From: Planctomycetota bacterium | GTDB taxonomy: Bacteria > Planctomycetota > Phycisphaerae > Phycisphaerales > SM1A02 | Direction: 5' to 3' | Assembly: GCA_021414025.1 (NCBI GenBank) | Contig: JAIOPG010000008.1 | Coordinates: forward strand, 248,001-312,000 | Length of the DNA: 64,000 bases | Part shown: piece after piece, positions 1 through 64,000 of the stretch | Layout: each line of letters opens with the position of its first letter | Position numbering within the stretch: the stretch's first letter is position 1 | Position numbers and translations under genes: made by a program | The notes under the pieces: model-generated | What the model saw: the letters and a program-made list of their open reading frames with translations, nothing else | Told to the model about the DNA's origin: nothing | The model's database searches: none

Positions 1-2
1 CT

Positions 3-452
3 TTCTGCGAAGCGGAGCTGACCCGGAAGTTCACCTCCCTGCGCATGCTCGACTGGTATGGCTCATGCTGGTGCCCCTTCATCATGCACCGCGACGCCTG
101 GAACCAGGTCGGAGGACTGAGCGAGGAGTTCTCGCCCGGGATGAGCTGCGAGAACGACCTGGCCATGAAGATGTGGAGGGCCGGTTGCCGGATCTTCCTC
201 GGACTCGGCGGATCGATGGTCTACCACTTCCAATGCAAGTCCACGGGGCGCGTGAAGCGGAACCCCGGCGCCAGGCAATTCCTGAAGAAGTGGCGGATCA
301 GCTCATCGCTTCTGGACCGCCACTATCTGCGCAAGGGCTTTCCGGCGCGCTCCATCAAGCTGCCGGAGCCGAGCCGCACGCCGCTCTACTTTTACGACCT
401 GGCTCGAAGCAAGGCGAAGCTCGCCGCGCGAACGCTCTTCGACCGCGACTAG
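3..452 (+). CDS. Glycosyltransferase family 2, C-terminal part (runs off window start)
   Basis: The reading frame is open from the first bases, so the N-terminal nucleotide-sugar domain lies outside the window. What remains has the late part of a GT2 (GT-A fold) enzyme: a hydrophobic stretch with 'WCPFIMHRDAWNQVGGLSEE', an acidic 'ENDLAMKMWRAG' that corresponds to the catalytic-base region (E/D-D), and a basic tail. Such enzymes move a sugar from a nucleotide donor onto a growing surface glycan at the cytoplasmic membrane face. The O-antigen ligase-like gene, methyltransferase and second GT2 that follow on the opposite strand support a glycan-assembly locus. The substrate cannot be told from sequence. 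Confidence 0.8.
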   Translation, partial: FCEAELTRKFTSLRMLDWYGSCWCPFIMHRDAWNQVGGLSEEFSPGMSCENDLAMKMWRAGCRIFLGLGGSMVYHFQCKSTGRVKRNPGARQFLKKWRISSSLLDRHYLRKGFPARSIKLPEPSRTPLYFYDLARSKAKLAARTLFDRD

Positions 453-461
453 AACCAGGCG

Positions 462-1805
462 TCAGGCGCGGGAAGGCGAGGCGCTTTTGGCGCCGCCCGA
501 TTCCGGAAGCGGCATCGTGGAGAGGGTCATCATGATCACGCCGATGGTCAGGAAGACGCCGCGGGTGTGGAAGCTGTCGAACATGGCCGCGCAGAACCAG
601 ATCACCGAGCCGCCGAAGACGCCGATGCGCGTGGGATCGAGCTGGACGAACTTGAAGGCCCGGACGAAGAATGCCCCGGCCCAGACCGCGAAGAGCAGCA
701 GGCCGACGACGCCATTCTCGGTGAGGATCATCACATAGGTCGAGTGGGGCGTGTCGTAGTACTTGATGTCGATGCCCGGATACTCGATGCCGGTGACGTT
801 TGCGGTCGCCTTCTTGTAGCCGCCGAGACCGACGCCGAAGATCGGGTTGGTCCGCCACGCGACCATCGACATCTTCCACATCGCGATCCGCGCCTCCATC
901 ACCTGCGGCGTGCCGCTCTGCAGGGACTGCTCGGTCTCGACGACCGCCTGCCGGACCTTGACGACCAGGGCCTCGCCCGCGAGGAAGTAGACGCCCCCCA
1001 CCACGGCCAGTCCGAGCACGAAGCGGATCGCGGCGCGGCGCAGCCAGCCGCGCACCGCGAAGACCAGCACGATGTTGGCGACCAGGATTTCCATCAGGAT
1101 CGCCACCAGCGCCGCGCGCTGGCCCGCCCAGACAAACCCCAGCGCCGAAAGCACCGCCATCGGCACGCACAGAAGCATCGCCTGCCAACTCACGGCGACC
1201 GCCAAAAAGAGCCAGCAGCTCAGCGCGATCGCATCCCAAAGTCCCGTCATGGTCGGATGACGAAGTCCGGCCAGCGTGTTCTGCCCGTGGTGCGTGACTC
1301 CGAACGCGGCGCCCGCCAGCTGGATCCCCTGCATCACGACGGCCGAGAGCAGGAAGCCCGCCAGCAGCCAGCGCCACTGCCGGTGGAGCGGCCAGAGCAT
1401 GGGCATCCACACCAGGAATTTCAGGGTTTCGAAACGCTCCAATCCTTGCGAGACATCGGGCGACCACACAATCGTGATCGCCAGCCACGCCGCCGAGAGC
1501 AGCATGAGCCGGATCCAGGTTTCGCCGAACATCCGCTTCCAATCGGGCAGCAGGGCCGGGGCTCGCAGCAGCGTGGCGCCCAGCAGCACGAAGATGCCGA
1601 CGCTGGAGGTGGCGGTGGAGATCGCCTCGCAGACCATGGCGACGAAGGCCGCCACCAGGTGCGCCGGCACGCCGATGAAATCTCCCTTGAGCCGGGGAAC
1701 CGGAATGTAGAAGAGCGTGAGGTCCAGACCGGCCTTCGCGAAAAGCCTGGTGATCCAGGGATCCTTCTTCAGGCGGGCCGAATCCAATTCAATTGATCCC
1801 GTCAC
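462..1805 (-). CDS. O-antigen ligase / Wzy-type polymerase-like membrane protein
   Basis: About 447 residues with roughly ten hydrophobic segments. A large periplasmic loop carries the Wzy_C/O-antigen ligase signature: 'FGVGLGGYKK', then 'DTPHSTYVMILTENGVVG' with the family's conserved H of the 'HN/HS' motif. The family joins polymerised glycan to a lipid or other acceptor at the outer face of the inner membrane. I choose the GTG at 1805: a GGAGG lies 7 bases upstream, whereas the ATG at 1823 has no ribosome site and would sit inside the methyltransferase end. The gene overlaps the upstream methyltransferase by 17 bases, so the two are co-translated. Ligase and polymerase cannot be separated by sequence alone. 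Confidence 0.8.
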   Translation of the reverse strand: MTGSIELDSARLKKDPWITRLFAKAGLDLTLFYIPVPRLKGDFIGVPAHLVAAFVAMVCEAISTATSSVGIFVLLGATLLRAPALLPDWKRMFGETWIRLMLLSAAWLAITIVWSPDVSQGLERFETLKFLVWMPMLWPLHRQWRWLLAGFLLSAVVMQGIQLAGAAFGVTHHGQNTLAGLRHPTMTGLWDAIALSCWLFLAVAVSWQAMLLCVPMAVLSALGFVWAGQRAALVAILMEILVANIVLVFAVRGWLRRAAIRFVLGLAVVGGVYFLAGEALVVKVRQAVVETEQSLQSGTPQVMEARIAMWKMSMVAWRTNPIFGVGLGGYKKATANVTGIEYPGIDIKYYDTPHSTYVMILTENGVVGLLLFAVWAGAFFVRAFKFVQLDPTRIGVFGGSVIWFCAAMFDSFHTRGVFLTIGVIMMTLSTMPLPESGGAKSASPSRA

Positions 1806-2694
1806 TCGGCATCCTCCGCACATGCTCGACTTTGCGGAGGAACATCACCAGGGACCGACCAAAGAGCAATGCCGGTGAGTTGATGTGCGAGAACATTTCC
1901 CGGTTCCGCCCCATGTGCTCCCTGTTCGCCCAAGGGCCGAAGAAAATCCACAGCGCCCACGGCAATCCCAGCAGCCAGATCAGGACATACAAGGGCATGA
2001 GCACCTTCCGCTTGTACTTGTCCGTGGCGATGGACTCCACCCGACCGCCGAAGTACTCGGCCATGTAGCGCAGCCGCAAATAATCCACCGGCGCGATGTG
2101 GAACCGGTCGGTCAACTCGTCCCTCCCGATTTCCCGCACATTCGCCGGAAGAAACTGGTAGAGGGTCCCGGTCAGCAGAAACTGCAGGCGGGAGTAGTAG
2201 CTCAGCACATTGGGCGTGGAAAGGACGACCATGCCTCCGACGCGGCAGACGCGCAGCAGCTCCTTGATCAAATGGTCGGGTTCAAGCATGTGCTCGAGTC
2301 CTTCCAGGCAGAGCACGGCGTCAAAAGAGGCATCTTCGAAGGGAAGATCGTGGTTCATGTCCACGCGGACATAGTCCGGCCGGGCCTGGGCGAGGTCCGC
2401 GCAGACCACCTCGTGACCGAGCTCCCTCAGCGCGTCGCTCAACTGCCCTGCGCCGGCCGGGATGTCGAGCATCCGCATCGGCGGCTTGCCCACGAAGGAC
2501 TGGATGACGCGGCGCATGTAATCCGTAAGTTCCTGGTTGTTGGAACCTGAGTGGAAGCTCGCGCAGGACAATTTCGGCTCCGGGGTCGCGGCGTGCGCAC
2601 GCGCGTCGGCCGCCCGTCGGGGAGCCCGAGATGGTCCGCCACTCGGGATGGGCGCCTGTTCGTTGATTTCTGTGGGCTTCAACACGGCGATCAT
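1789..2694 (-). CDS. Class I SAM-dependent methyltransferase
   Basis: 301 residues. After a poorly conserved N-terminal 60 residues comes a Methyltransf_11-type Rossmann domain: motif I 'MLDIPAGAGQLSDAL', an acidic end of beta-2 'VVCADLAQARP', motif post-I 'FDAVLCLEGLEHM' and 'GGMVVLSTPN'. A hydrophobic helix pair near the C-terminus ('VLIWLLGLPWALWIFFGPWA') suggests membrane association. It lies between a GT2 and the O-antigen ligase-like gene, so a methyl-capping or sugar-methylation role in glycan synthesis is a reasonable inference. A TAATTT hexamer ends 5 bases before the ATG, and no Shine-Dalgarno is present, which suggests a near-leaderless mRNA. Confidence 0.85.
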   Translation of the reverse strand: MIAVLKPTEINEQAPIPSGGPSRAPRRAADARAHAATPEPKLSCASFHSGSNNQELTDYMRRVIQSFVGKPPMRMLDIPAGAGQLSDALRELGHEVVCADLAQARPDYVRVDMNHDLPFEDASFDAVLCLEGLEHMLEPDHLIKELLRVCRVGGMVVLSTPNVLSYYSRLQFLLTGTLYQFLPANVREIGRDELTDRFHIAPVDYLRLRYMAEYFGGRVESIATDKYKRKVLMPLYVLIWLLGLPWALWIFFGPWANREHMGRNREMFSHINSPALLFGRSLVMFLRKVEHVRRMPSDGIN

Positions 2695-2699
2695 AAGGG

Positions 2700-2705
2700 A
2701 AATTA
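2700..2705 (-). promoter_or_regulatory. Putative -10 of the methyltransferase-ligase unit
   Basis: On the minus strand this reads TAATTT, 5 bases before the ATG at 2694. It is one member of the recurring TAnnnT-near-start pattern in this window. Confidence 0.35.
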
Positions 2706-2773
2706 CACGGACGCCGATGGTGCACGTCGGCGCCCGTCCCGCGCGACATGGTCGCGAATGAACGCAAAGGACC

Positions 2774-3538
2774 TCAATCCTTCCGGCTTCGCTCGAAGGT
2801 GGCCATGGTGTTGGCGAAGCGCCCGATCGCGTACATCACCAGCGCCACCATGCCGCGCCAGCCATCCAGGAATCCGCCGCGCAGGAGTCCATGCTTGAAG
2901 ACGATCGCGCAGGCGCTGCAGAAGCTGTAGAGCAGCGGAAAAGTTTTTGGTCGGCGCACTTCCGCCGAGAGGCGGGCATATTTCGCCGCACGCTCCATGG
3001 CGTCGCAGACTCCGTCCCAGGATTCGTGGCGGCAGACGCCGGCGGCGCGGATGGTCGGCCCGTCGGCCTCGACGCGCTCATGCACGGGCTTGTGCACCAT
3101 GCCCAGCGCGCCGCGCCGGCCGCAACGCACCACCCAGTCGGGAAAGCCGACGTGGTGGATCCATCCCCCTTCGTACCACATTTTCCGGTTGATCTCGATG
3201 GCGCGGACACCGGGCGCCGCCCCCTGAATCGCCTCGCGCAATCCCTTCTGCAAATCCGGCTCCAGGCTCTCGTCGCTGTCCAGCAGCAGCACCCATTCCT
3301 CGGTCGCGGCCAGCGACAGCGCGAACTCCTTCTGCTTCGCGTAACCCTGCCAGGGGTGGTGCACGACCTCGGCGCCGAATTTCCGGCAGGCCTCGATCGT
3401 GCCGTCGGTGCTGCCGGAGTCGACGACGTGGATCCTCCGGGCCAGGCCCCGCGCGCTCTCAAGGCAGCGGGCGATGGTCCTCATGCTGTTGTGGGTCGTG
3501 ACCACCAGTGCGAGATCGAGTTGGGAAGTGTTTTGCAT
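2774..3538 (-). CDS. GT2 glycosyltransferase, WaaE/KdtX-like
   Basis: 254 residues. N-terminal GT-A domain: 'LALVVTTHNSMRTIARCLES', 'IHVVDSGSTDGT', then the DXD-type 'LLLDSDESLEPD'. The middle 'EINRKMWYEGGWIHH' and 'VHKPVHERVE' match the LPS core glucosyltransferase (WaaE/KdtX) subfamily, which adds a sugar to lipid A-core heptose. A C-terminal amphipathic/hydrophobic helix ('GMVALVMYAIGRFANTM') suits membrane attachment. It is divergent from the bisphosphate nucleotidase and belongs with the glycan genes to its left. The acceptor is not knowable from sequence. Confidence 0.85.
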   Translation of the reverse strand: MQNTSQLDLALVVTTHNSMRTIARCLESARGLARRIHVVDSGSTDGTIEACRKFGAEVVHHPWQGYAKQKEFALSLAATEEWVLLLDSDESLEPDLQKGLREAIQGAAPGVRAIEINRKMWYEGGWIHHVGFPDWVVRCGRRGALGMVHKPVHERVEADGPTIRAAGVCRHESWDGVCDAMERAAKYARLSAEVRRPKTFPLLYSFCSACAIVFKHGLLRGGFLDGWRGMVALVMYAIGRFANTMATFERSRKD

Positions 3539-3610
3539 TCGAATGGGAATCCGCCCCGCCGGGATGCGTCGGACGAGTGGAAACTAACAGACGCCTGAGC
3601 GGTCGGCGAG

Positions 3611-3616
3611 TAACCT
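3611..3616 (+). promoter_or_regulatory. Putative -10 of the bisphosphate nucleotidase gene
   Basis: TAACCT, 8 bases before the ATG at 3625; no Shine-Dalgarno lies between. Confidence 0.35.
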
Positions 3617-3624
3617 CGCGCCGG

Positions 3625-4635
3625 ATGAGCGAAGCCATCGACATCGATTCCGCCTCGCTCGCGAGCATCCTGCAGGAGGCGGTCCGGGCGGGCGCCGACG
3701 CCGTCCATGCTGCCGGCTCGCCGAAGGCCATTCAAAAAAGCGACTCCAGTCCGGTCACGCTGGCGGATTTCGCCGGTCAATGCGCGATCACCGAATCGCT
3801 GGTCCGGCGGCTGGGATCCGCGATCCGGATCGCGGGCGAGGAGAGCGCCGACGAGACCGGCGCCGCGGGCGAGGAGGAAACCCTCCACGGAGTGACCGAG
3901 GTGCTCAACCGCGCGGACACGAAGATGCAATGGACCATCGAGCGCGTGCGCTCGACGCTGGCCATGAGCCGCGACGCGGGCGGGGCGGTCGGATCGCTCT
4001 GGACCATCGATCCGATCGACGGGACCAAGGGCTATCTGCGCGGCGGCCAGTTCGCGATCGCGGTCGGACTGCTGGTGGATGGCGCGCCCTTCGCAGGAGC
4101 GATCGGATGTCCGCGGCTCGGACTCTCTTCGGCCGCGGCCGACTCGCAAGGAACGCTCGCCTTCGCCATCCGCGGCCGCGGCGCCTGGCAGGTGCCGCTC
4201 AAAGGCGCGGCCGCTCCAACTCAGATGCGGGCGCGATCGTGGTCGCCCGGCGGAGCGATTCGACTCGCGGAGTCCGTGGAAGCGGCTCACTCCGCGCATG
4301 ACCGCGCCCTGGCCATGATCTCGCCCGCGGGGAGCGTCACGTGTTTGCCGATGGACAGCCAGGCGAAGTATGTCCTGCTGGCCCGCGGGGACGCCGACTG
4401 CTTTGTGCGCCTCTCGCCCAAGCCGGACTACGGGGAAAAAATCTGGGACCACGCCGCGGGAGTGGTGATCGCCCAGGAGGCGGGCTGCGCAGCGTCGGAC
4501 GCTTCGGGCGCGCCGCTGGATTTTCGACGCGGCCGCTCGATGCATCCCGGCGCCGGAGTTTTCTGCGCCCACCCCGCGCTGCACTCGGCGGTTCTTGGCG
4601 GCCGGCCGCAGCGCCCTGCCGGCGGCACGTCCTGA
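3625..4635 (+). CDS. 3'(2'),5'-bisphosphate nucleotidase (CysQ/HAL2-type)
   Basis: 336 residues of the lithium-sensitive, Mg-dependent phosphatase family (FIG superfamily). Metal-site motifs are visible: 'AGEESADE' (first acidic pair), 'TIDPIDGTKGYLRGG' (the DP-I-DGT motif) and 'KIWDHAAGVVIAQEAG' near the C-terminus. The enzyme hydrolyses 3'-phosphoadenosine 5'-phosphate (PAP) to AMP, clearing the by-product of PAPS-dependent sulfation or reduction. It lies beside cysD-cysNC and cysC, which make PAPS, so a PAP-recycling role fits. The start at 3625 is preferred because the longer ORF would run back over the divergent glycosyltransferase start and lacks conservation. HAL2-like length (about 350) is closer than E. 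coli CysQ (about 250). Confidence 0.88.
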   Translation: MSEAIDIDSASLASILQEAVRAGADAVHAAGSPKAIQKSDSSPVTLADFAGQCAITESLVRRLGSAIRIAGEESADETGAAGEEETLHGVTEVLNRADTKMQWTIERVRSTLAMSRDAGGAVGSLWTIDPIDGTKGYLRGGQFAIAVGLLVDGAPFAGAIGCPRLGLSSAAADSQGTLAFAIRGRGAWQVPLKGAAAPTQMRARSWSPGGAIRLAESVEAAHSAHDRALAMISPAGSVTCLPMDSQAKYVLLARGDADCFVRLSPKPDYGEKIWDHAAGVVIAQEAGCAASDASGAPLDFRRGRSMHPGAGVFCAHPALHSAVLGGRPQRPAGGTS

Positions 4636-4653
4636 CCCGATTCACGTGCTGCG

Positions 4654-6516
4654 CTACTTCAGGAATCCGCCGCGTGTCAGCTCCTGCGCGATGCGCTGCG
4701 CCGCGGCCGCCGGGTCCTCATCCGCGCGGACCGTGATCCGCGCCTCCTGCGGAACCTCGAAGCGGACCTCCCCATCGTCGCGATTCATCGATCCCCCCTC
4801 CACATGGATCAGCACGAAACGCTCGGAGCCCACGAGCAAGCGAGCCTTGTCGCGGGCCTCCTGCTGCGGCGCCACCATGCTGCAGATGGCGATCAGTCCC
4901 TGGTCGTTGAGGAGCCGGGAGACTTCCATCGCGCGGCGCAGATTCTCGCTGCGCGACCTGGGATCGAATCCCAGATCGCGGCTGAGCGACCGGCGCATCG
5001 ACTGGCCGTCGAGCACCACCGCCGCATGGCCGGCATCGAAGAGTCGGCGGTTGAGCTGGTGGGCCAGCTTCGCCTTGCCCGCCCCCGGCATGCCGCAGAG
5101 CAGCAGGGTGACCGGTCGCTGCGCATGGCGCTGCTCGCGATCTTCAAGCCGCACCAACTGCGGCCGCTCCACCAGGCCGGCCACGGCGCGGGTGTCCCAG
5201 TGCGACTGCCGCATCCCCTGCTTCAGGCGGATCATTCCCGCGCCGACCGTCGCGCAGGTCAGGCGGTCCACCAGGATCAGCGCGCCCGTGCCGCGGCAAT
5301 CGCTGTAGGAGGTGATGGCGATCGGCTCCTCGCACTCGATCTCCACGCGGCCGATGGCGTTGAGCGCCAGCATGACCGCAGGGCGCTCGGCGAGTGCGTC
5401 GATGTCGTGCTCCCAGTGGATGGCCCGCACCCGGGCGCTGGTGGTGCGCGTTCCGGCGCGGAGAATCCATTGCGACCCCGGCTGCAGCGGCTGCTCCGAC
5501 ATCCACACCAGATCGGCCTCGAAGCGCTTCGCGACCGCCGTGTCCCCGCCCTCCCCCGCGATCACATCGCCGCGCGAGCAGTCCACCTCGTCCTCAAAGG
5601 TCAGCACCACCGCGTCGCCGGCGCTGGCCACGGGGCGGTCGCCATCCGCGGTCGCGATGCGGCGCAGCCGCGTGGACTTGCCCGAGGGCAGCACCCGCAC
5701 GCGCTCGCCGGCGCGGATCGATCCCGACTCCACACTGCCGGCGAAGCCGCGGAAATCCAGATCGGGTCGGAAGACCTGCTGCACCGGCATGCGAAAAGGT
5801 CCGTCGAGGTTCGGCGGCTCCACGGGCACCGAATCGAGCAGCTCCATGACCGTCGGTCCCGAGTACCACTTCATGCGTTCGCTGCGAAGAGCGACATTGT
5901 CCCCCTGCAGCGCCGAGATCGGAATGGCCACCGGATCGGCGATGCCCAGGTGTGCACAGAGCGCGCGGAAGTCGCTCTCGACCTTGCGGAAGGTCTCCGG
6001 AGACCATTCCGCCAGATCCATCTTGTTCACGCAGGCCACCACATGGCGGATGCCCAGCAGCGCCGCGATGAAGGCGTGGCGGCGCGTCTGCGAGGTCACG
6101 CCATGCCGCGCGTCGATGAGCGTGATCGCCAGCTGGCAGTGGCTCGCTCCGGTCGCCATGTTGCGGGTGTACTGCTCATGGCCGGGGCAGTCCGCGATGA
6201 TGAACGACCGCTTGGCCGAGGAGAAGTAGCGCCACGCCACGTCGATCGTGATGCCCTGCTCGCGCTCCGCCTTGAGGCCGTCCACCAGCAGGGCCAGATC
6301 GACCTCGCCGCCCCGCGTGCCGTGCACCTTGCTCTCGGCCACGACGGCGCGCATGTGATCCTCGAAGACGCGCCCCGTGTCGTGCAGCAGGCGGCCGATC
6401 AGCGTGCTCTTGCCATCGTCGACGCTGCCGCAGGTCAGGAAGCGCAGCAGCTCGTGCCGCTCATAGCGGTCGAGAAACTGCCCCACATCGGTGCCGGGCA
6501 CGAAGGTCACGCTCAT
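4654..6516 (-). CDS. cysNC: Sulfate adenylyltransferase large subunit fused to a degenerate APS kinase (CysNC)
   Basis: 620 residues. Residues 1-460 are a CysN GTPase of the EF-Tu class: G1 'CGSVDDGKST' (29-38), 'DCPGHEQYTRN' (G3), 'NKMDL' (G4), followed by two beta-barrel domains. It couples GTP hydrolysis to APS formation by CysD. Residues 467-620 resemble APS kinase but are damaged: the P-loop reads 'GMPGAGKAK' (475-483), with Ala where Ser/Thr should bind Mg-ATP. 'VLDGQSMRRSLSRDLGFDP' is still recognisable, but the lid 'RDPKGLYKKAR' and the 'GIDDPYEAP' loop are gone. The start overlaps the cysD stop by one base (ATGA), so translation is coupled. The kinase step is probably done by the separate CysC at 7476. 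Confidence 0.93.
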   Translation of the reverse strand: MSVTFVPGTDVGQFLDRYERHELLRFLTCGSVDDGKSTLIGRLLHDTGRVFEDHMRAVVAESKVHGTRGGEVDLALLVDGLKAEREQGITIDVAWRYFSSAKRSFIIADCPGHEQYTRNMATGASHCQLAITLIDARHGVTSQTRRHAFIAALLGIRHVVACVNKMDLAEWSPETFRKVESDFRALCAHLGIADPVAIPISALQGDNVALRSERMKWYSGPTVMELLDSVPVEPPNLDGPFRMPVQQVFRPDLDFRGFAGSVESGSIRAGERVRVLPSGKSTRLRRIATADGDRPVASAGDAVVLTFEDEVDCSRGDVIAGEGGDTAVAKRFEADLVWMSEQPLQPGSQWILRAGTRTTSARVRAIHWEHDIDALAERPAVMLALNAIGRVEIECEEPIAITSYSDCRGTGALILVDRLTCATVGAGMIRLKQGMRQSHWDTRAVAGLVERPQLVRLEDREQRHAQRPVTLLLCGMPGAGKAKLAHQLNRRLFDAGHAAVVLDGQSMRRSLSRDLGFDPRSRSENLRRAMEVSRLLNDQGLIAICSMVAPQQEARDKARLLVGSERFVLIHVEGGSMNRDDGEVRFEVPQEARITVRADEDPAAAAQRIAQELTRGGFLK

Positions 6517-7415
6517 CAGAAGTAGCCCTCGCGCTTCTTCTCTTCCATGCTGCCGATGGCGTCGTGATCGATCAGCCGACCCTGCCGCTCCGACGTGCGG
6601 GTGAGCAGCATCTCCTCGATCACCTCGACCAGCGTGGTGGCATTCGATTCCACGGCGCCGGAGAGCGGATAGCAGCCGAGCGTGCGGAAGCGCACCATGC
6701 GCCGATCGGCTTTCTCCCCCGGCTTCAATTTCATCCGGTCGTCGTCCAGCATGATCCAGGTGCCGCCGCGATTCACCACGGGTCGCTCCCGGGCGAAATA
6801 GAGCGGCACCACCGGCAGTTTCTGCCGGTGGATGTAGAGCCAGACGTCCAGCTCGGTCCAGTTGGAGAGCGGAAAGACGCGCATGCTCTCGCCGGGAAGA
6901 ACACGGGTGTTGAAGAGATTCCACAGCTCCGGCCGCTGGTTCTTGGGATCCCAGCGGTGATGCGAGTCGCGGAAGCTGAAGACGCGCTCCTTGGCGCGGC
7001 TCTTCTCCTCGTCGCGACGGGCGCCGCCGATGGCCGCGTCGAAGCGGTGCTGCTCCAGCGCCTGCCGAAGCGCCTGGGTCTTCATGACATCCGTGTAGAG
7101 CTTGGACCCGTGGGTGAAGGGCGTGATGCCCTGGGCCAGGCCCTCCTGATTGGTGTGCACGATCAACTCCACGCCCAGATCCTTCGCCACCTGGTCGCGG
7201 AAGGCGATCATCTCCCGGAACTTCCAGGTGGTGTCGACATGCAGCAACGGGAAGGGAGGCTTGCCCGGCCAGAACGCCTTGCGGGCAAGGTGCAGCAGCA
7301 CCGTGGAATCCTTGCCGATGGAATACATCAGCACCGGCCGCTCGAACGAGGCCGCCGTCTCCCTCAGAATGTGGATGGCTTCGGCCTCGAGTTCGTCCAG
7401 GTGGGAATTCTTCAT
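6516..7415 (-). CDS. cysD: Sulfate adenylyltransferase subunit 2 (CysD)
   Basis: 299 residues, the usual CysD length. The PP-loop ATP-pyrophosphatase motif is '[16 protein letters not shown]' (31-46). Also conserved are '[10 protein letters not shown]', '[15 protein letters not shown]', and the C-terminal '[16 protein letters not shown]' and '[10 protein letters not shown]'. CysD adenylates sulfate to APS using ATP, driven by the CysN GTPase encoded immediately downstream. A TAGCAT hexamer on the minus strand (7462-7457) shares its TA with the cysC -10 on the plus strand, so the two sulfate-activation arms are transcribed divergently from one symmetric element. Confidence 0.96.
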
Positions 7416-7456
7416 GCGATCGTCACGCCGCGCGTCGCTCCGGGCGCCCGCGCCGA

Positions 7457-7466
7457 ATGCTACCTT
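7457..7466. promoter_or_regulatory. Symmetric -10 element shared by divergent cysD and cysC
   Basis: The ten bases ATGCTACCTT contain TACCTT on the plus strand (9 bases before the cysC ATG) and TAGCAT on the minus strand (41 bases before the cysD ATG). Both hexamers use the same central TA. Confidence 0.4.
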
Positions 7467-7475
7467 CACCCCACC

Positions 7476-8027
7476 ATGCCGCCGAAGATCGTTGACGGAG
7501 CGACCATCTGGCTCACCGGCCTCTCGGGCTCGGGCAAGAGCACCATCGCCCAGGAGCTCGAGCGCCAGCTCGTGGCCTCGGGCCGTCGCGCGGTTCGGCT
7601 GGACGGTGACGAGCTGCGGCGTGGCATGAACCAGGACCTCGGTTTCGACGCGGCGGGTCGGCAGGAGGCGGTGCGCCGCGCCGGCGAGGCCGCGCTGCTG
7701 CAGGCCGGGACGGGCGCCGTCGCCATCGTGTCGATGATCTCCCCATACAAGTCCGGCCGCGATCTTGTGCGCCAAAGGCACGGCGCCTCGAACCTTCGAT
7801 TCATCGAGGTCTTCGTCGATTGTCCCCTTGCCATCGCAGAGAAACGCGATCCCAAGGGGCTCTACCGGAAAGCCCGCGCCGGGCTTCTCAAAGGCATGAC
7901 GGGCATCGACGATCCCTATGAGGCGCCGCAAGCGCCGGAGGTGCGCCTGGACACATCAACCCACTCGGTTCCGCAATGCGTCGACCTTATTTGCATTCAT
8001 TTGCGGTCGCAAGAACAAATCATGTAG
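7476..8027 (+). CDS. cysC: Adenylylsulfate (APS) kinase, stand-alone
   Basis: 183 residues with every APS-kinase signature. P-loop 'GLSGSGKST' (15-23), '[18 protein letters not shown]', '[23 protein letters not shown]' (lid) and '[11 protein letters not shown]' are all present. It phosphorylates APS to PAPS. It complements the damaged kinase domain at the end of CysNC on the other strand, and is divergent from cysD with 60 bases between start codons. The ATG at 7476 is the first after the -10 TACCTT and leaves room only for a leader of about 3 bases. Confidence 0.95.
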
Positions 8028-8033
8028 ACGCGG

Positions 8034-8039
8034 TATACT
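8034..8039 (+). promoter_or_regulatory. Putative -10 for the desaturase gene
   Basis: TATACT (5 of 6 to TATAAT), 127 bases before the ATG at 8167. A palindrome TTGCG-GT-CGCAA (8001-8012) covers the expected -35 area and could be an operator, although it lies inside the cysC end. No other gene fits in the leader. Confidence 0.35.
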
Positions 8040-8166
8040 GAACCGCTTGGTTTGGCCCATTTTTGCCCATTCCACTTTTTGATCTGCGACCATCGGACCC
8101 CACATCACACACCTCACATCTCATTCCCCGCTTCTCAGGCCGAGCTCCACCAAGCCCACCTTGGTC

Positions 8167-9066
8167 ATGCTGCGCTATTTTGTGCCGCTGATTGTGGTGC
8201 ACGCTGCGGCCCTGCTAGCGGTGATGCCGAGTCTGTTCTCCTGGACCGCTCTGCTGATCGCGCTCGCGGGCGTCCACGTCTTCGGCCAGGCGATCACGAT
8301 GGGCTACCACCGCCTGCTCACCCACCGGAGCTTCGAAGTGCCACGCTGGTTCGAATACGGACTGGTGGTGCTGGCCCTCTGCTGCCTGGAAGATTCTCCG
8401 GCGCGTTGGGTGGCGACGCACCGCAAGCATCACGTGCACAGCGACGAGCCCGAGGATCCGCACTCGCCGCTGGTGACCTTCCTGTGGGGGCACATGGGCT
8501 GGCTCTTCCTGCACAACCGCGAGCTGCACCAATGGGCGAACTACGAGCGCTACGCCAAGGATGTCCTGCAGGATCCCTTCTACATGTGGCTGGAGAAGAA
8601 TCCGACCAGCCCGCTCTGGTTCTACCTGGGCCAGTGCGTGGTCTTCTTCGCGGCGCCGCTGGCTCTTTCCAGCATCTGGCTTGACTGGAACAGCGCCCTG
8701 TATTTCGCCGCGGGCGTGCTGGTGTGGGGCGTCTTCGTGCGCACCGTGCTGGTCTGGCACATCACCTGGAGCGTGAACAGCCTGACGCATCTCTTCGGCT
8801 ACCAGAATCACGAGACCGATGAGAACAGCCGCAACAACTGGCTGGTGGCGCTGGTCGCCGCCGGTGAGGGCTGGCACAACAATCATCATCACGACCCCTC
8901 CTGCTGCTCCGTGCAGCATCGCTGGTGGGAGCTGGATGTGACCTACTGGGAAGTCCGCGCCTTGAAGGCCATCGGCATCGCCAAGGACATCGTGCCCCGA
9001 CGCGAGGTGCGCGTCGAGGAAGCCCAGAACGCGGCGCGAAAATCCGTGGTTTCCAGCCTGAACTGA
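8167..9066 (+). CDS. Acyl-CoA/acyl-lipid delta-9 fatty acid desaturase
   Basis: 299 residues. Membrane di-iron desaturase with the three histidine boxes: 'HRLLTH' (48-53), 'HRKHH' (85-89) and 'GEGWHNNHH' near residue 240. Hydrophobic pairs lie before box 1 and between boxes 2 and 3. It inserts a cis double bond, usually at C9, into saturated acyl chains for membrane fluidity, and needs an electron donor that is not encoded here. The ATG at 8167 is chosen over a TTG two codons earlier. The leader is about 120 bases, unlike the short leaders of neighbours, so some leader-level control is possible. Confidence 0.92.
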   Translation: MLRYFVPLIVVHAAALLAVMPSLFSWTALLIALAGVHVFGQAITMGYHRLLTHRSFEVPRWFEYGLVVLALCCLEDSPARWVATHRKHHVHSDEPEDPHSPLVTFLWGHMGWLFLHNRELHQWANYERYAKDVLQDPFYMWLEKNPTSPLWFYLGQCVVFFAAPLALSSIWLDWNSALYFAAGVLVWGVFVRTVLVWHITWSVNSLTHLFGYQNHETDENSRNNWLVALVAAGEGWHNNHHHDPSCCSVQHRWWELDVTYWEVRALKAIGIAKDIVPRREVRVEEAQNAARKSVVSSLN

Positions 9067-9117
9067 AGACAATTTGATTTCGGCACCGACTTCGCCGCTT
9101 CGATGCGCGGCGGCCTT

Positions 9118-10707
9118 TTACCAATCCTGCCGTGCGGGAAATTTCGAGCAATCCACCACCAGATCGAACCCCGGTCGCAGCGTCGACGGCGGCGTCATCA
9201 GGAAACGAATGGGATGCTTCGGATCCGCGCGGTTGATCCACTCGCCGATCGAGTCGATGCCCATCGACTGCAATGGCCGGATCATGACCGAACCGTAAAT
9301 GTGTCCGCTGTAGCAGTTCTGCGGGAAGTAGACGCAGGCCGCCGCCTCGCCCGGCTTGCCCGGCGGCAACGCGGCCTGGTGGTCCAGCACGATTCGATTG
9401 ATCTCGCGGGCGTAGTACCAGGTCATGGAGAACTGGTAGGTGCGGCCGGCGACTCCGTAGAGACCGACGACGCAGAGCACGGCCATCGCTGCCGCGGCGA
9501 TGAAGCGCCCGATGAAGCGGTCGTTGTCGTCGGCCGGGTTCCACAGCATCAATCCGGCGGTCACGATCAGCAGCCCCGATCCGATGTTGGGGCCGAATCC
9601 ATACAGATCGGAGACCGCGCCCATGGGCAGGGTCACGACCACGCTGAACATGCAGACGCACGCGGCCAGCAGCGCCCGGCGCAGCGGCACATGGCCTGGT
9701 GTCTTGCGGTGCAGGATGCGCAGCGCCCCCGCCGCGATCAGCACTCCGCCCGAGGCGAGCAGACTGAGCACCGGAAGCGCCCGCAGCGGCAGCATCGCGG
9801 CCTCGTCGTTGAAGATATGCAGCGGGCCGTTGGAGAAAATGCCGAACATCGACATCAGCGCGTTGGTGAGGATGTTCTCGCCCAGCCCGATCTGGTAGCG
9901 GCCCTCCGGCGCCTCGTCGATCGGTGCCACGCCGCCGAGACCGCCGAACTTGTAGCGAATGACCAGGTAGATCAGCGGCATGACCGCGACCGGGAGCAGC
10001 GCCAACGCGGCGCGCAGGGTGGCGCGGCGATCCATCCCGCGGCAGGCGGCGATCGCCACGATCACGCCCGCGCCGATCGCGGCGCTCCAGCCGAAGAAGG
10101 TTTCCTTGACGTTCATGGCCACCGCGGCGATGACAAAGAGAAGCGCGAGCGTGCCCCCGATCGACCCGCCCCGCCGCGCCGCCGCAAAAAGATCCCAGGT
10201 CAGGATGCCGCACCAGAGCCCGAGGGCTGCGACCCAGGTCTGCGAGCAGGTGTCCATCTGCCAGAGCGAGGTCATGGTGCTGGGCGAGAGCTCGATCCAA
10301 ATCAGGATCAGCGGGGCCGCGATTGGCGCCGCGGGAAGCACCCGCCGCGCCAGCGCCACCACGCCCAGGGCCAGCAGCGCCATCCCCGTGAATTGCACCG
10401 GCAGCACGGGCCAGCACCAGAGCGTGCGCGGGTCGCAGAAGCTGGCGACGATGTTTTCCAGGGGGCGGAAGCTGTTGGTGTGAAGCCAGCCGTGGCGGAT
10501 GTTCTCCGCCAGCGAACCGACGTTGAGATTGCCGCGGACGAATTTCAGGTCGTCGTTGGAGACGTTCAGCCCCCAGTGGATCGGCGCGACCAGCAGCCAG
10601 AGGAAGAGCAGGACCGCGGCGGCCCAGGCCCACTTCACCGCCGCGCCCGAAGTGCCGGCGCCCGAGGTCGCGCCAGCGCCGGTTGAAGTGGAGGAAATCG
10701 TCGTCAC
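9118..10707 (-). CDS. Multi-pass membrane protein, GT-C glycosyltransferase-like
   Basis: 529 residues, about 11-12 hydrophobic segments. After a Ser/Thr/Gly/Ala-rich 23-residue N-terminus comes the first transmembrane helix, then 'VSNDDLKFVRG' at the start of the first outer loop. An acidic pair at this place is a feature of GT-C enzymes, which use polyprenyl-phosphate sugars. No Pfam family is certain to me, so the GT-C assignment is inference from topology. The start is GTG, with TACACT ending 8 bases before it and no Shine-Dalgarno. It is divergent from a second membrane protein of similar style. Confidence 0.6.
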   Translation of the reverse strand: MTTISSTSTGAGATSGAGTSGAAVKWAWAAAVLLFLWLLVAPIHWGLNVSNDDLKFVRGNLNVGSLAENIRHGWLHTNSFRPLENIVASFCDPRTLWCWPVLPVQFTGMALLALGVVALARRVLPAAPIAAPLILIWIELSPSTMTSLWQMDTCSQTWVAALGLWCGILTWDLFAAARRGGSIGGTLALLFVIAAVAMNVKETFFGWSAAIGAGVIVAIAACRGMDRRATLRAALALLPVAVMPLIYLVIRYKFGGLGGVAPIDEAPEGRYQIGLGENILTNALMSMFGIFSNGPLHIFNDEAAMLPLRALPVLSLLASGGVLIAAGALRILHRKTPGHVPLRRALLAACVCMFSVVVTLPMGAVSDLYGFGPNIGSGLLIVTAGLMLWNPADDNDRFIGRFIAAAAMAVLCVVGLYGVAGRTYQFSMTWYYAREINRIVLDHQAALPPGKPGEAAACVYFPQNCYSGHIYGSVMIRPLQSMGIDSIGEWINRADPKHPIRFLMTPPSTLRPGFDLVVDCSKFPARQDW

Positions 10708-10715
10708 CGCGTTGA

Positions 10716-10721
10716 AGTGTA
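10716..10721 (-). promoter_or_regulatory. Putative -10 of the 9118-10707 membrane protein gene
   Basis: TACACT on the minus strand, 8 bases before the GTG start at 10707. Confidence 0.35.
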
Positions 10722-10741
10722 ATCATCGCGGGGCTCTCCGC

Positions 10742-10747
10742 TACGCT
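10742..10747 (+). promoter_or_regulatory. Putative -10 of the 10755 membrane protein gene
   Basis: TACGCT preceded by GC, 7 bases before the ATG at 10755. Confidence 0.35.
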
Positions 10748-10754
10748 GCACGCC

Positions 10755-12467
10755 ATGAGAGCCTTGTGGGTCGCGGCCTTCGTCGCAGTTCTGCTCTCGG
10801 CGATCGCCGTGCGGGCGCACATCCAATTCGCCAACGTCATTCCTCCGGCGATGGATCCCGCCTACTACCCGGTGCAGGCCTGGTGGCTCTTCAATGAAGG
10901 TCGCCTGCTCTACCAGGATGCGCCGCTGATCTTCGTCATCGACGGGATTGCCGCCAAGGCGCTCATCCTGGCGGGAATGCAGGGCGACCGCGCCTATCTG
11001 GTGGCGGCGCAGGCCGTCGACTGCATCACGGAGCCGTGGGTCGCGCTGTTTGTCTTCCTCTTCGGCTTCGCCTGGTGCGGCGGCGCGAAGCGCGGCATTC
11101 CCATGGCGATGGCCGGCGCGCTGCTGGCGGTGCTCAGCGCCCCCGTCATCCGCATGGTCAGCGACTTCGAGAAGAATTCGCTTGGACTGGTCTGGGCCGT
11201 GATGGCCTGGTGGTCCCTTTGGCGCGCCCTGCACGCGGGCAAAAGCCCGGAAAGCGCTGCGCGTTCGGTCCGCTGGCACGTCGCCACGGCATTGGCCCTG
11301 GTGCTGGCGGCGCTCACCCATGGCGGGTCGTTCGGTTGCGCCGCGCTGGGTGCCGCGGCGATCATGGCGGTCTGTCTCGCCAGCGGCGGCATCTCGCGAC
11401 GAGCGCTCATCATTGGAGTGGTGTCCGCGGTGATCGTCGGATCACTGTCGCTGGCGCTTCTGAGCGCCGCCAGTCCCGCCCGTGCCCAGACCCTGTTCGA
11501 GGCGCCGCAGAAAATCTTCGGCCAAGGCGAACGCAGGGACATGCCGATGCACCGACCCCGCGGCCCGGACGATGACTTCGCCCGACAGGGAAACATTCGG
11601 CCGCCTCCAATGCCGGGAGGTGGGGATCCCCGCGGCGACATTGCATTGCGCGATGATCGCGGCCCGCAAGGCGATGGAAAATCGCGCATGGGTCCACCCA
11701 TGGGACCGCCGGGCGGTCGCGATTCCCACGGAACCTTCATCGGTCTTGGTGTCGGGCTCTGCGGAATCCTCGTCGTCGCCCTGCGCTGGAGGCGCGAAGC
11801 CGGCGCCGACCGCGCGGTCATCATCGGGCTCAGTCTGCTGTGCATGCTGCTGGTCTGCCCCTTCCTCAATCCGGAATACGCGCAGCGGCTGGGGTTGATG
11901 GCGCCGGTGCCGGTCGCGGTGGTCTTCACTTTTCTCGGCGCCCGACTCGTCATGGCGAAAAAGACCTCGCCACTGGAAGCTCCCGCGCCGCTGCTGCCGC
12001 CCGGAAAGGCGCTCTACCGGGCCTTCGCCGCCTGGTGGATCGCGGTGAGCGTGGCCTACGGGGCGGTCCACTCCATCACCGGGATCTCGACGCCCGGCGC
12101 AGTGCTCACCGATGAGGAATTGCGGGAGCTCTTCGCCCTGCGCAGCGAGATTCCCGAGCCGCGCACCACGCTGATCGTCGCCGCGCATGGCATCGAATGG
12201 TGGGCGGGATACGCGCTGCACACGCCGGTTCGCATCGACCGCGTCCCCGACGACGCGGCCTCGAAATATGCGCGGGTCCTCATCCTGAAAAAGACGATGA
12301 ACCAAGGGCGCCGCCCGCCGATGCCCGACGGTGGCGCCGCCAGAAATCCCGACGGCCCCGGCGGCCGCCCCGCTCCTCCGGGCGAGCAGGTCTTCATCCC
12401 CGACAACGCGCGAAGCATTCACCGGGGCGAGCGCTTCGAGCTCTTCGAAGTGCCTCTGGACAGGTGA
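10755..12467 (+). CDS. Multi-pass membrane protein with a Pro/Gly/Met/Arg-rich loop, GT-C-like
   Basis: 570 residues. Helix 1 is followed by 'PPAMDPAYYPVQAWWLFNEGRLLYQD', an acidic/aromatic first loop reminiscent of GT-C glycosyltransferases. About ten hydrophobic segments follow. Between helices, roughly residues 255-325 form a charged, low-complexity stretch rich in Arg, Gly, Pro, Met and Asp ('MPMHRPRGPDDDFARQGN' is part of it), and a second Pro/Gly-rich patch lies near residues 520-545. The C-terminal 150 residues look soluble ('TTLIVAAHGIEWWAGYAL'). I do not recognise a named family. A role in envelope glycan or lipid modification is only inferred from the fold and neighbours. Confidence 0.6.
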   Translation: MRALWVAAFVAVLLSAIAVRAHIQFANVIPPAMDPAYYPVQAWWLFNEGRLLYQDAPLIFVIDGIAAKALILAGMQGDRAYLVAAQAVDCITEPWVALFVFLFGFAWCGGAKRGIPMAMAGALLAVLSAPVIRMVSDFEKNSLGLVWAVMAWWSLWRALHAGKSPESAARSVRWHVATALALVLAALTHGGSFGCAALGAAAIMAVCLASGGISRRALIIGVVSAVIVGSLSLALLSAASPARAQTLFEAPQKIFGQGERRDMPMHRPRGPDDDFARQGNIRPPPMPGGGDPRGDIALRDDRGPQGDGKSRMGPPMGPPGGRDSHGTFIGLGVGLCGILVVALRWRREAGADRAVIIGLSLLCMLLVCPFLNPEYAQRLGLMAPVPVAVVFTFLGARLVMAKKTSPLEAPAPLLPPGKALYRAFAAWWIAVSVAYGAVHSITGISTPGAVLTDEELRELFALRSEIPEPRTTLIVAAHGIEWWAGYALHTPVRIDRVPDDAASKYARVLILKKTMNQGRRPPMPDGGAARNPDGPGGRPAPPGEQVFIPDNARSIHRGERFELFEVPLDR

Positions 12468-12482
12468 CGGGATTGCGAGGAA

Positions 12483-13610
12483 CTAGAAGGCGTGGGCGGC
12501 GCTGCGCATCTCGTTGCCCTCGGCCGTGCCCATGGCGTAAGTGAAGCCGCTCTGGATGGAATAGGCGCCCACGCCGCCGCTGCGCGAGAGAGCGAGCACC
12601 CCCACTTGGAAATTTCCGGCATCGGGCGTGTTGCGGATCATGCGGGCGACCGCTTCCTGGCAGGCCTCCTGCGCCGAGGCGCCGAATCGCATCCGTTCCA
12701 CGATCAGAAACGCGGCGACCGAGCGCATGGGAATTTCCCCGACGCCGGTGCAGACTGCGCCGCCCACCTCGCCATCCACGTAGAGTCCGGCCCCGATGAT
12801 GGGCGAGTCGCCGACGCGACCATGCATCTTCCAGGACATGCCGCTGGTGGTGCAGGCGGCTGCGAGCCGCCCCTGCTCGTCGCGCACCAGCATGGCGATG
12901 GTGTCATGGTCGCGCTCGCCGCCTTTGATGCTCGGATTCGCATCCGCCGGCCGGCGCGGCGCGTTCTCGCGGTTGGCCTGGGGCTTGTACTTCTTCTCCT
13001 TCAGCCACTCCTGCCACGCGGCCCGCGCCTCCGGATGCAGCGCGTCGGGAAGGATCTCCACCCCCTGTGAGCGCGCGAATTGCTCCGCCCCCTCGCCGAC
13101 CAGCAATACATGGGGCGTGCGCTCCATCACCATGCGGGCGAGGGAGATCGGATGGGCCACGCCGCGCACAAAGGCGACCGAGCCGGCGCGGCCGCGCTCA
13201 TCCATGATGGCGGCGTCGAGCGTGACGAAGCCGTCGCGGTCCGGGTATCCGGCCAGCCCCACGGTGTGCTCGTTGACATCGGCCTCCGTCACCATGACGC
13301 CCGACTCCGCGGCGTCCAGCGCGCTGCCGCCCGAGTCCAGCAGGCTCAGCGCTCTGGCGTTGGCGGCCAGCCCAAAGTTCCAGGTCGAAAGGACCACCGG
13401 TCCGGTCGCGCTCTCCGCGGAGGATGCATCGTTCGCGGCGCTTTCGGGAGTCGACTTTGATTTTGAATTTTCGTTCATGGTGCAGGCTGCAGCGGAGGCT
13501 CCGAGCGTGGCGGCAACGATCGCCCGGAGGGAGTCCCGGCGCGAAAGGCCCGCAGAAGGAACTCCAGGAATGGGAATCTCGCGACGGATCATCGACGAAT
13601 CGCCCATCAT
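12483..13610 (-). CDS. Tat-exported N4-(beta-N-acetylglucosaminyl)-L-asparaginase / isoaspartyl peptidase family
   Basis: 375 residues. The N-terminus has a twin-arginine signal 'SRRDSLRAIVAATLG' ending in a possible lipobox Cys43. The body is an Ntn-hydrolase of the asparaginase-2 family: the autocleavage/catalytic Thr is T237 in 'RDHDTIAMLV', followed by 'TTSGMSWKMHGRVGDSPIIGAG', which forms the substrate pocket. The family self-cleaves before the Thr and releases Asp from N-glycosyl-asparagine or isoAsp peptides. It is the last gene of a minus-strand unit dadA / SLC13 carrier / this gene, consistent with scavenging amino acids from glycoproteins or damaged peptides outside the cytoplasm. 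Confidence 0.88.
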   Translation of the reverse strand: MMGDSSMIRREIPIPGVPSAGLSRRDSLRAIVAATLGASAAACTMNENSKSKSTPESAANDASSAESATGPVVLSTWNFGLAANARALSLLDSGGSALDAAESGVMVTEADVNEHTVGLAGYPDRDGFVTLDAAIMDERGRAGSVAFVRGVAHPISLARMVMERTPHVLLVGEGAEQFARSQGVEILPDALHPEARAAWQEWLKEKKYKPQANRENAPRRPADANPSIKGGERDHDTIAMLVRDEQGRLAAACTTSGMSWKMHGRVGDSPIIGAGLYVDGEVGGAVCTGVGEIPMRSVAAFLIVERMRFGASAQEACQEAVARMIRNTPDAGNFQVGVLALSRSGGVGAYSIQSGFTYAMGTAEGNEMRSAAHAF

Positions 13611-13631
13611 GCTAACGAATCCCGGCGCAGC

Positions 13632-15050
13632 TCAGGCGAGGATCGAGCACATCACGGTGATGATGGCCGCGGCGCAGAGGTCCAGCACGAAACCGACGCG
13701 CAGCATCTCCCGCATCGGCACGCGGCCGGTGGAGAAGATCAGCGCGCTGGGCGGCGTGCCGACCGGCAGCATGAAAGCAAAGCTCGCCCCGAGCGTCGCC
13801 GCCACGACCAGCTTCTCCGTGGGGATGCCCAGGCCGGGTGCCATCGCCCCGACGATCGGCACTGCGGTGGCCACTAGGGCCGTATTCGAGGCGATCTCGC
13901 TGGCGAAGATGAGCATGGTCACGACCAGGAAGAGCAGGATCGGCGCCGGCACGACCGCCAGACCGGAGAGCGAGCGGGCCACCGCGTCCGAGACGCCGGT
14001 CGACTGCATCGCGTCCGCCAGGCTCAGTCCGCCGCCGAAGAGAATGAACACCCCCCACGGCAGACGGCCGGTCAGCGCCCAGGGCACAATCGCCTCGCCG
14101 CTGCCTTTTTTCTCGGGAATGATGAAGAGCAGCACCGCGGCCGCAATGGCGATCATGCCGTCGCGCAGCTTCAGCTGGGGAATCCACATTTTGAGGAAGG
14201 GCGCGCCCACCCACGCCACGATGGCGCAGGCGAAGATGACCACGGTGATCCGCGCGGCGCGGCTCATCGGCCCGCGCGGCACCGGCAGCGAGATCGCCGT
14301 GGCCGAGAGCCCCTTCATCGGGCACATGACGCGGAAGACGATCTGGGTGGCGATCATCATCACCGCCGCCGTCGGCACCCCGATCATCGACCACTGCAGG
14401 AAATCCATGCCCGATCCGTTGGCGCGGAGCCATTCCGCCGCGATCGGATTCGGCGGGCTTCCCAGCAGCGTCATGACGCCGCCGATGCTCGCCCCGTAGG
14501 CCACCGCCAGCAGCACCGCCCGCTCGAAATTCAGAAAGGCGCGGTGATGCTCCGGCTTCTCGCCCGCTCCGCCCGCGAAGCACGCCACCGCCGCCATGGC
14601 CAGCGGCAGCATGATCGCCGCCGAGGCCGTGTTGGAAACCCAGGCGCTCAGCAGCGAGGTCGCAATCAGAAATCCCGCGATGATGCGGCCCGGCGAGTGG
14701 CCGATGTGCGAGAGCACAAAGGCGATGAAGCGCTGGCCCAGGCCATGCCGCTCGATGGCGAACCCGATCGTGCATCCGCCGGCGAAGAGAAAGATGATGT
14801 CGTTGGCATAGGGCGAGAGGATGTCCTGCGTAGTGCCGATGTTGAAGAGCGAGAGCACGATGACCGGCAGCAGTCCCGTGATCGCCAGATCGACCGCCTG
14901 GGTCGCCCACCACGCGGCCATCCACGCCAGCAGTCCGGCGACGATCGCCCCATTGCTGGAAAGCCCGGCACCCGTCATGCCCGACGGACCCAGCACAAAC
15001 CAGACCAGCACTCCCAGCAGCGGTCCGGCGAGGAACACGGCGCGCTTCAT
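13632..15050 (-). CDS. SLC13/DASS sodium-coupled anion symporter
   Basis: 472 residues with about 11-12 membrane segments. The two Na/carboxylate-binding Ser-Asn-Thr type hairpins are visible: 'SAWVSNTASAAIMLPLAM' in the first half, and 'FASEIASNTALVATAVPI' with 'FAFMLPVGTPPSALIFSTG' in the second half. The family imports dicarboxylates (succinate, malate, fumarate), citrate or sulfate with Na+. The operon partners, a D-amino-acid dehydrogenase upstream (10-base gap) and an asparaginase downstream (21 bases), favour a dicarboxylate or aspartate-like substrate over sulfate, but this is inference. Confidence 0.92.
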   Translation of the reverse strand: MKRAVFLAGPLLGVLVWFVLGPSGMTGAGLSSNGAIVAGLLAWMAAWWATQAVDLAITGLLPVIVLSLFNIGTTQDILSPYANDIIFLFAGGCTIGFAIERHGLGQRFIAFVLSHIGHSPGRIIAGFLIATSLLSAWVSNTASAAIMLPLAMAAVACFAGGAGEKPEHHRAFLNFERAVLLAVAYGASIGGVMTLLGSPPNPIAAEWLRANGSGMDFLQWSMIGVPTAAVMMIATQIVFRVMCPMKGLSATAISLPVPRGPMSRAARITVVIFACAIVAWVGAPFLKMWIPQLKLRDGMIAIAAAVLLFIIPEKKGSGEAIVPWALTGRLPWGVFILFGGGLSLADAMQSTGVSDAVARSLSGLAVVPAPILLFLVVTMLIFASEIASNTALVATAVPIVGAMAPGLGIPTEKLVVAATLGASFAFMLPVGTPPSALIFSTGRVPMREMLRVGFVLDLCAAAIITVMCSILA

Positions 15051-15060
15051 GGCGACTTCC

Positions 15061-16305
15061 TCATGCGAAGCGCTCCGGCCTGAGTTTCTCGATACTGAAG
15101 GGCTGGCTCCTTCCGCCGATGATGTTGCTCACCAGCAGACCGGTCGCAGGCCCGAGGCTGATGCCCAGCATGGCGTGGCCGGCGGCGGCGATCGCGTTGC
15201 GCAGATGCGCGAAACGCCCCAGATAGGGAAGTCCGTCCGGCGTGACCGGGCGCCGTCCGGTCCAGACCGGGCGCGCCTGCTTGTGCCGCGCGTCGAAGGC
15301 GCCGGCAAAGGCTGGCAGAAAACGCGGGATCGACTCGCAGATGCCCTGCACGCGCCGGGGATTGACCGTGTCATCGACGCCGCCGATCTCCATGGTGCCC
15401 GCGAAGCGCAGCGCGCCGCCCATCGGGGTCACCGCCACGCGGGCCTCGACGAGCAGACAGGAAGTTCGCGGCATCTGCGCTGGTTCCTGAATCGTCATGC
15501 TGTAGCCCTTGCCCGCCTGCATCGGAAGTTCCGCGCCAAGCTGCCGCGCCGCCGCTCCCGACCAGGACCCCGTGGCGATCACGAACTCATCGCCTTCGAT
15601 CCGCTCGCGCGTGGTCCTCACCGCCACCACCCGGTCCCCGAGCATGTCGAAGCCCGTGACCTCGGTGCCGTAATGGATGTCCGCGCCAAGGGCCAGCTCC
15701 TGCATCACCAGCGCCGGATTCAGGTGCGCGTCGTCGTGGAAGTGCACGCCGCCGCAGACGTCCAGCGTCAATTCCGGTTCCAGCGCGGCAACCTCGCCCT
15801 GCGTCAGCAGCGAAGCGCGCAGTCCGATCTGGTTGGCGCGGCGGGCGACCGCGGCCTCGTGGGCCAGCGTCGCGGACTTCTTGCACAGCACCAGCAGCCC
15901 CTTCTGCACCAGGCCGATGCGATTATCGCTTTCCGCGGCGAGCTCCACGTAGAGTTTCTTGCTCAGCAGGCTGATGTCGCGCAGCAAGCCTTCGCAGCCG
16001 GCCACGTGCGCCGGCGTGGCGCTGCGGTAGAACTTCCAGAGCCACTTCATCAGGTCGCGGTCCAGGCGCGGGCGGATCCAGAAGGGACTCTTCGGGTTGC
16101 CCAGCATCCGCAGCCCCTTGGCGATCATGCCCGGCGCGGCCAGCGGCACGAAATGGCTCGGCGAGACCAGCCCGGCGTTGCCGAAGCTGCAGCCGGAGGG
16201 CCCGGGCGAGCGCTCCAGCACGATCGCCTCATGGCCGTCCCTCTTCAGGAAGCGGGCGCAGGAGAGGCCGATGATGCCGCCGCCGACGATGACCACGCGA
16301 CTCAT
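15061..16305 (-). CDS. dadA: D-amino acid dehydrogenase, FAD-dependent
   Basis: 414 residues, DAO superfamily. N-terminal dinucleotide-binding 'VVIVGGGIIGLSCARFLKRDG' (4-24), 'VLERSPGPSGCSFGNAGLVSP', and C-terminal 'PVWTGRRPVTPDGLPYLG' with 'GHAMLGISLGPATG', all as in DadA. It oxidises D-amino acids to 2-oxo acids and ammonia, passing electrons to the quinone pool. It is the first gene of the dadA / SLC13 / asparaginase unit. TAATCT lies exactly 6 bases before the ATG, predicting a leaderless mRNA. Confidence 0.88.
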   Translation of the reverse strand: MSRVVIVGGGIIGLSCARFLKRDGHEAIVLERSPGPSGCSFGNAGLVSPSHFVPLAAPGMIAKGLRMLGNPKSPFWIRPRLDRDLMKWLWKFYRSATPAHVAGCEGLLRDISLLSKKLYVELAAESDNRIGLVQKGLLVLCKKSATLAHEAAVARRANQIGLRASLLTQGEVAALEPELTLDVCGGVHFHDDAHLNPALVMQELALGADIHYGTEVTGFDMLGDRVVAVRTTRERIEGDEFVIATGSWSGAAARQLGAELPMQAGKGYSMTIQEPAQMPRTSCLLVEARVAVTPMGGALRFAGTMEIGGVDDTVNPRRVQGICESIPRFLPAFAGAFDARHKQARPVWTGRRPVTPDGLPYLGRFAHLRNAIAAAGHAMLGISLGPATGLLVSNIIGGRSQPFSIEKLRPERFA

Positions 16306-16311
16306 GGCCGG

Positions 16312-16317
16312 AGATTA
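16312..16317 (-). promoter_or_regulatory. Putative -10 of the dadA operon
   Basis: TAATCT on the minus strand, 6 bases before the ATG at 16305; this spacing puts the transcription start on the A of the ATG. Confidence 0.4.
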
Positions 16318-16354
16318 ACGCTCGCGCCGCTTCAACGCGTCGCCGAAACTTCTT

Positions 16355-16360
16355 TACACT
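16355..16360 (+). promoter_or_regulatory. Putative -10 of glyQS
   Basis: TACACT, 8 bases before the ATG at 16369. Confidence 0.35.
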
Positions 16361-16368
16361 TGCGGGCC

Positions 16369-17898
16369 ATGTCCGACACCGCGACCAAGTCCATGGAAGA
16401 AATCGTCTCGCTCTGCCGGCGGCGCGGCTTCATTTTCCAGAGCTCTGAGATCTACGGCGGCATCAACGGCTTCTGGGATTACGGGCCGCTGGGCACCGAA
16501 CTGAAGCGCAACCTGAAGAACGCCTGGTGGCAGGATGTCGTGCGCAACGAGCTCATCGGGCCGATGGGCGACCCGGTGCAGATCGTCGGGCTCGACTCCT
16601 CGATCATCATGAATCCCAAGGTCTGGATCGCGTCGGGGCACGTGGGCGGCTTCAACGATCCGATGGTGGATTGCCGTGAAAGCAAAGCGCGATATCGCGC
16701 GGACCACCTGATGGTGCTCGGCGCCGCCGAGCCCGCGGCCCGCCTCTACGCCTTCATCGACAATGACACCGAGCAGCGGGCCAAGGCGGAGAAAATCCTG
16801 CTGAAGTACGAGCGCCGCGAGGCGCTCGACGCCGCCCGGCATCTGATCCGCGCCTACACCACGCTCACCGCCGAGGAGCGCGCCCGCTGTGTCGGCCCCG
16901 AAGCCAAGGAGCCGGGCACGCTGACCGAGCCGAGGCAGTTCAACCTGATGTTCAAAACCAACGTGGGCGCCATCGAGGATCCCGCCAACGCCGCGTACCT
17001 GCGCCCCGAAACCGCCCAGGGCATCTTCGCCAACTTCGACAACGTGCTCAACAGCACCCGAGTGCGCGTTCCCTTCGGCATTGCGCAAATTGGAAAAGCA
17101 TTCCGCAACGAGGTGACGCCGCGCAACTTCACCTTCCGCAGCCGCGAGTTCGAGCAGATGGAGCTGGAGTTCTTCATCCGCCCCGAGGAAGCGGCGCAGT
17201 GGTATCCGTGGTGGCGCGACCAGCGCTTCGCGTGGTGGCAGTCGATCGGACTGGCCGGCGCCAACCTGCAATTGCGCGAGCACGACCGCGACGAGCTGGC
17301 CCACTACGCCAAGGTCGGCGCCGGCACCAGCGACATTGAGTACCGCTTCCCCTTCACGGCGCCGGGCTTTGGCGAGCTCGAAGGCGTGGCCCACCGCGGC
17401 GACTTCGACCTGCGCCAGCATGCCGAACACTCCGGCAAGAACGACAAGGCGAAGTATTTCGACCAGGAAAAAAACGAGCGCTACTTCCCGCACGTCATCG
17501 AGCCCTCCGCCGGCGCCGACCGCGGCACGCTGGCGCTTTTGTGCGAAGCCTACACCAAGGATGAGTCGCGGCCCAGCGGCGTCTACATGAAGTTCCATCC
17601 GCGCATGGCCCCGGTGAAGGCAGGCATCTTCCCGCTGGTGAACAAGGACGGCATGCCCGAGATCGCCGAGAAGCTCCACCGCGAGCTCCGCAAGCGGCAT
17701 GTCTGCGAATACGACCCCAAGCAGACCATCGGCAAGCGCTACGCCCGCATGGACGAGGCGGGCACTCCGTTCTGCATCACGATCGATTCGGACACGCTCA
17801 CCGCGCAGACCGTCACGATCCGCCACCGCGACACGCAGCAGCAGGAAAAGATGAACATCGACGCTGTGCCCGCCTGGCTCGACGGCCAAGTGGGCTGA
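16369..17898 (+). CDS. glyQS: Glycyl-tRNA synthetase, homodimeric (archaeal/eukaryotic-type)
   Basis: 509 residues, class II synthetase. N-terminal 'CRRRGFIFQSSEIYGGINGFWDYGPLG' is diagnostic of the single-chain GlyRS. Also visible are 'RPETAQGIFANFDNV', motif 2 'FRNEVTPRNFTFRSREFEQ', motif 3 around 'DRGTLALLCEAYT', and a C-terminal anticodon-binding domain ending 'VTIRHRDTQQQEKM'. It charges tRNA-Gly in the cytoplasm. The frame stays open far upstream, but the start at 16369 matches the family start and follows the dadA intergenic promoter. A short A/T-rich inverted repeat (AGTCAA...TTGACT, 17930-17948) sits at the convergent junction downstream. Confidence 0.96.
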   Translation: MSDTATKSMEEIVSLCRRRGFIFQSSEIYGGINGFWDYGPLGTELKRNLKNAWWQDVVRNELIGPMGDPVQIVGLDSSIIMNPKVWIASGHVGGFNDPMVDCRESKARYRADHLMVLGAAEPAARLYAFIDNDTEQRAKAEKILLKYERREALDAARHLIRAYTTLTAEERARCVGPEAKEPGTLTEPRQFNLMFKTNVGAIEDPANAAYLRPETAQGIFANFDNVLNSTRVRVPFGIAQIGKAFRNEVTPRNFTFRSREFEQMELEFFIRPEEAAQWYPWWRDQRFAWWQSIGLAGANLQLREHDRDELAHYAKVGAGTSDIEYRFPFTAPGFGELEGVAHRGDFDLRQHAEHSGKNDKAKYFDQEKNERYFPHVIEPSAGADRGTLALLCEAYTKDESRPSGVYMKFHPRMAPVKAGIFPLVNKDGMPEIAEKLHRELRKRHVCEYDPKQTIGKRYARMDEAGTPFCITIDSDTLTAQTVTIRHRDTQQQEKMNIDAVPAWLDGQVG

Positions 17899-17937
17899 GC
17901 GCGACTTCTAAGCGTTCGGGCCAGCGCAGAGTCAATT

Positions 17938-19059
17938 TTATTTTGACTGAATCGTGGCCTTGCCCTCGCTGAGGGCCTTCACGTTGTCGGGATTCGCCAT
18001 CCATGCCTTGGCCGCCGCGTCATCCCGAAGTGTGGCGTTCAGGAACTCCAGCACGACTTCATTTGTGACCGCGGAGACGAGTTGCGGATCGGTCGGATCC
18101 TTCGCCCCCGCATCAAGCGCCAGCGCCCGGGACTTGCCGCCGAAGCTTGAGTGCGTGGCGCCCTCGACGAACACCAGCCACGCGGGCGGGCCACCGGCCG
18201 CGGTACCGCGGGAAAACTTGAATCCATCCTTGCGGGCCTCCGGTGTTTCGTCGGTGGCGGGCGTCGTGTCGAGCGAGCCGGTGAAGTAGAGCATCGGCAC
18301 GGAAATTTTCTTCCATGAGTCCTGGGTGAGCGCCTTGCTGGTGAGCCCCTGTCCGGAAATGATCACGCCCGCCTTGAAGCGCGGTTCGATGTAACTCTTG
18401 AGGCCTTCCATGTACGACTTGACCGTCCGGTCCAGCCCGCGGGCCTCCATGCCGGCGGCCAGCGCGGCCGTGAACGCACCCGCCGAATGCCCCGCCACCG
18501 CGATTCGGGTGCGATCGATTTTGCTGCTGCCGCCCCTCGCGCCGAACAAACCCGAATTCGCTTCGATGGTGTCGAGTGAATCTAGGATGAAGACGAGATC
18601 CTGGACTCGGCCGCGCAGATCCACGGTCTTGACCACCGCCCTGGGATTCTTGACCAGCTCCTTCGGATCCTTCATGTACTTGGCGCTGTCGGCGTGCGTC
18701 GGACGAATGACCACGAAGCCGCGCGCTGCAAGGTATTCCGCCAGCAATGGAAACGCCTCGTCGGAGCCGCCCATTCCGTGCGAGAAAACAACCAGCGGAT
18801 AGGGCGGCGGAATTTTCGCGTTGGCGTCCAGCGGCTCGGCCGGGGCAATCACTGTGATCTCAAGGGATTTCGAGCGCTTCTCATCCTTGAGGTTGAGTGT
18901 CGCGACAGGAGAAACTTTATAGAGCGGCTTGGAAACGGCTGCGTCCGGCGCTCGCTGAAATCCGATCGCCAGCATCGCGAACAGCGCAACCAGACCGCGC
19001 CACGAGGATCGGGATCGAATCCACCGTCTTCCGCCGCGGCTGGCGATCGAAGCGCGCAT
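17938..19059 (-). CDS. Exported alpha/beta hydrolase (PAF-acetylhydrolase / dienelactone hydrolase-like)
   Basis: 373 residues. A basic N-terminus and hydrophobic helix (about 20-35) look like a signal peptide or anchor. Catalytic elements: oxyanion region 'PLVVFSHGMGGSDEAFPLL', nucleophile S192 in 'GHSAG', Asp in 'FTGSLDTTPATDE', and His in 'EGATHSSFGG'. This arrangement resembles the chlorophyllase/PAF-AH group of ester hydrolases; the substrate is unknown. The start ATG overlaps the gap stop by one base (ATGA), so it is co-translated with gap, an unexpected pairing. Confidence 0.82.
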   Translation of the reverse strand: MRASIASRGGRRWIRSRSSWRGLVALFAMLAIGFQRAPDAAVSKPLYKVSPVATLNLKDEKRSKSLEITVIAPAEPLDANAKIPPPYPLVVFSHGMGGSDEAFPLLAEYLAARGFVVIRPTHADSAKYMKDPKELVKNPRAVVKTVDLRGRVQDLVFILDSLDTIEANSGLFGARGGSSKIDRTRIAVAGHSAGAFTAALAAGMEARGLDRTVKSYMEGLKSYIEPRFKAGVIISGQGLTSKALTQDSWKKISVPMLYFTGSLDTTPATDETPEARKDGFKFSRGTAAGGPPAWLVFVEGATHSSFGGKSRALALDAGAKDPTDPQLVSAVTNEVVLEFLNATLRDDAAAKAWMANPDNVKALSEGKATIQSK

Positions 19060-20078
19060 CACGCCTTGTCTTTGGCCGCCATCATGCGGAGCATGTCCAG
19101 ACAGCGCGTGGCGTAGCCGCTCTCGTTGTCGTACCAGCTCACCACCTTGAAGAATCGGTCGTTCAACTGGATGCAGGCGCGGGCGTCGTAGATGCTGCTG
19201 CGCGGATCGCTCATGAAATCGCTCGACACGACCTCCTCCTCCGTGTATCCGAGCACATCCTTCATGGCGCCCTCGGACGCAATCTTCATGGCCGCGTGGA
19301 TGCGGTCCAGGCTGGTCGGCTTCACGGTGCGGAAGGTCAGGTCGACGCAACTCACGTTGGCCAGCGGAACGCGGAAGCTCATGCCGGTGAGCTTGCCCTT
19401 GGTCGCGGGCAGGCAGAGCGCCACCGCCTTGGCGGCGCCGGTGCTGGCGGGAATGATGTTCTGGTAGGCGTTGCGCCCGCCGCGCCAATCCTTCTTGGAC
19501 GGCCCGTCCTGCGTCGGCTGGGTCGCGGTCGCGGCGTGCACCGTCGTCATCAGGCCTTCCTCGAGTCCGAACTCGTCCATGATCACCTTCACGATCGGCG
19601 CCAGGCAATTGGTGGTGCAGCTGGCGTTGCTCACAATGGTGTGGCGCGACGGGTCGTACTGCTCGTGGTTCACCTTGTAGACCAGCGTCGGAATTTCCTG
19701 CTCGCTCTTGGTCGGCGCCGAGATCAGCACGCGCTTGGCGCCGGCCGCGATGTGACCCTTGGCCCCCTCGAAATCGGTGAAGCGCCCCGTGCTCTCCAGC
19801 ACATACTGGCAGCCGAGATCCTTCCACGGCAGCTTGCCCGGCTCGCGCTCGCTCATGGTGCGCGTGGTCATGCCGGCGACGGAGAAGGAATCACCGGAGG
19901 CCTTCACCTGCTGCTTGAAGCGGCCATGCGTGGTGTCGTACTGCAGCAGGTAGGCGAGGTTGTCTGCGGGGACCAGGTCGTTGACGCCGACGATCTCGAA
20001 ACCACCCTGCTCAACCGCGGCCCGATAGACCAGCCGGCCGATGCGACCAAAACCATTGATGCCGATTCGAATTGCCAC
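19059..20078 (-). CDS. gap: Glyceraldehyde-3-phosphate dehydrogenase, type I
   Basis: 339 residues. NAD-binding '[16 protein letters not shown]' and D34 in '[10 protein letters not shown]' (NAD preference), catalytic C154 in '[13 protein letters not shown]', and '[11 protein letters not shown]' near the C-terminus. It interconverts glyceraldehyde-3-phosphate and 1,3-bisphosphoglycerate in glycolysis/gluconeogenesis. The start is GTG at 20078: AAGGAG lies 6 bases before it and the protein begins at the family's usual residue, while the longer ATG start at 20147 adds an unconserved 23 residues. Confidence 0.97.
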
Positions 20079-20116
20079 GGGAATCTCCTTGGTTGAAAAC
20101 CAGTTGCGAAGGGGTG

Positions 20117-20122
20117 AAGATA
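20117..20122 (-). promoter_or_regulatory. Putative -10 of gap
   Basis: TATCTT on the minus strand, 38 bases before the GTG start; the leader carries an AAGGAG ribosome site. Confidence 0.35.
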
Positions 20123-20162
20123 GATCGTCCTCGCCCCCTTCGTCCACTGCCGCATTTTGCGG

Positions 20163-21008
20163 CTAGACCGGCGGCTTTGGATGGCGGCGAACTTCGCGCG
20201 CCTGCTTGCGCAACGCCACGTCGTAGAGGCCGGGGAAGGCATTGATGACGCCTGAGGCCAGGCGCACTGCGAGGCTGGTCCAGACCTCGCTCCGCGGGCG
20301 GCGCAGGCAGCGCACCACCGCGTCGGCGACCTGCTGCGGAGTCTGCACGAACATCTTCGGCGCATGATCAGGCACGGTCTTGCCCTGTGGATCGATGCCG
20401 GCGCGCAGAACGGACTGCTCGAAGAATTCCGTGGCCGTCGCCACCGGATGCACGCTCGAGACTTCGATGCCGTGGGGCTCCAATTCAAAGCGCATGGCGC
20501 GGGTCATCATGGCTTGCGCGGACTTGGTGGCCGCGTAGGCTCCGAAATAGGGAATGGTGAACTTGGCCAGGCAGCTCGAGCACATCAGCAGGTGGCCGCG
20601 CCGCTTCTGGCGAATCATCTGCTGTGCCGCCAGCGAGAGCAGCTCGGTGGCCGCGAAGAAATTCAACTCGAACATGGCGCGGATCTCCGCCATGGACATC
20701 TCATGGACCGCTTTTTCCATGCCGTACCCGGCGTTGGCGAAGACCACGTCGACACCGCCGAAGATCCGCTCTCCTTCTTGCAGCATGCGTTGTGCCGCGC
20801 CGGGCACGGCCGCGTCCAGCTGCAGCGCCACGGCCTCGCCGCCGCGGTCACGGATCCGCGCCACCACCCCTTCGAGCCGATCCGCGCGCCGAGCCACCAG
20901 CAGCACGCGCATGCCGGCGCGGGCCATGGCCTCCGCGGTCGCGGCGCCAATGCCGGAGCTGGCGCCGGTCACGATCGCCGCTCGATTTTGAAGGGATCCA
21001 ATCGCCAT
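20163..21008 (-). CDS. Short-chain dehydrogenase/reductase (SDR)
   Basis: 281 residues, classical SDR. Cofactor loop 'VTGASSGIG' (13-21) with 'VARRADRLEG' (basic residues suggest NADP), 'FANAGYG' in place of NNAG, catalytic Ser in 'LLMCSSCLAKF' and 'YAATKSAQ' (Tyr-x3-Lys). The C-terminal segment with Pro/Arg-rich end resembles membrane-associated SDRs acting on lipids. The substrate is unknown. TACGCT, on the minus strand 12 bases before the ATG, shares its TA with the -10 of the divergent channel gene. Confidence 0.85.
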   Translation of the reverse strand: MAIGSLQNRAAIVTGASSGIGAATAEAMARAGMRVLLVARRADRLEGVVARIRDRGGEAVALQLDAAVPGAAQRMLQEGERIFGGVDVVFANAGYGMEKAVHEMSMAEIRAMFELNFFAATELLSLAAQQMIRQKRRGHLLMCSSCLAKFTIPYFGAYAATKSAQAMMTRAMRFELEPHGIEVSSVHPVATATEFFEQSVLRAGIDPQGKTVPDHAPKMFVQTPQQVADAVVRCLRRPRSEVWTSLAVRLASGVINAFPGLYDVALRKQAREVRRHPKPPV

Positions 21009-21020
21009 AATGGAGGGCGC

Positions 21021-21030
21021 AGCGTATCCT
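21021..21030. promoter_or_regulatory. Symmetric -10 element shared by the SDR and channel genes
   Basis: AGCGTATCCT holds TATCCT on the plus strand (8 bases before the channel ATG) and TACGCT on the minus strand (12 bases before the SDR ATG), with one common TA. Confidence 0.4.
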
Positions 21031-21038
21031 GCTCGCCG

Positions 21039-22187
21039 ATGCGAGGAATCCGACTCTTTTCCGTGGCCGCCGGCGCCGCACTGTTGATCGCGGCCGCGCT
21101 CGCGACCGGCTGCGCCAGCGCCGGCAAGACACCGGATTCCAAGCACCAGCGCGGCATCGAAAGCCTGGACAATCGCGAGCCGCTGAAAGTCGGCGTGATC
21201 GACCTTCCCCCCTACGCGTTCCGATCGGGCGGCGGGCATTGGTCGGGCCTGGCGGTCACGCTCTTCCATCAGATCGCCAAGTCCTCCAGCCTGAAATACT
21301 CCTTCGTGGAATTCAAGGACATGCCGGAGCTGGTGCGGGCCATCGAATCGAATTCCATCGACCTGGCCGCGATCGCGGTGGATCCCACCCCCGAATATGA
21401 ATTGATCATGAATTTCTCGAACTCGTTCGACGAGAGCGGCACCAGCATCGTCATCCGCAAGCAGAAGTCGCTTCCGTTCCTGGAGATGATCGAGCAAATC
21501 TGGCAATCCAACATTCCCGCCTTCACCGGCATCGTGCTGCTGGTGCTCTGCGTGGTCGGCATCCTGGTGGGCTTCGCCGAGCGGAAGAAGAACCCGTCGC
21601 ATTTCGGTGGAAGCTTCCTGGGCACCATCGGCGAGGGGTTGTGGTGGAGCTCCTCCACCATGAGCACGGTGGGCTACGGCGACCGCGTGCCGACCACCCG
21701 CAGGGGCCGCGCGCTGGGCGGGCTGTGGATGCTGATCTCCTTCGGGCTCATGACGGTCCTGGCGGGCATGTTCTCGAGTGTCCTCACCATGTCGCAGTTC
21801 AACTCGCTCATTCGCTCGGTCAACGACCTGGCGCAGACCCGGTGCGGCGCCGTGGAGAATTCCGCCGCGTACGACGACGGCAAGGACTTGAAGCTCGCCA
21901 TGAGCCCCTACTCGACGCAGGAAGATGCTCTGACCGCCCTGGCCAAGGGAGAGATCGGCGCCGTGCTGGGCGACACCGTGCAGATGCGGTGGATCCTGGA
22001 GCAGCCCGAATGGAAGGGTCTGGCCATGCTGCCCGCGCCGCTGGTCACCCTGTATGCCGCGTTTCCAATCTCCAACAGCGTGGATCAGCGCACCCTCGAC
22101 GTCATCAATTTCCACCTGCTCAAGATCACCGACTCACCGGAGTGGGAAAACATCCGCCACCTCTTTCTCGGAGCCCAGCATGAATGA
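21039..22187 (+). CDS. GluR0-like ligand-gated potassium channel (prokaryotic ionotropic glutamate receptor type)
   Basis: 382 residues in the order signal-S1-M1-P-M2-S2. Residues 1-25 form a signal, with a possible lipobox 'LATGC'. S1 (about 48-155) is a periplasmic solute-binding half domain ('PLKVGVIDLPPYAF'). M1 is about 159-181. The pore loop is 'SSSTMSTVGYGDRVPTT', with the K+ selectivity filter TVGYGD at 210-215. M2 is about 225-250 and S2 about 255-382. Synechocystis GluR0 has this plan and a similar size (about 397). The S1 arginine that grips the ligand alpha-carboxylate in glutamate receptors appears replaced: in 'DPTPEYELIMNFS' the aligned residue is Y120. The ligand is therefore probably not a standard amino acid. 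It overlaps btpA by 8 bases. Confidence 0.88.
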   Translation: MRGIRLFSVAAGAALLIAAALATGCASAGKTPDSKHQRGIESLDNREPLKVGVIDLPPYAFRSGGGHWSGLAVTLFHQIAKSSSLKYSFVEFKDMPELVRAIESNSIDLAAIAVDPTPEYELIMNFSNSFDESGTSIVIRKQKSLPFLEMIEQIWQSNIPAFTGIVLLVLCVVGILVGFAERKKNPSHFGGSFLGTIGEGLWWSSSTMSTVGYGDRVPTTRRGRALGGLWMLISFGLMTVLAGMFSSVLTMSQFNSLIRSVNDLAQTRCGAVENSAAYDDGKDLKLAMSPYSTQEDALTALAKGEIGAVLGDTVQMRWILEQPEWKGLAMLPAPLVTLYAAFPISNSVDQRTLDVINFHLLKITDSPEWENIRHLFLGAQHE

Positions 22188-22983
22188 CTCGTCCGCGTTT
22201 CTCGGCGTCCCCCGCTGCCTGATCGGCATGGTGCATCTGGCGGCGCTGCCGGGATCGCCCCGCTCGGAGCTGCGCGTCTCGGAGATCGCCCGCCAGGCGG
22301 TGATCGAAGCCAAATTGCTCGAGAAGGCCGGCTTCGACGCCATCCTGATCGAGAACATGAACGACCTGCCCTACCTGCGGCGGAATGTGGGCAGCGAGAT
22401 CACCGCGGCGATGACGGCCTGCGCCCTGTCCATCCGCGCGGCGGTCGAGGTGCCGATCGGGCTGCAGATCCTGGCCGGTGCGAATTGCGAGGCGATGAGC
22501 GCGGCCCACGCCTGCGGCGCCTCCTTCATCCGCGCCGAGGGCTTCGCGCTGGCCGCCATCGCCGACGAGGGGATCTTCGACCAGGCCGACGCGGGGCCGC
22601 TGCTGCGCCACCGCAAGATGCTGGGGGCCGAACGCGTGCTGATCGCGGCCGATGTCCTCAAGAAGCACTCGAGCCATGCCATCACGTCGGATCTCAGCGC
22701 CGCCGAGCAGACCCGCACCCTGATGTTCTGCGGCGCGGACGCGGTCATCGTGACCGGCAGCGCCACCGGGCAGCCCGTCAACTTCGAGCAGCTGGGCCTG
22801 GTGAAGGAGGTCTCGCGCGTGCCGGTGCTGGTGGGTTCGGGGGCGCGGGCCGACAACGTTTCCGAGCTGCTGGAGATCGCCGACGCCATCATCGTCGGCA
22901 GCGACCTGAAGCGCGGCGGTCGCTGGCAGAATCCGATCGACCCGGCGCGAGCCAAGGCTTTTGTGAAGGCGGCACGGCGATAG
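22180..22983 (+). CDS. BtpA/SgcQ-family TIM-barrel protein
   Basis: 267 residues. N-terminal 'CLIGMVHLAALPGSPRS', 'AKLLEKAGFDAILIENMNDLPY', and later 'ADAVIVTGSATGQPVN' and 'PVLVGSGARADNVSELLEIADAIIVGSDLK' are hallmarks of the BtpA family. In cyanobacteria BtpA is needed for stable photosystem I. Outside phototrophs the family (SgcQ and relatives) has no settled function, and its fold suggests a phosphosugar or nucleoside enzyme. It starts inside the end of the channel gene, so expression is coupled to it. Confidence 0.85.
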   Translation: MNDSSAFLGVPRCLIGMVHLAALPGSPRSELRVSEIARQAVIEAKLLEKAGFDAILIENMNDLPYLRRNVGSEITAAMTACALSIRAAVEVPIGLQILAGANCEAMSAAHACGASFIRAEGFALAAIADEGIFDQADAGPLLRHRKMLGAERVLIAADVLKKHSSHAITSDLSAAEQTRTLMFCGADAVIVTGSATGQPVNFEQLGLVKEVSRVPVLVGSGARADNVSELLEIADAIIVGSDLKRGGRWQNPIDPARAKAFVKAARR

Positions 22984-23042
22984 CACGGCGAGGCGCGGGC
23001 GCGCCTCGCGCGATACCGCTCTCGGCGCCGCGTGGGTTTGGC

Positions 23043-23048
23043 TAGGAT
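23043..23048 (+). promoter_or_regulatory. Putative -10 of the aminotransferase gene
   Basis: TAGGAT preceded by GC, exactly 6 bases before the ATG at 23055. Confidence 0.4.
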
Positions 23049-23054
23049 TGCCGC

Positions 23055-23915
23055 ATGCAGGTTTGGCTCAACGGCCGCATTCTTCCCCTTGAAAAGGCCA
23101 TGATCAGCCCGCTGGACCGCGGGTTTTTGTTTGGCGACGGCGTCTACGAAATGGTTCGCTTCTTCGATCGCGTCGGCATGGCCATGGCGGCGCACATCGA
23201 GCGCCTCGACCGCAGCCTGAGGCTTTCGCGCATCGAGGGATTCGACGCCTCCGGGCTGCCCGCGCTCTGCGAGAGCCTGCTCGATGCGGAGGATCTGCGC
23301 GACGCGAGCGTGTATCTGCAGATCACCCGCGGCGCGGCCGCCACGCGATCGCATCTGCCCCCCGCCGGCATCCAACCCACAGTCTTCGCCATGGCTTCAC
23401 CCTGCGGCGCATTGAGCACGCTCGAGGCCGCGGAGCCGATCGCGCTTTCCGTGCAACCCGATCAGCGCTGGCAGCGCTGCGAGATCAAGTCGATCAGCCT
23501 GATGGGCAGCATCCTGCCCATGCTTGAGGCGCGTGTGCACGGCGCGGAGGAGGCCATCCTGGTTCGCGACGGTCGGGTCAGCGAGGGATCGAGCTCGAAT
23601 GTCTTCGTGGTGCGCGGCCGCGAGGTCGCCACGCCGCCCATCGATAGCGACCCGGCGATTCTCCACGGCACCATGCGCACGCTGGCGATCGACGCGGCGC
23701 GGCAGATCGGCCTGAAGGTCGCCATCCGGCCGGTGATGGAAGCGGAGCTTGCGGCGGCGGACGAGATCTGGATCACCAGCAGCCGCCGCGTGCTGGCGGG
23801 ATGCGTCGCGCTCAACGGCGCGCCCTTTGGCGGCGGCCGTCCGGCGAAGCTGGGCGACGACGTCGTCCGCGCCATGCGCCGGGCGGTGGAAAATCTCCTG
23901 GTCAAGATTCCCTAG
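23055..23915 (+). CDS. Class IV (fold type IV) aminotransferase, D-amino-acid or branched-chain type
   Basis: 286 residues. 'PLDRGFLFGDGVYEMVRFF' near the N-terminus, the PLP lysine in 'QRCEIKSISLMGSILPML', and 'EAILVRDGRVSEGSSSNVFVV' are class IV motifs. 'DRGFLFGDGVYE' and the short length favour D-alanine transaminase or a 4-amino-4-deoxychorismate lyase-like enzyme over IlvE, but sequence alone does not settle this. The reaction moves an amino group between an amino acid and a 2-oxo acid with PLP. A 71-base gap from btpA holds its own -10, and coaX follows after 12 bases. Confidence 0.85.
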   Translation: MQVWLNGRILPLEKAMISPLDRGFLFGDGVYEMVRFFDRVGMAMAAHIERLDRSLRLSRIEGFDASGLPALCESLLDAEDLRDASVYLQITRGAAATRSHLPPAGIQPTVFAMASPCGALSTLEAAEPIALSVQPDQRWQRCEIKSISLMGSILPMLEARVHGAEEAILVRDGRVSEGSSSNVFVVRGREVATPPIDSDPAILHGTMRTLAIDAARQIGLKVAIRPVMEAELAAADEIWITSSRRVLAGCVALNGAPFGGGRPAKLGDDVVRAMRRAVENLLVKIP

Positions 23916-23918
23916 AAT
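23913..23918 (+). promoter_or_regulatory. Putative -10 of coaX
   Basis: TAGAAT, beginning at the aminotransferase stop codon and ending 9 bases before the coaX ATG; it may allow separate expression inside the gene string. Confidence 0.3.
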
Positions 23919-23927
23919 CAGGCTCCC

Positions 23928-24734
23928 ATGTCCGCACTGCTCGCCATTTCCGTCGGCAACACCTGCACCTCCTTCGGCCGTTTCGTCGACCGCAAGCTGG
24001 TGGCGTCGGAGCGCGTCGAGAACGCGCAGGAGCAAGCCATCGTCGACGGCATCGCGACCGCATGGGGCGAGCTGGCCGACCCGGACGCGATCGTGGTGAT
24101 CGCCAGCGTGAATGACGCCTTCGCCGCGCCGCTCAAGAGCAAGATCGAGAAGCGCCTGAAGACCGAGGTGCTGCGCATCGGCAGCGACTTGCCCGTGCCC
24201 ATCGGCATCTGCCTGGACGCCGGCGCCACTCCCGGCCAGGACCGGTTGCTCGCCGCCGCCGCGGCCTACGACTCGCTCAAGCAGGCGGTCGTGGTGGTCG
24301 ATGCGGGCACCGCGATGACCGTTGACTTCGTCGATGGCGAGGGTGTCTTCCACGGCGGAGCCATCATTCCCGGCGCCGCGCTGCAGTTGAAGTCTCTTCA
24401 CGAGCACACGGCGGCGCTGCCCCGTGTGGCCTTCGCCCAGCCCGATCCCAAGGAGCCCTTCGGAAGAAACACCGCGGCGGCGATGCTGCTGGGTGTCTAC
24501 GAAGGAATGCGCGGCGCCATGCACCGGCTGGTGGAGCGCTACGCCGAGCACTACAAGGCCTTTCCCATGGTGGTGGTCACCGGCGGCGACGCCGACGTGC
24601 TCTTCACCGACGACGACCTGGTCGACCGCCACGTGCCCGACCTGGTGCTGATGGGCATCCGCGTGGCGGCGGAGAAATCCATCGAAGAGGACTCGTCCGA
24701 TCACGACGCCTCCGTCGACGCGCGGGAGGAATGA
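23928..24734 (+). CDS. coaX: Type III pantothenate kinase
   Basis: 268 residues. ASKHA-fold kinase motifs: 'LLAISVGNTCTSFGRF' (phosphate 1, Asp replaced by Val-Gly-Asn in the usual 'IDIGNT'), 'ATPGQDRLLAAAAAYDSL' (GxDR), 'VVVVDAGTAMTVDFVD' (phosphate 2) and 'GGAIIPGAALQLKSLHEHTAALP' (G-x-I-x-PG). It phosphorylates pantothenate, the first step of CoA synthesis. 'SVGNT' in place of 'DIGNT' is a departure at a position that normally helps bind metal/phosphate, which may affect activity. The stop overlaps the next gene by four bases (ATGA). Confidence 0.9.
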   Translation: MSALLAISVGNTCTSFGRFVDRKLVASERVENAQEQAIVDGIATAWGELADPDAIVVIASVNDAFAAPLKSKIEKRLKTEVLRIGSDLPVPIGICLDAGATPGQDRLLAAAAAYDSLKQAVVVVDAGTAMTVDFVDGEGVFHGGAIIPGAALQLKSLHEHTAALPRVAFAQPDPKEPFGRNTAAAMLLGVYEGMRGAMHRLVERYAEHYKAFPMVVVTGGDADVLFTDDDLVDRHVPDLVLMGIRVAAEKSIEEDSSDHDASVDAREE

Positions 24735-25693
24735 CCGTGGGCGGCGGCATGGCCAGCTGGCTCACCGCGGGAGGCGCCGGCGCGATCGCTGCCTTTCAAG
24801 TCGATGCGGAACCCCCGCTGCTTGCCGGCGCGCTGGGCATCGATCTGCCTGCCATCGGCGAAGCGGGCCTGCGCCGCATCTGTGATCTCGACGACGCAGT
24901 GGTCCTGCGCACGAGCGCGAGGACGCTTCTGGTCACGCCACACGGCGGCGCCCGGATTCGTCAGCGCCTGGTTCGGGCCCTGATGGACGCCGGCGTCGCG
25001 TTCGCATCGCCCGAACAACGGGCGCCTGAAGAGATTTATGTCGAGGCGGCCAACGAACTCGAGGCGCGCATGCTCCAGGCGGTTGCTCAGGCGGCAAGCG
25101 CCGACGCCATCCCCCTCCTGCTGGCCCAACCCGGGCGATGGAAATTATTCGGCGAGCCGACGTCGCAAGACCTGCCCCGCTCGCAACGGCTTCGATGCCT
25201 CATCCATCCTCCGACGGTGGTCCTTGCCGGCGCACCGAACGCGGGCAAGAGCACGCTGCTCAACGCACTGGTCGGCCGGACCGCCGCGGTTGCGTCGCCC
25301 GTCGCGGGCACGACGCGCGATTTCGTCTCCGCCAGGGTCCTGCTGGCTGGGCTTACTTGCCGCGTGGTCGACGCGCCGGGCTTTGCCACGTCGGATGACG
25401 CCATCGAGCAGGCGGCGATCGCCCGCGCTCGTCGCGAGCTCGCCGAAGCCGATCTCGTCATCGCGCTGGCCGCGCCGCACCAGGCCTGGCCTTCCTTCGA
25501 ACAAGATCGCGTGCTCCGCATCCGAACCATGTCCGATCTGCCCCGCTCCGCGCCTTCTATCGGTGACAATGGCAACGCACTTCGCGTCAGCGCGAAAACC
25601 GGCGAGGGTCTGATCGAATTTGCCCGGGCCATCCGCGAAATCCTCGTGCCCGCCGCCGATCTCGCCAGCAACCGACCCTGGCAATTCTGGTAG
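24731..25693 (+). CDS. Reduced MnmE-like GTPase (mini-TrmE paralogue)
   Basis: 320 residues against about 450 for MnmE. The N-terminal 110 residues retain a faint MnmE formyl-THF/dimer domain ('TPHGGARIRQRLVRALMDAGVAFASPE' matches the 'HGG...GARxAxPGEFT' block). The GTPase follows: G1 'GAPNAGKST' (167-175), K-loop 'GTTRD', G3 'DAPGF', G5 'SAKTGEG'. G4 is altered: 'TMSD' (266-269) where NKxD is expected, removing the lysine that stacks on guanine. The C-terminal helical domain with the catalytic 'C-[IV]-G-K' is absent, and the protein ends '...RPWQFW'. It is therefore unlikely to carry out the normal tRNA U34 modification. Function unknown. Confidence 0.75.
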   Translation: MTVGGGMASWLTAGGAGAIAAFQVDAEPPLLAGALGIDLPAIGEAGLRRICDLDDAVVLRTSARTLLVTPHGGARIRQRLVRALMDAGVAFASPEQRAPEEIYVEAANELEARMLQAVAQAASADAIPLLLAQPGRWKLFGEPTSQDLPRSQRLRCLIHPPTVVLAGAPNAGKSTLLNALVGRTAAVASPVAGTTRDFVSARVLLAGLTCRVVDAPGFATSDDAIEQAAIARARRELAEADLVIALAAPHQAWPSFEQDRVLRIRTMSDLPRSAPSIGDNGNALRVSAKTGEGLIEFARAIREILVPAADLASNRPWQFW

Positions 25694-25700
25694 GCGGCGA

Positions 25701-26480
25701 TCAAAGGCCCATGATCGAGTAGCCGCTGTCCACGTAGATCGTCTGGCCGGTCACGCCGCCGGCCATGCTCGAGAGCAGCCACGCCGCGGTGTCGCCCACT
25801 TCCTTGCCGGTGATGTTGCGGCGCAGCGGGGCCTTCTTCTCGACCCAGTTCAGGATCTCGCCGAAGCCGCCCACGGCCATGGCGCTGAGGGTCTTGAGCG
25901 GCCCGCCGGAGATCACGTTGCAGCGGATGTTTTTCGCGCCGAGCTCCATGGCCAGGTAGCGGTTGGTGGCCTCGAGTGCCGCCTTGGCGACGCCCATCAC
26001 GTTGTAGCCGGGCACGGCCTTCTCGGCGCCGTAGTAGCTCAGCGCGATCATGGATCCGCCATTGGTCATCAGCGGCACGGCGCGGTTGGCCATCGCCTGG
26101 TAGGTGAACGCGGAGAGATCCATCGCCTGCGTGAACACATCCCGCGGCGTGGAGGCGAACAAGCCCTCCTTCAGCCAGTCCTTGTTGGCGAAGGCGATCG
26201 AGTGCACCAGAAAATCGAGCTGCCCGAAATCCTTCTGAATCTTGGCGAAGACTTGGTCGAGCTGCTCGTCGCTGCCCGCGTCCATCGGCATGAGCCAGGG
26301 ATCTTTCACGTTCAGTTCCGTGAGCGCCTGCCGAATGCGTCGCTCCATCTTTTCCCCGGGCAGGTGCGTGAAGAGGCATTGACCGCCCTGGGCCAGGATG
26401 CTCTCGGTGATGCTCGTCGCGTAGGAGCGATTGTTTGCGATGCCGACGACGAGTCCGCGTTTTCCGTCAAGAATTCCCAT
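25701..26480 (-). CDS. fabI: Enoyl-[acyl-carrier-protein] reductase (NADH)
   Basis: 259 residues. 'GKRGLVVGIANNRSYATSI' (the FabI variant of the Rossmann loop), 'DFLVHSIAFANK', the catalytic Tyr-x6-Lys in 'YYGAEKAVPGYNVMGVAKAALE', and 'NVISGGPLKTLSA' identify FabI. It reduces trans-2-enoyl-ACP in the last step of each fatty-acid elongation cycle and is the triclosan/isoniazid-class target. An AAGGAAA ribosome site precedes the ATG. It lies 61 bases after the DUF1573 gene on the same strand. Confidence 0.96.
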   Translation of the reverse strand: MGILDGKRGLVVGIANNRSYATSITESILAQGGQCLFTHLPGEKMERRIRQALTELNVKDPWLMPMDAGSDEQLDQVFAKIQKDFGQLDFLVHSIAFANKDWLKEGLFASTPRDVFTQAMDLSAFTYQAMANRAVPLMTNGGSMIALSYYGAEKAVPGYNVMGVAKAALEATNRYLAMELGAKNIRCNVISGGPLKTLSAMAVGGFGEILNWVEKKAPLRRNITGKEVGDTAAWLLSSMAGGVTGQTIYVDSGYSIMGL

Positions 26481-26541
26481 GAAGTTTCCTTTGAAGTTGA
26501 TCCGGTCCGTCCATCATCATCGATGCCACGCACGTGGCGAA

Positions 26542-27645
26542 CTATTTGCCCGCGGGCGCTCCAAGCGGAGGCGGTACCGGAACCCCGTCCGCCGGCTGGA
26601 CCACACCATAGGCCCACAGCTTCTGCGTCTTGTCGCCGGTCTTCAACTCCATCTGGAACTGAAACAAGCCGGGAGTCTTGGATTTCGGAGTCACGCGGCA
26701 GCGGACCTGGTGGTTGGCGCCCTGCGGTTCCTGCGCCAGCATCTCCGCGGAGAAGTTCCCCGACACGCTGGCAACGCTCGACACCGGCTCGGTCCAGTCG
26801 ACCAGTTCGAAGGTGAACTCCTTGGAGCCGCCCGCCGGGATGATCCCCAGGTTCAGGTTGTACTCCTTCATGCGCACCACCGGCACGATGTTGCTTTTTT
26901 CGGTGCGCATCTTCAGCGCCAGCACCGGTGCGTCCGTCCGGTCGGTCAGCGCCAGGCACCACGCGGGCAGCGCGCTGGGCAGAAACGTGCTGAAGTCGTA
27001 GCGCACCAGATAGGTGCTCCGGGGCTGATCCTTGGCCGGGTCGAATCCGATGAAGGCCGGCGTTCGGTTGTCGACCGAGAGAATCCGGAAGGGCTTGCGG
27101 TCGACGCTTTCGATGACCACGCGTCCCGCGACCGGGACGTTCGGCAGCACGTTGATCGCGGGCGGCACCGCGCGCAGCGCGACCACCACCTCGGCCCGCA
27201 CATCGACTTCGACGGGCTTGCTGTAGCCCTCGACGATCACCTTCACCGTCGACTTGCGCGGCCCGGTGGCGATGGCCGCCGCCAGGCTGGCATCGAACGC
27301 AATGGATTCACCCGGTTGAATGACCCGGCCCGAAAGATCGGTCGTGGTCGTGCAGGTGCATGTGGGCTGGAGGGTGATGATGGTCAGGGGACCGCTGGTG
27401 GGATTCTTCAGCGTGAAGATTCCGGTCTTCGCTTCGCCGGGGGCGATGAATCCGAAATCCAGCATCGGTGGCTCGATGGTCAAAGGAGGGGGTCCGGTAA
27501 TGACACCCCTGGGTGGGACCGGAGTGGTCGTTGCCGGAGGGTCGGAAGGGCTTGAGCCGAACGCCGAATCCGAGCCGGCGCCCAATGCAAAAACAAGGCT
27601 TAAACCAAGGCAAAAAGCCCTATTTGTCATCGTCAATCGGCGCAT
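26542..27645 (-). CDS. DUF1573-family exported protein
   Basis: 367 residues. An N-terminal signal peptide (about 1-27, ending 'SAFG') leads into two Ig-like/ASH-type beta domains. The first has 'DFGFIAPGEAKTGIFTLKNPTSGPLTI' and 'LQPTCTCTTTT', the DUF1573 signature (normally PxCGCT). DUF1573 proteins are common in Planctomycetota and Bacteroidota and have no agreed function. The ATG at 27645 is chosen because GAGGTGAGG lies just ahead and the signal peptide begins there; four in-frame ATGs further upstream add nothing conserved. TATGAT lies 13 bases before the start. Confidence 0.85.
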   Translation of the reverse strand: MRRLTMTNRAFCLGLSLVFALGAGSDSAFGSSPSDPPATTTPVPPRGVITGPPPLTIEPPMLDFGFIAPGEAKTGIFTLKNPTSGPLTIITLQPTCTCTTTTDLSGRVIQPGESIAFDASLAAAIATGPRKSTVKVIVEGYSKPVEVDVRAEVVVALRAVPPAINVLPNVPVAGRVVIESVDRKPFRILSVDNRTPAFIGFDPAKDQPRSTYLVRYDFSTFLPSALPAWCLALTDRTDAPVLALKMRTEKSNIVPVVRMKEYNLNLGIIPAGGSKEFTFELVDWTEPVSSVASVSGNFSAEMLAQEPQGANHQVRCRVTPKSKTPGLFQFQMELKTGDKTQKLWAYGVVQPADGVPVPPPLGAPAGK

Positions 27646-27658
27646 ATTCCTCACCTCG

Positions 27659-27664
27659 ATCATA
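27659..27664 (-). promoter_or_regulatory. Putative -10 of the DUF1573 gene
   Basis: TATGAT (5 of 6 to TATAAT) on the minus strand, 13 bases before the ATG, in an A/T-rich divergent region. Confidence 0.45.
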
Positions 27665-27763
27665 CGAGAATTAAGCATGGAAAGTCGCATTCGGTTTCGA
27701 GACGCCCCGTGCCTGAGGGAACTCCATGAAAATCACAATTTCAAGTTTTTTTGATTTCCTCAT

Positions 27764-27791
27764 TTGCATCATTTGAAACTTGGGATAGTCT
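27764..27791 (+). promoter_or_regulatory. Putative promoter of a short non-coding transcript
   Basis: TTGCAT (27764-27769), a 16-base spacer and TAGTCT (27786-27791). A start near 27798 would give a transcript of about 150 bases ending at the terminator 27916-27948. Confidence 0.3.
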
Positions 27792-27797
27792 GGGTGG

Positions 27798-27948
27798 GTC
27801 TAAGAGGTTTGGAAACGGATCTCAAGGATAAACTGACGAAAGATGCTGGAATCCAGCTTTTTCGTGTGTTTCGGCCGCACGGGCGGCACTCAAATTGCCC
27901 TTTTCCCTCCCTCCGCCCCCGGACCTAGTGTCCGGGGGTATTTTTTTT
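27798..27948 (+). ncRNA. Candidate small RNA or attenuated leader upstream of efp
   Basis: The 439-base gap between the DUF1573 gene and efp holds no credible ORF but contains three stem-loops in a row. These are GCTGG-AAT-CCAGC followed by five T (27845-27862), GCCGC-ACGG-GCGGC (27874-27887), and a textbook intrinsic terminator (27916-27948). A -10-like TAGTCT lies upstream. The terminator reads on the plus strand and the nearest plus-strand gene upstream ends 2.2 kb away, so it must end a short transcript that begins inside this gap. It may be an independent sRNA, or a leader that attenuates efp. The ends are inferred. Confidence 0.45.
27916..27948 (+). terminator. Intrinsic terminator upstream of efp
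   Basis: Nine-base-pair stem CCCCCGGAC/GTCCGGGGG with loop CTAGT, followed by TATTTTTTTT. The T-tract is on the plus strand only. Confidence 0.9.
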
Positions 27949-28025
27949 GGACTTTTTTCCTGAATCAGTGGCAGTGGTTTCGGGATGCCATGCTCCCGCC
28001 GCGTGTTTGGAGGAGCGGCAGTCGC

Positions 28026-28031
28026 TAAACT
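28026..28031 (+). promoter_or_regulatory. Putative -10 of efp
   Basis: TAAACT preceded by GC, 53 bases before the efp ATG and downstream of the terminator, so efp can be transcribed independently of it. Confidence 0.3.
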
Positions 28032-28084
28032 CGCCCTTCTTTTCCTCACAATCGCCGGCTCCCTCCGGCCAGACTGGACCACCC

Positions 28085-28639
28085 ATGAAGAGCACCGATC
28101 TACGACCCGGAACCGCCATCAAACTCGACGGCCGCCTCTATCTCATCATGACCTACACGCACGTCACCCCCGGCAACCTGCGGGCCTTCGTGCAGGTGAA
28201 GATGCGCGACCTCAAGAGCGGCTCGCTGATCGACAAGCGGCTGCGCAGCGGCGAGGAAGTCGAGCAGGTGGAGCTGGACCGACGGGCCATGGAGTACCTC
28301 TACAAGGATGGCGCCAAGTTCGTCTTCATGGACAACGAGAACTATGAGCAGGCCGAGATGACGGAGGAATTCGTCGGCGACCTTCCCCTCTACATGCTGC
28401 CCAACACCAGCGTGATCGTGAACTGGTGCGACGGCCGACCGATCGCCATCGAGCTGCCGAACATGGTCGAGCTGGTCGTCAAGGACACGACCCCTGGCAT
28501 CAAGGGCGCGACCGCGACCAACCAGCTCAAGGAAGCGGAGCTCGAGACGGGATTGAAGACCCGCGTTCCCCCCTTCATCGCCATCGGCGAGAAGCTGCGC
28601 ATCTCGACCGTGGACGGCTCCTACCAGAGCCGCGCCTGA
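28085..28639 (+). CDS. efp: Translation elongation factor P
   Basis: 184 residues, three beta-barrel domains: KOW-like domain I (1-65), OB domain II ('YLYKDGAKFVFMDNENYEQ') and domain III ('VVKDTTPGIKGATATNQLKEAELETG', ending 'GEKLRISTVDGSYQSRA'). EF-P relieves ribosomes stalled at polyproline. The loop tip normally carries a modified Lys (E. coli K34) or Arg. Here the loop is 'THVTPGNLRAF' and the aligned residue is N31, so neither EpmA lysylation nor EarP rhamnosylation can apply. The ATG at 28085 begins where the family begins. Confidence 0.96.
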   Translation: MKSTDLRPGTAIKLDGRLYLIMTYTHVTPGNLRAFVQVKMRDLKSGSLIDKRLRSGEEVEQVELDRRAMEYLYKDGAKFVFMDNENYEQAEMTEEFVGDLPLYMLPNTSVIVNWCDGRPIAIELPNMVELVVKDTTPGIKGATATNQLKEAELETGLKTRVPPFIAIGEKLRISTVDGSYQSRA

Positions 28640-28680
28640 CGGACGCACCAACTTGAGTTGACAGTGCTTCGGCCTCGGCT

Positions 28681-30429
28681 TTAGCTGTATTCCAGAAGCA
28701 GCAATCCAACGTCGCCGCCATCGACTTCGCCGCTTCCATCAAGATCCGCCGGGCAATCCGCGGGCACGGGGCAGACTCCGAAATCCAGAAGCATCAGGCC
28801 GAGATCGCCGCCGTCCACTTCGCCACTGCCGTCCAGATCCGCGGGGTTCCCGCAGGCGGGCGCCGCGCTGACATTGAACGAGGTCGGAACATTGAGCGGT
28901 GCCCGCGTGACGATGAACTTGGTCTCGGCTTCGACGAACCATGTGAGCTGCGAGCCGCAGGCGATGCCGGGCAGCGTGGCCCGGTACTTGTTGCTGCCGA
29001 TGCTGGTCATGACCGCGCTCTGCGTGGCGCCGCCATCCACGCTCCACTTCAGGCGCACGCCATTGGCAATGAGCGTGCTGATGTTGGGAACGGCGAGCGC
29101 CTCGACGGTCGCGGGCGTGTTCTCCGCGACGGTGCTTCCGGGCCCGAGGGTGATGGAGACCGGGCACGATGCCAGCAACTTCTCCATCATCACCATGGCG
29201 GCCGCATGATTCTCCCGCGCATTGGGAATGATCGCGCTCGTCGGCATGACAAAGCCGTAGGAACCGAGGTCGCGCACTTCGAGCGTGCCGCTCATCATGC
29301 CGATGGTGCCGTAGCCCCAATCGTCGATGCATCCGGCGACCGCACCGTAAATGGCGTAGCTCCGGCCCGCCGCGTAACTCGTGCCGTAGAGAGACCCAAG
29401 GGCGGTCTGCATGGGATATCCGACGGCCTGCAGCGCCGCCTCGTCCGGTGTCACGGTATTTGTGTAGGACCAGGACCAGAGCCATTCCTGGCCATAGCTG
29501 TGGAAATCGATGAAGCCGCACAGGTTGGCGGCGTGGGCCAGCATGAAGTCGCGCATGCCCGCAGTTTCCGGCTCGCTGAAGGCGGCGGTGCCCCGGTAGG
29601 TCTCGTTGCTCGCCACGCCGCTGGAGCCGGCGCCGCCCCAGCCGATGCTCCAATTTCGATTCATGTCGACGCCATAAGTGGACCCGCTCACCAGCCGCCG
29701 GTTCTTGCGCCACAGGCGGTTGTTGGTCCAGGAGTATTCGTAGCCATCCGGATTCTGCACCGGGAAGATGTAGACCTCCGCTGAGTTCAGAATCGCGGTG
29801 ATGCGCGGATCGATGCCGTCCTGCTCGATCAGCTGATCGGCGATCCACATGGTCGTCATGGTGGCCGCCCATTCGCGGGCGTGGGCGGTGCCGGTGAAGA
29901 TGAATGCCGGCACATTCGTCCCGGCCGGATAGCGCGAGATTCGGACGCCCCGAATGGTGCGGCCCTGAATCGATGTCCCCGCCGTCACGATCGAGACCAG
30001 AGTGGGATGCGCCGCCACCAGCGCGTCCAGCCGTGCGTTCACCGCGGCAAGATTCTTGAAATCGGCGAACCAGTCGGCACCCTCCGCCGGCTGGGCAAGA
30101 CGGACTTGCTCATCGTCGATCCGCTCCTGCAGATCCGGAATCAGAACGCGATAGGGAACGCCGACTTTGCCCAGCGTGTCCAGCGCGAACTGCGACAGGC
30201 GGAAGTCCGCCTCGCCGCCAACATCCACGCCGTGGCTCCACATGTCGTTGCTGAGTTGATTGACCAGCACCAGATCCGGCGCACTGCGGATCAGGACCCT
30301 TGCCACCACATCCCCGTCGAAGCGGGCCATTTCAAGGGCGCCCTGGTCTGCGGGAACGGCGACGGGCTGACCATGGGCCGGAGGTGCGAAGGCGAGCGCG
30401 GCGCGCAGGACGAAGGGAAAGAGTTGCAT
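28681..30429 (-). CDS. Secreted M14 zinc carboxypeptidase with C-terminal dockerin-like repeats
   Basis: 582 residues. A short hydrophobic N-terminus (1-20) acts as signal. The M14 domain (about 125-430) has the zinc motif H183-A-R-E186 in 'TGTAHAREWAA', 'YIFPVQNPDGYEYS', 'DMNRNW' (substrate Arg), the second zinc His in 'CGFIDFHSYGQEW' and the catalytic Glu in 'SGTLEVRDLGSYGF'. A beta domain follows (about 440-525). The last 50 residues hold two calcium-loop repeats, each 'DLDGSGEVDGGDxGLxLLxx'. Such repeats are common at the C-termini of Phycisphaerae secreted proteins and presumably anchor or sort them. The enzyme removes C-terminal residues from peptides outside the cell. Confidence 0.9.
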   Translation of the reverse strand: MQLFPFVLRAALAFAPPAHGQPVAVPADQGALEMARFDGDVVARVLIRSAPDLVLVNQLSNDMWSHGVDVGGEADFRLSQFALDTLGKVGVPYRVLIPDLQERIDDEQVRLAQPAEGADWFADFKNLAAVNARLDALVAAHPTLVSIVTAGTSIQGRTIRGVRISRYPAGTNVPAFIFTGTAHAREWAATMTTMWIADQLIEQDGIDPRITAILNSAEVYIFPVQNPDGYEYSWTNNRLWRKNRRLVSGSTYGVDMNRNWSIGWGGAGSSGVASNETYRGTAAFSEPETAGMRDFMLAHAANLCGFIDFHSYGQEWLWSWSYTNTVTPDEAALQAVGYPMQTALGSLYGTSYAAGRSYAIYGAVAGCIDDWGYGTIGMMSGTLEVRDLGSYGFVMPTSAIIPNARENHAAAMVMMEKLLASCPVSITLGPGSTVAENTPATVEALAVPNISTLIANGVRLKWSVDGGATQSAVMTSIGSNKYRATLPGIACGSQLTWFVEAETKFIVTRAPLNVPTSFNVSAAPACGNPADLDGSGEVDGGDLGLMLLDFGVCPVPADCPADLDGSGEVDGGDVGLLLLEYS

Positions 30430-30435
30430 CCCGTC

Positions 30436-30463
30436 AGGCTAGCTGCAACAAGGGCAAAATCAA
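30436..30463 (-). promoter_or_regulatory. Promoter of the M14 peptidase gene
   Basis: On the minus strand: TTGATT (30463-30458), a 16-base spacer and TAGCCT (30441-30436), then exactly 6 bases to the ATG. This is the best case here of a full -35/-10 pair giving a leaderless mRNA. Confidence 0.5.
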
Positions 30464-30538
30464 GAAAAACTTGCTGTTTTCAGCCAATCGGATCGCTCCA
30501 CGATTGACCTTTGCGGGATTCGGAGGCACAGTACCGAC

Positions 30539-31222
30539 TTGAGCATTCGCACACGCCACAACAATTCGGACTCGAAAGCGCGACGTCGCCGCCTGAAAGG
30601 ACTTCCGGGAGTGCTCGCGGCCTGCGCGTGCGTCCTTGCGGCGGGCTGCACGGGTTCGCAGCATCTGGCCAAGCCCTGGGCCTCGCCGATGCAGTACTCG
30701 ACGGGGCTGCCGGACGCCCCCTATCCGCCGCGCGACCTGGTCATGTTCGACGCGGTGAATGGCCGCGTGCTGATGTGGAGCGATCTGATCGATCTCGCCG
30801 CGTGGGCCGATGTGATCGTCATCTCCTACGTCGAGGATGACGCCGGCGGAGTCTGGATGCAGGAAGCCGTGACCGAGGACACGATCGCGGCCTTTCCCAC
30901 CAGCACCTTCTTTCAATCCAGCGGAGACACCGGCGCCGTGCTCGCCGAACTGAGCGGGGATTCCTCCAAGAGCAAGCATGTCCTGATCCACTACAACGGG
31001 ACGGAGAGCCTGCCCGACCTTTCCAGCGCGATCCGCTCGAGGTATCCGAACTATCGCGTCTTCACCCTGGCGCTCCTGCCCAGTCCGGTCCGGTTCCTGC
31101 GGAACGAGGATGTGCGCAAGGCCGATGTGGTCGCCTACACCACGCCGACGCGCGTGGTGTTGCCCAGCGAGCTGCAAAGCGATCAGCCCCGCTCCGTCGA
31201 GGATCGGAAGGAACGAAAGTAG
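30539..31222 (+). CDS. Lipoprotein with degenerate ChaN-like fold
   Basis: 227 residues from a TTG start; GGAGG lies 12 bases upstream, a rather long spacing. The N-terminus is strongly basic, then 'GVLAACACVLAAGC' is a lipoprotein signal with Cys at about 37. The rest recalls the ChaN haem-uptake/Tiki superfamily: 'MFDAVNGRVLMWSDLIDLAAWADVIVISYVEDD' aligns with 'D..tG..ls..el...la.advV.lGE.Hd', and 'KHVLIHYNGTESLPDL' and 'RKADVVAYTTPTRV' fit the later strands. The metal/active-site Gly-Glu-x-His is missing ('ISYVED'). So it is a probable non-catalytic member; role unknown. The family link is weak. Confidence 0.65.
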   Translation: MSIRTRHNNSDSKARRRRLKGLPGVLAACACVLAAGCTGSQHLAKPWASPMQYSTGLPDAPYPPRDLVMFDAVNGRVLMWSDLIDLAAWADVIVISYVEDDAGGVWMQEAVTEDTIAAFPTSTFFQSSGDTGAVLAELSGDSSKSKHVLIHYNGTESLPDLSSAIRSRYPNYRVFTLALLPSPVRFLRNEDVRKADVVAYTTPTRVVLPSELQSDQPRSVEDRKERK

Positions 31223-31230
31223 ACGCGGGC

Positions 31231-31623
31231 TTATTTGGCGCAGACCTGCTGCAGCTCGGCCTGGGTCTTGATAATGCGGAAGAGCTTCTCGATCTTCATC
31301 ATCGACATCAGGGTGTGCAGTTCCTTGTTCACGCCGAAGAGCAGCGGCGTCGCCCCGACCGCGGCGGCCTGGTTGCGGCAGGCGATGCACATGCCCAGCC
31401 CCATGCTGGCCATGAAGCTGACGGTCGAGAGATCCAGCACGAGGAACTTGATGTTCTTGCCGAACTGCTTGAAGTAGGGATTGAACTCGTCGGTGATGAT
31501 CGGGCTCTCGCGCTGACCGATGTTGGGACCGGCCGGGCGGATCATCAGGATCTTGCCATCCCAGCCGATCTCGACGAGCGACGTTTTTTTCTGTGCGGGA
31601 AGTTCGATGGGTGCGGTGCTCAT
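31231..31623 (-). CDS. STAS-domain protein (anti-sigma factor antagonist-like)
   Basis: 130 residues forming one STAS domain. 'KFLVLDLSTVSFMASMGLGMCIACRN' matches the phosphorylation segment; the Ser of the usual 'D-S-x-G' is kept (MASMGLG) while the preceding Asp is Ala. STAS antagonists bind anti-sigma kinases and are switched by Ser phosphorylation. No kinase or sigma gene adjoins. GGAGGAA precedes the ATG, and TAACCT lies 19 bases upstream. It follows sixA on the same strand by 31 bases. Confidence 0.85.
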   Translation of the reverse strand: MSTAPIELPAQKKTSLVEIGWDGKILMIRPAGPNIGQRESPIITDEFNPYFKQFGKNIKFLVLDLSTVSFMASMGLGMCIACRNQAAAVGATPLLFGVNKELHTLMSMMKIEKLFRIIKTQAELQQVCAK

Positions 31624-31642
31624 GCGGGGTTCCTCCGCGCGG

Positions 31643-31648
31643 AGGTTA
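31643..31648 (-). promoter_or_regulatory. Putative -10 of the STAS gene
   Basis: TAACCT on the minus strand, 19 bases before the ATG; the leader contains GGAGGAA. Confidence 0.3.
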
Positions 31649-31654
31649 CCACGA

Positions 31655-32158
31655 TCAGCCGCGGCGCTTCAACTGGGTGTCGGGAGAGACCAGCGCGCGC
31701 AGCTCCGCCCGGACCGGCTCGTCATCGGAGAGTTCGAGCAAAGCCACGGCACCCTTGTCCAACGCCACCGCGCGCTCGCTTGCCCCCAGAAGTCGAGTGA
31801 TCAAGTCACCCAGGGAGGGTTCATGTCCCACCAGCGCCACGCGGTCGGCGGTGCGGCTCATTCGAATCAGCCGAAGCAAAGCCTCCACTGCCGCAAAGCC
31901 GCCCTCGGTCTCGAGTTCAGTGCAGCGCTGCGGTGCCGGCCACCGGGCTTCCTCCTGGAGGATCCGGGCGGTTTCCCACGCGCGGCTCCATCGGCTCGCC
32001 AGCACCAGCGACGGGGCCGCCTGCCAGCGCGGAAGCCGCCGGGCGAACTTCGCAAACTCGCGATGACCGCTCCCCGAGAGCGGGCGCAGCGTGTCGTCGG
32101 GAAAACGCTTGTCGTCGCGTTCCTTGGCACGGGCATGGCGCACCACGATGAGCTGCAT
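31655..32158 (-). CDS. sixA: Phosphohistidine phosphatase SixA-type (histidine phosphatase superfamily)
   Basis: 167 residues. The catalytic 'LIVVRHARAKERDDKRFPDDTLRPLSGSG' has the RHA/RHG motif, and the second His lies in 'RVALVGHEPSLGDLITRLLG', which is diagnostic for SixA. SixA removes phosphate from histidine in phosphorelay or PTS (NPr) proteins. A ptsI gene occurs at 58.6 kb, so a PTS-type target is possible. TATCCT on the minus strand ends 7 bases before the ATG; divergent from hutI. Confidence 0.88.
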   Translation of the reverse strand: MQLIVVRHARAKERDDKRFPDDTLRPLSGSGHREFAKFARRLPRWQAAPSLVLASRWSRAWETARILQEEARWPAPQRCTELETEGGFAAVEALLRLIRMSRTADRVALVGHEPSLGDLITRLLGASERAVALDKGAVALLELSDDEPVRAELRALVSPDTQLKRRG

Positions 32159-32165
32159 GCCTCGC

Positions 32166-32171
32166 AGGATA
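32166..32171 (-). promoter_or_regulatory. Putative -10 of sixA
   Basis: TATCCT on the minus strand, 7 bases before the ATG at 32158. Confidence 0.35.
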
Positions 32172-32184
32172 CTTCGTCGGGGGC

Positions 32185-32190
32185 TACCTT
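32185..32190 (+). promoter_or_regulatory. Putative -10 of hutI
   Basis: TACCTT preceded by GC, exactly 6 bases before the ATG at 32197. Confidence 0.4.
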
Positions 32191-32196
32191 TGCGTC

Positions 32197-33423
32197 ATGG
32201 GCACGCTCACCATCATCAATGCCCGCGTTGTGACGCTTGCGTCTGACGGCTCGGAGGGCGGGGCACGCCGGGGCGCCGCGATGCGCGAGCTCGGTGTGAT
32301 CGAGCATGGCTACGTGCGAATGCGCGACGGCGCCATCGCCGAGGTCGGGGCAGGCCACGCCGCGCCCAAGGGCGGTGAAGTCATCGACGCGGGCGGCCGC
32401 GTCTGCATGCCGGCGCTGGTCGACTGCCACACGCATCTCTGCCACGCGGGCGAGCGCTGGAGCGAGTGGGACAAAATTCGGGCGGGTGCAAGCTATGAAT
32501 CGATCCTCGCCCAGGGCGGCGGGATCATGTCCACCGTGGCCGCGACTCGCCTGGCGCTTCCCGACGCGCTGGAGCAGGATCTCTCCATGCGGCTGCGGGC
32601 TCTGGCGGTCCTGGGCGTGGGAACCGTCGAGGTGAAGAGCGGCTACGGACTGGAGTGGAGCAGCGAAGTCCGGATGCTCGAGGCGATCGGAAGGGCCGCC
32701 GGAAAAGCGCCGCAACTCGTGGTCGCCACCTGTCTGGGCGGCCATGCGATTCCGAGCGACAACCCCCAGTGGCCCGCGCAATTCGCCGGCCGGATCGCCG
32801 AGTTGGCGCGGCTTTTTCCGGGGATCGCGGTGGATGCTTTCTGCGAGCGCAACGCGCTCTCCGTGGAGCAGTGCCGCGCCATCCTTGCCGCGGCACGCGA
32901 GCATGATCTTCCGCGCCGTCTGCACACCGACCAATTCAATTCCATGGGCGGCGTTGCGATGGCCCTGGAACTTGGCGCGGACACCGTGGACCACCTCGAG
33001 GCGGCCGACGCGACATCGATCGAGGCGATCGCACGTTCTTCGACGATCGCGGTGCTCCTGCCCTGCTCCGCGTTCGCGCTGGGCGGCTCCTACGCCGCGG
33101 GACGCAAACTCATCGACCAGGGCGCCGCGGTCGCCCTGGCCAGCAACGCGAATCCCGGCAGCGCGCCCACCGTCGATCTGCGCTTCGCCATGCACCTGGC
33201 GGCGCGCCACTGCGGGCTGACCGCAGCGGAGGCCTTGACCGCGGCGACCTGGAACGCCGCCTGCGCGCTGCGGCTTCAATCCACAGTCGGCAGTCTGGAG
33301 CCGGGAAAGCGCGGCGACGCCATCGTGCTGGAGGAGCGTGACGAGCGGGCCCTGGTGCATGGCTTCGCCGGGCCGCCGCCGCGGCATGTCGTGCTCGGCG
33401 GGCGGCTCGCGAGCCCCCGGTGA
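32197..33423 (+). CDS. hutI: Imidazolonepropionase-like amidohydrolase
   Basis: 408 residues. HutI signatures run throughout: 'DCHTHLCHAGERWSEWDKIRAGASYESILAQGGG' in which H78 and H80 bind metal, 'VEVKSGYGLEWSSEVRML', 'AFCERNALSVEQC', 'LHTDQFNSMGG' and 'VAVLLPCSAFALGGSY'-like sequence. HutI opens 4-imidazolone-5-propionate to formiminoglutamate in histidine breakdown. In the usual 'ALATDFNPGS' this protein has 'ALASNANPGS', so the metal-ligand Asp is N317. No hutH, hutU or hutG lies nearby. The enzyme may have lost or changed activity. Confidence 0.85.
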   Translation: MGTLTIINARVVTLASDGSEGGARRGAAMRELGVIEHGYVRMRDGAIAEVGAGHAAPKGGEVIDAGGRVCMPALVDCHTHLCHAGERWSEWDKIRAGASYESILAQGGGIMSTVAATRLALPDALEQDLSMRLRALAVLGVGTVEVKSGYGLEWSSEVRMLEAIGRAAGKAPQLVVATCLGGHAIPSDNPQWPAQFAGRIAELARLFPGIAVDAFCERNALSVEQCRAILAAAREHDLPRRLHTDQFNSMGGVAMALELGADTVDHLEAADATSIEAIARSSTIAVLLPCSAFALGGSYAAGRKLIDQGAAVALASNANPGSAPTVDLRFAMHLAARHCGLTAAEALTAATWNAACALRLQSTVGSLEPGKRGDAIVLEERDERALVHGFAGPPPRHVVLGGRLASPR

Positions 33424-33431
33424 CCGCCCGC

Positions 33432-33437
33432 TACCAT
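33432..33437 (+). promoter_or_regulatory. Putative -10 of map
   Basis: TACCAT preceded by GC, 10 bases before the ATG at 33448. Confidence 0.3.
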
Positions 33438-33447
33438 CTCGGCCTCC

Positions 33448-34269
33448 ATGGTTGCCGTCTCCCCCCGCGACATCTCTGACGCCCGCGCCGCGGCGCAATG
33501 CGTCGTCGAAACGCATCGGCGACTTGCCACGTGGCTGCGCGTGGGGCTCACCCTTGCGGAGGTCGACGCCTTCTGCTTCAACGTCTTCCAGGAACTGAAG
33601 TGCGAGAGCGCCTTCAAGGGCTACAAGGTGCGCGGCCATCCTCCCTTCAAGAGCCACACCTGCCTGAGCCTCAACGACATGGTGGTCCACGGCGAGCACG
33701 ATTCGATCCGCGAGCCGCTGAAGGAAGGCGACCTGCTCGCCCTGGACGTGGGCGTCAGGCACCGCGGCTTCATCGGCGACGCGGCGTGGACCTATTCGAT
33801 CGGGTCGGCGACGGAGATGGGGCTGCGCCTGCAGAAGTGCGGGCGCGAAAGCCTGCGCCGCGGCATCGCCTCGATCCGCGCCGGACGACCGCTGATCGAA
33901 TGGGCCAAGGCTGTGCAGGGCTACGTGGAAAAGGAGAGCGGCTTCTATCTGGTGCGCGGACTCGGCGGCCACGGCATCGGGCGCTCGCTGCACGAGGCGC
34001 CCTACATCTCCAACACGGCGCCCTCCTATCCGGGCGAATGGAACGAGGCGTGGACCACCTTCGAGACCGGCATGCTGCTCGCGGTGGAGCCGATGATCTC
34101 GCTGGGCACCAACGAGGTCCGCGCCGTCGGCAGCGCCTGGCCGATCTGGACCGCCGATGGGAGCCTGAGCGTGCACTACGAGGCCGATGTGATGGTGACG
34201 GCGACCGGCTGCGAGAATCTGACCGCGGGGATGGATGAATTGCCCGACGTCGTGGGGTGCCGAAATTGA
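33448..34269 (+). CDS. map: Methionine aminopeptidase, type I
   Basis: 273 residues, pita-bread fold. Metal ligands are readable: two Asp in 'LALDVGVRHRGFIGDAAWTY', His in 'GLGGHGIGRSLHEAPYI', Glu in 'LLAVEPMIS' and Glu in 'LSVHYEADVMVT'. The substrate His is in 'CLSLNDMVVHGE'. It removes the initiator Met from nascent proteins. The last ligand region 'HYEADV' differs from the usual 'QFEHTV', so this may be a secondary MAP. It overlaps serA by 13 bases. Confidence 0.92.
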   Translation: MVAVSPRDISDARAAAQCVVETHRRLATWLRVGLTLAEVDAFCFNVFQELKCESAFKGYKVRGHPPFKSHTCLSLNDMVVHGEHDSIREPLKEGDLLALDVGVRHRGFIGDAAWTYSIGSATEMGLRLQKCGRESLRRGIASIRAGRPLIEWAKAVQGYVEKESGFYLVRGLGGHGIGRSLHEAPYISNTAPSYPGEWNEAWTTFETGMLLAVEPMISLGTNEVRAVGSAWPIWTADGSLSVHYEADVMVTATGCENLTAGMDELPDVVGCRN

Positions 34270-35483
34270 CGGACTCGACGTCGAAGCCACGCGTCGCGCT
34301 CTTCGAGGCGATCCATCCGGCGGCCGTGGCCATCTTCCAGGAGAACGGATTCATCGTCGACGCCATGGACCGAAGTCCGACCGCGCCGGAACTGGCGGCG
34401 CTGGCGAAGGCCTCCACCATGATCGGCGTGCGCAGCAAGACCAAGGTGACGGAGGCGCTGCTGCAGGCCTCCCCCGCCATCGCGGCCATCGGTTGCTTCT
34501 GCATCGGCACCGACCAGGTCGACCCCTCCGCCGGACGGCTGGGCATCCCGGTCTTCAACGCCCCCTTCTCCAATACCCGCAGCGTGGCCGAAATGACCCT
34601 GGCGGAGATCATCTGCCTCTCACGCGGCCTTTTCCAGAAGAGCTCGCAACTGCACGCGGGCAAGTGGGACAAGAGCGCCAAGAATTCCCGCGAAGTGCGC
34701 GGCCGCACGCTGGGCATCGTCGGTTACGGGCACATCGGCAGCCAGCTCAGCGTGCTCGCGGAGTCGCTGGGAATGCGCGTGGTGTTCTACGACGTCGCCC
34801 GCAAGCTCTCGCTGGGCAACGCCCAGGCGCTGCCCTCGATGGAGGCGGTGCTGGCGGTCTCCGACTTCGTCTCGCTGCACGTGCCCGACAATGCCTCCAC
34901 GCTCGGCTTGATCGGCGCGGCCCAGCTGCAATGGATGCAGCCCGGCGCAATGCTGGTGAACAACAGCCGCGGCAAGGTCGTCGATCTCGCGGCGCTGGCG
35001 GCCGCGCTCAAGAGCGGCCACCTGGGCGGCGCCGCCATCGACGTCTTTCCCGAGGAGCCTGCGGAAAATGGCGGCGGCTTCTCCACGCCGCTGGCCGGCG
35101 CGGCCAATGTCATCCTCACACCGCACATCGGCGGCAGCACCGAGGAGGCCCAGGAGGCGATCGCGGTCGACGTGGCGGAGAAGCTCTCGCGCTTCTGGTT
35201 CCAGGGGTGCACCTCGGCGAGCGTCAATTTCCCGCCGGTCGACCTGCCCAACCTGCGCGGCGGACAGCTGCGCATCCTGCACACGCACCGCAACGTGCCC
35301 GGCGTGCTGAGCAAGATGCACGCGCTGCTGGCCGGCGCCGGGGTGAACATTAACGCCGAGCACCTGCAGAGCGACGCGCACACCTCCTACGTCATCCTGG
35401 ACGTCGACGCTTTCAAGGATTCCAAGGTCATGGAGGCGCTGCGCGTGCTGCCGGAGACCATCCGGATGCGCGTGGCGGGCTGA
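34257..35483 (+). CDS. serA: D-3-phosphoglycerate dehydrogenase with ACT domain
   Basis: 408 residues, as in E. coli SerA (410). Rossmann motif 'GRTLGIVGYGHIGSQLSVLAE', 'MLVNNSRGKVVDLAAL' (catalytic Arg region) and 'LTPHIGGSTEEAQEAIA' (His of the His-Glu/Asp pair) mark the D-2-hydroxyacid dehydrogenase. 'CFCIGTDQVD' is the SerA substrate loop. The C-terminal ACT domain ('HTHRNVPGVLSKMHALLAGAGVNI') binds serine for feedback inhibition. It starts the phosphorylated serine pathway. The start is GTG at 34257, or TTG at 34266 forming a TTGA overlap with the map stop; either way the two genes are coupled. Confidence 0.95.
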   Translation: MPKLTDSTSKPRVALFEAIHPAAVAIFQENGFIVDAMDRSPTAPELAALAKASTMIGVRSKTKVTEALLQASPAIAAIGCFCIGTDQVDPSAGRLGIPVFNAPFSNTRSVAEMTLAEIICLSRGLFQKSSQLHAGKWDKSAKNSREVRGRTLGIVGYGHIGSQLSVLAESLGMRVVFYDVARKLSLGNAQALPSMEAVLAVSDFVSLHVPDNASTLGLIGAAQLQWMQPGAMLVNNSRGKVVDLAALAAALKSGHLGGAAIDVFPEEPAENGGGFSTPLAGAANVILTPHIGGSTEEAQEAIAVDVAEKLSRFWFQGCTSASVNFPPVDLPNLRGGQLRILHTHRNVPGVLSKMHALLAGAGVNINAEHLQSDAHTSYVILDVDAFKDSKVMEALRVLPETIRMRVAG

Positions 35484-35525
35484 AGATCCCCCCGGTGGGG
35501 TAACCGCTCCCCCGAGGCGCCGCAT

Positions 35526-35531
35526 TATCAT
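35526..35531 (+). promoter_or_regulatory. Putative -10 of the prolyl oligopeptidase gene
   Basis: TATCAT, exactly 6 bases before the ATG at 35538. It sits in the small palindrome CCGCAT-TATC-ATGCGG (35520-35535). Confidence 0.4.
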
Positions 35532-35537
35532 GCGGAC

Positions 35538-37739
35538 ATGAAGACATCCAACACCGTTTCGCTCCTGCTCGCCGGCGCCCTCTCGGGAAGCCTGCTCACC
35601 GCCGCCTTCGCTTTCGTGCCGCCGCCGGAGCAAACCAAAGGCACCGCCATGGCCCCCGTGGTCGAGACGGTGCAGGGCGAGACTTTCACCGACGAATACC
35701 GCTGGCTCGAATCGCTCGAGAAGGATTCTCCCGCCGTCCGCGACTGGACCACGATGCAGATCGATCGCACCCGCGCCGCCCTGGATGCGCTGCCCTGCCG
35801 CGCCGCGATCGCCGCGCAGCTGGAGCCGCTGATGAAGCTGCCCAGCGTCGGCACCCCGGTCATGGCCGGCAGCAACGTCTTCTACACCGAGCGCAGCGGC
35901 GACCAGAACCAGGCCGTGCTCAAGGTGCGCCCCTCGGCGACCGGCGCGCCCCGCGAGCTGCTGAATCCCAACTCGATGAACGAGAAGGGTCTGCTCTCGC
36001 TGGATTGGTGGCGACCCTCCCTCGACGGCAAACTCATGGCCTACGGCAGCAGCCTTTCAGGCAGCGAGATGAGCGAGCTCCGCGTCATCGACGTCGCCAC
36101 CGGCACGACCCTGCCCGACGTCATCACCGGCAAGGTGGACTTCGAGTCCTGGACTCCCAAGGGCGACGGCATGATCTACTCCTCGCTGCGCGATCCCAAG
36201 GATCCCTACAGCCGCGAGGTGCACTTCCACACGCTCGGCCAGCCCGTGGCCAATGACGCGGTGCTGCTGAAGCAGACGGTGCCCAGCGATGTGCCCTTCA
36301 GCGGCCTCAGCCGCGACGGCAAGTGGCTCATGCTCGGGTTCAGTCATGGCTGGCAGTCCAACGACCTCTCGGTGGCCAACTTCGAGGCGTGGCTCAAAAG
36401 CGGCAAAAAAGACCTGAAAATCGTGCCGGTGGCGATCGGCATGCCCGCCAAGTTCTATCCCCTGGAAGTGCGCGGCGACACGATGTACATGCAGACCACC
36501 CTCAACGCCTCGAACGCGATGGTGGTCGGAGTGGATCTGAACCACCCGGAGCAGGCCAATTGGAAAACCATCATCCCGCAGCGCAATGACGAGGTGCTCG
36601 AAGGCGTGAGCTTCTCCCAGAAGGAGATGATCGGCACCTACACCAAGCACGTCTGCTCGCGGCTGGAGCGCTTCGACTTCACCGGCAAGTCCCTGGGCGA
36701 GATTCCGCTTCCCGGTCTGGGCACCGCCGGCATCAGCACCGACGACGAGCACGCCGACGCCTACCTGAGCTACACCAGTTACGACGAGCCGCGCACCATC
36801 TACCGCCTGGAGAACGTCTCCGAGCCCAAGCTCGCGGTGTGGTGGAAGCCGACCATCCCGGTGGACCTTTCCAAATTCACGGTGGAGCGGGTGCGCGTGT
36901 CCAGCAAGGACGGCACGATGGTGCCGCTCTTCATGGTGCGCAAGAAGAGCCTCACCCCCAACAGCGCCTGCCCCACGCTGCTCTACGGCTACGGCGGATT
37001 CAACGTCAGCCTGCAGCCCGGCTTCAATCCCTCCATCATTCCGTGGATCGAGGCGGGCGGCATCTACGCGGTCGCCAATCTGCGCGGCGGCGGCGAGTAC
37101 GGCGAGAGCTGGCACGAGGCGGGCATGCTGGACAAGAAGCAGAACGTCTTCGACGACTTCTACGCCTGCGCCGAGTGGCTCATCGGCAACAAGTGGACCG
37201 ACTCCTCGCATCTGGCCATCCAGGGCGGAAGCAACGGCGGACTGCTGACCGGCGTGGCCGTGACGCAGCGTCCCGACCTCTTCGTTGCGGCTATCAGCGC
37301 CGTGCCGCTGCTGGACATGCTGCGCTACCAGCAGTTCCTGCTGGCGAAGTACTGGGTCCCCGAGTACGGCTCGAGCGAGGATGCCAAGCAGTTCAAGTGG
37401 ATCCGCGCCTACTCCCCCTACCAGAACGTGAAGCCCGACACCAAGTACCCCGCGGTGCTCTTCACGGCCGGCGAGAACGACAGCCGCGTGCACCCGCTGC
37501 ACGCGCGGAAGATGACGGCGCGGATGCAGGCGGTCACGGCGAACCTGAAGGACGCGCGGCCCATCTACCTCTGGGTGGATCGCGACGCGGGCCACGGACA
37601 GGGCAAGCCGCTGGCCAACCGCATCAAGGAGAGCGTGGACATGTGGTCCTTCCTGATGTGGCAGACCGGCCTCTGCGACTCGGTCGCAAGCGGCAACTCC
37701 TCGGTGGCCCCGGTTCCGGCGGGCAAGAGCAAGAGCTGA
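35538..37739 (+). CDS. Prolyl oligopeptidase (family S9A), exported
   Basis: 733 residues. A signal peptide (about 1-28) precedes a seven-bladed propeller (about 90-440, blades such as 'WWRPSLDGKLMAYGSSLSGSE'). The alpha/beta hydrolase domain follows: 'YGYGGFNVSLQPGF', nucleophile S565 in 'GGSNGG', Asp in 'AGENDSRVHPLHARKM' and His in 'RDAGHGQGKP'. It cuts short peptides after proline. With a signal peptide it would act in the periplasm. The size matches the family (about 700 plus signal). Confidence 0.95.
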   Translation: MKTSNTVSLLLAGALSGSLLTAAFAFVPPPEQTKGTAMAPVVETVQGETFTDEYRWLESLEKDSPAVRDWTTMQIDRTRAALDALPCRAAIAAQLEPLMKLPSVGTPVMAGSNVFYTERSGDQNQAVLKVRPSATGAPRELLNPNSMNEKGLLSLDWWRPSLDGKLMAYGSSLSGSEMSELRVIDVATGTTLPDVITGKVDFESWTPKGDGMIYSSLRDPKDPYSREVHFHTLGQPVANDAVLLKQTVPSDVPFSGLSRDGKWLMLGFSHGWQSNDLSVANFEAWLKSGKKDLKIVPVAIGMPAKFYPLEVRGDTMYMQTTLNASNAMVVGVDLNHPEQANWKTIIPQRNDEVLEGVSFSQKEMIGTYTKHVCSRLERFDFTGKSLGEIPLPGLGTAGISTDDEHADAYLSYTSYDEPRTIYRLENVSEPKLAVWWKPTIPVDLSKFTVERVRVSSKDGTMVPLFMVRKKSLTPNSACPTLLYGYGGFNVSLQPGFNPSIIPWIEAGGIYAVANLRGGGEYGESWHEAGMLDKKQNVFDDFYACAEWLIGNKWTDSSHLAIQGGSNGGLLTGVAVTQRPDLFVAAISAVPLLDMLRYQQFLLAKYWVPEYGSSEDAKQFKWIRAYSPYQNVKPDTKYPAVLFTAGENDSRVHPLHARKMTARMQAVTANLKDARPIYLWVDRDAGHGQGKPLANRIKESVDMWSFLMWQTGLCDSVASGNSSVAPVPAGKSKS

Positions 37740-37755
37740 TTCGCTGATCGACTGA

Positions 37756-40011
37756 TCAACCGACGACCTGGAGCCGCGCGAATTCCAGCACGAGCGATTT
37801 CACGCCCACCTTCTGGAAGCGGACGCGCACCATCGTGCTCGAGCCGCGAGGCGAGAGGCTCTCCACCACACCGCGCCCGAAGAGCGGATGGCGCACCTGC
37901 ATCCCGGCGCGCATGCCGCTTCCGCCCGCGGGGTGATCGACGCCGTCGTCCGGCGCCTCGGCATCCTCCCCGTCAAAGTCTTCCACCTCGCGGCGCCGAC
38001 CCTGGGCGCGGTCCTCGCGGGTCACGCCCTCGGGCAGTTCGCGGATGAAACTGCTCTCGATGCAGGACATCGGAATGCCGCGCTGGGTGCGCACGCCCGC
38101 CGCGGTGATCAGCAGCGTGCGCTCGGCGCGGGTCATGCCCACGAAAAGCAGCCGCCGCTCCTCCTCCAGCTGCTCAGCGCTTTCGAAGCTCCGGGCGTGG
38201 GGCAGGCTGCCCTGCTCCACGCCGATGATGCAGACGAAGGGAAACTCCAGCCCCTTGGAGGCGTGCAGCGTCATCAGCGTCACGGCGCCCAGCTCCGGGT
38301 CGAAGGCGTCCGAATCCGCCACCAGCGAGACCTGCTCCAGATAGGCCCGCAGCGCGTCCAGCAGCGTGCGCAGCGGCGGCACGGCGTCCTCCTCCCCGCC
38401 GAGACCCTCGCGGGCCATTCGGTCCACGACGAAATCCGCCGAGGCGCTCACCACCTGGGCCAAATTTTCTGTGCGCGACTCACCGGCATCCACGGCCGTG
38501 CGGTCGGCCAGCAGGTAGTAGGACTCCAGTCCGCTCTCCTTCAGAATGCGTGCAACGAAATCGCTCAGCTCACCAGGCAATCCGTTCTCGGCGTCATGGC
38601 GCCACGAGGCGACGCGGGCGGCGAGCTCGGCGGCGGCGTGGGCGGCGCGCTTGGTGGCGCCGGATTTTTCAGCGTGCCGCAATCCCTCCAGCAGTGTCTC
38701 GCCGTTCTTGGCCGCCCACATCTCGATCTTGTCAAAGCTGGTCGAGCCCAGGCCGCGGGTCGGCGTGTTGACGATGCGCTGCAGCGCCAGGTCGTCGCTG
38801 GGATTGGCCGCCAGGCGCAGATAGGCGAGCAGGTCGCGCACTTCGCGGCGGTCGTAGAAGGCCGTGCCCCGCACCACCTGGTAGGGAATGGAGCGCCGCC
38901 GCAAAGCCTCCTCCATCACCCGGCTCAGCGCGTTCATGCGATAGAGCACGGCGACGCCGCGCCAGGGAATGCCCTGGTCGCTCGCCTGCTGGATGCGGTC
39001 TGCCACCAGCGCCGCCTCCGCATGCTCGTCCTCGCAGCGCACGTAGGCCGGCGCCTCCCCCTCGCCCTTCATCGACTTGAGTTCCTTGGGACGGCGCTGC
39101 CGGTTGCGCGAGATCAGCGCCGCCGCGGCCTCGACGATGGGGCGCGTCGAGCGGAAATTCTCACCCAGCGGAACCACCTTGGCGCCGGGAAAGTGCTCCT
39201 CGAATCCCAGGATGTTGCCGATGTCCGCCCCGCGCCAACCGTAGATGCTCTGGTCGGGATCGCCGACCACGCAGAGGTTGCGGTGCTCGCGGGCAATCTC
39301 AAGCACGATCGCGAACTGCGCGTAGTTGGTGTCCTGGTACTCGTCCACCATCACGTACTGGAAGCGTCGCCGCAGCGCGTCGCGGACGCCCTCGTCCGTC
39401 CGCAGCAGCAGGGCCAGCTTCCCCAGCAGGTCGTCGAAATCAAGGCCGGCGTTGCGCGACAGAACCTTCTGATAGGCGGCGTAGATCCGGGAGACGACCT
39501 TGCTGCGCCAGTCGGTGGCGGAGGCGATCGCCTCGTCGGGCGAAACCAGCTTGTTCTTCAGGCTGGAAATTTCCCCGAGCACTCCCGCGGGCGTGAAGCG
39601 GCTCTCGCTCTCGCCGGACTCCTTGATCGCCGCCTTGCACGCGGCGCGCTGGTCGTCGACGTCAAGCACGTTGAAGTTGGGATCAAGCCCGGCCTCCACC
39701 GCGTACCGGCGCAACACCCGCGCACCGAAGGAGTGAAACGTTCCCGCGAACAGGCGCGCGCGATCGGGAAGATCCGCCGGCAGCAGCGCCTCGACGCGGC
39801 GGCGCATCTCGCCCGCGGCCTTGTTGGTGAAGGTGAGCGAGAGAATGCTCCACGGCGGCACGCCCAGCGAGACCAGGTGCGCAATGCGGTGCACGATCAC
39901 GCGCGTTTTTCCCGAGCCCGGACCCGCGAGCACCAGCAGCGGACCTTCCCCATGGACCACCGCTTGGCGTTGCGGCTGGGTCAGCCCTTCGAGCAGTGGG
40001 TTCGACGACAC
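37756..40011 (-). CDS. pcrA: UvrD/PcrA-type 3'-5' DNA helicase
   Basis: 751 residues, superfamily 1A. Q-motif/Walker A 'LTQPQRQAVVHGEGPLLVLAGPGSGKTR' (10-37), motif Ia 'ILSLTFTNKAAGEMRRRV', motif II 'YVMVDEYQDTNYAQ', motif III 'CVVGDPDQSIYGWRGAD', motif IV 'NFRSTRPIV', motif V 'VTLMTLHASKGLEFPFV' and motif VI 'EEERRLLFVGMTRAE'. The C-terminal Tudor-like domain of PcrA is seen in 'VRHPLFGRGVVESLSPRG'. It unwinds DNA in excision repair and clears recombinase filaments. The start is GTG, 6 bases after TAGACT. Confidence 0.95.
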   Translation of the reverse strand: MSSNPLLEGLTQPQRQAVVHGEGPLLVLAGPGSGKTRVIVHRIAHLVSLGVPPWSILSLTFTNKAAGEMRRRVEALLPADLPDRARLFAGTFHSFGARVLRRYAVEAGLDPNFNVLDVDDQRAACKAAIKESGESESRFTPAGVLGEISSLKNKLVSPDEAIASATDWRSKVVSRIYAAYQKVLSRNAGLDFDDLLGKLALLLRTDEGVRDALRRRFQYVMVDEYQDTNYAQFAIVLEIAREHRNLCVVGDPDQSIYGWRGADIGNILGFEEHFPGAKVVPLGENFRSTRPIVEAAAALISRNRQRRPKELKSMKGEGEAPAYVRCEDEHAEAALVADRIQQASDQGIPWRGVAVLYRMNALSRVMEEALRRRSIPYQVVRGTAFYDRREVRDLLAYLRLAANPSDDLALQRIVNTPTRGLGSTSFDKIEMWAAKNGETLLEGLRHAEKSGATKRAAHAAAELAARVASWRHDAENGLPGELSDFVARILKESGLESYYLLADRTAVDAGESRTENLAQVVSASADFVVDRMAREGLGGEEDAVPPLRTLLDALRAYLEQVSLVADSDAFDPELGAVTLMTLHASKGLEFPFVCIIGVEQGSLPHARSFESAEQLEEERRLLFVGMTRAERTLLITAAGVRTQRGIPMSCIESSFIRELPEGVTREDRAQGRRREVEDFDGEDAEAPDDGVDHPAGGSGMRAGMQVRHPLFGRGVVESLSPRGSSTMVRVRFQKVGVKSLVLEFARLQVVG

Positions 40012-40017
40012 TTTGAG

Positions 40018-40023
40018 AGTCTA
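40018..40023 (-). promoter_or_regulatory. Putative -10 of pcrA
   Basis: TAGACT on the minus strand, exactly 6 bases before the GTG start at 40011. Confidence 0.4.
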
Positions 40024-40191
40024 GTGAGTGAAAAAATGCGCGTTTTCCCGGCAAAATGAAGGTCGATTTCATCGCGAGCCCCTGGCGACAACGACCGACA
40101 AGATTTGCACATGAAAAATGATGCCAACCAAAATATTTAACCGATACGCAACTAACGTCGATTTCTAGGCTTGCACTTTTCCTTTGCAAAA

Positions 40192-40207
40192 TCACAATAT
40201 TATGTGA
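40192..40207 (+). promoter_or_regulatory. NrdR-like box over a -10 element
   Basis: TCACAATATTATGTGA fits the NrdR consensus aCaCwAtATaTwGtGt at 12 of 16 positions, with perfect outer arms (ATCACA/TGTGAT from 40191 to 40208). TATTAT inside it (40198-40203) can act as the -10, so bound NrdR would block polymerase. It lies upstream of the ribonucleotide reductase gene, the usual NrdR target. A second, tandem box is not obvious. Confidence 0.6.
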
Positions 40208-40664
40208 TCCTCCCACTTGCGATCCCTAGGGATAGGGGTAGGATCCTCGAAAATCGTGGTTTTTGGGGTCAATTCCAGCACTGCGACCATAAATTTATGT
40301 TTGGCTTTTGTTCGGTGATAGAAATCAGCCTCCTTTTTCGAGAGGCGAGTGAGCGTGCGACGGACATCTTGGAATTTCGAGCTTGAGAAAGAGGTGGCAA
40401 AAATGGTTTTCCGCGACAGCACATTCGGGTTCCTCTTCAAGACTTTCGCCCGCATGAATCACTGGTCGTCCATTGCGACCCTCCCGGCACACCAAGCCAA
40501 CTCCTCCGATTCCTTCGGAGCTTCCCCCAAACATTCGCCGCTTCACTTTCCGCGCGTTCCCTCGTCGCACGACGACCGGACCGCCGCGGCGAGCTGAGCC
40601 TGGCGCGTCCGACTTCCCCCGGCCAATTTATTTTCACCTCATTCCGCCTTAGAGAGATTGAACC
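40208..40664 (+). other. Long A/T-richer leader region of nrdJ
   Basis: About 455 bases between the NrdR-like box and the nrdJ ATG, visibly less GC-rich than the genes around it. It holds a nested palindrome region (GATCCTCCC ... ATCCCTAGGGAT ... GGGGTAGGATC, about 40206-40246) and a stem CTCCGA-TTCCT-TCGGAG (40504-40520). No ORF in any frame looks conserved. I found no cobalamin-riboswitch landmarks although the downstream enzyme uses B12. A closer -10-like TATTTT (40629-40634) could give a second, short-leader transcript. Confidence 0.5.
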
Positions 40665-43600
40665 ATGAAGATCACCCCGCGCTTCACCCGTCCCGGACAA
40701 GACGTCTTCAGCACCGTCGAATGGAGCCTGCGCACCAGCCGCATCAGCAACAGCGATGGCTCGACCGTCTTCGAGATGAACAACGCCGAGATCCCGGCCG
40801 CGTGGAGCCAGCTCGCCACCGACATCGTGGTGAGCAAGTACTTCCGCAAGGCCGGCGTCGAGCAGATCGGCGCCGATGGCAAGCCCGCGATGGACGCCGC
40901 GGGCAAGCCCGTGCTCGGGCCGGAGCGCTCGGTGCGCCAGGTGGTGCATCGCCTCGCCGGATGCTGGCGCCACTGGGGCGAGAAGTTCGGATACTTCTCC
41001 ACGCCGCAGGATGCGCAGGCCTTCTACAACGAAATCTCCTGGATGCTGCTCAACCAGGTTGCCGCCCCCAACAGCCCGCAATGGTTCAACACCGGATTGC
41101 AATGGGCCTACGGCATCACCGGCCCGGCCCAGGGGCACTGGATCGCCGACCACAACACCGGCGAAGTCTCGCTGGCTGCCGACGCCTACAGCCATCCGCA
41201 GCCGCACGCCTGCTTCATCCAGAGCGTGCGCGATGACCTGGTGGGCGATGGCGGCATCATGGACCTGTGGACCCGCGAGGCCCGCCTCTTCAAGTATGGC
41301 TCGGGCACCGGCACTAATTTCAGCCGCCTTCGCGGCGAGAACGAGTCGCTCTCGGGCGGCGGCAAGAGTTCGGGCCTGATGAGCTTCCTCAAGATCGGCG
41401 ACCGCGCCGCCGGCGCTATCAAGAGCGGCGGCACCACGCGCCGCGCCGCCAAGATGGTCTGCCTGGACGTGGACCATCCCGACATCGAGGCCTTCGTGAA
41501 CTGGAAGGTCCGCGAGGAGCTCAAGGTCGCCGCCCTCGTCGAAGGCGCCAAACGCTTCACCCCCGAGCAGAAGGAGGTCGCCAGCCGACTCAACCTGAAG
41601 CTGGACTTCGATTTCAATGGCGAGTGCTACCAGACCGTCAGCGGCCAGAATTCCAACAACTCGATCCGCCTTTCGGACGAGTTCATGAACGCGGTCGACG
41701 CCGACGCCTCGTGGAACCTGACCCAGCGCACCGACGGCAAGGTTGCCAAGACGCTTCCCGCCCGCGACCTCTGGCAGCAGATCTCTTTCGCCGCATGGCA
41801 ATGCGCCGATCCCGGCCTGCAGTACGACAGCACGATCAACGCCTGGCACACCTGCCCCAAGGGCGGACGCATCAACGCCAGCAATCCCTGCAGCGAATAC
41901 ATGTTCCTGGACAACACCGCGTGCAACCTGGCCAGCATCAACCTGCTCAAGTTCTACGACCCCGAGACCCGCGCCTTCGACCTCGAGGGCTACGAGCACG
42001 CCATCACGCTCTGGACCGCGGTGCTGGAGATCAGCGTGCTGATGGCTTCCTTCCCCTCGAAGGAGATCGCCGAGCTCAGCTGGAAGTACCGCACGCTGGG
42101 CTTGGGCTACGCCAATCTCGGCGCGCTGCTGATGCAGGCGGGCATTCCCTACGACAGCGAAGAAGGCCGCGCCGTGTGCGGCGCCCTTTCCGCCATCCTC
42201 ACCGGTCGCAGTTACGCCGCCAGTGCGCTGCTGGCCGCGGAGCATGGGGCCTTCGGCGGCTACAGCGAGAACCGCGACAGCATGCTGCGGGTCATCCGCA
42301 ACCACCGCCGCGCCGCCTACGGCGTCGACCGCGCCTCCAATGAATGGGAGGATCTGGCGATTCGGCCGGTCTCAATCAATCATGATCTCTTCAAGACCGG
42401 GAAGATCTCGCTCTCCAACGCGGGCGACCTGCTTTCACGCTCGCTGGCCTGCTGGGACGATGCCCTGCTCTTCGGCACCAAGTTCGGTTTCCGCAATGCG
42501 CAGGTCACCGTGATCGCGCCGACCGGAACCATCGGCTTGCTGATGGACTGCGACACCACCGGCGTCGAACCCGACTTCGCCCTGACCAAGTTCAAGAAAC
42601 TCGCCGGCGGCGGCTACTTCAAGATCGCCAACCAGAGTCTGCGCCCCGCGATCAAGGCGCTGGGCTACAGCGACGAGATCTCCGATCGGATCATGACCCA
42701 CGTCATCGGCACGCTCAGCATTGACACGCCGATCCCCGACGTCGAGGGCCAGATGATCGGCGACGGTCCCTCCTTCCGCGAGTTCCTCAGCGAAAAGGGC
42801 TACACCGGTGACGACCTGGTCGCGCTGGAGAATCAGCTGCCGATGATGTTCGAGCTGGGCTTCGCCTTCTCCGCCTGGAGCATGCCGGCGCAGGTGCTGG
42901 AGAAGATCGGCGTCAGCCCGGCCGCGGCCAAGGCCGATCCGAAGTTCAACGGGCTGCGCAAGCTCGGCCTGCGCAAGAAGCAGATCGACACCCTCAACCG
43001 CCTGATCTGCGGAACGCAGACGGTCGAGGGCACGCCGCTGCTCAAGCCGGAGCACCTCGCGGTCTTCGACTGCGCCAACAAATGCGGCGCCACCGGCACG
43101 CGATTCATCCGCCCGGATGGCCACATCCACATGATGGCCGCGGCGCAGCCCTTCATCTCGGGGGCCATCTCCAAGACCATCAACCTGCCGGCCGAGGCCA
43201 GCGTGGGCGAGGTCGGCGCCTCCTACCGGCTGAGCTGGGAGCTCGGGCTCAAGGCCAACGCGCTCTATCGCGACGGCAGCAAGCTGAGCCAGCCGCTCAA
43301 CACCAAGGTCGACGTGGAGCAGGAGGAGGAGGACCTTGACGGTCTCGAGACCACGACCACCTCGACCTCCGTCACCACCACCGTCTTCCACGAATCGCTT
43401 TCCACAGAGACGCAATCCATCGACCGCATGGTCGAGGTCGCCGAAACCGGATCGATGGTGGTGCCCGTGGCCCAGAGCGGCGGCGAGTTCGTGGAGCGCG
43501 TCGTGGAGCGGGTCGTGGAGCGCGTCATCGAGCGGCCGCTGCGCCGCCGCCTGCCCGAGACCCGCGGCAGCATCACCCACAAGTTCAACGTCGCCGGACA

Positions 43601-44381
43601 TGAGGGCTACCTCATCGTCGGCCTCTATGAAGATGGTCGCCCCGGCGAACTCTTCATCACCATGGCGAAGGAAGGCTCGACCATCGGCGGCCTGATGGAT
43701 TCGCTGGGCACCGCGATCAGCGTGGCCCTGCAGTACGGCGTGCCGGTTGAAAGCCTGGTCACAAAGTTCGCGCATCAGCGCTTCGAGCCCATGGGCATGA
43801 CCACGAATTCCGAGATTCCCTTCGCCAAGAGCCTGGTGGACTACATCTTCCGATGGATGGGCATGCAGTTCATCCCGGGCTACCGCGAATCGAACGCGCC
43901 ACGGCGGGGATCCGCCGCGGCTCCCTATGCGACGCCGGATGTTCCCGCGTCTGATTTTCACCACACTGTCAAGGAGGACACTGGATGGCAACAGCGCATG
44001 GATGGCGCCGCGAACCCGACAGCGGCCCGTTTTTCGAGCACGGACGGCGATGGTCGTGGACCGACCGGCACGGCCGATCCCATCTCCGCTTCTCTCGAAT
44101 TGAAAGGCCAGGCGAAGACCGACGCGGGGCCGGGCCGTCTCTCCGTCGCCGAGCTTGGACGCTTGACGGGCGAATCTTTGGCTGGAGCGGCCGCGAGCGC
44201 GACGACGAAAGACGCTCTCGCGGCCGAGGCGTATTTTCAGGCCACGGCCTCCGTGCTTGATCAGTCCAACGCCCAGCTGATGGGCGACGCTCCCGCCTGC
44301 GATGTCTGCGGAGCGATCACGGTTCGAAACGGTACTTGCTATCGATGTCTCAACTGCGGCAACAGCATGGGCTGCAGCTGA
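40665..44381 (+). CDS. nrdJ: Adenosylcobalamin-dependent (class II) ribonucleotide reductase
   Basis: 1238 residues. The ten-stranded barrel spans about 60-860: 'PNSPQWFNTGLQWAYG', 'YGSGTGTNFSRLRG' and 'INASNPCSEYMFLDNTACNLASINL' hold the active-site Cys and the N-x-C-x-E radical/substrate residues. 'VIAPTGTIGLLMDCDTTGVEPDF' forms the substrate loop. Residues about 880-970 form an acidic, Thr/Ser-rich linker with a short VERVVERVVERV repeat. A conserved C-terminal domain follows ('GSITHKFNVAGHEGYLIVGLYEDGRPGE'). The last 25 residues are a zinc-ribbon with CDVCG and CYRCLNCGNSMGCS, carrying the redox Cys pair. It makes dNTP precursors from NTPs or NDPs using B12, with or without oxygen. Its B12 use fits the B12-domain protein downstream. 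Confidence 0.96.
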   Translation: MKITPRFTRPGQDVFSTVEWSLRTSRISNSDGSTVFEMNNAEIPAAWSQLATDIVVSKYFRKAGVEQIGADGKPAMDAAGKPVLGPERSVRQVVHRLAGCWRHWGEKFGYFSTPQDAQAFYNEISWMLLNQVAAPNSPQWFNTGLQWAYGITGPAQGHWIADHNTGEVSLAADAYSHPQPHACFIQSVRDDLVGDGGIMDLWTREARLFKYGSGTGTNFSRLRGENESLSGGGKSSGLMSFLKIGDRAAGAIKSGGTTRRAAKMVCLDVDHPDIEAFVNWKVREELKVAALVEGAKRFTPEQKEVASRLNLKLDFDFNGECYQTVSGQNSNNSIRLSDEFMNAVDADASWNLTQRTDGKVAKTLPARDLWQQISFAAWQCADPGLQYDSTINAWHTCPKGGRINASNPCSEYMFLDNTACNLASINLLKFYDPETRAFDLEGYEHAITLWTAVLEISVLMASFPSKEIAELSWKYRTLGLGYANLGALLMQAGIPYDSEEGRAVCGALSAILTGRSYAASALLAAEHGAFGGYSENRDSMLRVIRNHRRAAYGVDRASNEWEDLAIRPVSINHDLFKTGKISLSNAGDLLSRSLACWDDALLFGTKFGFRNAQVTVIAPTGTIGLLMDCDTTGVEPDFALTKFKKLAGGGYFKIANQSLRPAIKALGYSDEISDRIMTHVIGTLSIDTPIPDVEGQMIGDGPSFREFLSEKGYTGDDLVALENQLPMMFELGFAFSAWSMPAQVLEKIGVSPAAAKADPKFNGLRKLGLRKKQIDTLNRLICGTQTVEGTPLLKPEHLAVFDCANKCGATGTRFIRPDGHIHMMAAAQPFISGAISKTINLPAEASVGEVGASYRLSWELGLKANALYRDGSKLSQPLNTKVDVEQEEEDLDGLETTTTSTSVTTTVFHESLSTETQSIDRMVEVAETGSMVVPVAQSGGEFVERVVERVVERVIERPLRRRLPETRGSITHKFNVAGHEGYLIVGLYEDGRPGELFITMAKEGSTIGGLMDSLGTAISVALQYGVPVESLVTKFAHQRFEPMGMTTNSEIPFAKSLVDYIFRWMGMQFIPGYRESNAPRRGSAAAPYATPDVPASDFHHTVKEDTGWQQRMDGAANPTAARFSSTDGDGRGPTGTADPISASLELKGQAKTDAGPGRLSVAELGRLTGESLAGAAASATTKDALAAEAYFQATASVLDQSNAQLMGDAPACDVCGAITVRNGTCYRCLNCGNSMGCS

Positions 44382-44401
44382 GCCATCTTCACAAACAAAC
44401 T

Positions 44402-44436
44402 CCCGGGTCGTTCATCCACTCCGATAACGACCCGGG
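44402..44436 (+). terminator. Strong hairpin downstream of nrdJ, no T-tract
   Basis: Perfect 11-base-pair stem CCCGGGTCGTT/AACGACCCGGG with a 13-base loop, 20 bases after the nrdJ stop. No run of T follows, so it is not a classical intrinsic terminator; it could stabilise the 3' end or stop RNase. The remaining 220 bases before the next gene show nothing else I can name. Confidence 0.4.
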
Positions 44437-44642
44437 CGTATGCACGCGATGGGGGCAGGTCCCCAAAGAGGCACTAGTCGGCATGTGGATGGACCTCCTT
44501 GCACTGGTCGGACGAGCACGGAGACCGCTCTCCCGACCCCTCGGCTGCGGCTGACACCGGAAGCCGTGAGATTTGGAATGGATTCCGAATCTGCCGAGGT
44601 GGCCTGCCTCCCGAAGGCTGCCCCCATCGCCCTTACGCTCGC

Positions 44643-44648
44643 TACAAT
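44643..44648 (+). promoter_or_regulatory. Putative -10 of the 44657 gene
   Basis: TACAAT (5 of 6 to TATAAT) preceded by GC, 8 bases before the ATG. Confidence 0.45.
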
Positions 44649-44656
44649 TTCGTTTC

Positions 44657-45358
44657 ATGCCCATTCGCACCACCATTCAACCCTTCGTCTTCTGGAGGAA
44701 CGCGATCTTCGCGTTTTTGTGCCTGGTCTTCGGTGTTTGGGGCTATTACGACTGGGCGGTCAAGATCCCCAACCTCGAGGCGGACTGCATCGCCATCGAC
44801 TCCGCCAAGGAGGAGATCAAAAAGTTCGAGACCATGGCCGCGACCGCGCCGCTGAACCAGAGCGACACCGCCCGCTATGTCGCCGCCAAGAAGACCGTCG
44901 AGGAGATCAATTCCCGCAACGCGGGCCCGCCCGTCAAACCCTCGCCGCTGGACCGCCCGATGCAGATGTGGCTCTACGTGGTCGGCTGCGGCATCCTGGG
45001 CACTCCCTTTTTCATCTGGCCGATCGTGAAGATCCTGCGGCGCCAATACCGCCTCGACGAGGATGGCACGCTGCACACCCCGGGCGGCACCTACACCAGG
45101 GACCAGATCGTGGAGATCGACATGCGCCGCTGGTGCGCCAAGGATGGCGATCGACGCAGCACCTGGACCGCCACCGCCGTGACCGACGAGGGCAAGCGGA
45201 TCGTGCTCGACGACCACGACTTCAAGAACATGCACCTGATCATCGGCGGCATCGCCCACCGCCTGATGCCCGCCAAGTGGACGGTCGAGGCGAAGCCCGT
45301 CGCCGCGTCTCCGAACGACGCCGGCGCTCCCGCGAACTCCGAAGTCGCAGCCAACTGA
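44657..45358 (+). CDS. Membrane protein of unknown function (two TM helices, PH-like tail)
   Basis: 233 residues. Helix 1 is about 9-32 ('NAIFAFLCLVFGVWGYY') and helix 2 about 98-120 ('MWLYVVGCGILGTPFFIWPI'). Between them lies an acidic, probably helical periplasmic segment ('EEIKKFETMAAT'). The C-terminal half ('YRLDEDGTLHTPGGTYTRDQIVEIDM', 'RIVLDDHDFKN') looks like a small beta domain of the bPH type. I do not recognise a family. It precedes the B12-GTPase gene by 42 bases on the same strand and may be co-transcribed. Confidence 0.7.
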   Translation: MPIRTTIQPFVFWRNAIFAFLCLVFGVWGYYDWAVKIPNLEADCIAIDSAKEEIKKFETMAATAPLNQSDTARYVAAKKTVEEINSRNAGPPVKPSPLDRPMQMWLYVVGCGILGTPFFIWPIVKILRRQYRLDEDGTLHTPGGTYTRDQIVEIDMRRWCAKDGDRRSTWTATAVTDEGKRIVLDDHDFKNMHLIIGGIAHRLMPAKWTVEAKPVAASPNDAGAPANSEVAAN

Positions 45359-45400
45359 TCCCGCCATCTGCGGGTCTCCGAAGAAACGAGCTGCGTCCAA

Positions 45401-46528
45401 GTGAAAGCGACCACCGAACCCACGACCGCGATTGAGAAGAAGGATCGCTGCGGCGGTCTGCCGCACCGGCCGCGCGTGCTGCTGGGAAAGATGGGCCTGG
45501 ACGGCCACGATCGCGGCGTGAAGCTCATCGCGCGGCTGCTGCGCGACAGCGGCGTGCACGTGATCTACAGCGGACTTTGGCAGACGCCGCGCAGCCTGGC
45601 CATCGGCGCCCGCGACGAGGACGCCGACTGCATCGCCTGCTCGATGATGAGCAACAGCCACCTGGTGCTGGTGCCGCGGCTCATCGAGGAGTGCCGCAAG
45701 GTCGGCCGGCCCGACATGATCGTCAACGTCGGCGGCATCATTCCGCAGGAGGATGTCCCGGTGCTGGTCGCCGGGGGCGTGAACAAGATTTTCCACACCG
45801 GCGCGGGGCTCGAGCCCATCGTGGAGAGCGTCCGCGCTTCGGTCCGCGATTACGCGCCGCTGCCCGCGGCGCCGACACCCAATCCAACCGCGCAGCTGGC
45901 ACGGATGATCTCATTGGCCCACGCCAAGCAACTGGACGCGAAGGCGCCGCGGCGGCGCCCCAAGCGCGTGGTCGGCATCACCGGCGCGCCCGGCGCCGGC
46001 AAGAGCACGCTGGTGGCCTCGATGGCCCGCGAGATGGTGCTGCGATCCAAGAAGCTGGCGGTGATCGCCTTCGACCCGATGAGCCCGATCACCAGCGGGG
46101 CCCTGCTGGGCGACCGGCTGCGCGTCGACTTCAACGCCGTCGACGAGGGAGTCTTCTACCGCTCGCTGGCGATCATGGGCGAGGATTACGCGACGCTCGA
46201 TGACATTCTGGGATTGCTCGGCGCCGCGGGCTACGACGACGTCCTGGTGGAAACCGTCGGCGCCGGCCAGAACGACGTCGCCATCCGCCTCCACGTCGAC
46301 CGCTGCATCGTGGTCGTGGTTCCCGGCATGGGCGACTCCGTGCAGATGGACAAGGCCGGACTGCTCGAGATCGCCGACCTCTTCGTGGCCAACAAGGCCG
46401 ACCACGCCGGCGAGGCCAAGCTGGTCCGCGAGCTGCTCGACGTGGCCGCGGGCCGACCGATCCTGGAGACCATCGCCACCCAGGGCAAGGGCGTGGTCGA
46501 GCTGCTCAACGCGATTTTCCCGGCGTAA
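45401..46528 (+). CDS. B12-binding domain fused to MeaB/ArgK-type GTPase
   Basis: 375 residues from a GTG start. Residues about 22-150 are the cobalamin-binding domain of acyl-CoA mutases: 'KMGLDGHDRGVKLIAR' with DxHxxG (D34, H36, G39), 'ADCIACSMMSNSHLVLVP' and 'VNVGGIIPQEDVPVLVAGGV'. Residues about 185-375 are a MeaB-type G3E GTPase: P-loop 'GITGAPGAGKST' (192-203), 'IAFDPMSPITSGALLGDRLR', 'VETVGAGQNDVAI' and 'VANKADHAGE'. The order B12 domain then GTPase equals the N-terminal half of IcmF, but the mutase barrel is absent and no mutase gene lies in the window. It probably loads or protects B12 in a partner mutase. The next gene is PrpD-family, hinting at propionate or short-acid metabolism. 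Confidence 0.88.
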   Translation: MKATTEPTTAIEKKDRCGGLPHRPRVLLGKMGLDGHDRGVKLIARLLRDSGVHVIYSGLWQTPRSLAIGARDEDADCIACSMMSNSHLVLVPRLIEECRKVGRPDMIVNVGGIIPQEDVPVLVAGGVNKIFHTGAGLEPIVESVRASVRDYAPLPAAPTPNPTAQLARMISLAHAKQLDAKAPRRRPKRVVGITGAPGAGKSTLVASMAREMVLRSKKLAVIAFDPMSPITSGALLGDRLRVDFNAVDEGVFYRSLAIMGEDYATLDDILGLLGAAGYDDVLVETVGAGQNDVAIRLHVDRCIVVVVPGMGDSVQMDKAGLLEIADLFVANKADHAGEAKLVRELLDVAAGRPILETIATQGKGVVELLNAIFPA

Positions 46529-46570
46529 ACGCCGCCATCCCCCGGCGAAGGTTCGCGGCCCCCAAGGTGC

Positions 46571-46576
46571 TACATT
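46571..46576 (+). promoter_or_regulatory. Putative -10 of the PrpD-family gene
   Basis: TACATT preceded by GC, 23 bases before the ATG at 46600; the leader carries a GGAG ribosome site. Confidence 0.35.
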
Positions 46577-46599
46577 CACCGCCCCCTTTGGAGATCTCC

Positions 46600-48147
46600 A
46601 TGAGTGACGCATCGTCGCCGCGCGTTCTTTCCCGCAATTCCAACCAGGCCCTGGGCATCGGCCAGTACGCGATCGACTTCCTGCGCGAAGGCCGGCCCGA
46701 TCCCTCCGTCCTCGAGCGGACCACGCTCTTTCACACCGACGCCGTGCTCTGCGGCGTCAGCGCGCTGGCGCTGGGCACCAACGCGCCGGTGCTGCTGCGC
46801 AAGGAGGCCCTGGACTACCGCACCAAGAAGGGCGTCCCGGTCTTCGGCAGCGACAAGCGGGTCTCCCCCGAGAAGGCCGTGGTGGCCAACTGCGCCGCGG
46901 TTCGCGAATGGGATTCCAACGGCACCAACTTCGGCTATCGCCCCGAACTCGGGCACACCGCCGGTGAGTTCGGCCACAACGACTTCTATCCCGTGGCCGT
47001 TGCCGCGGCACAGCTCGCCCGCGAAGGCGGCGACATCGCGCTGCGCGGCATGGTCTGCCTGGACGAGATCCGCGGGCGCCTGGCCGAGGTCTTCTCGCTC
47101 AAGAGCTACAAGATCGACCACGTGGTGCATGGGGCGATCGCCAGCGCCGCGGTCTACGGGGCGATCCTGGGCGCGACCGCCGAGGAGATCGAGGGCGCCA
47201 TCGGCATGATGGTGGCCCACGCGATTCCCTGGCGCGCCATCCGCGCCGGCAAGCAGCTCAGCGACTCCAAGGGGGCCAGCGCCGCCATCAGCGCCGAGTT
47301 CGCCGTGCTCTGCATGCAGCGTTCGATGCGCGGCTTCCTGGGCCCGCGCGACATCTTCCGAAATCCCGAGAGCCTCTTTCGTCAGTTCGAGCCGACCCAG
47401 GGGGACAGCCCCTTCGACCTGCACCTTTCCATGGCCGGTTCGGATTTCGCCGTGATGGGTATGCACTTCAAGCTGGGCCTCTACGAGCACCAGAGCGCGG
47501 GCGCGCTCCAGGGCGTGATCGACCTGGTGCAGCGCCATCCGGAGCTGGCGGAGAAGCCGGATTCCATCCGCAGCATCACCATCACCGCCTACGAGCCCGC
47601 CTTCGGCATCATCGGCGACCCCGCCAAGCGCGACCCCAAGACGCGGCAGAGCGCCGACCACTCCATGCTCTACATCGTCAGCACGCTGCTGCGCAAGGCC
47701 ATCGAGCGGGTCGCCTCCAAGGGCCGGGCCGGGCTCGGCACCAGCAGCGACGACGCGTGGAAGGCGCTGATGCTGGAGCCGGTGGACTACGGCTCGGAGG
47801 CGATCTTCAATGCCAACACGCGGGCGATGATGGCCAAGGTCCACTTCGAGCATGGCGGTCCGGAATTCGACCGCCGCTACCCCGAGGGCATTCCGACCCA
47901 GGTGAAGATCACCACCGACCAGGGCACGCACGACAGCGGGCTGGTCATGTTCCCCGCCGGACATGCGCGAAATCACACCGCGAACCTGCAGGACATCCTT
48001 GCCGCCAAATTCGCCCTGATGGCCGGGCTCGGCGTGAAGAAGGGCAAGCGGCTGGTGGGCACGCTCGCCGCGCTGGGTACGCTCGACCGCAAGGAGCTGG
48101 CCGAGCTCTACGACTTCGAGCTGCTGGACCGCGGTCCCTTCGAATAG
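46600..48147 (+). CDS. MmgE/PrpD family protein (2-methylcitrate dehydratase-like)
   Basis: 515 residues, close to PrpD (about 483). Family motifs: 'LFHTDAVLCGVSALALGT', 'NCAAVREWDSNGT', 'GHNDFYPVAVAAAQLARE', 'YKIDHVVHGAIASAAVYGAILG' and 'AMMAKVHFEHGGPEFDRRYPEG'. PrpD dehydrates 2-methylcitrate in propionate oxidation; relatives include cis-aconitate decarboxylase and iminodisuccinate-acting enzymes. No prpB or prpC is present here. GGAG lies 6 bases before the ATG at 46600, and an earlier in-frame ATG at 46567 has none. Following the B12-GTPase gene, a propionyl/methylmalonyl context is plausible. Confidence 0.85.
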   Translation: MSDASSPRVLSRNSNQALGIGQYAIDFLREGRPDPSVLERTTLFHTDAVLCGVSALALGTNAPVLLRKEALDYRTKKGVPVFGSDKRVSPEKAVVANCAAVREWDSNGTNFGYRPELGHTAGEFGHNDFYPVAVAAAQLAREGGDIALRGMVCLDEIRGRLAEVFSLKSYKIDHVVHGAIASAAVYGAILGATAEEIEGAIGMMVAHAIPWRAIRAGKQLSDSKGASAAISAEFAVLCMQRSMRGFLGPRDIFRNPESLFRQFEPTQGDSPFDLHLSMAGSDFAVMGMHFKLGLYEHQSAGALQGVIDLVQRHPELAEKPDSIRSITITAYEPAFGIIGDPAKRDPKTRQSADHSMLYIVSTLLRKAIERVASKGRAGLGTSSDDAWKALMLEPVDYGSEAIFNANTRAMMAKVHFEHGGPEFDRRYPEGIPTQVKITTDQGTHDSGLVMFPAGHARNHTANLQDILAAKFALMAGLGVKKGKRLVGTLAALGTLDRKELAELYDFELLDRGPFE

Positions 48148-48151
48148 CGGA

Positions 48152-51100
48152 TCACTTCATGCCTGGGACATTCGTCGAGGACGCGGCGCCCCCTGCCGCG
48201 CCGGAATTCTCCGGTGCGCCGCCCTTGCGGATGCGCACCGGCATCTCGTGCTTGGGCGGCATCTGCTTCAGAAGCACCTCGACCGCCCGCTCAAGCTGGG
48301 TGTCGCGCCCCGCCTGCTGGTCCTGCGGCAGCCACACCATCTCGATGTCCGGCGTCACGCCCTCGTTCTCCACCTTGTAGCCGCGCTTGGGAGTCCAGAA
48401 TCCGTAGCCAGGCTGCGACGAAATGCCGCCATCCATGAATCCCTTGTCCATGTCGATGCCGACCACGCCACCCCAGGTGCGCGTGCCGACCAGAGTGGTT
48501 CCGTTCACCAGGCGCATGGACTCGGGGAAGATGTCGCCGTCGCTTCCGGCTCCCTGGTCCATCAGCACCACGATCGGTCCGTCGATCACGCGAGTCGGAT
48601 AGGGTTCGATGCGTCCCTCGCGCGGCACGGTGTAGGCCCAGGGCTTGCGCGACAATTTCTCCACCAGCGCCTGACTGATATAGCCGCCGCCATTGTCGCG
48701 AATGTCCACCAGCAGGCCCTGCTTGTCCGTCTGCGGATAGAAGTTGCGCATGAAGGAGATGAGCCCTTCGGAATCCATGTCAGGCAGATGGATGTAGCCC
48801 AGCTTGCCGCCGGAAAGCTCGGCCACTTTTTTGCGGTTGCCCTCCACCCAGCTGGCGTAGCGCAGCGCGTGGTCGCTGGAGGGAAGCGTGACCTCGACCA
48901 GCGTGCCCTCCGTGTCCTTCGGGGAATCCCCGATGTAGAGCCGCACGCTCTTGCCGCCCTTGTCCACCAGCAACTCCGCCGGATCCTGCTTGGGATCGAG
49001 CTTGACGCCGTCGATCGCCAGCAGGTACTGCCCGGCCTTCACGTTTCGGAAGGGCTTGGCCAGCGGGCTCTCGCCGCCGCCGATCGCCGACTCATCCGGG
49101 AAGATCCGCGCGATCTTCCATCCCTCGTCCGTCTGCTGCAGGTCCGCGCCAAGCGAGCCGACCGACACCGGCCGGGTCTGTGCGAAATCGGCGCCGCCCG
49201 AGATGTAGGCGTGGCTGTTGCGCAGCTCGGACATCATCTCGCCAATGACGTCGTTCAGTTCGCCGCGCGAGCCGATCCGCTCCACCAGCGGGCGGTAGCG
49301 CTCGCGGATGCCGGCCCAGTCCACGCCGTTCATGTCCTCGCGCCAGAAGAAGTCGCGCTGCAGCCGCCAGGCCTCCTCGAAGATCTGCTTCCACTCCGCC
49401 TTGGGGTCCACGCGCACCGCGAGGTCCTTGGTCTCGATGGGCTTGGGCTCGCCACCGGTGGTGTCGATGCTGGAAAGCGCCGAACCGTCCCACGAGACGA
49501 CCTTGGCGCCGGTCGGATCCATGATCCACGCCTCGACCGCGTTGGCCAGCAGCGGCGTGGTCTTCTCCTCGACCAGGTCGAAGCGCTCGACCTTGGTTCC
49601 GCCCTGGCCCAGCGGCGGCGCGGGCCACTTCTCGTCGAGCACGCCCTCGAGCGGGCGCCGTCCCAGCAGCACGCCGCCGGCGATCGCTTCGAAGCCGTCG
49701 AAGCTGCCCGCCGGGATCGGCAGCAAGGCCACGCGCTCTGAGATTCCCGCGCTGTCGACCTCGGCGGGAATCTCCGCGTCGAGCTCCGCCAGCTCCGAGG
49801 CCTTCTTGCCCTTGTCGGCGGCGGATTCCTTGCCCTTCGCCTCGGCCGTCGCATGCGGGATGCCCGCGTTCGTCGCCTCGCCGGCTTGCGCCGCAGATCC
49901 ATCCATCGGGACCGATGCGGCCTCCCCGGATTCGTCCGCCTCGTGCGCCTCCTTCAACTTTGCTCCCAGGTCGCGCCACGCGCCCAGGTCCATGCCCATC
50001 TGCGCCGCGTCCTGCCGCAGCGGCGGCGGAAACTTGGCGTAGAGCGGCACCACGCACACCTGCGTGGTCTGCAGGTTGGCGAAGTTCAGCTCCGCGTGGT
50101 CGGGCGTGGGGTTGATGTTGCGGTCGGAGAGGAAATAGAGGTAGAGGCCGGCGGGATCCCAGCGCGGGGCGTAGTCGTTGGTCATGCCCTCGCCGATCGA
50201 CGTGTTCACGCCCGTCTCGAGATTGCGGATCACGACCTGCTGAAGTCCATTCGAGAGCGGGCGCGACCAGGCGAGCCACTTGGAATCGGGGCTGAAGCGA
50301 TAGTCGGAGATCGCGCCGTTGACGGAGGCGTCGGCCTCGACGGAAGCCTTGGTTTCCAGATTCAGCACGCGCAGGAATCCGGTCTTGGTGCTCCAGGCGA
50401 GGTGCTTTTCGTCCAGGCTCGCCACCGGCGGATGGATCCACGACTCGCTGCTCTCGACCTTCGTCTCGTCCGGGGAGAAGAGGGATCCGGCGGCGGGGTC
50501 GGCGGGATTCTCGCGCGGATCAACGGCAATGTGCCGCGTCATGATGTCGGATTGGCCGTTGAGATCGCTCACGTAGGCGACCAGGTCCTCGCCCAGCCAG
50601 GTCACGTCGCGCTCGCGGCTGATGCTGCGGCCGGGAAACTGGATCGGCGTGGTGATCTCATGGCCGTTGAGCGGGTCGACCGGTATCACCGTCACCTCGC
50701 CGCGCGACTCGATCGCCAGTCGCTTGCCGCCCGGCGAGAGCGCAAAGCCCTCGGCGTGGGCCATCACGGATTCGAAGCGCGGCCGGCTCTGCAGGCGGTC
50801 GCCGATCAGGCGGATGTCCAGCGCCTGCATCTGCCCGCTCTTCGTGTCGAAGTTGATGATCTCGCCGCCGCGGGTGAAGACGATCCATCCCCCGTCGGCC
50901 GCGGGATCGGCGCTGGCCCAGCGCGGCTCAAGGTCGGAGGACGTGAAGAAGGTGTGCTGCGTCCGGTCGGCGCCCTTGGCGTCCACGCTCCAGAGGTTCA
51001 TCACGCCGCCCGAGTCGGAGAGGAACCAGATGCGACCCTGCTTCCACATGGGGAACAATTCGTTCTCGGCCGTCTTGGTCAATTGGGCGAAGGACTTCCG

Positions 51101-51733
51101 GTCGGAGCCGGCGAGCCAGAGGTCCGGCGCGGTGCCGCCGCGATAGCCCTTCCAATGCCAGTTCTCGTTGGACCAGCGCGTGAAGACGATCTGCCCCGTC
51201 GCCGGATCGATCGCCGCCAGCGACGCCTCGCCGATGTTGATCGGTTGCGCAGGGCCGCCGGTCACGGGCACCTGCCAGAGTTCCACTCGCCCCATCGGGT
51301 TGGTCCGCGAGGAGCGGAAGACCACGAACTTGCCGTCCGGTGTGAAGGTGAGCGGCTGCTCGCTGGAGTCGTGGAAGGTCAGACGCTTGGGCGATCCGCC
51401 CGTGATCGGCATGATGTAGATCTCAGGATTGCCGTCGTAGTCGGCGGCGAAGGCGATGTTCCTGCCGTCCGGAGAAATCACCGGCCAGCTTTCCATGCCC
51501 GCGCCGCTGGTCAGGCGCGCCGCTTCGTAGGGCGCGCTGCCGTTGATCTTGGTCGTCCACAGATCGCCGTCGGCGACGAAGACCATGCGCTCGCCGCGCA
51601 CCGCCGGGTGGGAGAAATAGCCGCGGCCCGGCGCGTCGGCAAGCATCGCAGGCGCCTTGGCATCCGCGGCCCGGGCCGATGCATTCACGGTGGCGGCAAC
51701 AACCAGCATCAACGATAGCAATGAACGTGGCAT
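48152..51733 (-). CDS. Tricorn protease homologue (S41 family), exported
   Basis: 1193 residues after a signal peptide (about 1-22). Two beta-propellers fill the first ~650 residues, with many WD/TolB-like blades ('WPVISPDGRNIAFAADYDGNPEIY' is one). An acidic, Ala/Lys-rich linker follows (about 600-660). Then come the C1 domain with catalytic His in 'SELRNSHAYISGG', a PDZ domain ('LGADLQQTDEGWKIARIFP'), and the S41 core with nucleophile Ser in 'MDQGAGSDGDIFPESM'. The family degrades peptides of 6-12 residues. Four different peptidases with export signals lie within 25 kb. The ATG at 51733 begins the signal peptide; the fbp stop is 34 bases upstream. Confidence 0.93.
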   Translation of the reverse strand: MPRSLLSLMLVVAATVNASARAADAKAPAMLADAPGRGYFSHPAVRGERMVFVADGDLWTTKINGSAPYEAARLTSGAGMESWPVISPDGRNIAFAADYDGNPEIYIMPITGGSPKRLTFHDSSEQPLTFTPDGKFVVFRSSRTNPMGRVELWQVPVTGGPAQPINIGEASLAAIDPATGQIVFTRWSNENWHWKGYRGGTAPDLWLAGSDRKSFAQLTKTAENELFPMWKQGRIWFLSDSGGVMNLWSVDAKGADRTQHTFFTSSDLEPRWASADPAADGGWIVFTRGGEIINFDTKSGQMQALDIRLIGDRLQSRPRFESVMAHAEGFALSPGGKRLAIESRGEVTVIPVDPLNGHEITTPIQFPGRSISRERDVTWLGEDLVAYVSDLNGQSDIMTRHIAVDPRENPADPAAGSLFSPDETKVESSESWIHPPVASLDEKHLAWSTKTGFLRVLNLETKASVEADASVNGAISDYRFSPDSKWLAWSRPLSNGLQQVVIRNLETGVNTSIGEGMTNDYAPRWDPAGLYLYFLSDRNINPTPDHAELNFANLQTTQVCVVPLYAKFPPPLRQDAAQMGMDLGAWRDLGAKLKEAHEADESGEAASVPMDGSAAQAGEATNAGIPHATAEAKGKESAADKGKKASELAELDAEIPAEVDSAGISERVALLPIPAGSFDGFEAIAGGVLLGRRPLEGVLDEKWPAPPLGQGGTKVERFDLVEEKTTPLLANAVEAWIMDPTGAKVVSWDGSALSSIDTTGGEPKPIETKDLAVRVDPKAEWKQIFEEAWRLQRDFFWREDMNGVDWAGIRERYRPLVERIGSRGELNDVIGEMMSELRNSHAYISGGADFAQTRPVSVGSLGADLQQTDEGWKIARIFPDESAIGGGESPLAKPFRNVKAGQYLLAIDGVKLDPKQDPAELLVDKGGKSVRLYIGDSPKDTEGTLVEVTLPSSDHALRYASWVEGNRKKVAELSGGKLGYIHLPDMDSEGLISFMRNFYPQTDKQGLLVDIRDNGGGYISQALVEKLSRKPWAYTVPREGRIEPYPTRVIDGPIVVLMDQGAGSDGDIFPESMRLVNGTTLVGTRTWGGVVGIDMDKGFMDGGISSQPGYGFWTPKRGYKVENEGVTPDIEMVWLPQDQQAGRDTQLERAVEVLLKQMPPKHEMPVRIRKGGAPENSGAAGGAASSTNVPGMK

Positions 51734-51767
51734 GGACGATTCTTTCTTGGAATGATTCCGCGGTCGG

Positions 51768-52820
51768 TTAGCTCTTCGATCCCGAAACATAGCGCATGAC
51801 ATGGTCGACTTCCTCGGGCGAGCCCATCACCAGCGGCGTGCGCTCGTGCAGGTGCTTGGGCACCACGTCGAGCGTGCGCATGGAGCCCGTCGTGCTTTTG
51901 CCTCCGGCCTGCTCCATCAGGAAGCTCATCGGGTTGGCCTCGTAAAGCAAGCGCAATTTTCCCGAGGGGTGTTTCTTGGTCGGCGGATAGAGGAAGACGC
52001 CGCCGTTGATCAGCGTGCGATGCACGTCCGCCACCATGCTGCCGATGTAGCGGCTGGAATACTGATTGGCGTGGGTCCAGGCGAGGTAGTCGCGGTAGCC
52101 GCGCGGGAAACCCTCGGCGTAGGCCTCGTTGACGGAATAGACCTTGTTCGCCTGCGGAATCTGCAGGTCGCGCTTGACCAGCAGGAAGCTGCCCACGCTG
52201 GTGTCCAGCTCGAACATGTGGGTGCCGTGGCCGGTGGTCAGCATGAAGACGGTGCTCGAGCCGTAGAGCACGTAGCCCGCGGCGATCTGCTCGGCGCCGC
52301 GCTGGCAGACGGTCTCCATGGCGCCGGAGATCCCCGGATCATTTTTCAGCACGGTGAAAATGGTTCCCACGCCCACCGCGGTGTCGAGGTTGCTCGAACC
52401 GTCCAGCGGATCAAAGAGAACGCAATACTTGCCGCCCTCGCTGCCCTTGCGCAAAATGGTCGGCTCGTGGTCCTCCTCGCTGCCCAGCACGGCGATCGAG
52501 GGGCGCGAGCCAAGCACGCGCATGATGACTTCGTTGGAGATCATGTCCATGCGCAGCTGAACCTCGTCCTGCACATTGATCGTGCCTTCCTGGCCGATGA
52601 CCCCCTGCAGGCGCACATGTCGAACCTTGAAGGCGATGATCTTGGCGGCCAGTGAAATCGCCGAGATGATCCAGCTGAATTCGCCGGTGGCGCTGGGATA
52701 CTTCTGTTCTTCCTCGAGAATGAAACTCTGCAGGCTGACCAGATTGTCGGTGACGACATCGGGTCGCTTGGAATCAGCCGCCGTGGCGGCCGTGGTCTTG
52801 CTGGGCTTCGCGGAACTCAT
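51768..52820 (-). CDS. fbp: Fructose-1,6-bisphosphatase, class I
   Basis: 350 residues. 'GEEDHEP'-like acidic loop (here 'LGSEEDHEPTI'), the metal motif 'VLFDPLDGSSNLDTAV', 'YVLYGSSTVFMLTTGHGTHMFELD' and 'RYIGSMVADVHRTLINGGVFLYP' (AMP/substrate Arg and Lys regions) are all class I FBPase features. It hydrolyses fructose-1,6-bisphosphate in gluconeogenesis, matching gap elsewhere in the window. GGAG lies 7 bases before the ATG. Its -10 shares a TA with that of the divergent thiolase gene. Confidence 0.96.
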   Translation of the reverse strand: MSSAKPSKTTAATAADSKRPDVVTDNLVSLQSFILEEEQKYPSATGEFSWIISAISLAAKIIAFKVRHVRLQGVIGQEGTINVQDEVQLRMDMISNEVIMRVLGSRPSIAVLGSEEDHEPTILRKGSEGGKYCVLFDPLDGSSNLDTAVGVGTIFTVLKNDPGISGAMETVCQRGAEQIAAGYVLYGSSTVFMLTTGHGTHMFELDTSVGSFLLVKRDLQIPQANKVYSVNEAYAEGFPRGYRDYLAWTHANQYSSRYIGSMVADVHRTLINGGVFLYPPTKKHPSGKLRLLYEANPMSFLMEQAGGKSTTGSMRTLDVVPKHLHERTPLVMGSPEEVDHVMRYVSGSKS

Positions 52821-52860
52821 GAATCGTCTCCAGAATGAGGCCGGAAGCAGCCCCGAACTC

Positions 52861-52870
52861 AGGCTACCAT
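52861..52870. promoter_or_regulatory. Symmetric -10 element shared by fbp and the thiolase gene
   Basis: AGGCTACCAT contains TACCAT on the plus strand (66 bases before the thiolase ATG) and TAGCCT on the minus strand (40 bases before the fbp ATG), with a common TA. Both leaders carry Shine-Dalgarno sequences. Confidence 0.4.
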
Positions 52871-52936
52871 CCTCCTCCCGAACATCGCGCCCGCGCATGC
52901 GGGCACGCACGCCGAGTCACCCGCAAGGAGAAACCC

Positions 52937-54115
52937 ATGCCGCAACCCGTCATCCTCGCCGCACGTCGCACCCCCATCGGCCGCTTCGGCGGATCGCTCG
53001 CGAAAGTGCCGGCGCCGCAGCTCGGGGCCTTCGCCATCGAGGCGGTCCTGGCCGATGTGCCCGCGGCGAAGGCGGCGATCGAGGAGTGTGTGATGGGCAA
53101 TGTGCTGCAGGCGGGCGTCGGGCAGAACCCAGCGCGGCAGGCGGGTCTGCTGGCGGGTTTGCCCCACACGCTCAACGCGGTCACCGTGAACAAGGTCTGC
53201 GGATCGGGCCTGCAGGCGGTGATGCAGATGGCCACCAGCATCAAGGCCGGCGACATCCAATGCGGCGTCGCGGGCGGCATGGAGAACATGGATCTCGCTC
53301 CGCATTTCGCGCACGTTCGCGCCGGAGTTCGCTTTGGCGACGCCAAGTTCATTGATCACATGTCAGCGGATGGTCTCACCTGCCCCTTTGAAAAATGGGG
53401 CATGGGATTCGCCGCCGACTACACGGCGCAGACCGGCGGCGTCACCCGCGAGGCGCAGGACAAGTTCAGCGTGCAGAGCCATCAGCGGGCGGCGCAGGCC
53501 ACGAAGGATGGGCACTTCAAGGCGGAAATCGTGCCGCTCACCGCCGAGCGGATTTCGCAGAAGCAAGGCCTTGATGCGGACGAAGGATTCCGCGCCGATT
53601 CAAATCTGGAGGCGCTGGCCAAGTTGCGGCCTTCGTTCAACAAGGATGGAACCGTCACGGCCGGCAACTCCAGCCAGATTTCCGATGGCGCCGCGGCGCT
53701 GATCGTGGCGAGCGAGGAGTTCGCCAAGAAGATCGGCGCCAAACCGATGGCGAAGATCCTCGACTACAACACCGTCGGCGTGGCTCCGAAGGATATTTTC
53801 TTCGCCCCCAAGCTCGGCATTGAAACGCTGCTCAAGAAAAACAATCTCGCCGTCAAGGACATTGATCTCTTCGAGGTCAACGAAGCCTTCGCGGCGCAAA
53901 TCCTCGCGGATGTCACGCCGCTGGGCATCCCGCACGAGAAGCTCAACATCTGCGGCGGCGGCGTGGCCATCGGCCATCCGATCGGTGCCAGCGGAGCCCG
54001 CGTGCTGGTGACGCTCATTCATCAGCTCAAGCGCACCGGCGGCAAGCGCGGCGTCTGCTCGCTCTGCCTGGGCGGCGGCAATGCCGTGTCCATGCTGATC
54101 GAACTCTGCCCATGA
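52937..54115 (+). CDS. Acetyl-CoA acetyltransferase (thiolase)
   Basis: 392 residues. Catalytic C88 in 'VNKVCGSGLQAV', then 'VNEAFAAQI', 'GGGVAIGHPIGASGAR' (catalytic His) and 'CSLCLGGGNAVSMLI' (second Cys). It condenses two acetyl-CoA (biosynthetic) or cleaves acetoacetyl-/3-ketoacyl-CoA. AAGGAG lies 6 bases before the ATG. It overlaps the TMEM175-type gene by four bases, giving a tight two-gene unit. Confidence 0.95.
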   Translation: MPQPVILAARRTPIGRFGGSLAKVPAPQLGAFAIEAVLADVPAAKAAIEECVMGNVLQAGVGQNPARQAGLLAGLPHTLNAVTVNKVCGSGLQAVMQMATSIKAGDIQCGVAGGMENMDLAPHFAHVRAGVRFGDAKFIDHMSADGLTCPFEKWGMGFAADYTAQTGGVTREAQDKFSVQSHQRAAQATKDGHFKAEIVPLTAERISQKQGLDADEGFRADSNLEALAKLRPSFNKDGTVTAGNSSQISDGAAALIVASEEFAKKIGAKPMAKILDYNTVGVAPKDIFFAPKLGIETLLKKNNLAVKDIDLFEVNEAFAAQILADVTPLGIPHEKLNICGGGVAIGHPIGASGARVLVTLIHQLKRTGGKRGVCSLCLGGGNAVSMLIELCP

Positions 54116-54801
54116 TGGACGTCGAGCGCCTGCCCCGGCAGACGAACGGCTTCCGCCTGCGCGGCACCGAGGTGTCGCGGCTGGAGGCCTTCAGCGACGG
54201 ACTCTTCGCGCTGGCCATGACGCTGCTGATCGTCAACCTGAGTCCGGCGCGAACCTTCGCGGAATTGCGCGAAAGCTTCTTCGCCCTGCCGGTCTTCGCC
54301 GTGTGCTTTGTCCTGATCGGCGCCATCTGGTGGGAGCATCACCGCTTCTTCCGCCGCACGGGATTGCAGGATTGGCAGATCATCGTGCTCAACGGCGTGC
54401 TGATGTTCCTGGTGATGTTCTACGTTTATCCGCTGAAATTCCTGTTTTCGCTCGCGCTCAACCGCGGACAGTTCGGCGTGGGCATGTCGGGCAACGACGG
54501 GCGCTGGCTCTTCACCATGTACGGGGCGGGCATGATTTCGATCTATGGCGTGCTCGGCTTCATGCATCGGCACGCCCTCGCGTGCCGCGACCAGCTCCAA
54601 TTCGACGAGCGCGAGGCGTGGATGGAGCGCGAAGTGATGCAGAACTGCGCGATCTACGCATTCGTCGGAATAATTTCCATCAGTCTGGCCTGGATCCTTC
54701 CCGAAAACAAGCTGGGCTGGGCGGGCATGGCCTATGCGCTGCTGGGGCTGTTCTGCGCCGTGCACGGCTCGTGGATGGGAAACCGCCGTCCCCAAGTCTG
54801 A
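54112..54801 (+). CDS. TMEM175-type (DUF1211) potassium channel-like protein
   Basis: 229 residues with six hydrophobic segments. The signature 'RLEAFSDGLFALAMTLLIVNL' (23-43) matches the R-x3-FSD motif that begins helix 1 in TMEM175 channels. 'IGAIWWEHHRFFRR' follows helix 2. Bacterial members form K+-permeable tetramers; pore selectivity comes from hydrophobic residues of helix 1, not a TVGYG filter. The coupling to a thiolase (4-base overlap) has no obvious reason. It is a second possible K+ channel beside the GluR0-like protein. Confidence 0.85.
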   Translation: MMDVERLPRQTNGFRLRGTEVSRLEAFSDGLFALAMTLLIVNLSPARTFAELRESFFALPVFAVCFVLIGAIWWEHHRFFRRTGLQDWQIIVLNGVLMFLVMFYVYPLKFLFSLALNRGQFGVGMSGNDGRWLFTMYGAGMISIYGVLGFMHRHALACRDQLQFDEREAWMEREVMQNCAIYAFVGIISISLAWILPENKLGWAGMAYALLGLFCAVHGSWMGNRRPQV

Positions 54802-54812
54802 AGGCACGTCCC

Positions 54813-55916
54813 TCAGTTGGGATTCGGTTGTGCCGCCTTGAATTTCGCCGCCCACTCGGCCGTCATCTTGATGTACTTGTCGCCCAGTTCCTCGGAGGGC
54901 TCGATCTCGCTGCCTTCGTGCCACTCGTTGAAGCTGGTGACGAGCACCCAGTCCGGTTTTGCGGCGACCGCCTGGCGCCAGAGTTCCTCGTAAAGTTTTC
55001 CACCGTCGCGCTCGACCAAGAGACCCGGCGTGCGGACCTTGGTGTCGTCGTAGCCCGGGAAAACCGTGGCGCATGAGATCTTCCCGGAGGCGCGGGCCTT
55101 CTCGCCGCCTTCGCCGCAGTTCGCCCACCAGGGCATCGCGCGCTTCGCCCAGGTGTGAACCGACTCCTTTTTCTTGGCCGCCGCGGCCACGTCGCCGGCG
55201 GGACCATAGGCGCATGCACCGTCAAAAGTTGCCACGGCCTTGGCGCTGAAATCATCGCCGATCAGAAGTGGAAGAGGGCCGGCCGCGTGCGCGAGGATTT
55301 CCCGCACCTCCTTCCATTTCTCCACGCCGAGCTGCTGAATGGCGCGGCCATAGACGAAGATCACCGGACGTGCGACGCCATCCCTGATGACGCTGAGATA
55401 GGCGGCATGCGCACCGAAGCGCTTGGCGATGTCGGTGATTTCCGCCGCGACCGTCTCCGGCGTGCCGCCCTTGGGAATCTGCTCGTAGAAGATGCAGGCC
55501 CGTGTGCCCGCTTTCTTGCACGCGTCAAGACACGCTGGAACCGCCTGGTCCTCGAACGAGTCCTTGCCCCACCACGAGATGATGAATCCATCGATGCCGG
55601 CGCTCCTGGCCAAGTTGCAGTGACGTTCGATCACCGCGGGATCGTGCGAGTCATACGCGCCGCCCTTGGGATAATGGGTGCTCGAGGTGATCCTCATGCC
55701 AATGGCGTCGACGCCTGCCCAGTGGATGAACTTGCTCCCGTGAGCGCGACCACCCGGCCCTTCCGGCGTGCCATACCACGGGTAATAAAAGGCGAGGACC
55801 AGCGGCTTCTTCGCGATCACCGGGGCTGCCGGGGCGGGGATCCCCTGATTGGAGCTGCTCGCGCCGAGGATGCCATTCAGCGCGAGAAGTAGCACGGTGA
55901 TGAGGCGGAATCGCAT
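54813..55916 (-). CDS. GH99-like exported glycoside hydrolase / alpha-mannan hydrolase-like
   Basis: 367 residues after choosing the ATG at 55916, which begins a signal peptide ('FRLITVLLLALNGILGASSS') and lies 6 bases after TACGAT. The body resembles GH99/GH71-like (beta/alpha)8 enzymes: 'PLVLAFYYPWYGTPEGPGG' near the start, 'GIDGFIISWWGKDSFED', and the C-terminal 'WVLVTSFNEWHEGSEIEPS', which holds the acidic catalytic residues. GH99 endo-enzymes cut internal alpha-mannose or glucosyl-mannose linkages. The exact substrate is not certain. Confidence 0.8.
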   Translation of the reverse strand: MRFRLITVLLLALNGILGASSSNQGIPAPAAPVIAKKPLVLAFYYPWYGTPEGPGGRAHGSKFIHWAGVDAIGMRITSSTHYPKGGAYDSHDPAVIERHCNLARSAGIDGFIISWWGKDSFEDQAVPACLDACKKAGTRACIFYEQIPKGGTPETVAAEITDIAKRFGAHAAYLSVIRDGVARPVIFVYGRAIQQLGVEKWKEVREILAHAAGPLPLLIGDDFSAKAVATFDGACAYGPAGDVAAAAKKKESVHTWAKRAMPWWANCGEGGEKARASGKISCATVFPGYDDTKVRTPGLLVERDGGKLYEELWRQAVAAKPDWVLVTSFNEWHEGSEIEPSEELGDKYIKMTAEWAAKFKAAQPNPN

Positions 55917-55922
55917 GAAATC

Positions 55923-55928
55923 ATCGTA
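55923..55928 (-). promoter_or_regulatory. Putative -10 of the GH99-like gene
   Basis: TACGAT on the minus strand, exactly 6 bases before the ATG at 55916. Confidence 0.4.
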
Positions 55929-55946
55929 GTTCAACGGTGCTGCGCA

Positions 55947-56039
55947 GTGAGCGAGGTGCTATCACCAAGCGAGTTTAGCGCAGGGGCGAGTCCGCGAGCC
56001 CCGGAGCGTTGTCTGAGCGACTGATAGCACCTCGCTCAC
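55947..56039. repeat. 18-bp perfect inverted repeat flanking a GC-rich loop
   Basis: GTGAGCGAGGTGCTATCA (55947-55964) is the exact reverse complement of 56022-56039. The 57 bases between contain a smaller stem GGGGC/GCCCC. No coding frame crosses it. It may form a cruciform or be a small palindromic repeat element. Confidence 0.85.
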
Positions 56040-56085
56040 GGAGCCTCAGTTGCCGGAGCGACTGATGGCTCATCGCTCACGGAGC
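56015..56085. repeat. Two 30-bp direct repeats overlapping the inverted repeat
   Basis: 56015-56044 and 56056-56085 agree at 27 of 30 positions (GAGCGACTGAT-n-GC-n-C-n-TCGCTCACGGAGC). The second copy ends 25 bases before the LOG gene. This is the only obvious repeat cluster in the window. Confidence 0.85.
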
Positions 56086-56097
56086 TCACCATCTCAC

Positions 56098-56103
56098 TAT
56101 TCT
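56098..56103 (+). promoter_or_regulatory. Putative -10 of the LOG-family gene
   Basis: TATTCT, 7 bases before the GTG start at 56111 and just after the repeat cluster. Confidence 0.35.
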
Positions 56104-56110
56104 TGACCGC

Positions 56111-56857
56111 GTGCCCGAGCCCGAAGCCGTGAAGACGCCATCCGATCCTCCCGAGCAATTCATGCTCGGCGGACCGCGGCCGCGACTTGAGGAGTTCTTC
56201 CGCATCCTGCGCATCGCGACGGAATTCATCCGCGGATTCCGCAAGCTGCACTTCGTGGGACCCTGCGTGACGGTGTTCGGCAGCGCCCGCTTCGACGAGA
56301 AGAACGGCTGGTACCAACTTGCGCGACAGGTCGGTTCCGAACTGGGGCGGCGCGGGTTCACGGTGATGACCGGCGGCGGCCCGGGCATCATGGAGGCCGC
56401 CAACCGGGGAGCCCGTGACGTGAACGCCCCCTCCATCGGGTGCAACATCAAGCTGCCCCATGAGCAGATTCAAAATGCCTATTGCGACCGGACGATCTGG
56501 TTCCAGTACTTCTTCATTCGCAAGGTGATGCTGGTGAAATACTCCTACGGCTTCGTGGTCATGCCGGGCGGCTTCGGGACGCTCGACGAATTCTTCGAGG
56601 CCATCACGCTGGTGCAGACCAAGAAGATCGATGACTTTCCCGTCGTGCTCATGGGCCGCGCCTATTGGGACGAGCTGTTTGACTTCGTCAATACGCGACT
56701 TGTGCCGGCGGGCACCATTTCACCGACGGACACCCTGCTCTACAAGATCACCGACGATCCGGTCGAGGCGGCCGATTACATCAGCGAACCCGCGCGACTG
56801 CGGTTCGGCCTGAAGCACGGCGAAAAGCCCCGGCGCAAATGGTGGCTCTTCGAGTAG
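56111..56857 (+). CDS. LOG-family protein (TIGR00730 Rossmann fold nucleotide hydrolase)
   Basis: 248 residues from a GTG start. 'CVTVFGSARFDEKNGWY', 'GFTVMTGGGPGIMEAANRGA' and the LOG motif 'MPGGFGTLDEFFEAITLVQTKK' (PGGxGTxxE) are present. LOG enzymes release free base from (cytokinin) nucleoside 5'-monophosphates; many bacterial members act on AMP-like substrates (PpnN type). An N-terminal extension of about 45 residues is typical of this subgroup. It ends convergent with ahcY, with one terminator hairpin between. Confidence 0.88.
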   Translation: MPEPEAVKTPSDPPEQFMLGGPRPRLEEFFRILRIATEFIRGFRKLHFVGPCVTVFGSARFDEKNGWYQLARQVGSELGRRGFTVMTGGGPGIMEAANRGARDVNAPSIGCNIKLPHEQIQNAYCDRTIWFQYFFIRKVMLVKYSYGFVVMPGGFGTLDEFFEAITLVQTKKIDDFPVVLMGRAYWDELFDFVNTRLVPAGTISPTDTLLYKITDDPVEAADYISEPARLRFGLKHGEKPRRKWWLFE

Positions 56858-56867
56858 GACTTCGCGC

Positions 56868-56896
56868 AAGAAAACACCCGGACAAGATCCGGGTGT
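56868..56896 (-). terminator. Intrinsic terminator between LOG gene and ahcY
   Basis: Stem ACACCCGGA/TCCGGGTGT (9 base pairs), loop of five. On the minus strand it is followed by TTTTCTT, so it best serves ahcY; read the other way the tail is weaker (CTTCC) but may still help end the LOG transcript. Confidence 0.8.
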
Positions 56897-56925
56897 CTTC
56901 CACTTGCGTCATGAATGCGTAAGGA

Positions 56926-58522
<1,597 letters not shown>

Positions 58523-58524
58523 AC

Positions 58525-58530
58525 AGTCTA
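58525..58530 (-). promoter_or_regulatory. Putative -10 of ahcY
   Basis: TAGACT preceded by GC on the minus strand, 78 bases before the GTG start. Confidence 0.35.
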
Positions 58531-58574
58531 GCTGGAGTCCTTGGCGCTGTCCACCCTGGGAAGGGCGGGATTGC

Positions 58575-58580
58575 TACCTT
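58575..58580 (+). promoter_or_regulatory. Putative -10 of ptsI
   Basis: TACCTT preceded by GC, 74 bases before the ptsI ATG. Confidence 0.3.
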
Positions 58581-58654
58581 TGCGGCGGCTCCGATCCGCT
58601 TGATCCGTCTGGCATTTCCCAGGCCATCACGCCGGTCGCATCGCCAGGAACGAC

Positions 58655-60412
58655 ATGGAACGAATCAAAGGCATCGCCGCCAGTCCCGGCATCGTGTGGG
58701 GCAAAGTCCTCCTCCTTGGCAAGGCGGAGACCCACGTTCCGCGGCGGACGATTTCCGAAAGTGAAGTCGCGGGCGAGCTCGAAAAACTGAACCAGACTCG
58801 CGAGGTCGCCGCCCGCGCCCTGATCCAGCTCCGACAGCATGCCGAGCGCGAGCTGGGCACCGAGGCCGCCAAGATCTTCGCCTTCCATGAGGGCATGCTG
58901 AATGATCGCTCGCTGATTGATCCCATCGAACAGTCCATTCGGTCCGGCCGGCAAAACGTCGAGGCGGCCGTCAACGATCAATTCCAAAAGCTCTCGCGGC
59001 AATTTCGCTCCATGGGAAACGAAATTTTCGCCGCCAAGGCGGATGACATCCTCGACCTGCAGCGCCGCGTGCTGGGCCTGCTCATGGGCGAGGAGGAGGA
59101 CCGCCTCGAGCGCCTCAACGAGCCCACCATCGTCGTGGCGCACGAGCTCACCCCCAGCCAGGTCGCCGCCGTGCCGCGGAGCAAGGTCATCGCCTTCGTC
59201 ACCGAGGCGGGCGGACTGACCGGCCACACCTCGATCGTCTTCCGCGCCATGGGCGTTCCCGCCATCGTCGGATGCCAGGACATTGCCAAAAAGCTGCAGG
59301 ATGGCGATGAAATCATCGTCGACGGCGACGCCGGCGAGATCGTGCTCAAGCCGAACGCCGAGATCAAGCTGGCTTTCGAGAAGCGCGCCGCCGAGATCGC
59401 CAAGGTGCGCCTGCTCTTCGAGGAGAACGACGCCCTCGAGGCGGTCACCACCGACGGCACGCGCATCATGCTGCTGGGCAACATCGAGTTCCCCGCCGAA
59501 GTGGAGAGCGTGCTCAAGCACGGCGGCGATGGCGTGGGCCTCTACCGCACCGAGTTTCTTTTTCTCACCAGTGACAAGCCCCCCGATGAGGAGGAGCAGT
59601 TCCAGGCCTACAAGAACACCGTCGAGATGCTCAAGGGCCGCCCCTGCACGCTGCGCACGCTCGACCTGGGTGCCGACAAGATGACCCAGGGCATGCTGAG
59701 CGAGCCGGAGCGCAACCCCTTCCTCGGCCTGCGCAGCATCCGCTACAGCCTGCAGCACCAGCCGATGTTCAAGACGCAGCTTCGCGCCATCCTCCGCGCC
59801 AGCGCCTTCGGCCCGGTGCGGATCATGTTCCCGCTGGTCAGCACGCTGATGGAGCTGCGGCAGGCCAAGCTGATCGTGCGCGACGTCATGGAGGAGCTCG
59901 AGGAGGAGGGCATCGCCTTCGACCCGCAGCCCAAGATCGGGATCATGATCGAGGTGCCCAGCGCCGCCCTCATGGCCCGCACCTTCGCCACCGAGGCGGA
60001 CTTCTTCTCGATCGGAACTAACGACCTGGTGCAATACACGTTGGCGGTCGACCGGGGCAACGAGCGGGTGGCGAACCTCTACACCGCGGCCAGCCCGGCA
60101 GTGCTGTATCTGGTCAAAAACGTCATTCGGGCGGGCCGATACGCCAACATTGAGACCAGTCTTTGCGGCGAGATCGCCGGAGACCCGGTTTTCACCATGT
60201 TGCTCATTGGCATGGGTTTGCGTACACTGTCAGTCGTTCCAGGACAGATTCCCGCGATCAAAAGAGTGATTCGCTCTGTAAACCTTGAACTTTGCGAACG
60301 CCTCGCCCGAAAGGTCGGCTCGTTCGACTCCGAACGGCAGATTCACACGAGTCTCCGCGACGAGTTACGAAAATTAGACCCCGCGAACTTCGGCGGCTGG
60401 GCCACGGCCTGA
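58655..60412 (+). CDS. ptsI: Phosphoenolpyruvate-protein phosphotransferase (PTS enzyme I)
   Basis: 585 residues, standard EI length. N-terminal 'RIKGIAASPGIVWGKVLLL', the phosphorylated H191 in 'GGLTGHTSIVFRAMGVPAIVG' (usually GGxTSHxAI), then the PEP-binding barrel: 'GVGLYRTEFLFL', 'LRTLDLGADKM', 'GIMIEVPSAALMA' and 'FSIGTNDLVQYTLAVDRGN' (K+/Mg site and active Cys area). It moves phosphate from PEP to HPr or NPr. No HPr, EII or HPr kinase adjoins. With no sugar permease nearby, it more likely serves a regulatory PTS; SixA at 32 kb could reverse such phosphorylation. Confidence 0.95.
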   Translation: MERIKGIAASPGIVWGKVLLLGKAETHVPRRTISESEVAGELEKLNQTREVAARALIQLRQHAERELGTEAAKIFAFHEGMLNDRSLIDPIEQSIRSGRQNVEAAVNDQFQKLSRQFRSMGNEIFAAKADDILDLQRRVLGLLMGEEEDRLERLNEPTIVVAHELTPSQVAAVPRSKVIAFVTEAGGLTGHTSIVFRAMGVPAIVGCQDIAKKLQDGDEIIVDGDAGEIVLKPNAEIKLAFEKRAAEIAKVRLLFEENDALEAVTTDGTRIMLLGNIEFPAEVESVLKHGGDGVGLYRTEFLFLTSDKPPDEEEQFQAYKNTVEMLKGRPCTLRTLDLGADKMTQGMLSEPERNPFLGLRSIRYSLQHQPMFKTQLRAILRASAFGPVRIMFPLVSTLMELRQAKLIVRDVMEELEEEGIAFDPQPKIGIMIEVPSAALMARTFATEADFFSIGTNDLVQYTLAVDRGNERVANLYTAASPAVLYLVKNVIRAGRYANIETSLCGEIAGDPVFTMLLIGMGLRTLSVVPGQIPAIKRVIRSVNLELCERLARKVGSFDSERQIHTSLRDELRKLDPANFGGWATA

Positions 60413-60645
60413 GCCACGCGGGACAACAGGAACTCGACTCTGCCTTTGACTGCATGAGGTCGCCCCCGAAAATTTCGGTGAGGTGCGGCCGAGACGGTCA
60501 ACAGAGTCAATGGCGGAACGCTCATGATGTGCGATCAACCCAATCTCAGTTACCCGGGGAATTCTTCCCGAAGCGGCTGTGAACTGGACATCGTTCGCCA
60601 CTAGCGCCCGCCACGTACCGCCGCGAATCGCGGCAGGATTGACAC

Positions 60646-63600
60646 GTGGTAGAACCCATCGACCCCAAAGACACGCCGTCCGAGACCCCATCGCAACATT
60701 TTTCAGAGGCTGAGAGCGGCCCCGAGGCCGAAGCCGCCGCGGACGAAATGTCCCCCGGCCAGATCTGGACTCCCTTCGAGGAGACCTCATCCCAGCAGCT
60801 TCGACAGCCTGTGGTGGATGCCGCGGACGAGGCCGGCGATGCATCGTCGACCGAGGCCGTTGACGCCGAGGCGGAAACCGCCGACGCCGACGAATCCGAG
60901 AGCCGCGACATGCTCGAGGCGGGCGAGGAAGCTTCTTCCGAGACCGAAACCCTCGAAGAGGTCGTCGAACTCGAGGAAACCGCCACCGGCGATGCCGCCG
61001 AAGGAACCGTCGAGGCGGCTTCCGGAGAAGCGGCCCCTGAAGGCCAGGCTCCCAAGACCATCAAGCGCCTGGTGAAGCGTCGCGAGGCCCCCAAGCTCCG
61101 CGACACCATCATGATCGTGAACGAGGCCCCTGGCGACGAGTGCCGCGTGGCCTTCGTGCGCGGTCGCCGTCTCGAGTCCTATTTCGCGGAGCGCGTGGCC
61201 TCAGCCACCAATGTGGGCAACATCTACAAGGGCCGCGTCACCAATGTGGAAGCCGCGATCCAGGCCGCCTTCGTCGACTTCGGCGAGGGGCAGAACGGCT
61301 TCCTTCACATCAGCGATCTGCATCCAAAATATTTCCCCGGCGGCGACAAGGGCGAGAGCGTCGGGCACAAAATCCCGCGGCGCGACCGCCCGGCAATCCA
61401 GGATTGCGTGAAGAAGGGCCAGGAGATCACCGTGCAGGTGATCAAGCAGGGCATCGGCACCAAGGGTCCGACGCTCACGAGTTACCTCAGCGTGCCCGGC
61501 CGCCTGCTGGTGATGATGCCGGACATGGACAAGGTCGGCGTCAGCCGCAAGGTGGACGACGAGCAGCAGCGCCGCGAGATGCGCAAGATTCTTGATTCGC
61601 TCGATCTGCCCGAAGGCTTCGGGTTCATCCTGCGCACCGCGGGCTTCGACCGCAGCCGCACCGAGCTGCAGCGCGACGCCGCATATCTGCAGCGCCTGTG
61701 GCAGGCGATGGCCAAGCGGATCGACTCCGTGGGCGCTCCCGCCGAGCTCTACACCGAAAGCGACATTCTGCTTCGCACTGTCCGCGAAATGGTGGACGAG
61801 ACCGTCAGCCACATCATCGTGGACAACGAAGCCGCCTGGCAGCGCGTGACCGCGTTCCTGGAGGTGGTCTTCGCCAAGGACGCTCCCAAGGTGCTCTTCT
61901 ACGACCGGCCGGCGCCGATCTTCTCGGCCTTCGACCTGGACCGCCAGATCGACAGCATCCACAGCCGCGAAGTGCCGCTGCCTTCGGGAGGCGCGCTGGT
62001 GATTGATCAAACGGAAGCGCTGGTGGCCATCGACGTCAACAGCGGCAAGAGCCGCTCGGCGCGCGACAGCGAGACCAACGCCTACAACACCAACAAGGAG
62101 GCGGTCGACGAGATCTGCCGCCAGCTTCGCCTGCGCGACCTGGGCGGACTCGTGGTGTGCGATCTCATCGACATGCGCATGCCGCGGCACCGCCGCGACA
62201 TCGAGGCCCGCATCCAGGAGCACCTGAAGAAGGACCGCGCCAAGACCACCGTGGCCCCGATCAGCGCCTTCGGCATGATCGAGCTCACGCGTCAGCGCAT
62301 GCGGCCGAGCCTGCGCAAGGCCCACTACATGGACTGCCCGCATTGCGCCGGTTCCGGCGAAGTGCGGCTTCCCGATTCGACCGCCGCCGACGGACTGCGG
62401 CAGATTCAGCTGCTGCTGAGCTACCCGCAGATCCACCGCGTGGAGATGGTCTGCGGAGTGCGCGTGGCCAGCGTGATTCTCTCGACGCGGCGCCAGCAGC
62501 TTGTTGAGATTGAGCGCGACTCCGGCAAGCGCATCGACATCCGCATCAGCGAGGCCATCGCGGGCGACCGCGTGGACCTCTACGCCTACGACGAGCGCAA
62601 CGCGGACATCGAGATTCCGCGCCTCTCGCATCTCTCGGCCCCGCGCCTGGAGGATCTGCCCACCGAGCCGCCCGAAATGGACGAGAGCGCCCCGACCGAT
62701 TCCGGCCGGGACGACGACGATGGATCGCGCGGCCGCGGGCGCGGCCGCCGCCGTCGACGAAAAGTCCTGCCGGCCGACGCCACCGCCATGTTGATGAGCG
62801 GCGCCTTCGACGACCTTCCTGAGATCGTCGAGGACGAACCCGCGGTCATCGACGAGGTGCGCGCCAAGGAGCTTGAGGAGGGCGAGTCCTCCGACGATTC
62901 GTCCGAGGAGTCGCAGGGCTCCGACGGCGGCTCGCGCCAGCGATTTGACGGCCGGCGCGATCAGCGCGGCCGAGGACGCGGACGCGACAACAACCGGCGG
63001 CAGGATCGCCCGCGTGGCGACCAGCCTCGCAGCGATCAATCTCGTGGCGATCAATCTCGCGGTGATCAACCCCCGCGTTCACCGCTTCAATCGGCGGGGC
63101 GGCCGGAAGGCCTTCCCACGGTCGAAGGCGAACCGAGCGAGGGCGCTGCCCCGCTTGATCCCAATGATGCTTCCGGCCATCGCGAAGGCGCTCCCGGCAA
63201 TCGCGAGGGCGGTCCCCGTCGTCGTCGAGGCCGTCGCGGCGGACGCGGTCGTCGCATGGGCGGCGAAGCCGTCGCCGGATCCAATCTCAATGGCGATGGC
63301 GAGCCGTCAGGCGAGGGTGCAGCGGAAGGATCAACCGATGCCTCCGCCACCGGAGGCGATCACCCGAATGCGCCGCACACGCCGCGCGATCCCAACGCGC
63401 CCGAAGGCGACGGTCCGCGCGGCCGCCGTCGACGGCGTGGCCGCGGACGCGGCGGGCGCGACCAAGGCCAGGGCCAGGGTCCCAACGCGGGACCGGTGAT
63501 CTATCCCAACGCTGCCCAGCGATCCGCTGCACAGCCCGGCTTCAATCCCAGTTCGAATTCCGGTTCTTCCCACGGCGCGCCGGCTCCGGCAAGAGTCCCG

Positions 63601-63759
63601 TCGGGCAATGTGGCGCCTGCGAACGTTTCGGGCAACACCGCCTCGTCGCAACCCTCCGCCGATGGCCAGAAGAAAACCGGATTCCTGCGCAGCCTCTACG
63701 GCGCCGCCCGGCGCGGCCTCGCTCCCGGCGCGGCCAAAGACGCGCAGCGGAAGGAATAG
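60646..63759 (+). CDS. rne: Ribonuclease E/G
   Basis: 1037 residues from a GTG start. Residues 1-135 are an acidic, low-complexity extension absent from E. coli RNase E. The S1 domain is about 150-260 ('GNIYKGRVTNVEAAIQAAFVDFGEGQNGFLHISD'). The DNase I-like catalytic domain has D463 in 'VAIDVNSGKSR' and D506 in 'VCDLIDMR', 43 apart as in E. coli (303/346). The zinc-link is 'CPHCAGSG' (C564, C567). From about 690 on it is disordered, rich in Arg, Gly, Asp and Glu, with RG(D/G)-type repeats: an RNA-binding, degradosome-like tail. It initiates mRNA decay and processes rRNA. The 233 bases upstream hold no feature I can name. Confidence 0.95.
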   Translation: MVEPIDPKDTPSETPSQHFSEAESGPEAEAAADEMSPGQIWTPFEETSSQQLRQPVVDAADEAGDASSTEAVDAEAETADADESESRDMLEAGEEASSETETLEEVVELEETATGDAAEGTVEAASGEAAPEGQAPKTIKRLVKRREAPKLRDTIMIVNEAPGDECRVAFVRGRRLESYFAERVASATNVGNIYKGRVTNVEAAIQAAFVDFGEGQNGFLHISDLHPKYFPGGDKGESVGHKIPRRDRPAIQDCVKKGQEITVQVIKQGIGTKGPTLTSYLSVPGRLLVMMPDMDKVGVSRKVDDEQQRREMRKILDSLDLPEGFGFILRTAGFDRSRTELQRDAAYLQRLWQAMAKRIDSVGAPAELYTESDILLRTVREMVDETVSHIIVDNEAAWQRVTAFLEVVFAKDAPKVLFYDRPAPIFSAFDLDRQIDSIHSREVPLPSGGALVIDQTEALVAIDVNSGKSRSARDSETNAYNTNKEAVDEICRQLRLRDLGGLVVCDLIDMRMPRHRRDIEARIQEHLKKDRAKTTVAPISAFGMIELTRQRMRPSLRKAHYMDCPHCAGSGEVRLPDSTAADGLRQIQLLLSYPQIHRVEMVCGVRVASVILSTRRQQLVEIERDSGKRIDIRISEAIAGDRVDLYAYDERNADIEIPRLSHLSAPRLEDLPTEPPEMDESAPTDSGRDDDDGSRGRGRGRRRRRKVLPADATAMLMSGAFDDLPEIVEDEPAVIDEVRAKELEEGESSDDSSEESQGSDGGSRQRFDGRRDQRGRGRGRDNNRRQDRPRGDQPRSDQSRGDQSRGDQPPRSPLQSAGRPEGLPTVEGEPSEGAAPLDPNDASGHREGAPGNREGGPRRRRGRRGGRGRRMGGEAVAGSNLNGDGEPSGEGAAEGSTDASATGGDHPNAPHTPRDPNAPEGDGPRGRRRRRGRGRGGRDQGQGQGPNAGPVIYPNAAQRSAAQPGFNPSSNSGSSHGAPAPARVPSGNVAPANVSGNTASSQPSADGQKKTGFLRSLYGAARRGLAPGAAKDAQRKE
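63013..63072 (+). repeat. Four 15-base in-frame repeats in the rne tail
   Basis: Consecutive units code for RGDQP, RSDQS, RGDQS, RGDQP. They lengthen the Arg/Gly/Asp-rich tail and may vary in copy number between strains. Confidence 0.85.
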
Positions 63760-63765
63760 CCGGAC

Positions 63766-64000
63766 ATGGCCGCGACTCGACCTGCGCAACGGTTGATCGT
63801 GCTCGGCTCGACGGGCTCCATTGGAGCCAGCACGCTCGAGGTCGTCTCTCATTTCGCGTCGATGCCCCCATCCGCGAACGCACCCCAATTTCAGATCGTC
63901 GGCCTCGCCGCCGGACGCAACGCACCCAGCCTCGCCAAGCAGGCCCGCGATTTCCAGGTTCCCAACCTCGCCCTGCTGGATGCCGAGGCCGCAAAACAAC
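63766..64000 (+). CDS. dxr: 1-deoxy-D-xylulose 5-phosphate reductoisomerase, N-terminal part (runs off window end)
   Basis: The first 78 codons are present. 'LIVLGSTGSIGASTLEVVSHF' is the NADPH-binding signature of DXR, and 'VGLAAGRNAPSLAKQARDFQVPNLALLD' follows as in the family. DXR makes 2-C-methyl-D-erythritol 4-phosphate, the committed step of the MEP isoprenoid pathway. It begins 6 bases after the rne stop, with AAGGA upstream, so it is likely co-transcribed with rne. Confidence 0.92.
   Translation, partial: MAATRPAQRLIVLGSTGSIGASTLEVVSHFASMPPSANAPQFQIVGLAAGRNAPSLAKQARDFQVPNLALLDAEAAKQ

Follow-up and report, generated by a model that had tools for sequence, protein, structure and literature searches.

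A GluR0-like predicted ligand-gated K+ channel with an altered ligand site in a freshwater planctomycete

Introduction

Prokaryotic glutamate receptors serve as models for the ancestral channel gated by amino acids, and an arginine in the first part of their ligand-binding domain (S1) is taken as their signature. In receptors of the GluR0 type, this arginine is described as holding the alpha-carboxylate of the ligand and an aspartate in the second part of the domain (S2) as holding its alpha-amine (Ger et al., 2010; PMC2950845). The same authors give both residues as totally conserved in the channels of their Groups 1 and 2, 12 with a K+ filter and 10 others (PMC2950845). GluR0 itself is reported to transport K+ in E. 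coli, to have an inverted topology and to play a part in cell volume when KCl is high (PMC13099474). In support of a modular view of such channels, an animal glutamate-binding domain has been described as able to gate a viral K+ pore (PMC6385376). Changes of the ligand contacts are described in insect ionotropic receptors (IRs), from which glutamate-contacting residues have been lost (PMC2924276), and in animal GluE2alpha, which lost the Arg equivalent to R485 (PMC12226733). We found no report of Arg-less prokaryotic channels of this kind in titles and abstracts of the openly licensed literature, nor any of such channels in Planctomycetota or Phycisphaerae in the openly licensed literature.

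Here we analyse a 64,000-nucleotide stretch (the window) of contig JAIOPG010000008.1 of a freshwater planctomycete (GCA_021414025.1), in which an original prediction made from the sequence had proposed a GluR0-like ligand-gated K+ channel with a changed ligand site.

Results and Discussion

Architecture and predicted fold of the channel

The channel gene encodes a protein with the plan of GluR0, in which a putative signal peptide is followed by S1, M1, a pore segment with the filter TVGYGD, M2 and S2 (Table 1). Pfam-A searches gave matches above the curated cut-offs to SBP_bac_3 (51.9 bits, stretch 49-374), Ion_trans_2 (43.5 bits, 181-250), Lig_chan (34.1 bits) and Ion_trans (27.9 bits). The SBP_bac_3 domain is split by the pore module, as in the channels that fuse this domain with a K+ pore, and the module has two membrane helices and a re-entrant loop carrying the filter. 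An AlphaFold2 model built with 55 relatives (mean pLDDT 91.2, pTM 0.78) contains the bilobed, split solute-binding domain on which the original prediction depended. Ranked by Foldseek alone, AMPA and kainate receptor chains came out on top, most of them including the pore. Running VIA-align 2 on the 1000 chains that Foldseek ranked highest gave as top match the GluR0 core with L-glutamate (1II5; Z 26.2, rmsd 2.6 over 218 residues), tied with glutamine-binding proteins (Z 26.1 and 26.0) and 2PYY (Z 25.6). The last of these, the ligand core of a Nostoc punctiforme GluR0 homologue, is also the PDB entry closest in sequence (E 3.9e-9 over S1). Thus, the domain plan and the K+ filter are established from the sequence and the bilobed GluR0-type fold from the model, which bears out the S1-M1-P-M2-S2 plan and the filter at residues 210-215 that had been proposed. 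By architecture, the channel belongs with the Group 1 prokaryotic receptors, whose filter, as described, it has and whose topology it would share (PMC2950845).

Table 1. Features of the channel gene and its conserved neighbours, with positions counted from the first nucleotide of the window; the limits of S1 and S2 are our own choice
Feature	Position	Strand	Remark
Short-chain dehydrogenase	20163..21011	-	Divergent neighbour conserved at the locus
Channel gene, 382 aa	21039..22187	+	Orthologues in 14/16 genus genomes, own included
Signal-peptide-like helix, residues 1-25	21039..21113	+	Helix 2-24 in model; lipobox-like A-T-G-C25
S1, residues 47-145	21177..21473	+	First part of ligand-binding domain
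R62	21222..21224	+	In F61-R62-S63
D115	21381..21383	+	Column mostly Thr in Arg-bearing relatives
Y120 (TAT)	21396..21398	+	Replaces the Arg that binds the carboxylate
M1, residues 159-181	21513..21581	+	Model helix
Pore helix, residues 193-208	21615..21662	+	Model helix
Selectivity filter TVGYGD, residues 210-215	21666..21683	+	Sequence
M2, residues 221-252	21699..21794	+	Model helix
S2, residues 259-382	21813..22184	+	Second part of ligand-binding domain
D312	21972..21974	+	Acid column holding the alpha-amine in GluR0; E in 7 F-type orthologues
BtpA/SgcQ family protein	22180..22983	+	ATG overlaps channel stop
Class IV aminotransferase	23055..23915	+	Best NCBIfam model D-amino-acid transaminase, below cut-off
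Type III pantothenate kinase (coaX)	23928..24734	+	
Short MnmE-like GTPase	24731..25693	+	

Arginines and lysines occur at 182-184, 216, 221, 222 and 224, on what should be the inner side of M1 and M2; with the signal-peptide-like helix, this placement is compatible with the inverted topology, of which it is no proof. The original prediction had also suggested that the N-terminus may be lipid-anchored. The channel does have the tetrapeptide A-T-G-C25, which we take to be lipobox-like from its pattern. Among the 8 orthologues with Tyr or Phe at the Arg column (below), whose F-type members begin with Met at the same aligned position (starts picked by eye), such a Cys occurs in the window's own protein alone; one protein of the Arg clade has V-M-S-C. 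The lipobox is not conserved among the orthologues, and we rejected a lipid anchor as a feature of the family.

An inherited locus with two ligand-site forms

Besides the 14 of 16 genomes with an orthologue, the genus includes one genome (73% complete) that gave none and one in which only the final 99 residues are present, at the end of a contig. The frame is fully open in 13 of the 14 orthologues, that of genome G009 being readable from residue 67 on, and TVGYGD is present in all 14. At the Arg column, the window's genome has Tyr, 7 genomes have Phe (hereafter F-type) and 6 have Arg. In a quick tree from an alignment stripped of columns 120 and 312, the Y/F branch had SH-aLRT support of 100, the Arg branch 96 and both together 100. 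The row of genes following the channel, BtpA, aminotransferase and coaX, had been noted in the original prediction and was confirmed by domain searches; it recurs in that order in all 13 other genomes with an orthologue. The dehydrogenase precedes the channel and the MnmE-like GTPase closes the row in 12 of 13 genomes each, the exceptions being the ends of one short contig. Outside the genus, one genome of the family shows this gene order minus BtpA, with Ser at the Arg column. The shared gene order and the joint clade point to a single inherited locus whose ligand site has changed. Identity to the seven F-type orthologues is 57-61% for the channel, 86-87% for BtpA and 85-88% for CoaX. The nearest named records among the best 80 of 481 relatives were L056, a Phycisphaerales metagenome assembly labelled Baikal-deep (Phe form, 59%), and L057, a Planctomycetota assembly labelled K_Offshore_40m (Arg form, 37%).

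We found nothing convincing about the ligand among the gene neighbours at the locus. The resemblance of the aminotransferase to D-amino-acid transaminases, below the cut-off, would if anything suggest a carboxylate ligand. The MnmE-like GTPase has 320 aa, and MnmE models matched it over the G domain only; elsewhere in the genome (C5:229868-231220), a near-full-length MnmE match reached 171 bits, under the 252.6-bit cut-off. If the dehydrogenase starts at the Met whose codon ends at 21011, 27 bases (21012-21038) separate the divergent dehydrogenase and channel starts, so that a promoter must extend into coding region.

The genome also encodes an iGluR-like paralogue (L002, G000:C2:264273-265343) that keeps the S1 Arg and in which MTGKTNYKG replaces the K+ filter. 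Paralogues of this type occur in 5 of the 16 genus genomes: 4 of the 8 with a Y/F channel, none of the 6 with an Arg channel (small numbers) and the one in which the K+-filter orthologue was not found.

The altered ligand site

The Arg of the 2PYY S1 aligns to Y120 with no gap up to the following FS, the stretch reading DPTPEYELIMNFS in the channel and SITAEREQNFDFS in 2PYY. Alignments with 2PYY, the orthologues and the wider relatives revealed no Arg at a shifted position, and the proposed replacement of the S1 Arg by Y120 stands at its own aligned position. In columns D115, Y120 and D312 we recognise what we take to be T480, R485 and E705 of GluA2; the placing of these residues and R62 relative to one another follows from the homologues and from the contacts presumed for them. 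The S2 acid for the alpha-amine is present as D312, and this acid and S275 are kept in 8/8 Y/F proteins. Of the 108 K+-filter proteins that bear the Arg, at least 61 have Thr at the D115 column. The motif F61-R62-S63 is fixed in 8/8 Y/F proteins, and none of the 5 Arg-clade proteins that can be read at this point has R62; this new positive charge might take over the role of the Arg or restore the charge.

Because the arginine that marks the GluR0 type by function is Tyr here and Phe in 7 orthologues, we do not file the channel as a glutamate or amino-acid receptor. With the residue that grips glutamate replaced, it probably senses something else, and a ligand new in kind is plausible from the sequence. 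Two acids (D115 and D312) and no Arg suggest a cation or an amine, and a cationic or amine ligand with no free carboxylate is our first guess, one more apt to be wrong than right. Acids in the pocket do not by themselves imply a cationic ligand, since D115 also stands next to the retained Arg in 4 of 6 Arg-clade sisters and is Asn in one Y/F protein.

Forty-eight positions, F61-R62-S63, A113 and N125 included, cleanly separate the Y/F and Arg clades; they are spread over the whole protein, and we do not claim that clade-specific changes cluster in the pocket. When the 7 F-type orthologues, a set without the window's own gene, were compared pairwise (21 pairs), dN/dS was 0.09-0.55 in S1, 0.07-0.76 in the pore part and 0.06-0.39 in S2, and thus below 1 in each pair and part. 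Ligand-lobe values like those of the pore indicate that the F-type lobes are kept under purifying selection and are not decaying, and we rejected a degenerating ligand domain for these orthologues. At pore identities of 30-39%, the ligand lobes were 22-24% identical in the window's family, with or without Arg, and 28% among Arg-bearing proteins outside it. Thus, the heads diverge faster in this family, and not only after loss of the Arg.

Arg-less channels in the wider family

Two sources supplied the relatives: named genomes (the best 80 of 481) and, starting from the window's genome, its own relatives, its family and its phylum. A single-sequence scan of the named genome contigs with the channel gave no relative; an alignment query found them. 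The collection came to 239 loci, with 20 neighbourhood loci (L032-L051) left out of the scan and a few listed matches, such as fragments and G382, omitted. The full-length filter passed 200 ORFs, from which 172 distinct proteins were aligned after removal of copies; the tree has 169 rows, as two proteins shared one name at each of three loci. As the set was gathered by likeness to the window's channel, its percentages should not be read as frequencies in the population.

A GYG or GFG filter was found in 149 of the 172 proteins. In this query-biased set, 41 of the 149 had no Arg, allowing for a few divergent rows, such as L118, in which the column is uncertain; the residues in its place were F (8), N (7), S (5), L (4), D, Q, H and T (3 each), A (2), and G, Y and E (1 each). 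The 23 proteins with another filter had Arg (22) or Lys (one). Arg-less K+-filter proteins made up 32 of 60 in the window's planctomycete family and 9 of 89 elsewhere, counts that carry the same query bias and, for the named part, cover the best 80 of 481; the 9 come from Bacteroidota, Myxococcota, Pseudomonadota, Thermodesulfobacteriota and Verrucomicrobiota. On the 169-row tree, whose deep branches have low support, the Arg state changes at least 12 times, counted without polarity and including one Arg/Lys change in a paralogue with no K+ filter. The family branch neighbouring the genus is Arg-less in 15 of 16 proteins, and the change within the genus is either a loss or an earlier loss followed by regain. 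Outside the Y/F clade, 22 of 33 Arg-less K+-filter proteins also miss the S2 acid. The raw counts associate the two losses (Fisher p 8e-11); a comparison of 8 independent pairs from the tree, which takes relatedness into account, had the acid differing in 0.6 pairs on average, which is not significant. We therefore do not claim a coupling.

Tandem iGluR-like pairs were observed in other planctomycetes (L184, L185 and L175, in genomes G317, G500 and G424): one protein has TVGYGD and its same-strand neighbour LLGHKG at the filter, and the two perhaps combine as subunits in one mixed channel. An iGluR-like protein with K+ filter and Arg (L111, 1829-2887) is encoded on a 3.2 kb contig that bears the label Methanophagales archaeon. 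The account of Ger et al. (2010; PMC2950845) places no such channels in archaea, and assembly contamination is possible for this contig.

Weighing the explanations

We consider it probable, by a modest preponderance, that the protein is one subunit of a tetrameric, K+-selective ligand-gated channel built like Synechocystis GluR0 (Slr1257; 1II5, 1IIT), with a changed ligand site. It shares with that receptor the S1-M1-P-M2-S2 order, the GYG filter, the bilobed SBP-3 core and the S2 acid, and differs from it by Tyr in place of the S1 Arg. The Nostoc punctiforme protein, of which the 2PYY entry contains the ligand core only, keeps the Arg, as do the Group 1 receptors as described (PMC2950845). 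The protein should assemble as a tetramer, open to K+ and still bind a ligand, and the ligand should not be held through a salt bridge between alpha-carboxylate and Arg. The family-3 solute-binding domain, interrupted by a K+ pore in inverted orientation, would hang outside the inner membrane, and its closure on a small ligand would pull the pore open. Opening may then shift the membrane potential or move K+ during osmotic change, as reported for GluR0. The original prediction stands in its plan, K+ filter, Arg-to-Tyr change and gene string, and finds no support for its lipid anchor. It did not extend to the absence of the Arg from a whole clade at this locus and from about half of the K+-filter proteins sampled in the family.

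An ordinary amino acid might still be bound, with R62 or backbone contacts replacing the Arg, in which case the protein would be functionally a GluR0-type, amino-acid-gated K+ channel. The fixation of R62 in the Y/F clade, and there only among the readable proteins of the genus, would fit this, as would the retained amine-binding acid and S275; animal GluE2alpha, although without R485, is described as a predicted glutamate binder (PMC12226733). Against it, the alignment has no Arg at the old place, and we hold this explanation to be rather unlikely. Less likely again is a ligand domain that is no sensor and serves a structural purpose, capping a K+ leak channel or a tension-gated one. The frequent absence of the S2 acid from Arg-less proteins outside the Y/F clade would suit such a cap, and membrane tension has been the subject of speculation for GluR0 (PMC13099474); however, the constraint on S1 and S2 in the F-type orthologues is close to that on the pore, and the acid and S275 persist in all the Y/F proteins. 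A decaying gene or an assembly error is very improbable. The low identity of the channel to its F-type orthologues beside that of BtpA and CoaX, and the incomplete frame of G009, could be read as decay; set against them are the full frames and filters of the orthologues, dN/dS values below 1 throughout and Phe in 7 assemblies. Moreover, Tyr or Phe in 8 of 14 orthologues, as one clade with the gene order of the Arg forms, argues that the change is no assembly error.

Implications for ligand sensing

For the probable K+ channel with a changed ligand site, the best reading is that it forms part of a family-level diversification of the ligand site resembling that of the insect IRs. The insect receptors are eukaryotic, have no K+ filter and carry one more membrane helix, and we see no sign of a common origin of the loss. 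The likeness is one of evolutionary pattern only, that of iGluR relatives described as having lost their glutamate contacts and diversified (PMC2924276). Likewise, GluE2alpha misses the same Arg and differs in being an animal protein and a predicted glutamate binder (PMC12226733). As a tentative proposal that we would put below an even chance, this family of aquatic planctomycetes may have evolved a repertoire of K+ channels in which the heads have ceased to recognise amino acids and have changed several times, with the Y/F clade converting a cationic, carboxylate-free solute into a K+ signal. Such a repertoire would include pockets with Y/F120 and an acid at 312, with N120 and Ser at 312, and with Q/A120 and Pro, and the K+ pore would have stayed while the head changed.

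If the site does change repeatedly, these channels would offer a natural series of how a ligand-gated channel gains a new ligand, with the Arg and Arg-less forms at one locus within one genus as part of that series. If true, direct chemical-to-electrical sensing in bacteria would be broader than amino acids, and the channels could provide parts for K+-based sensors.
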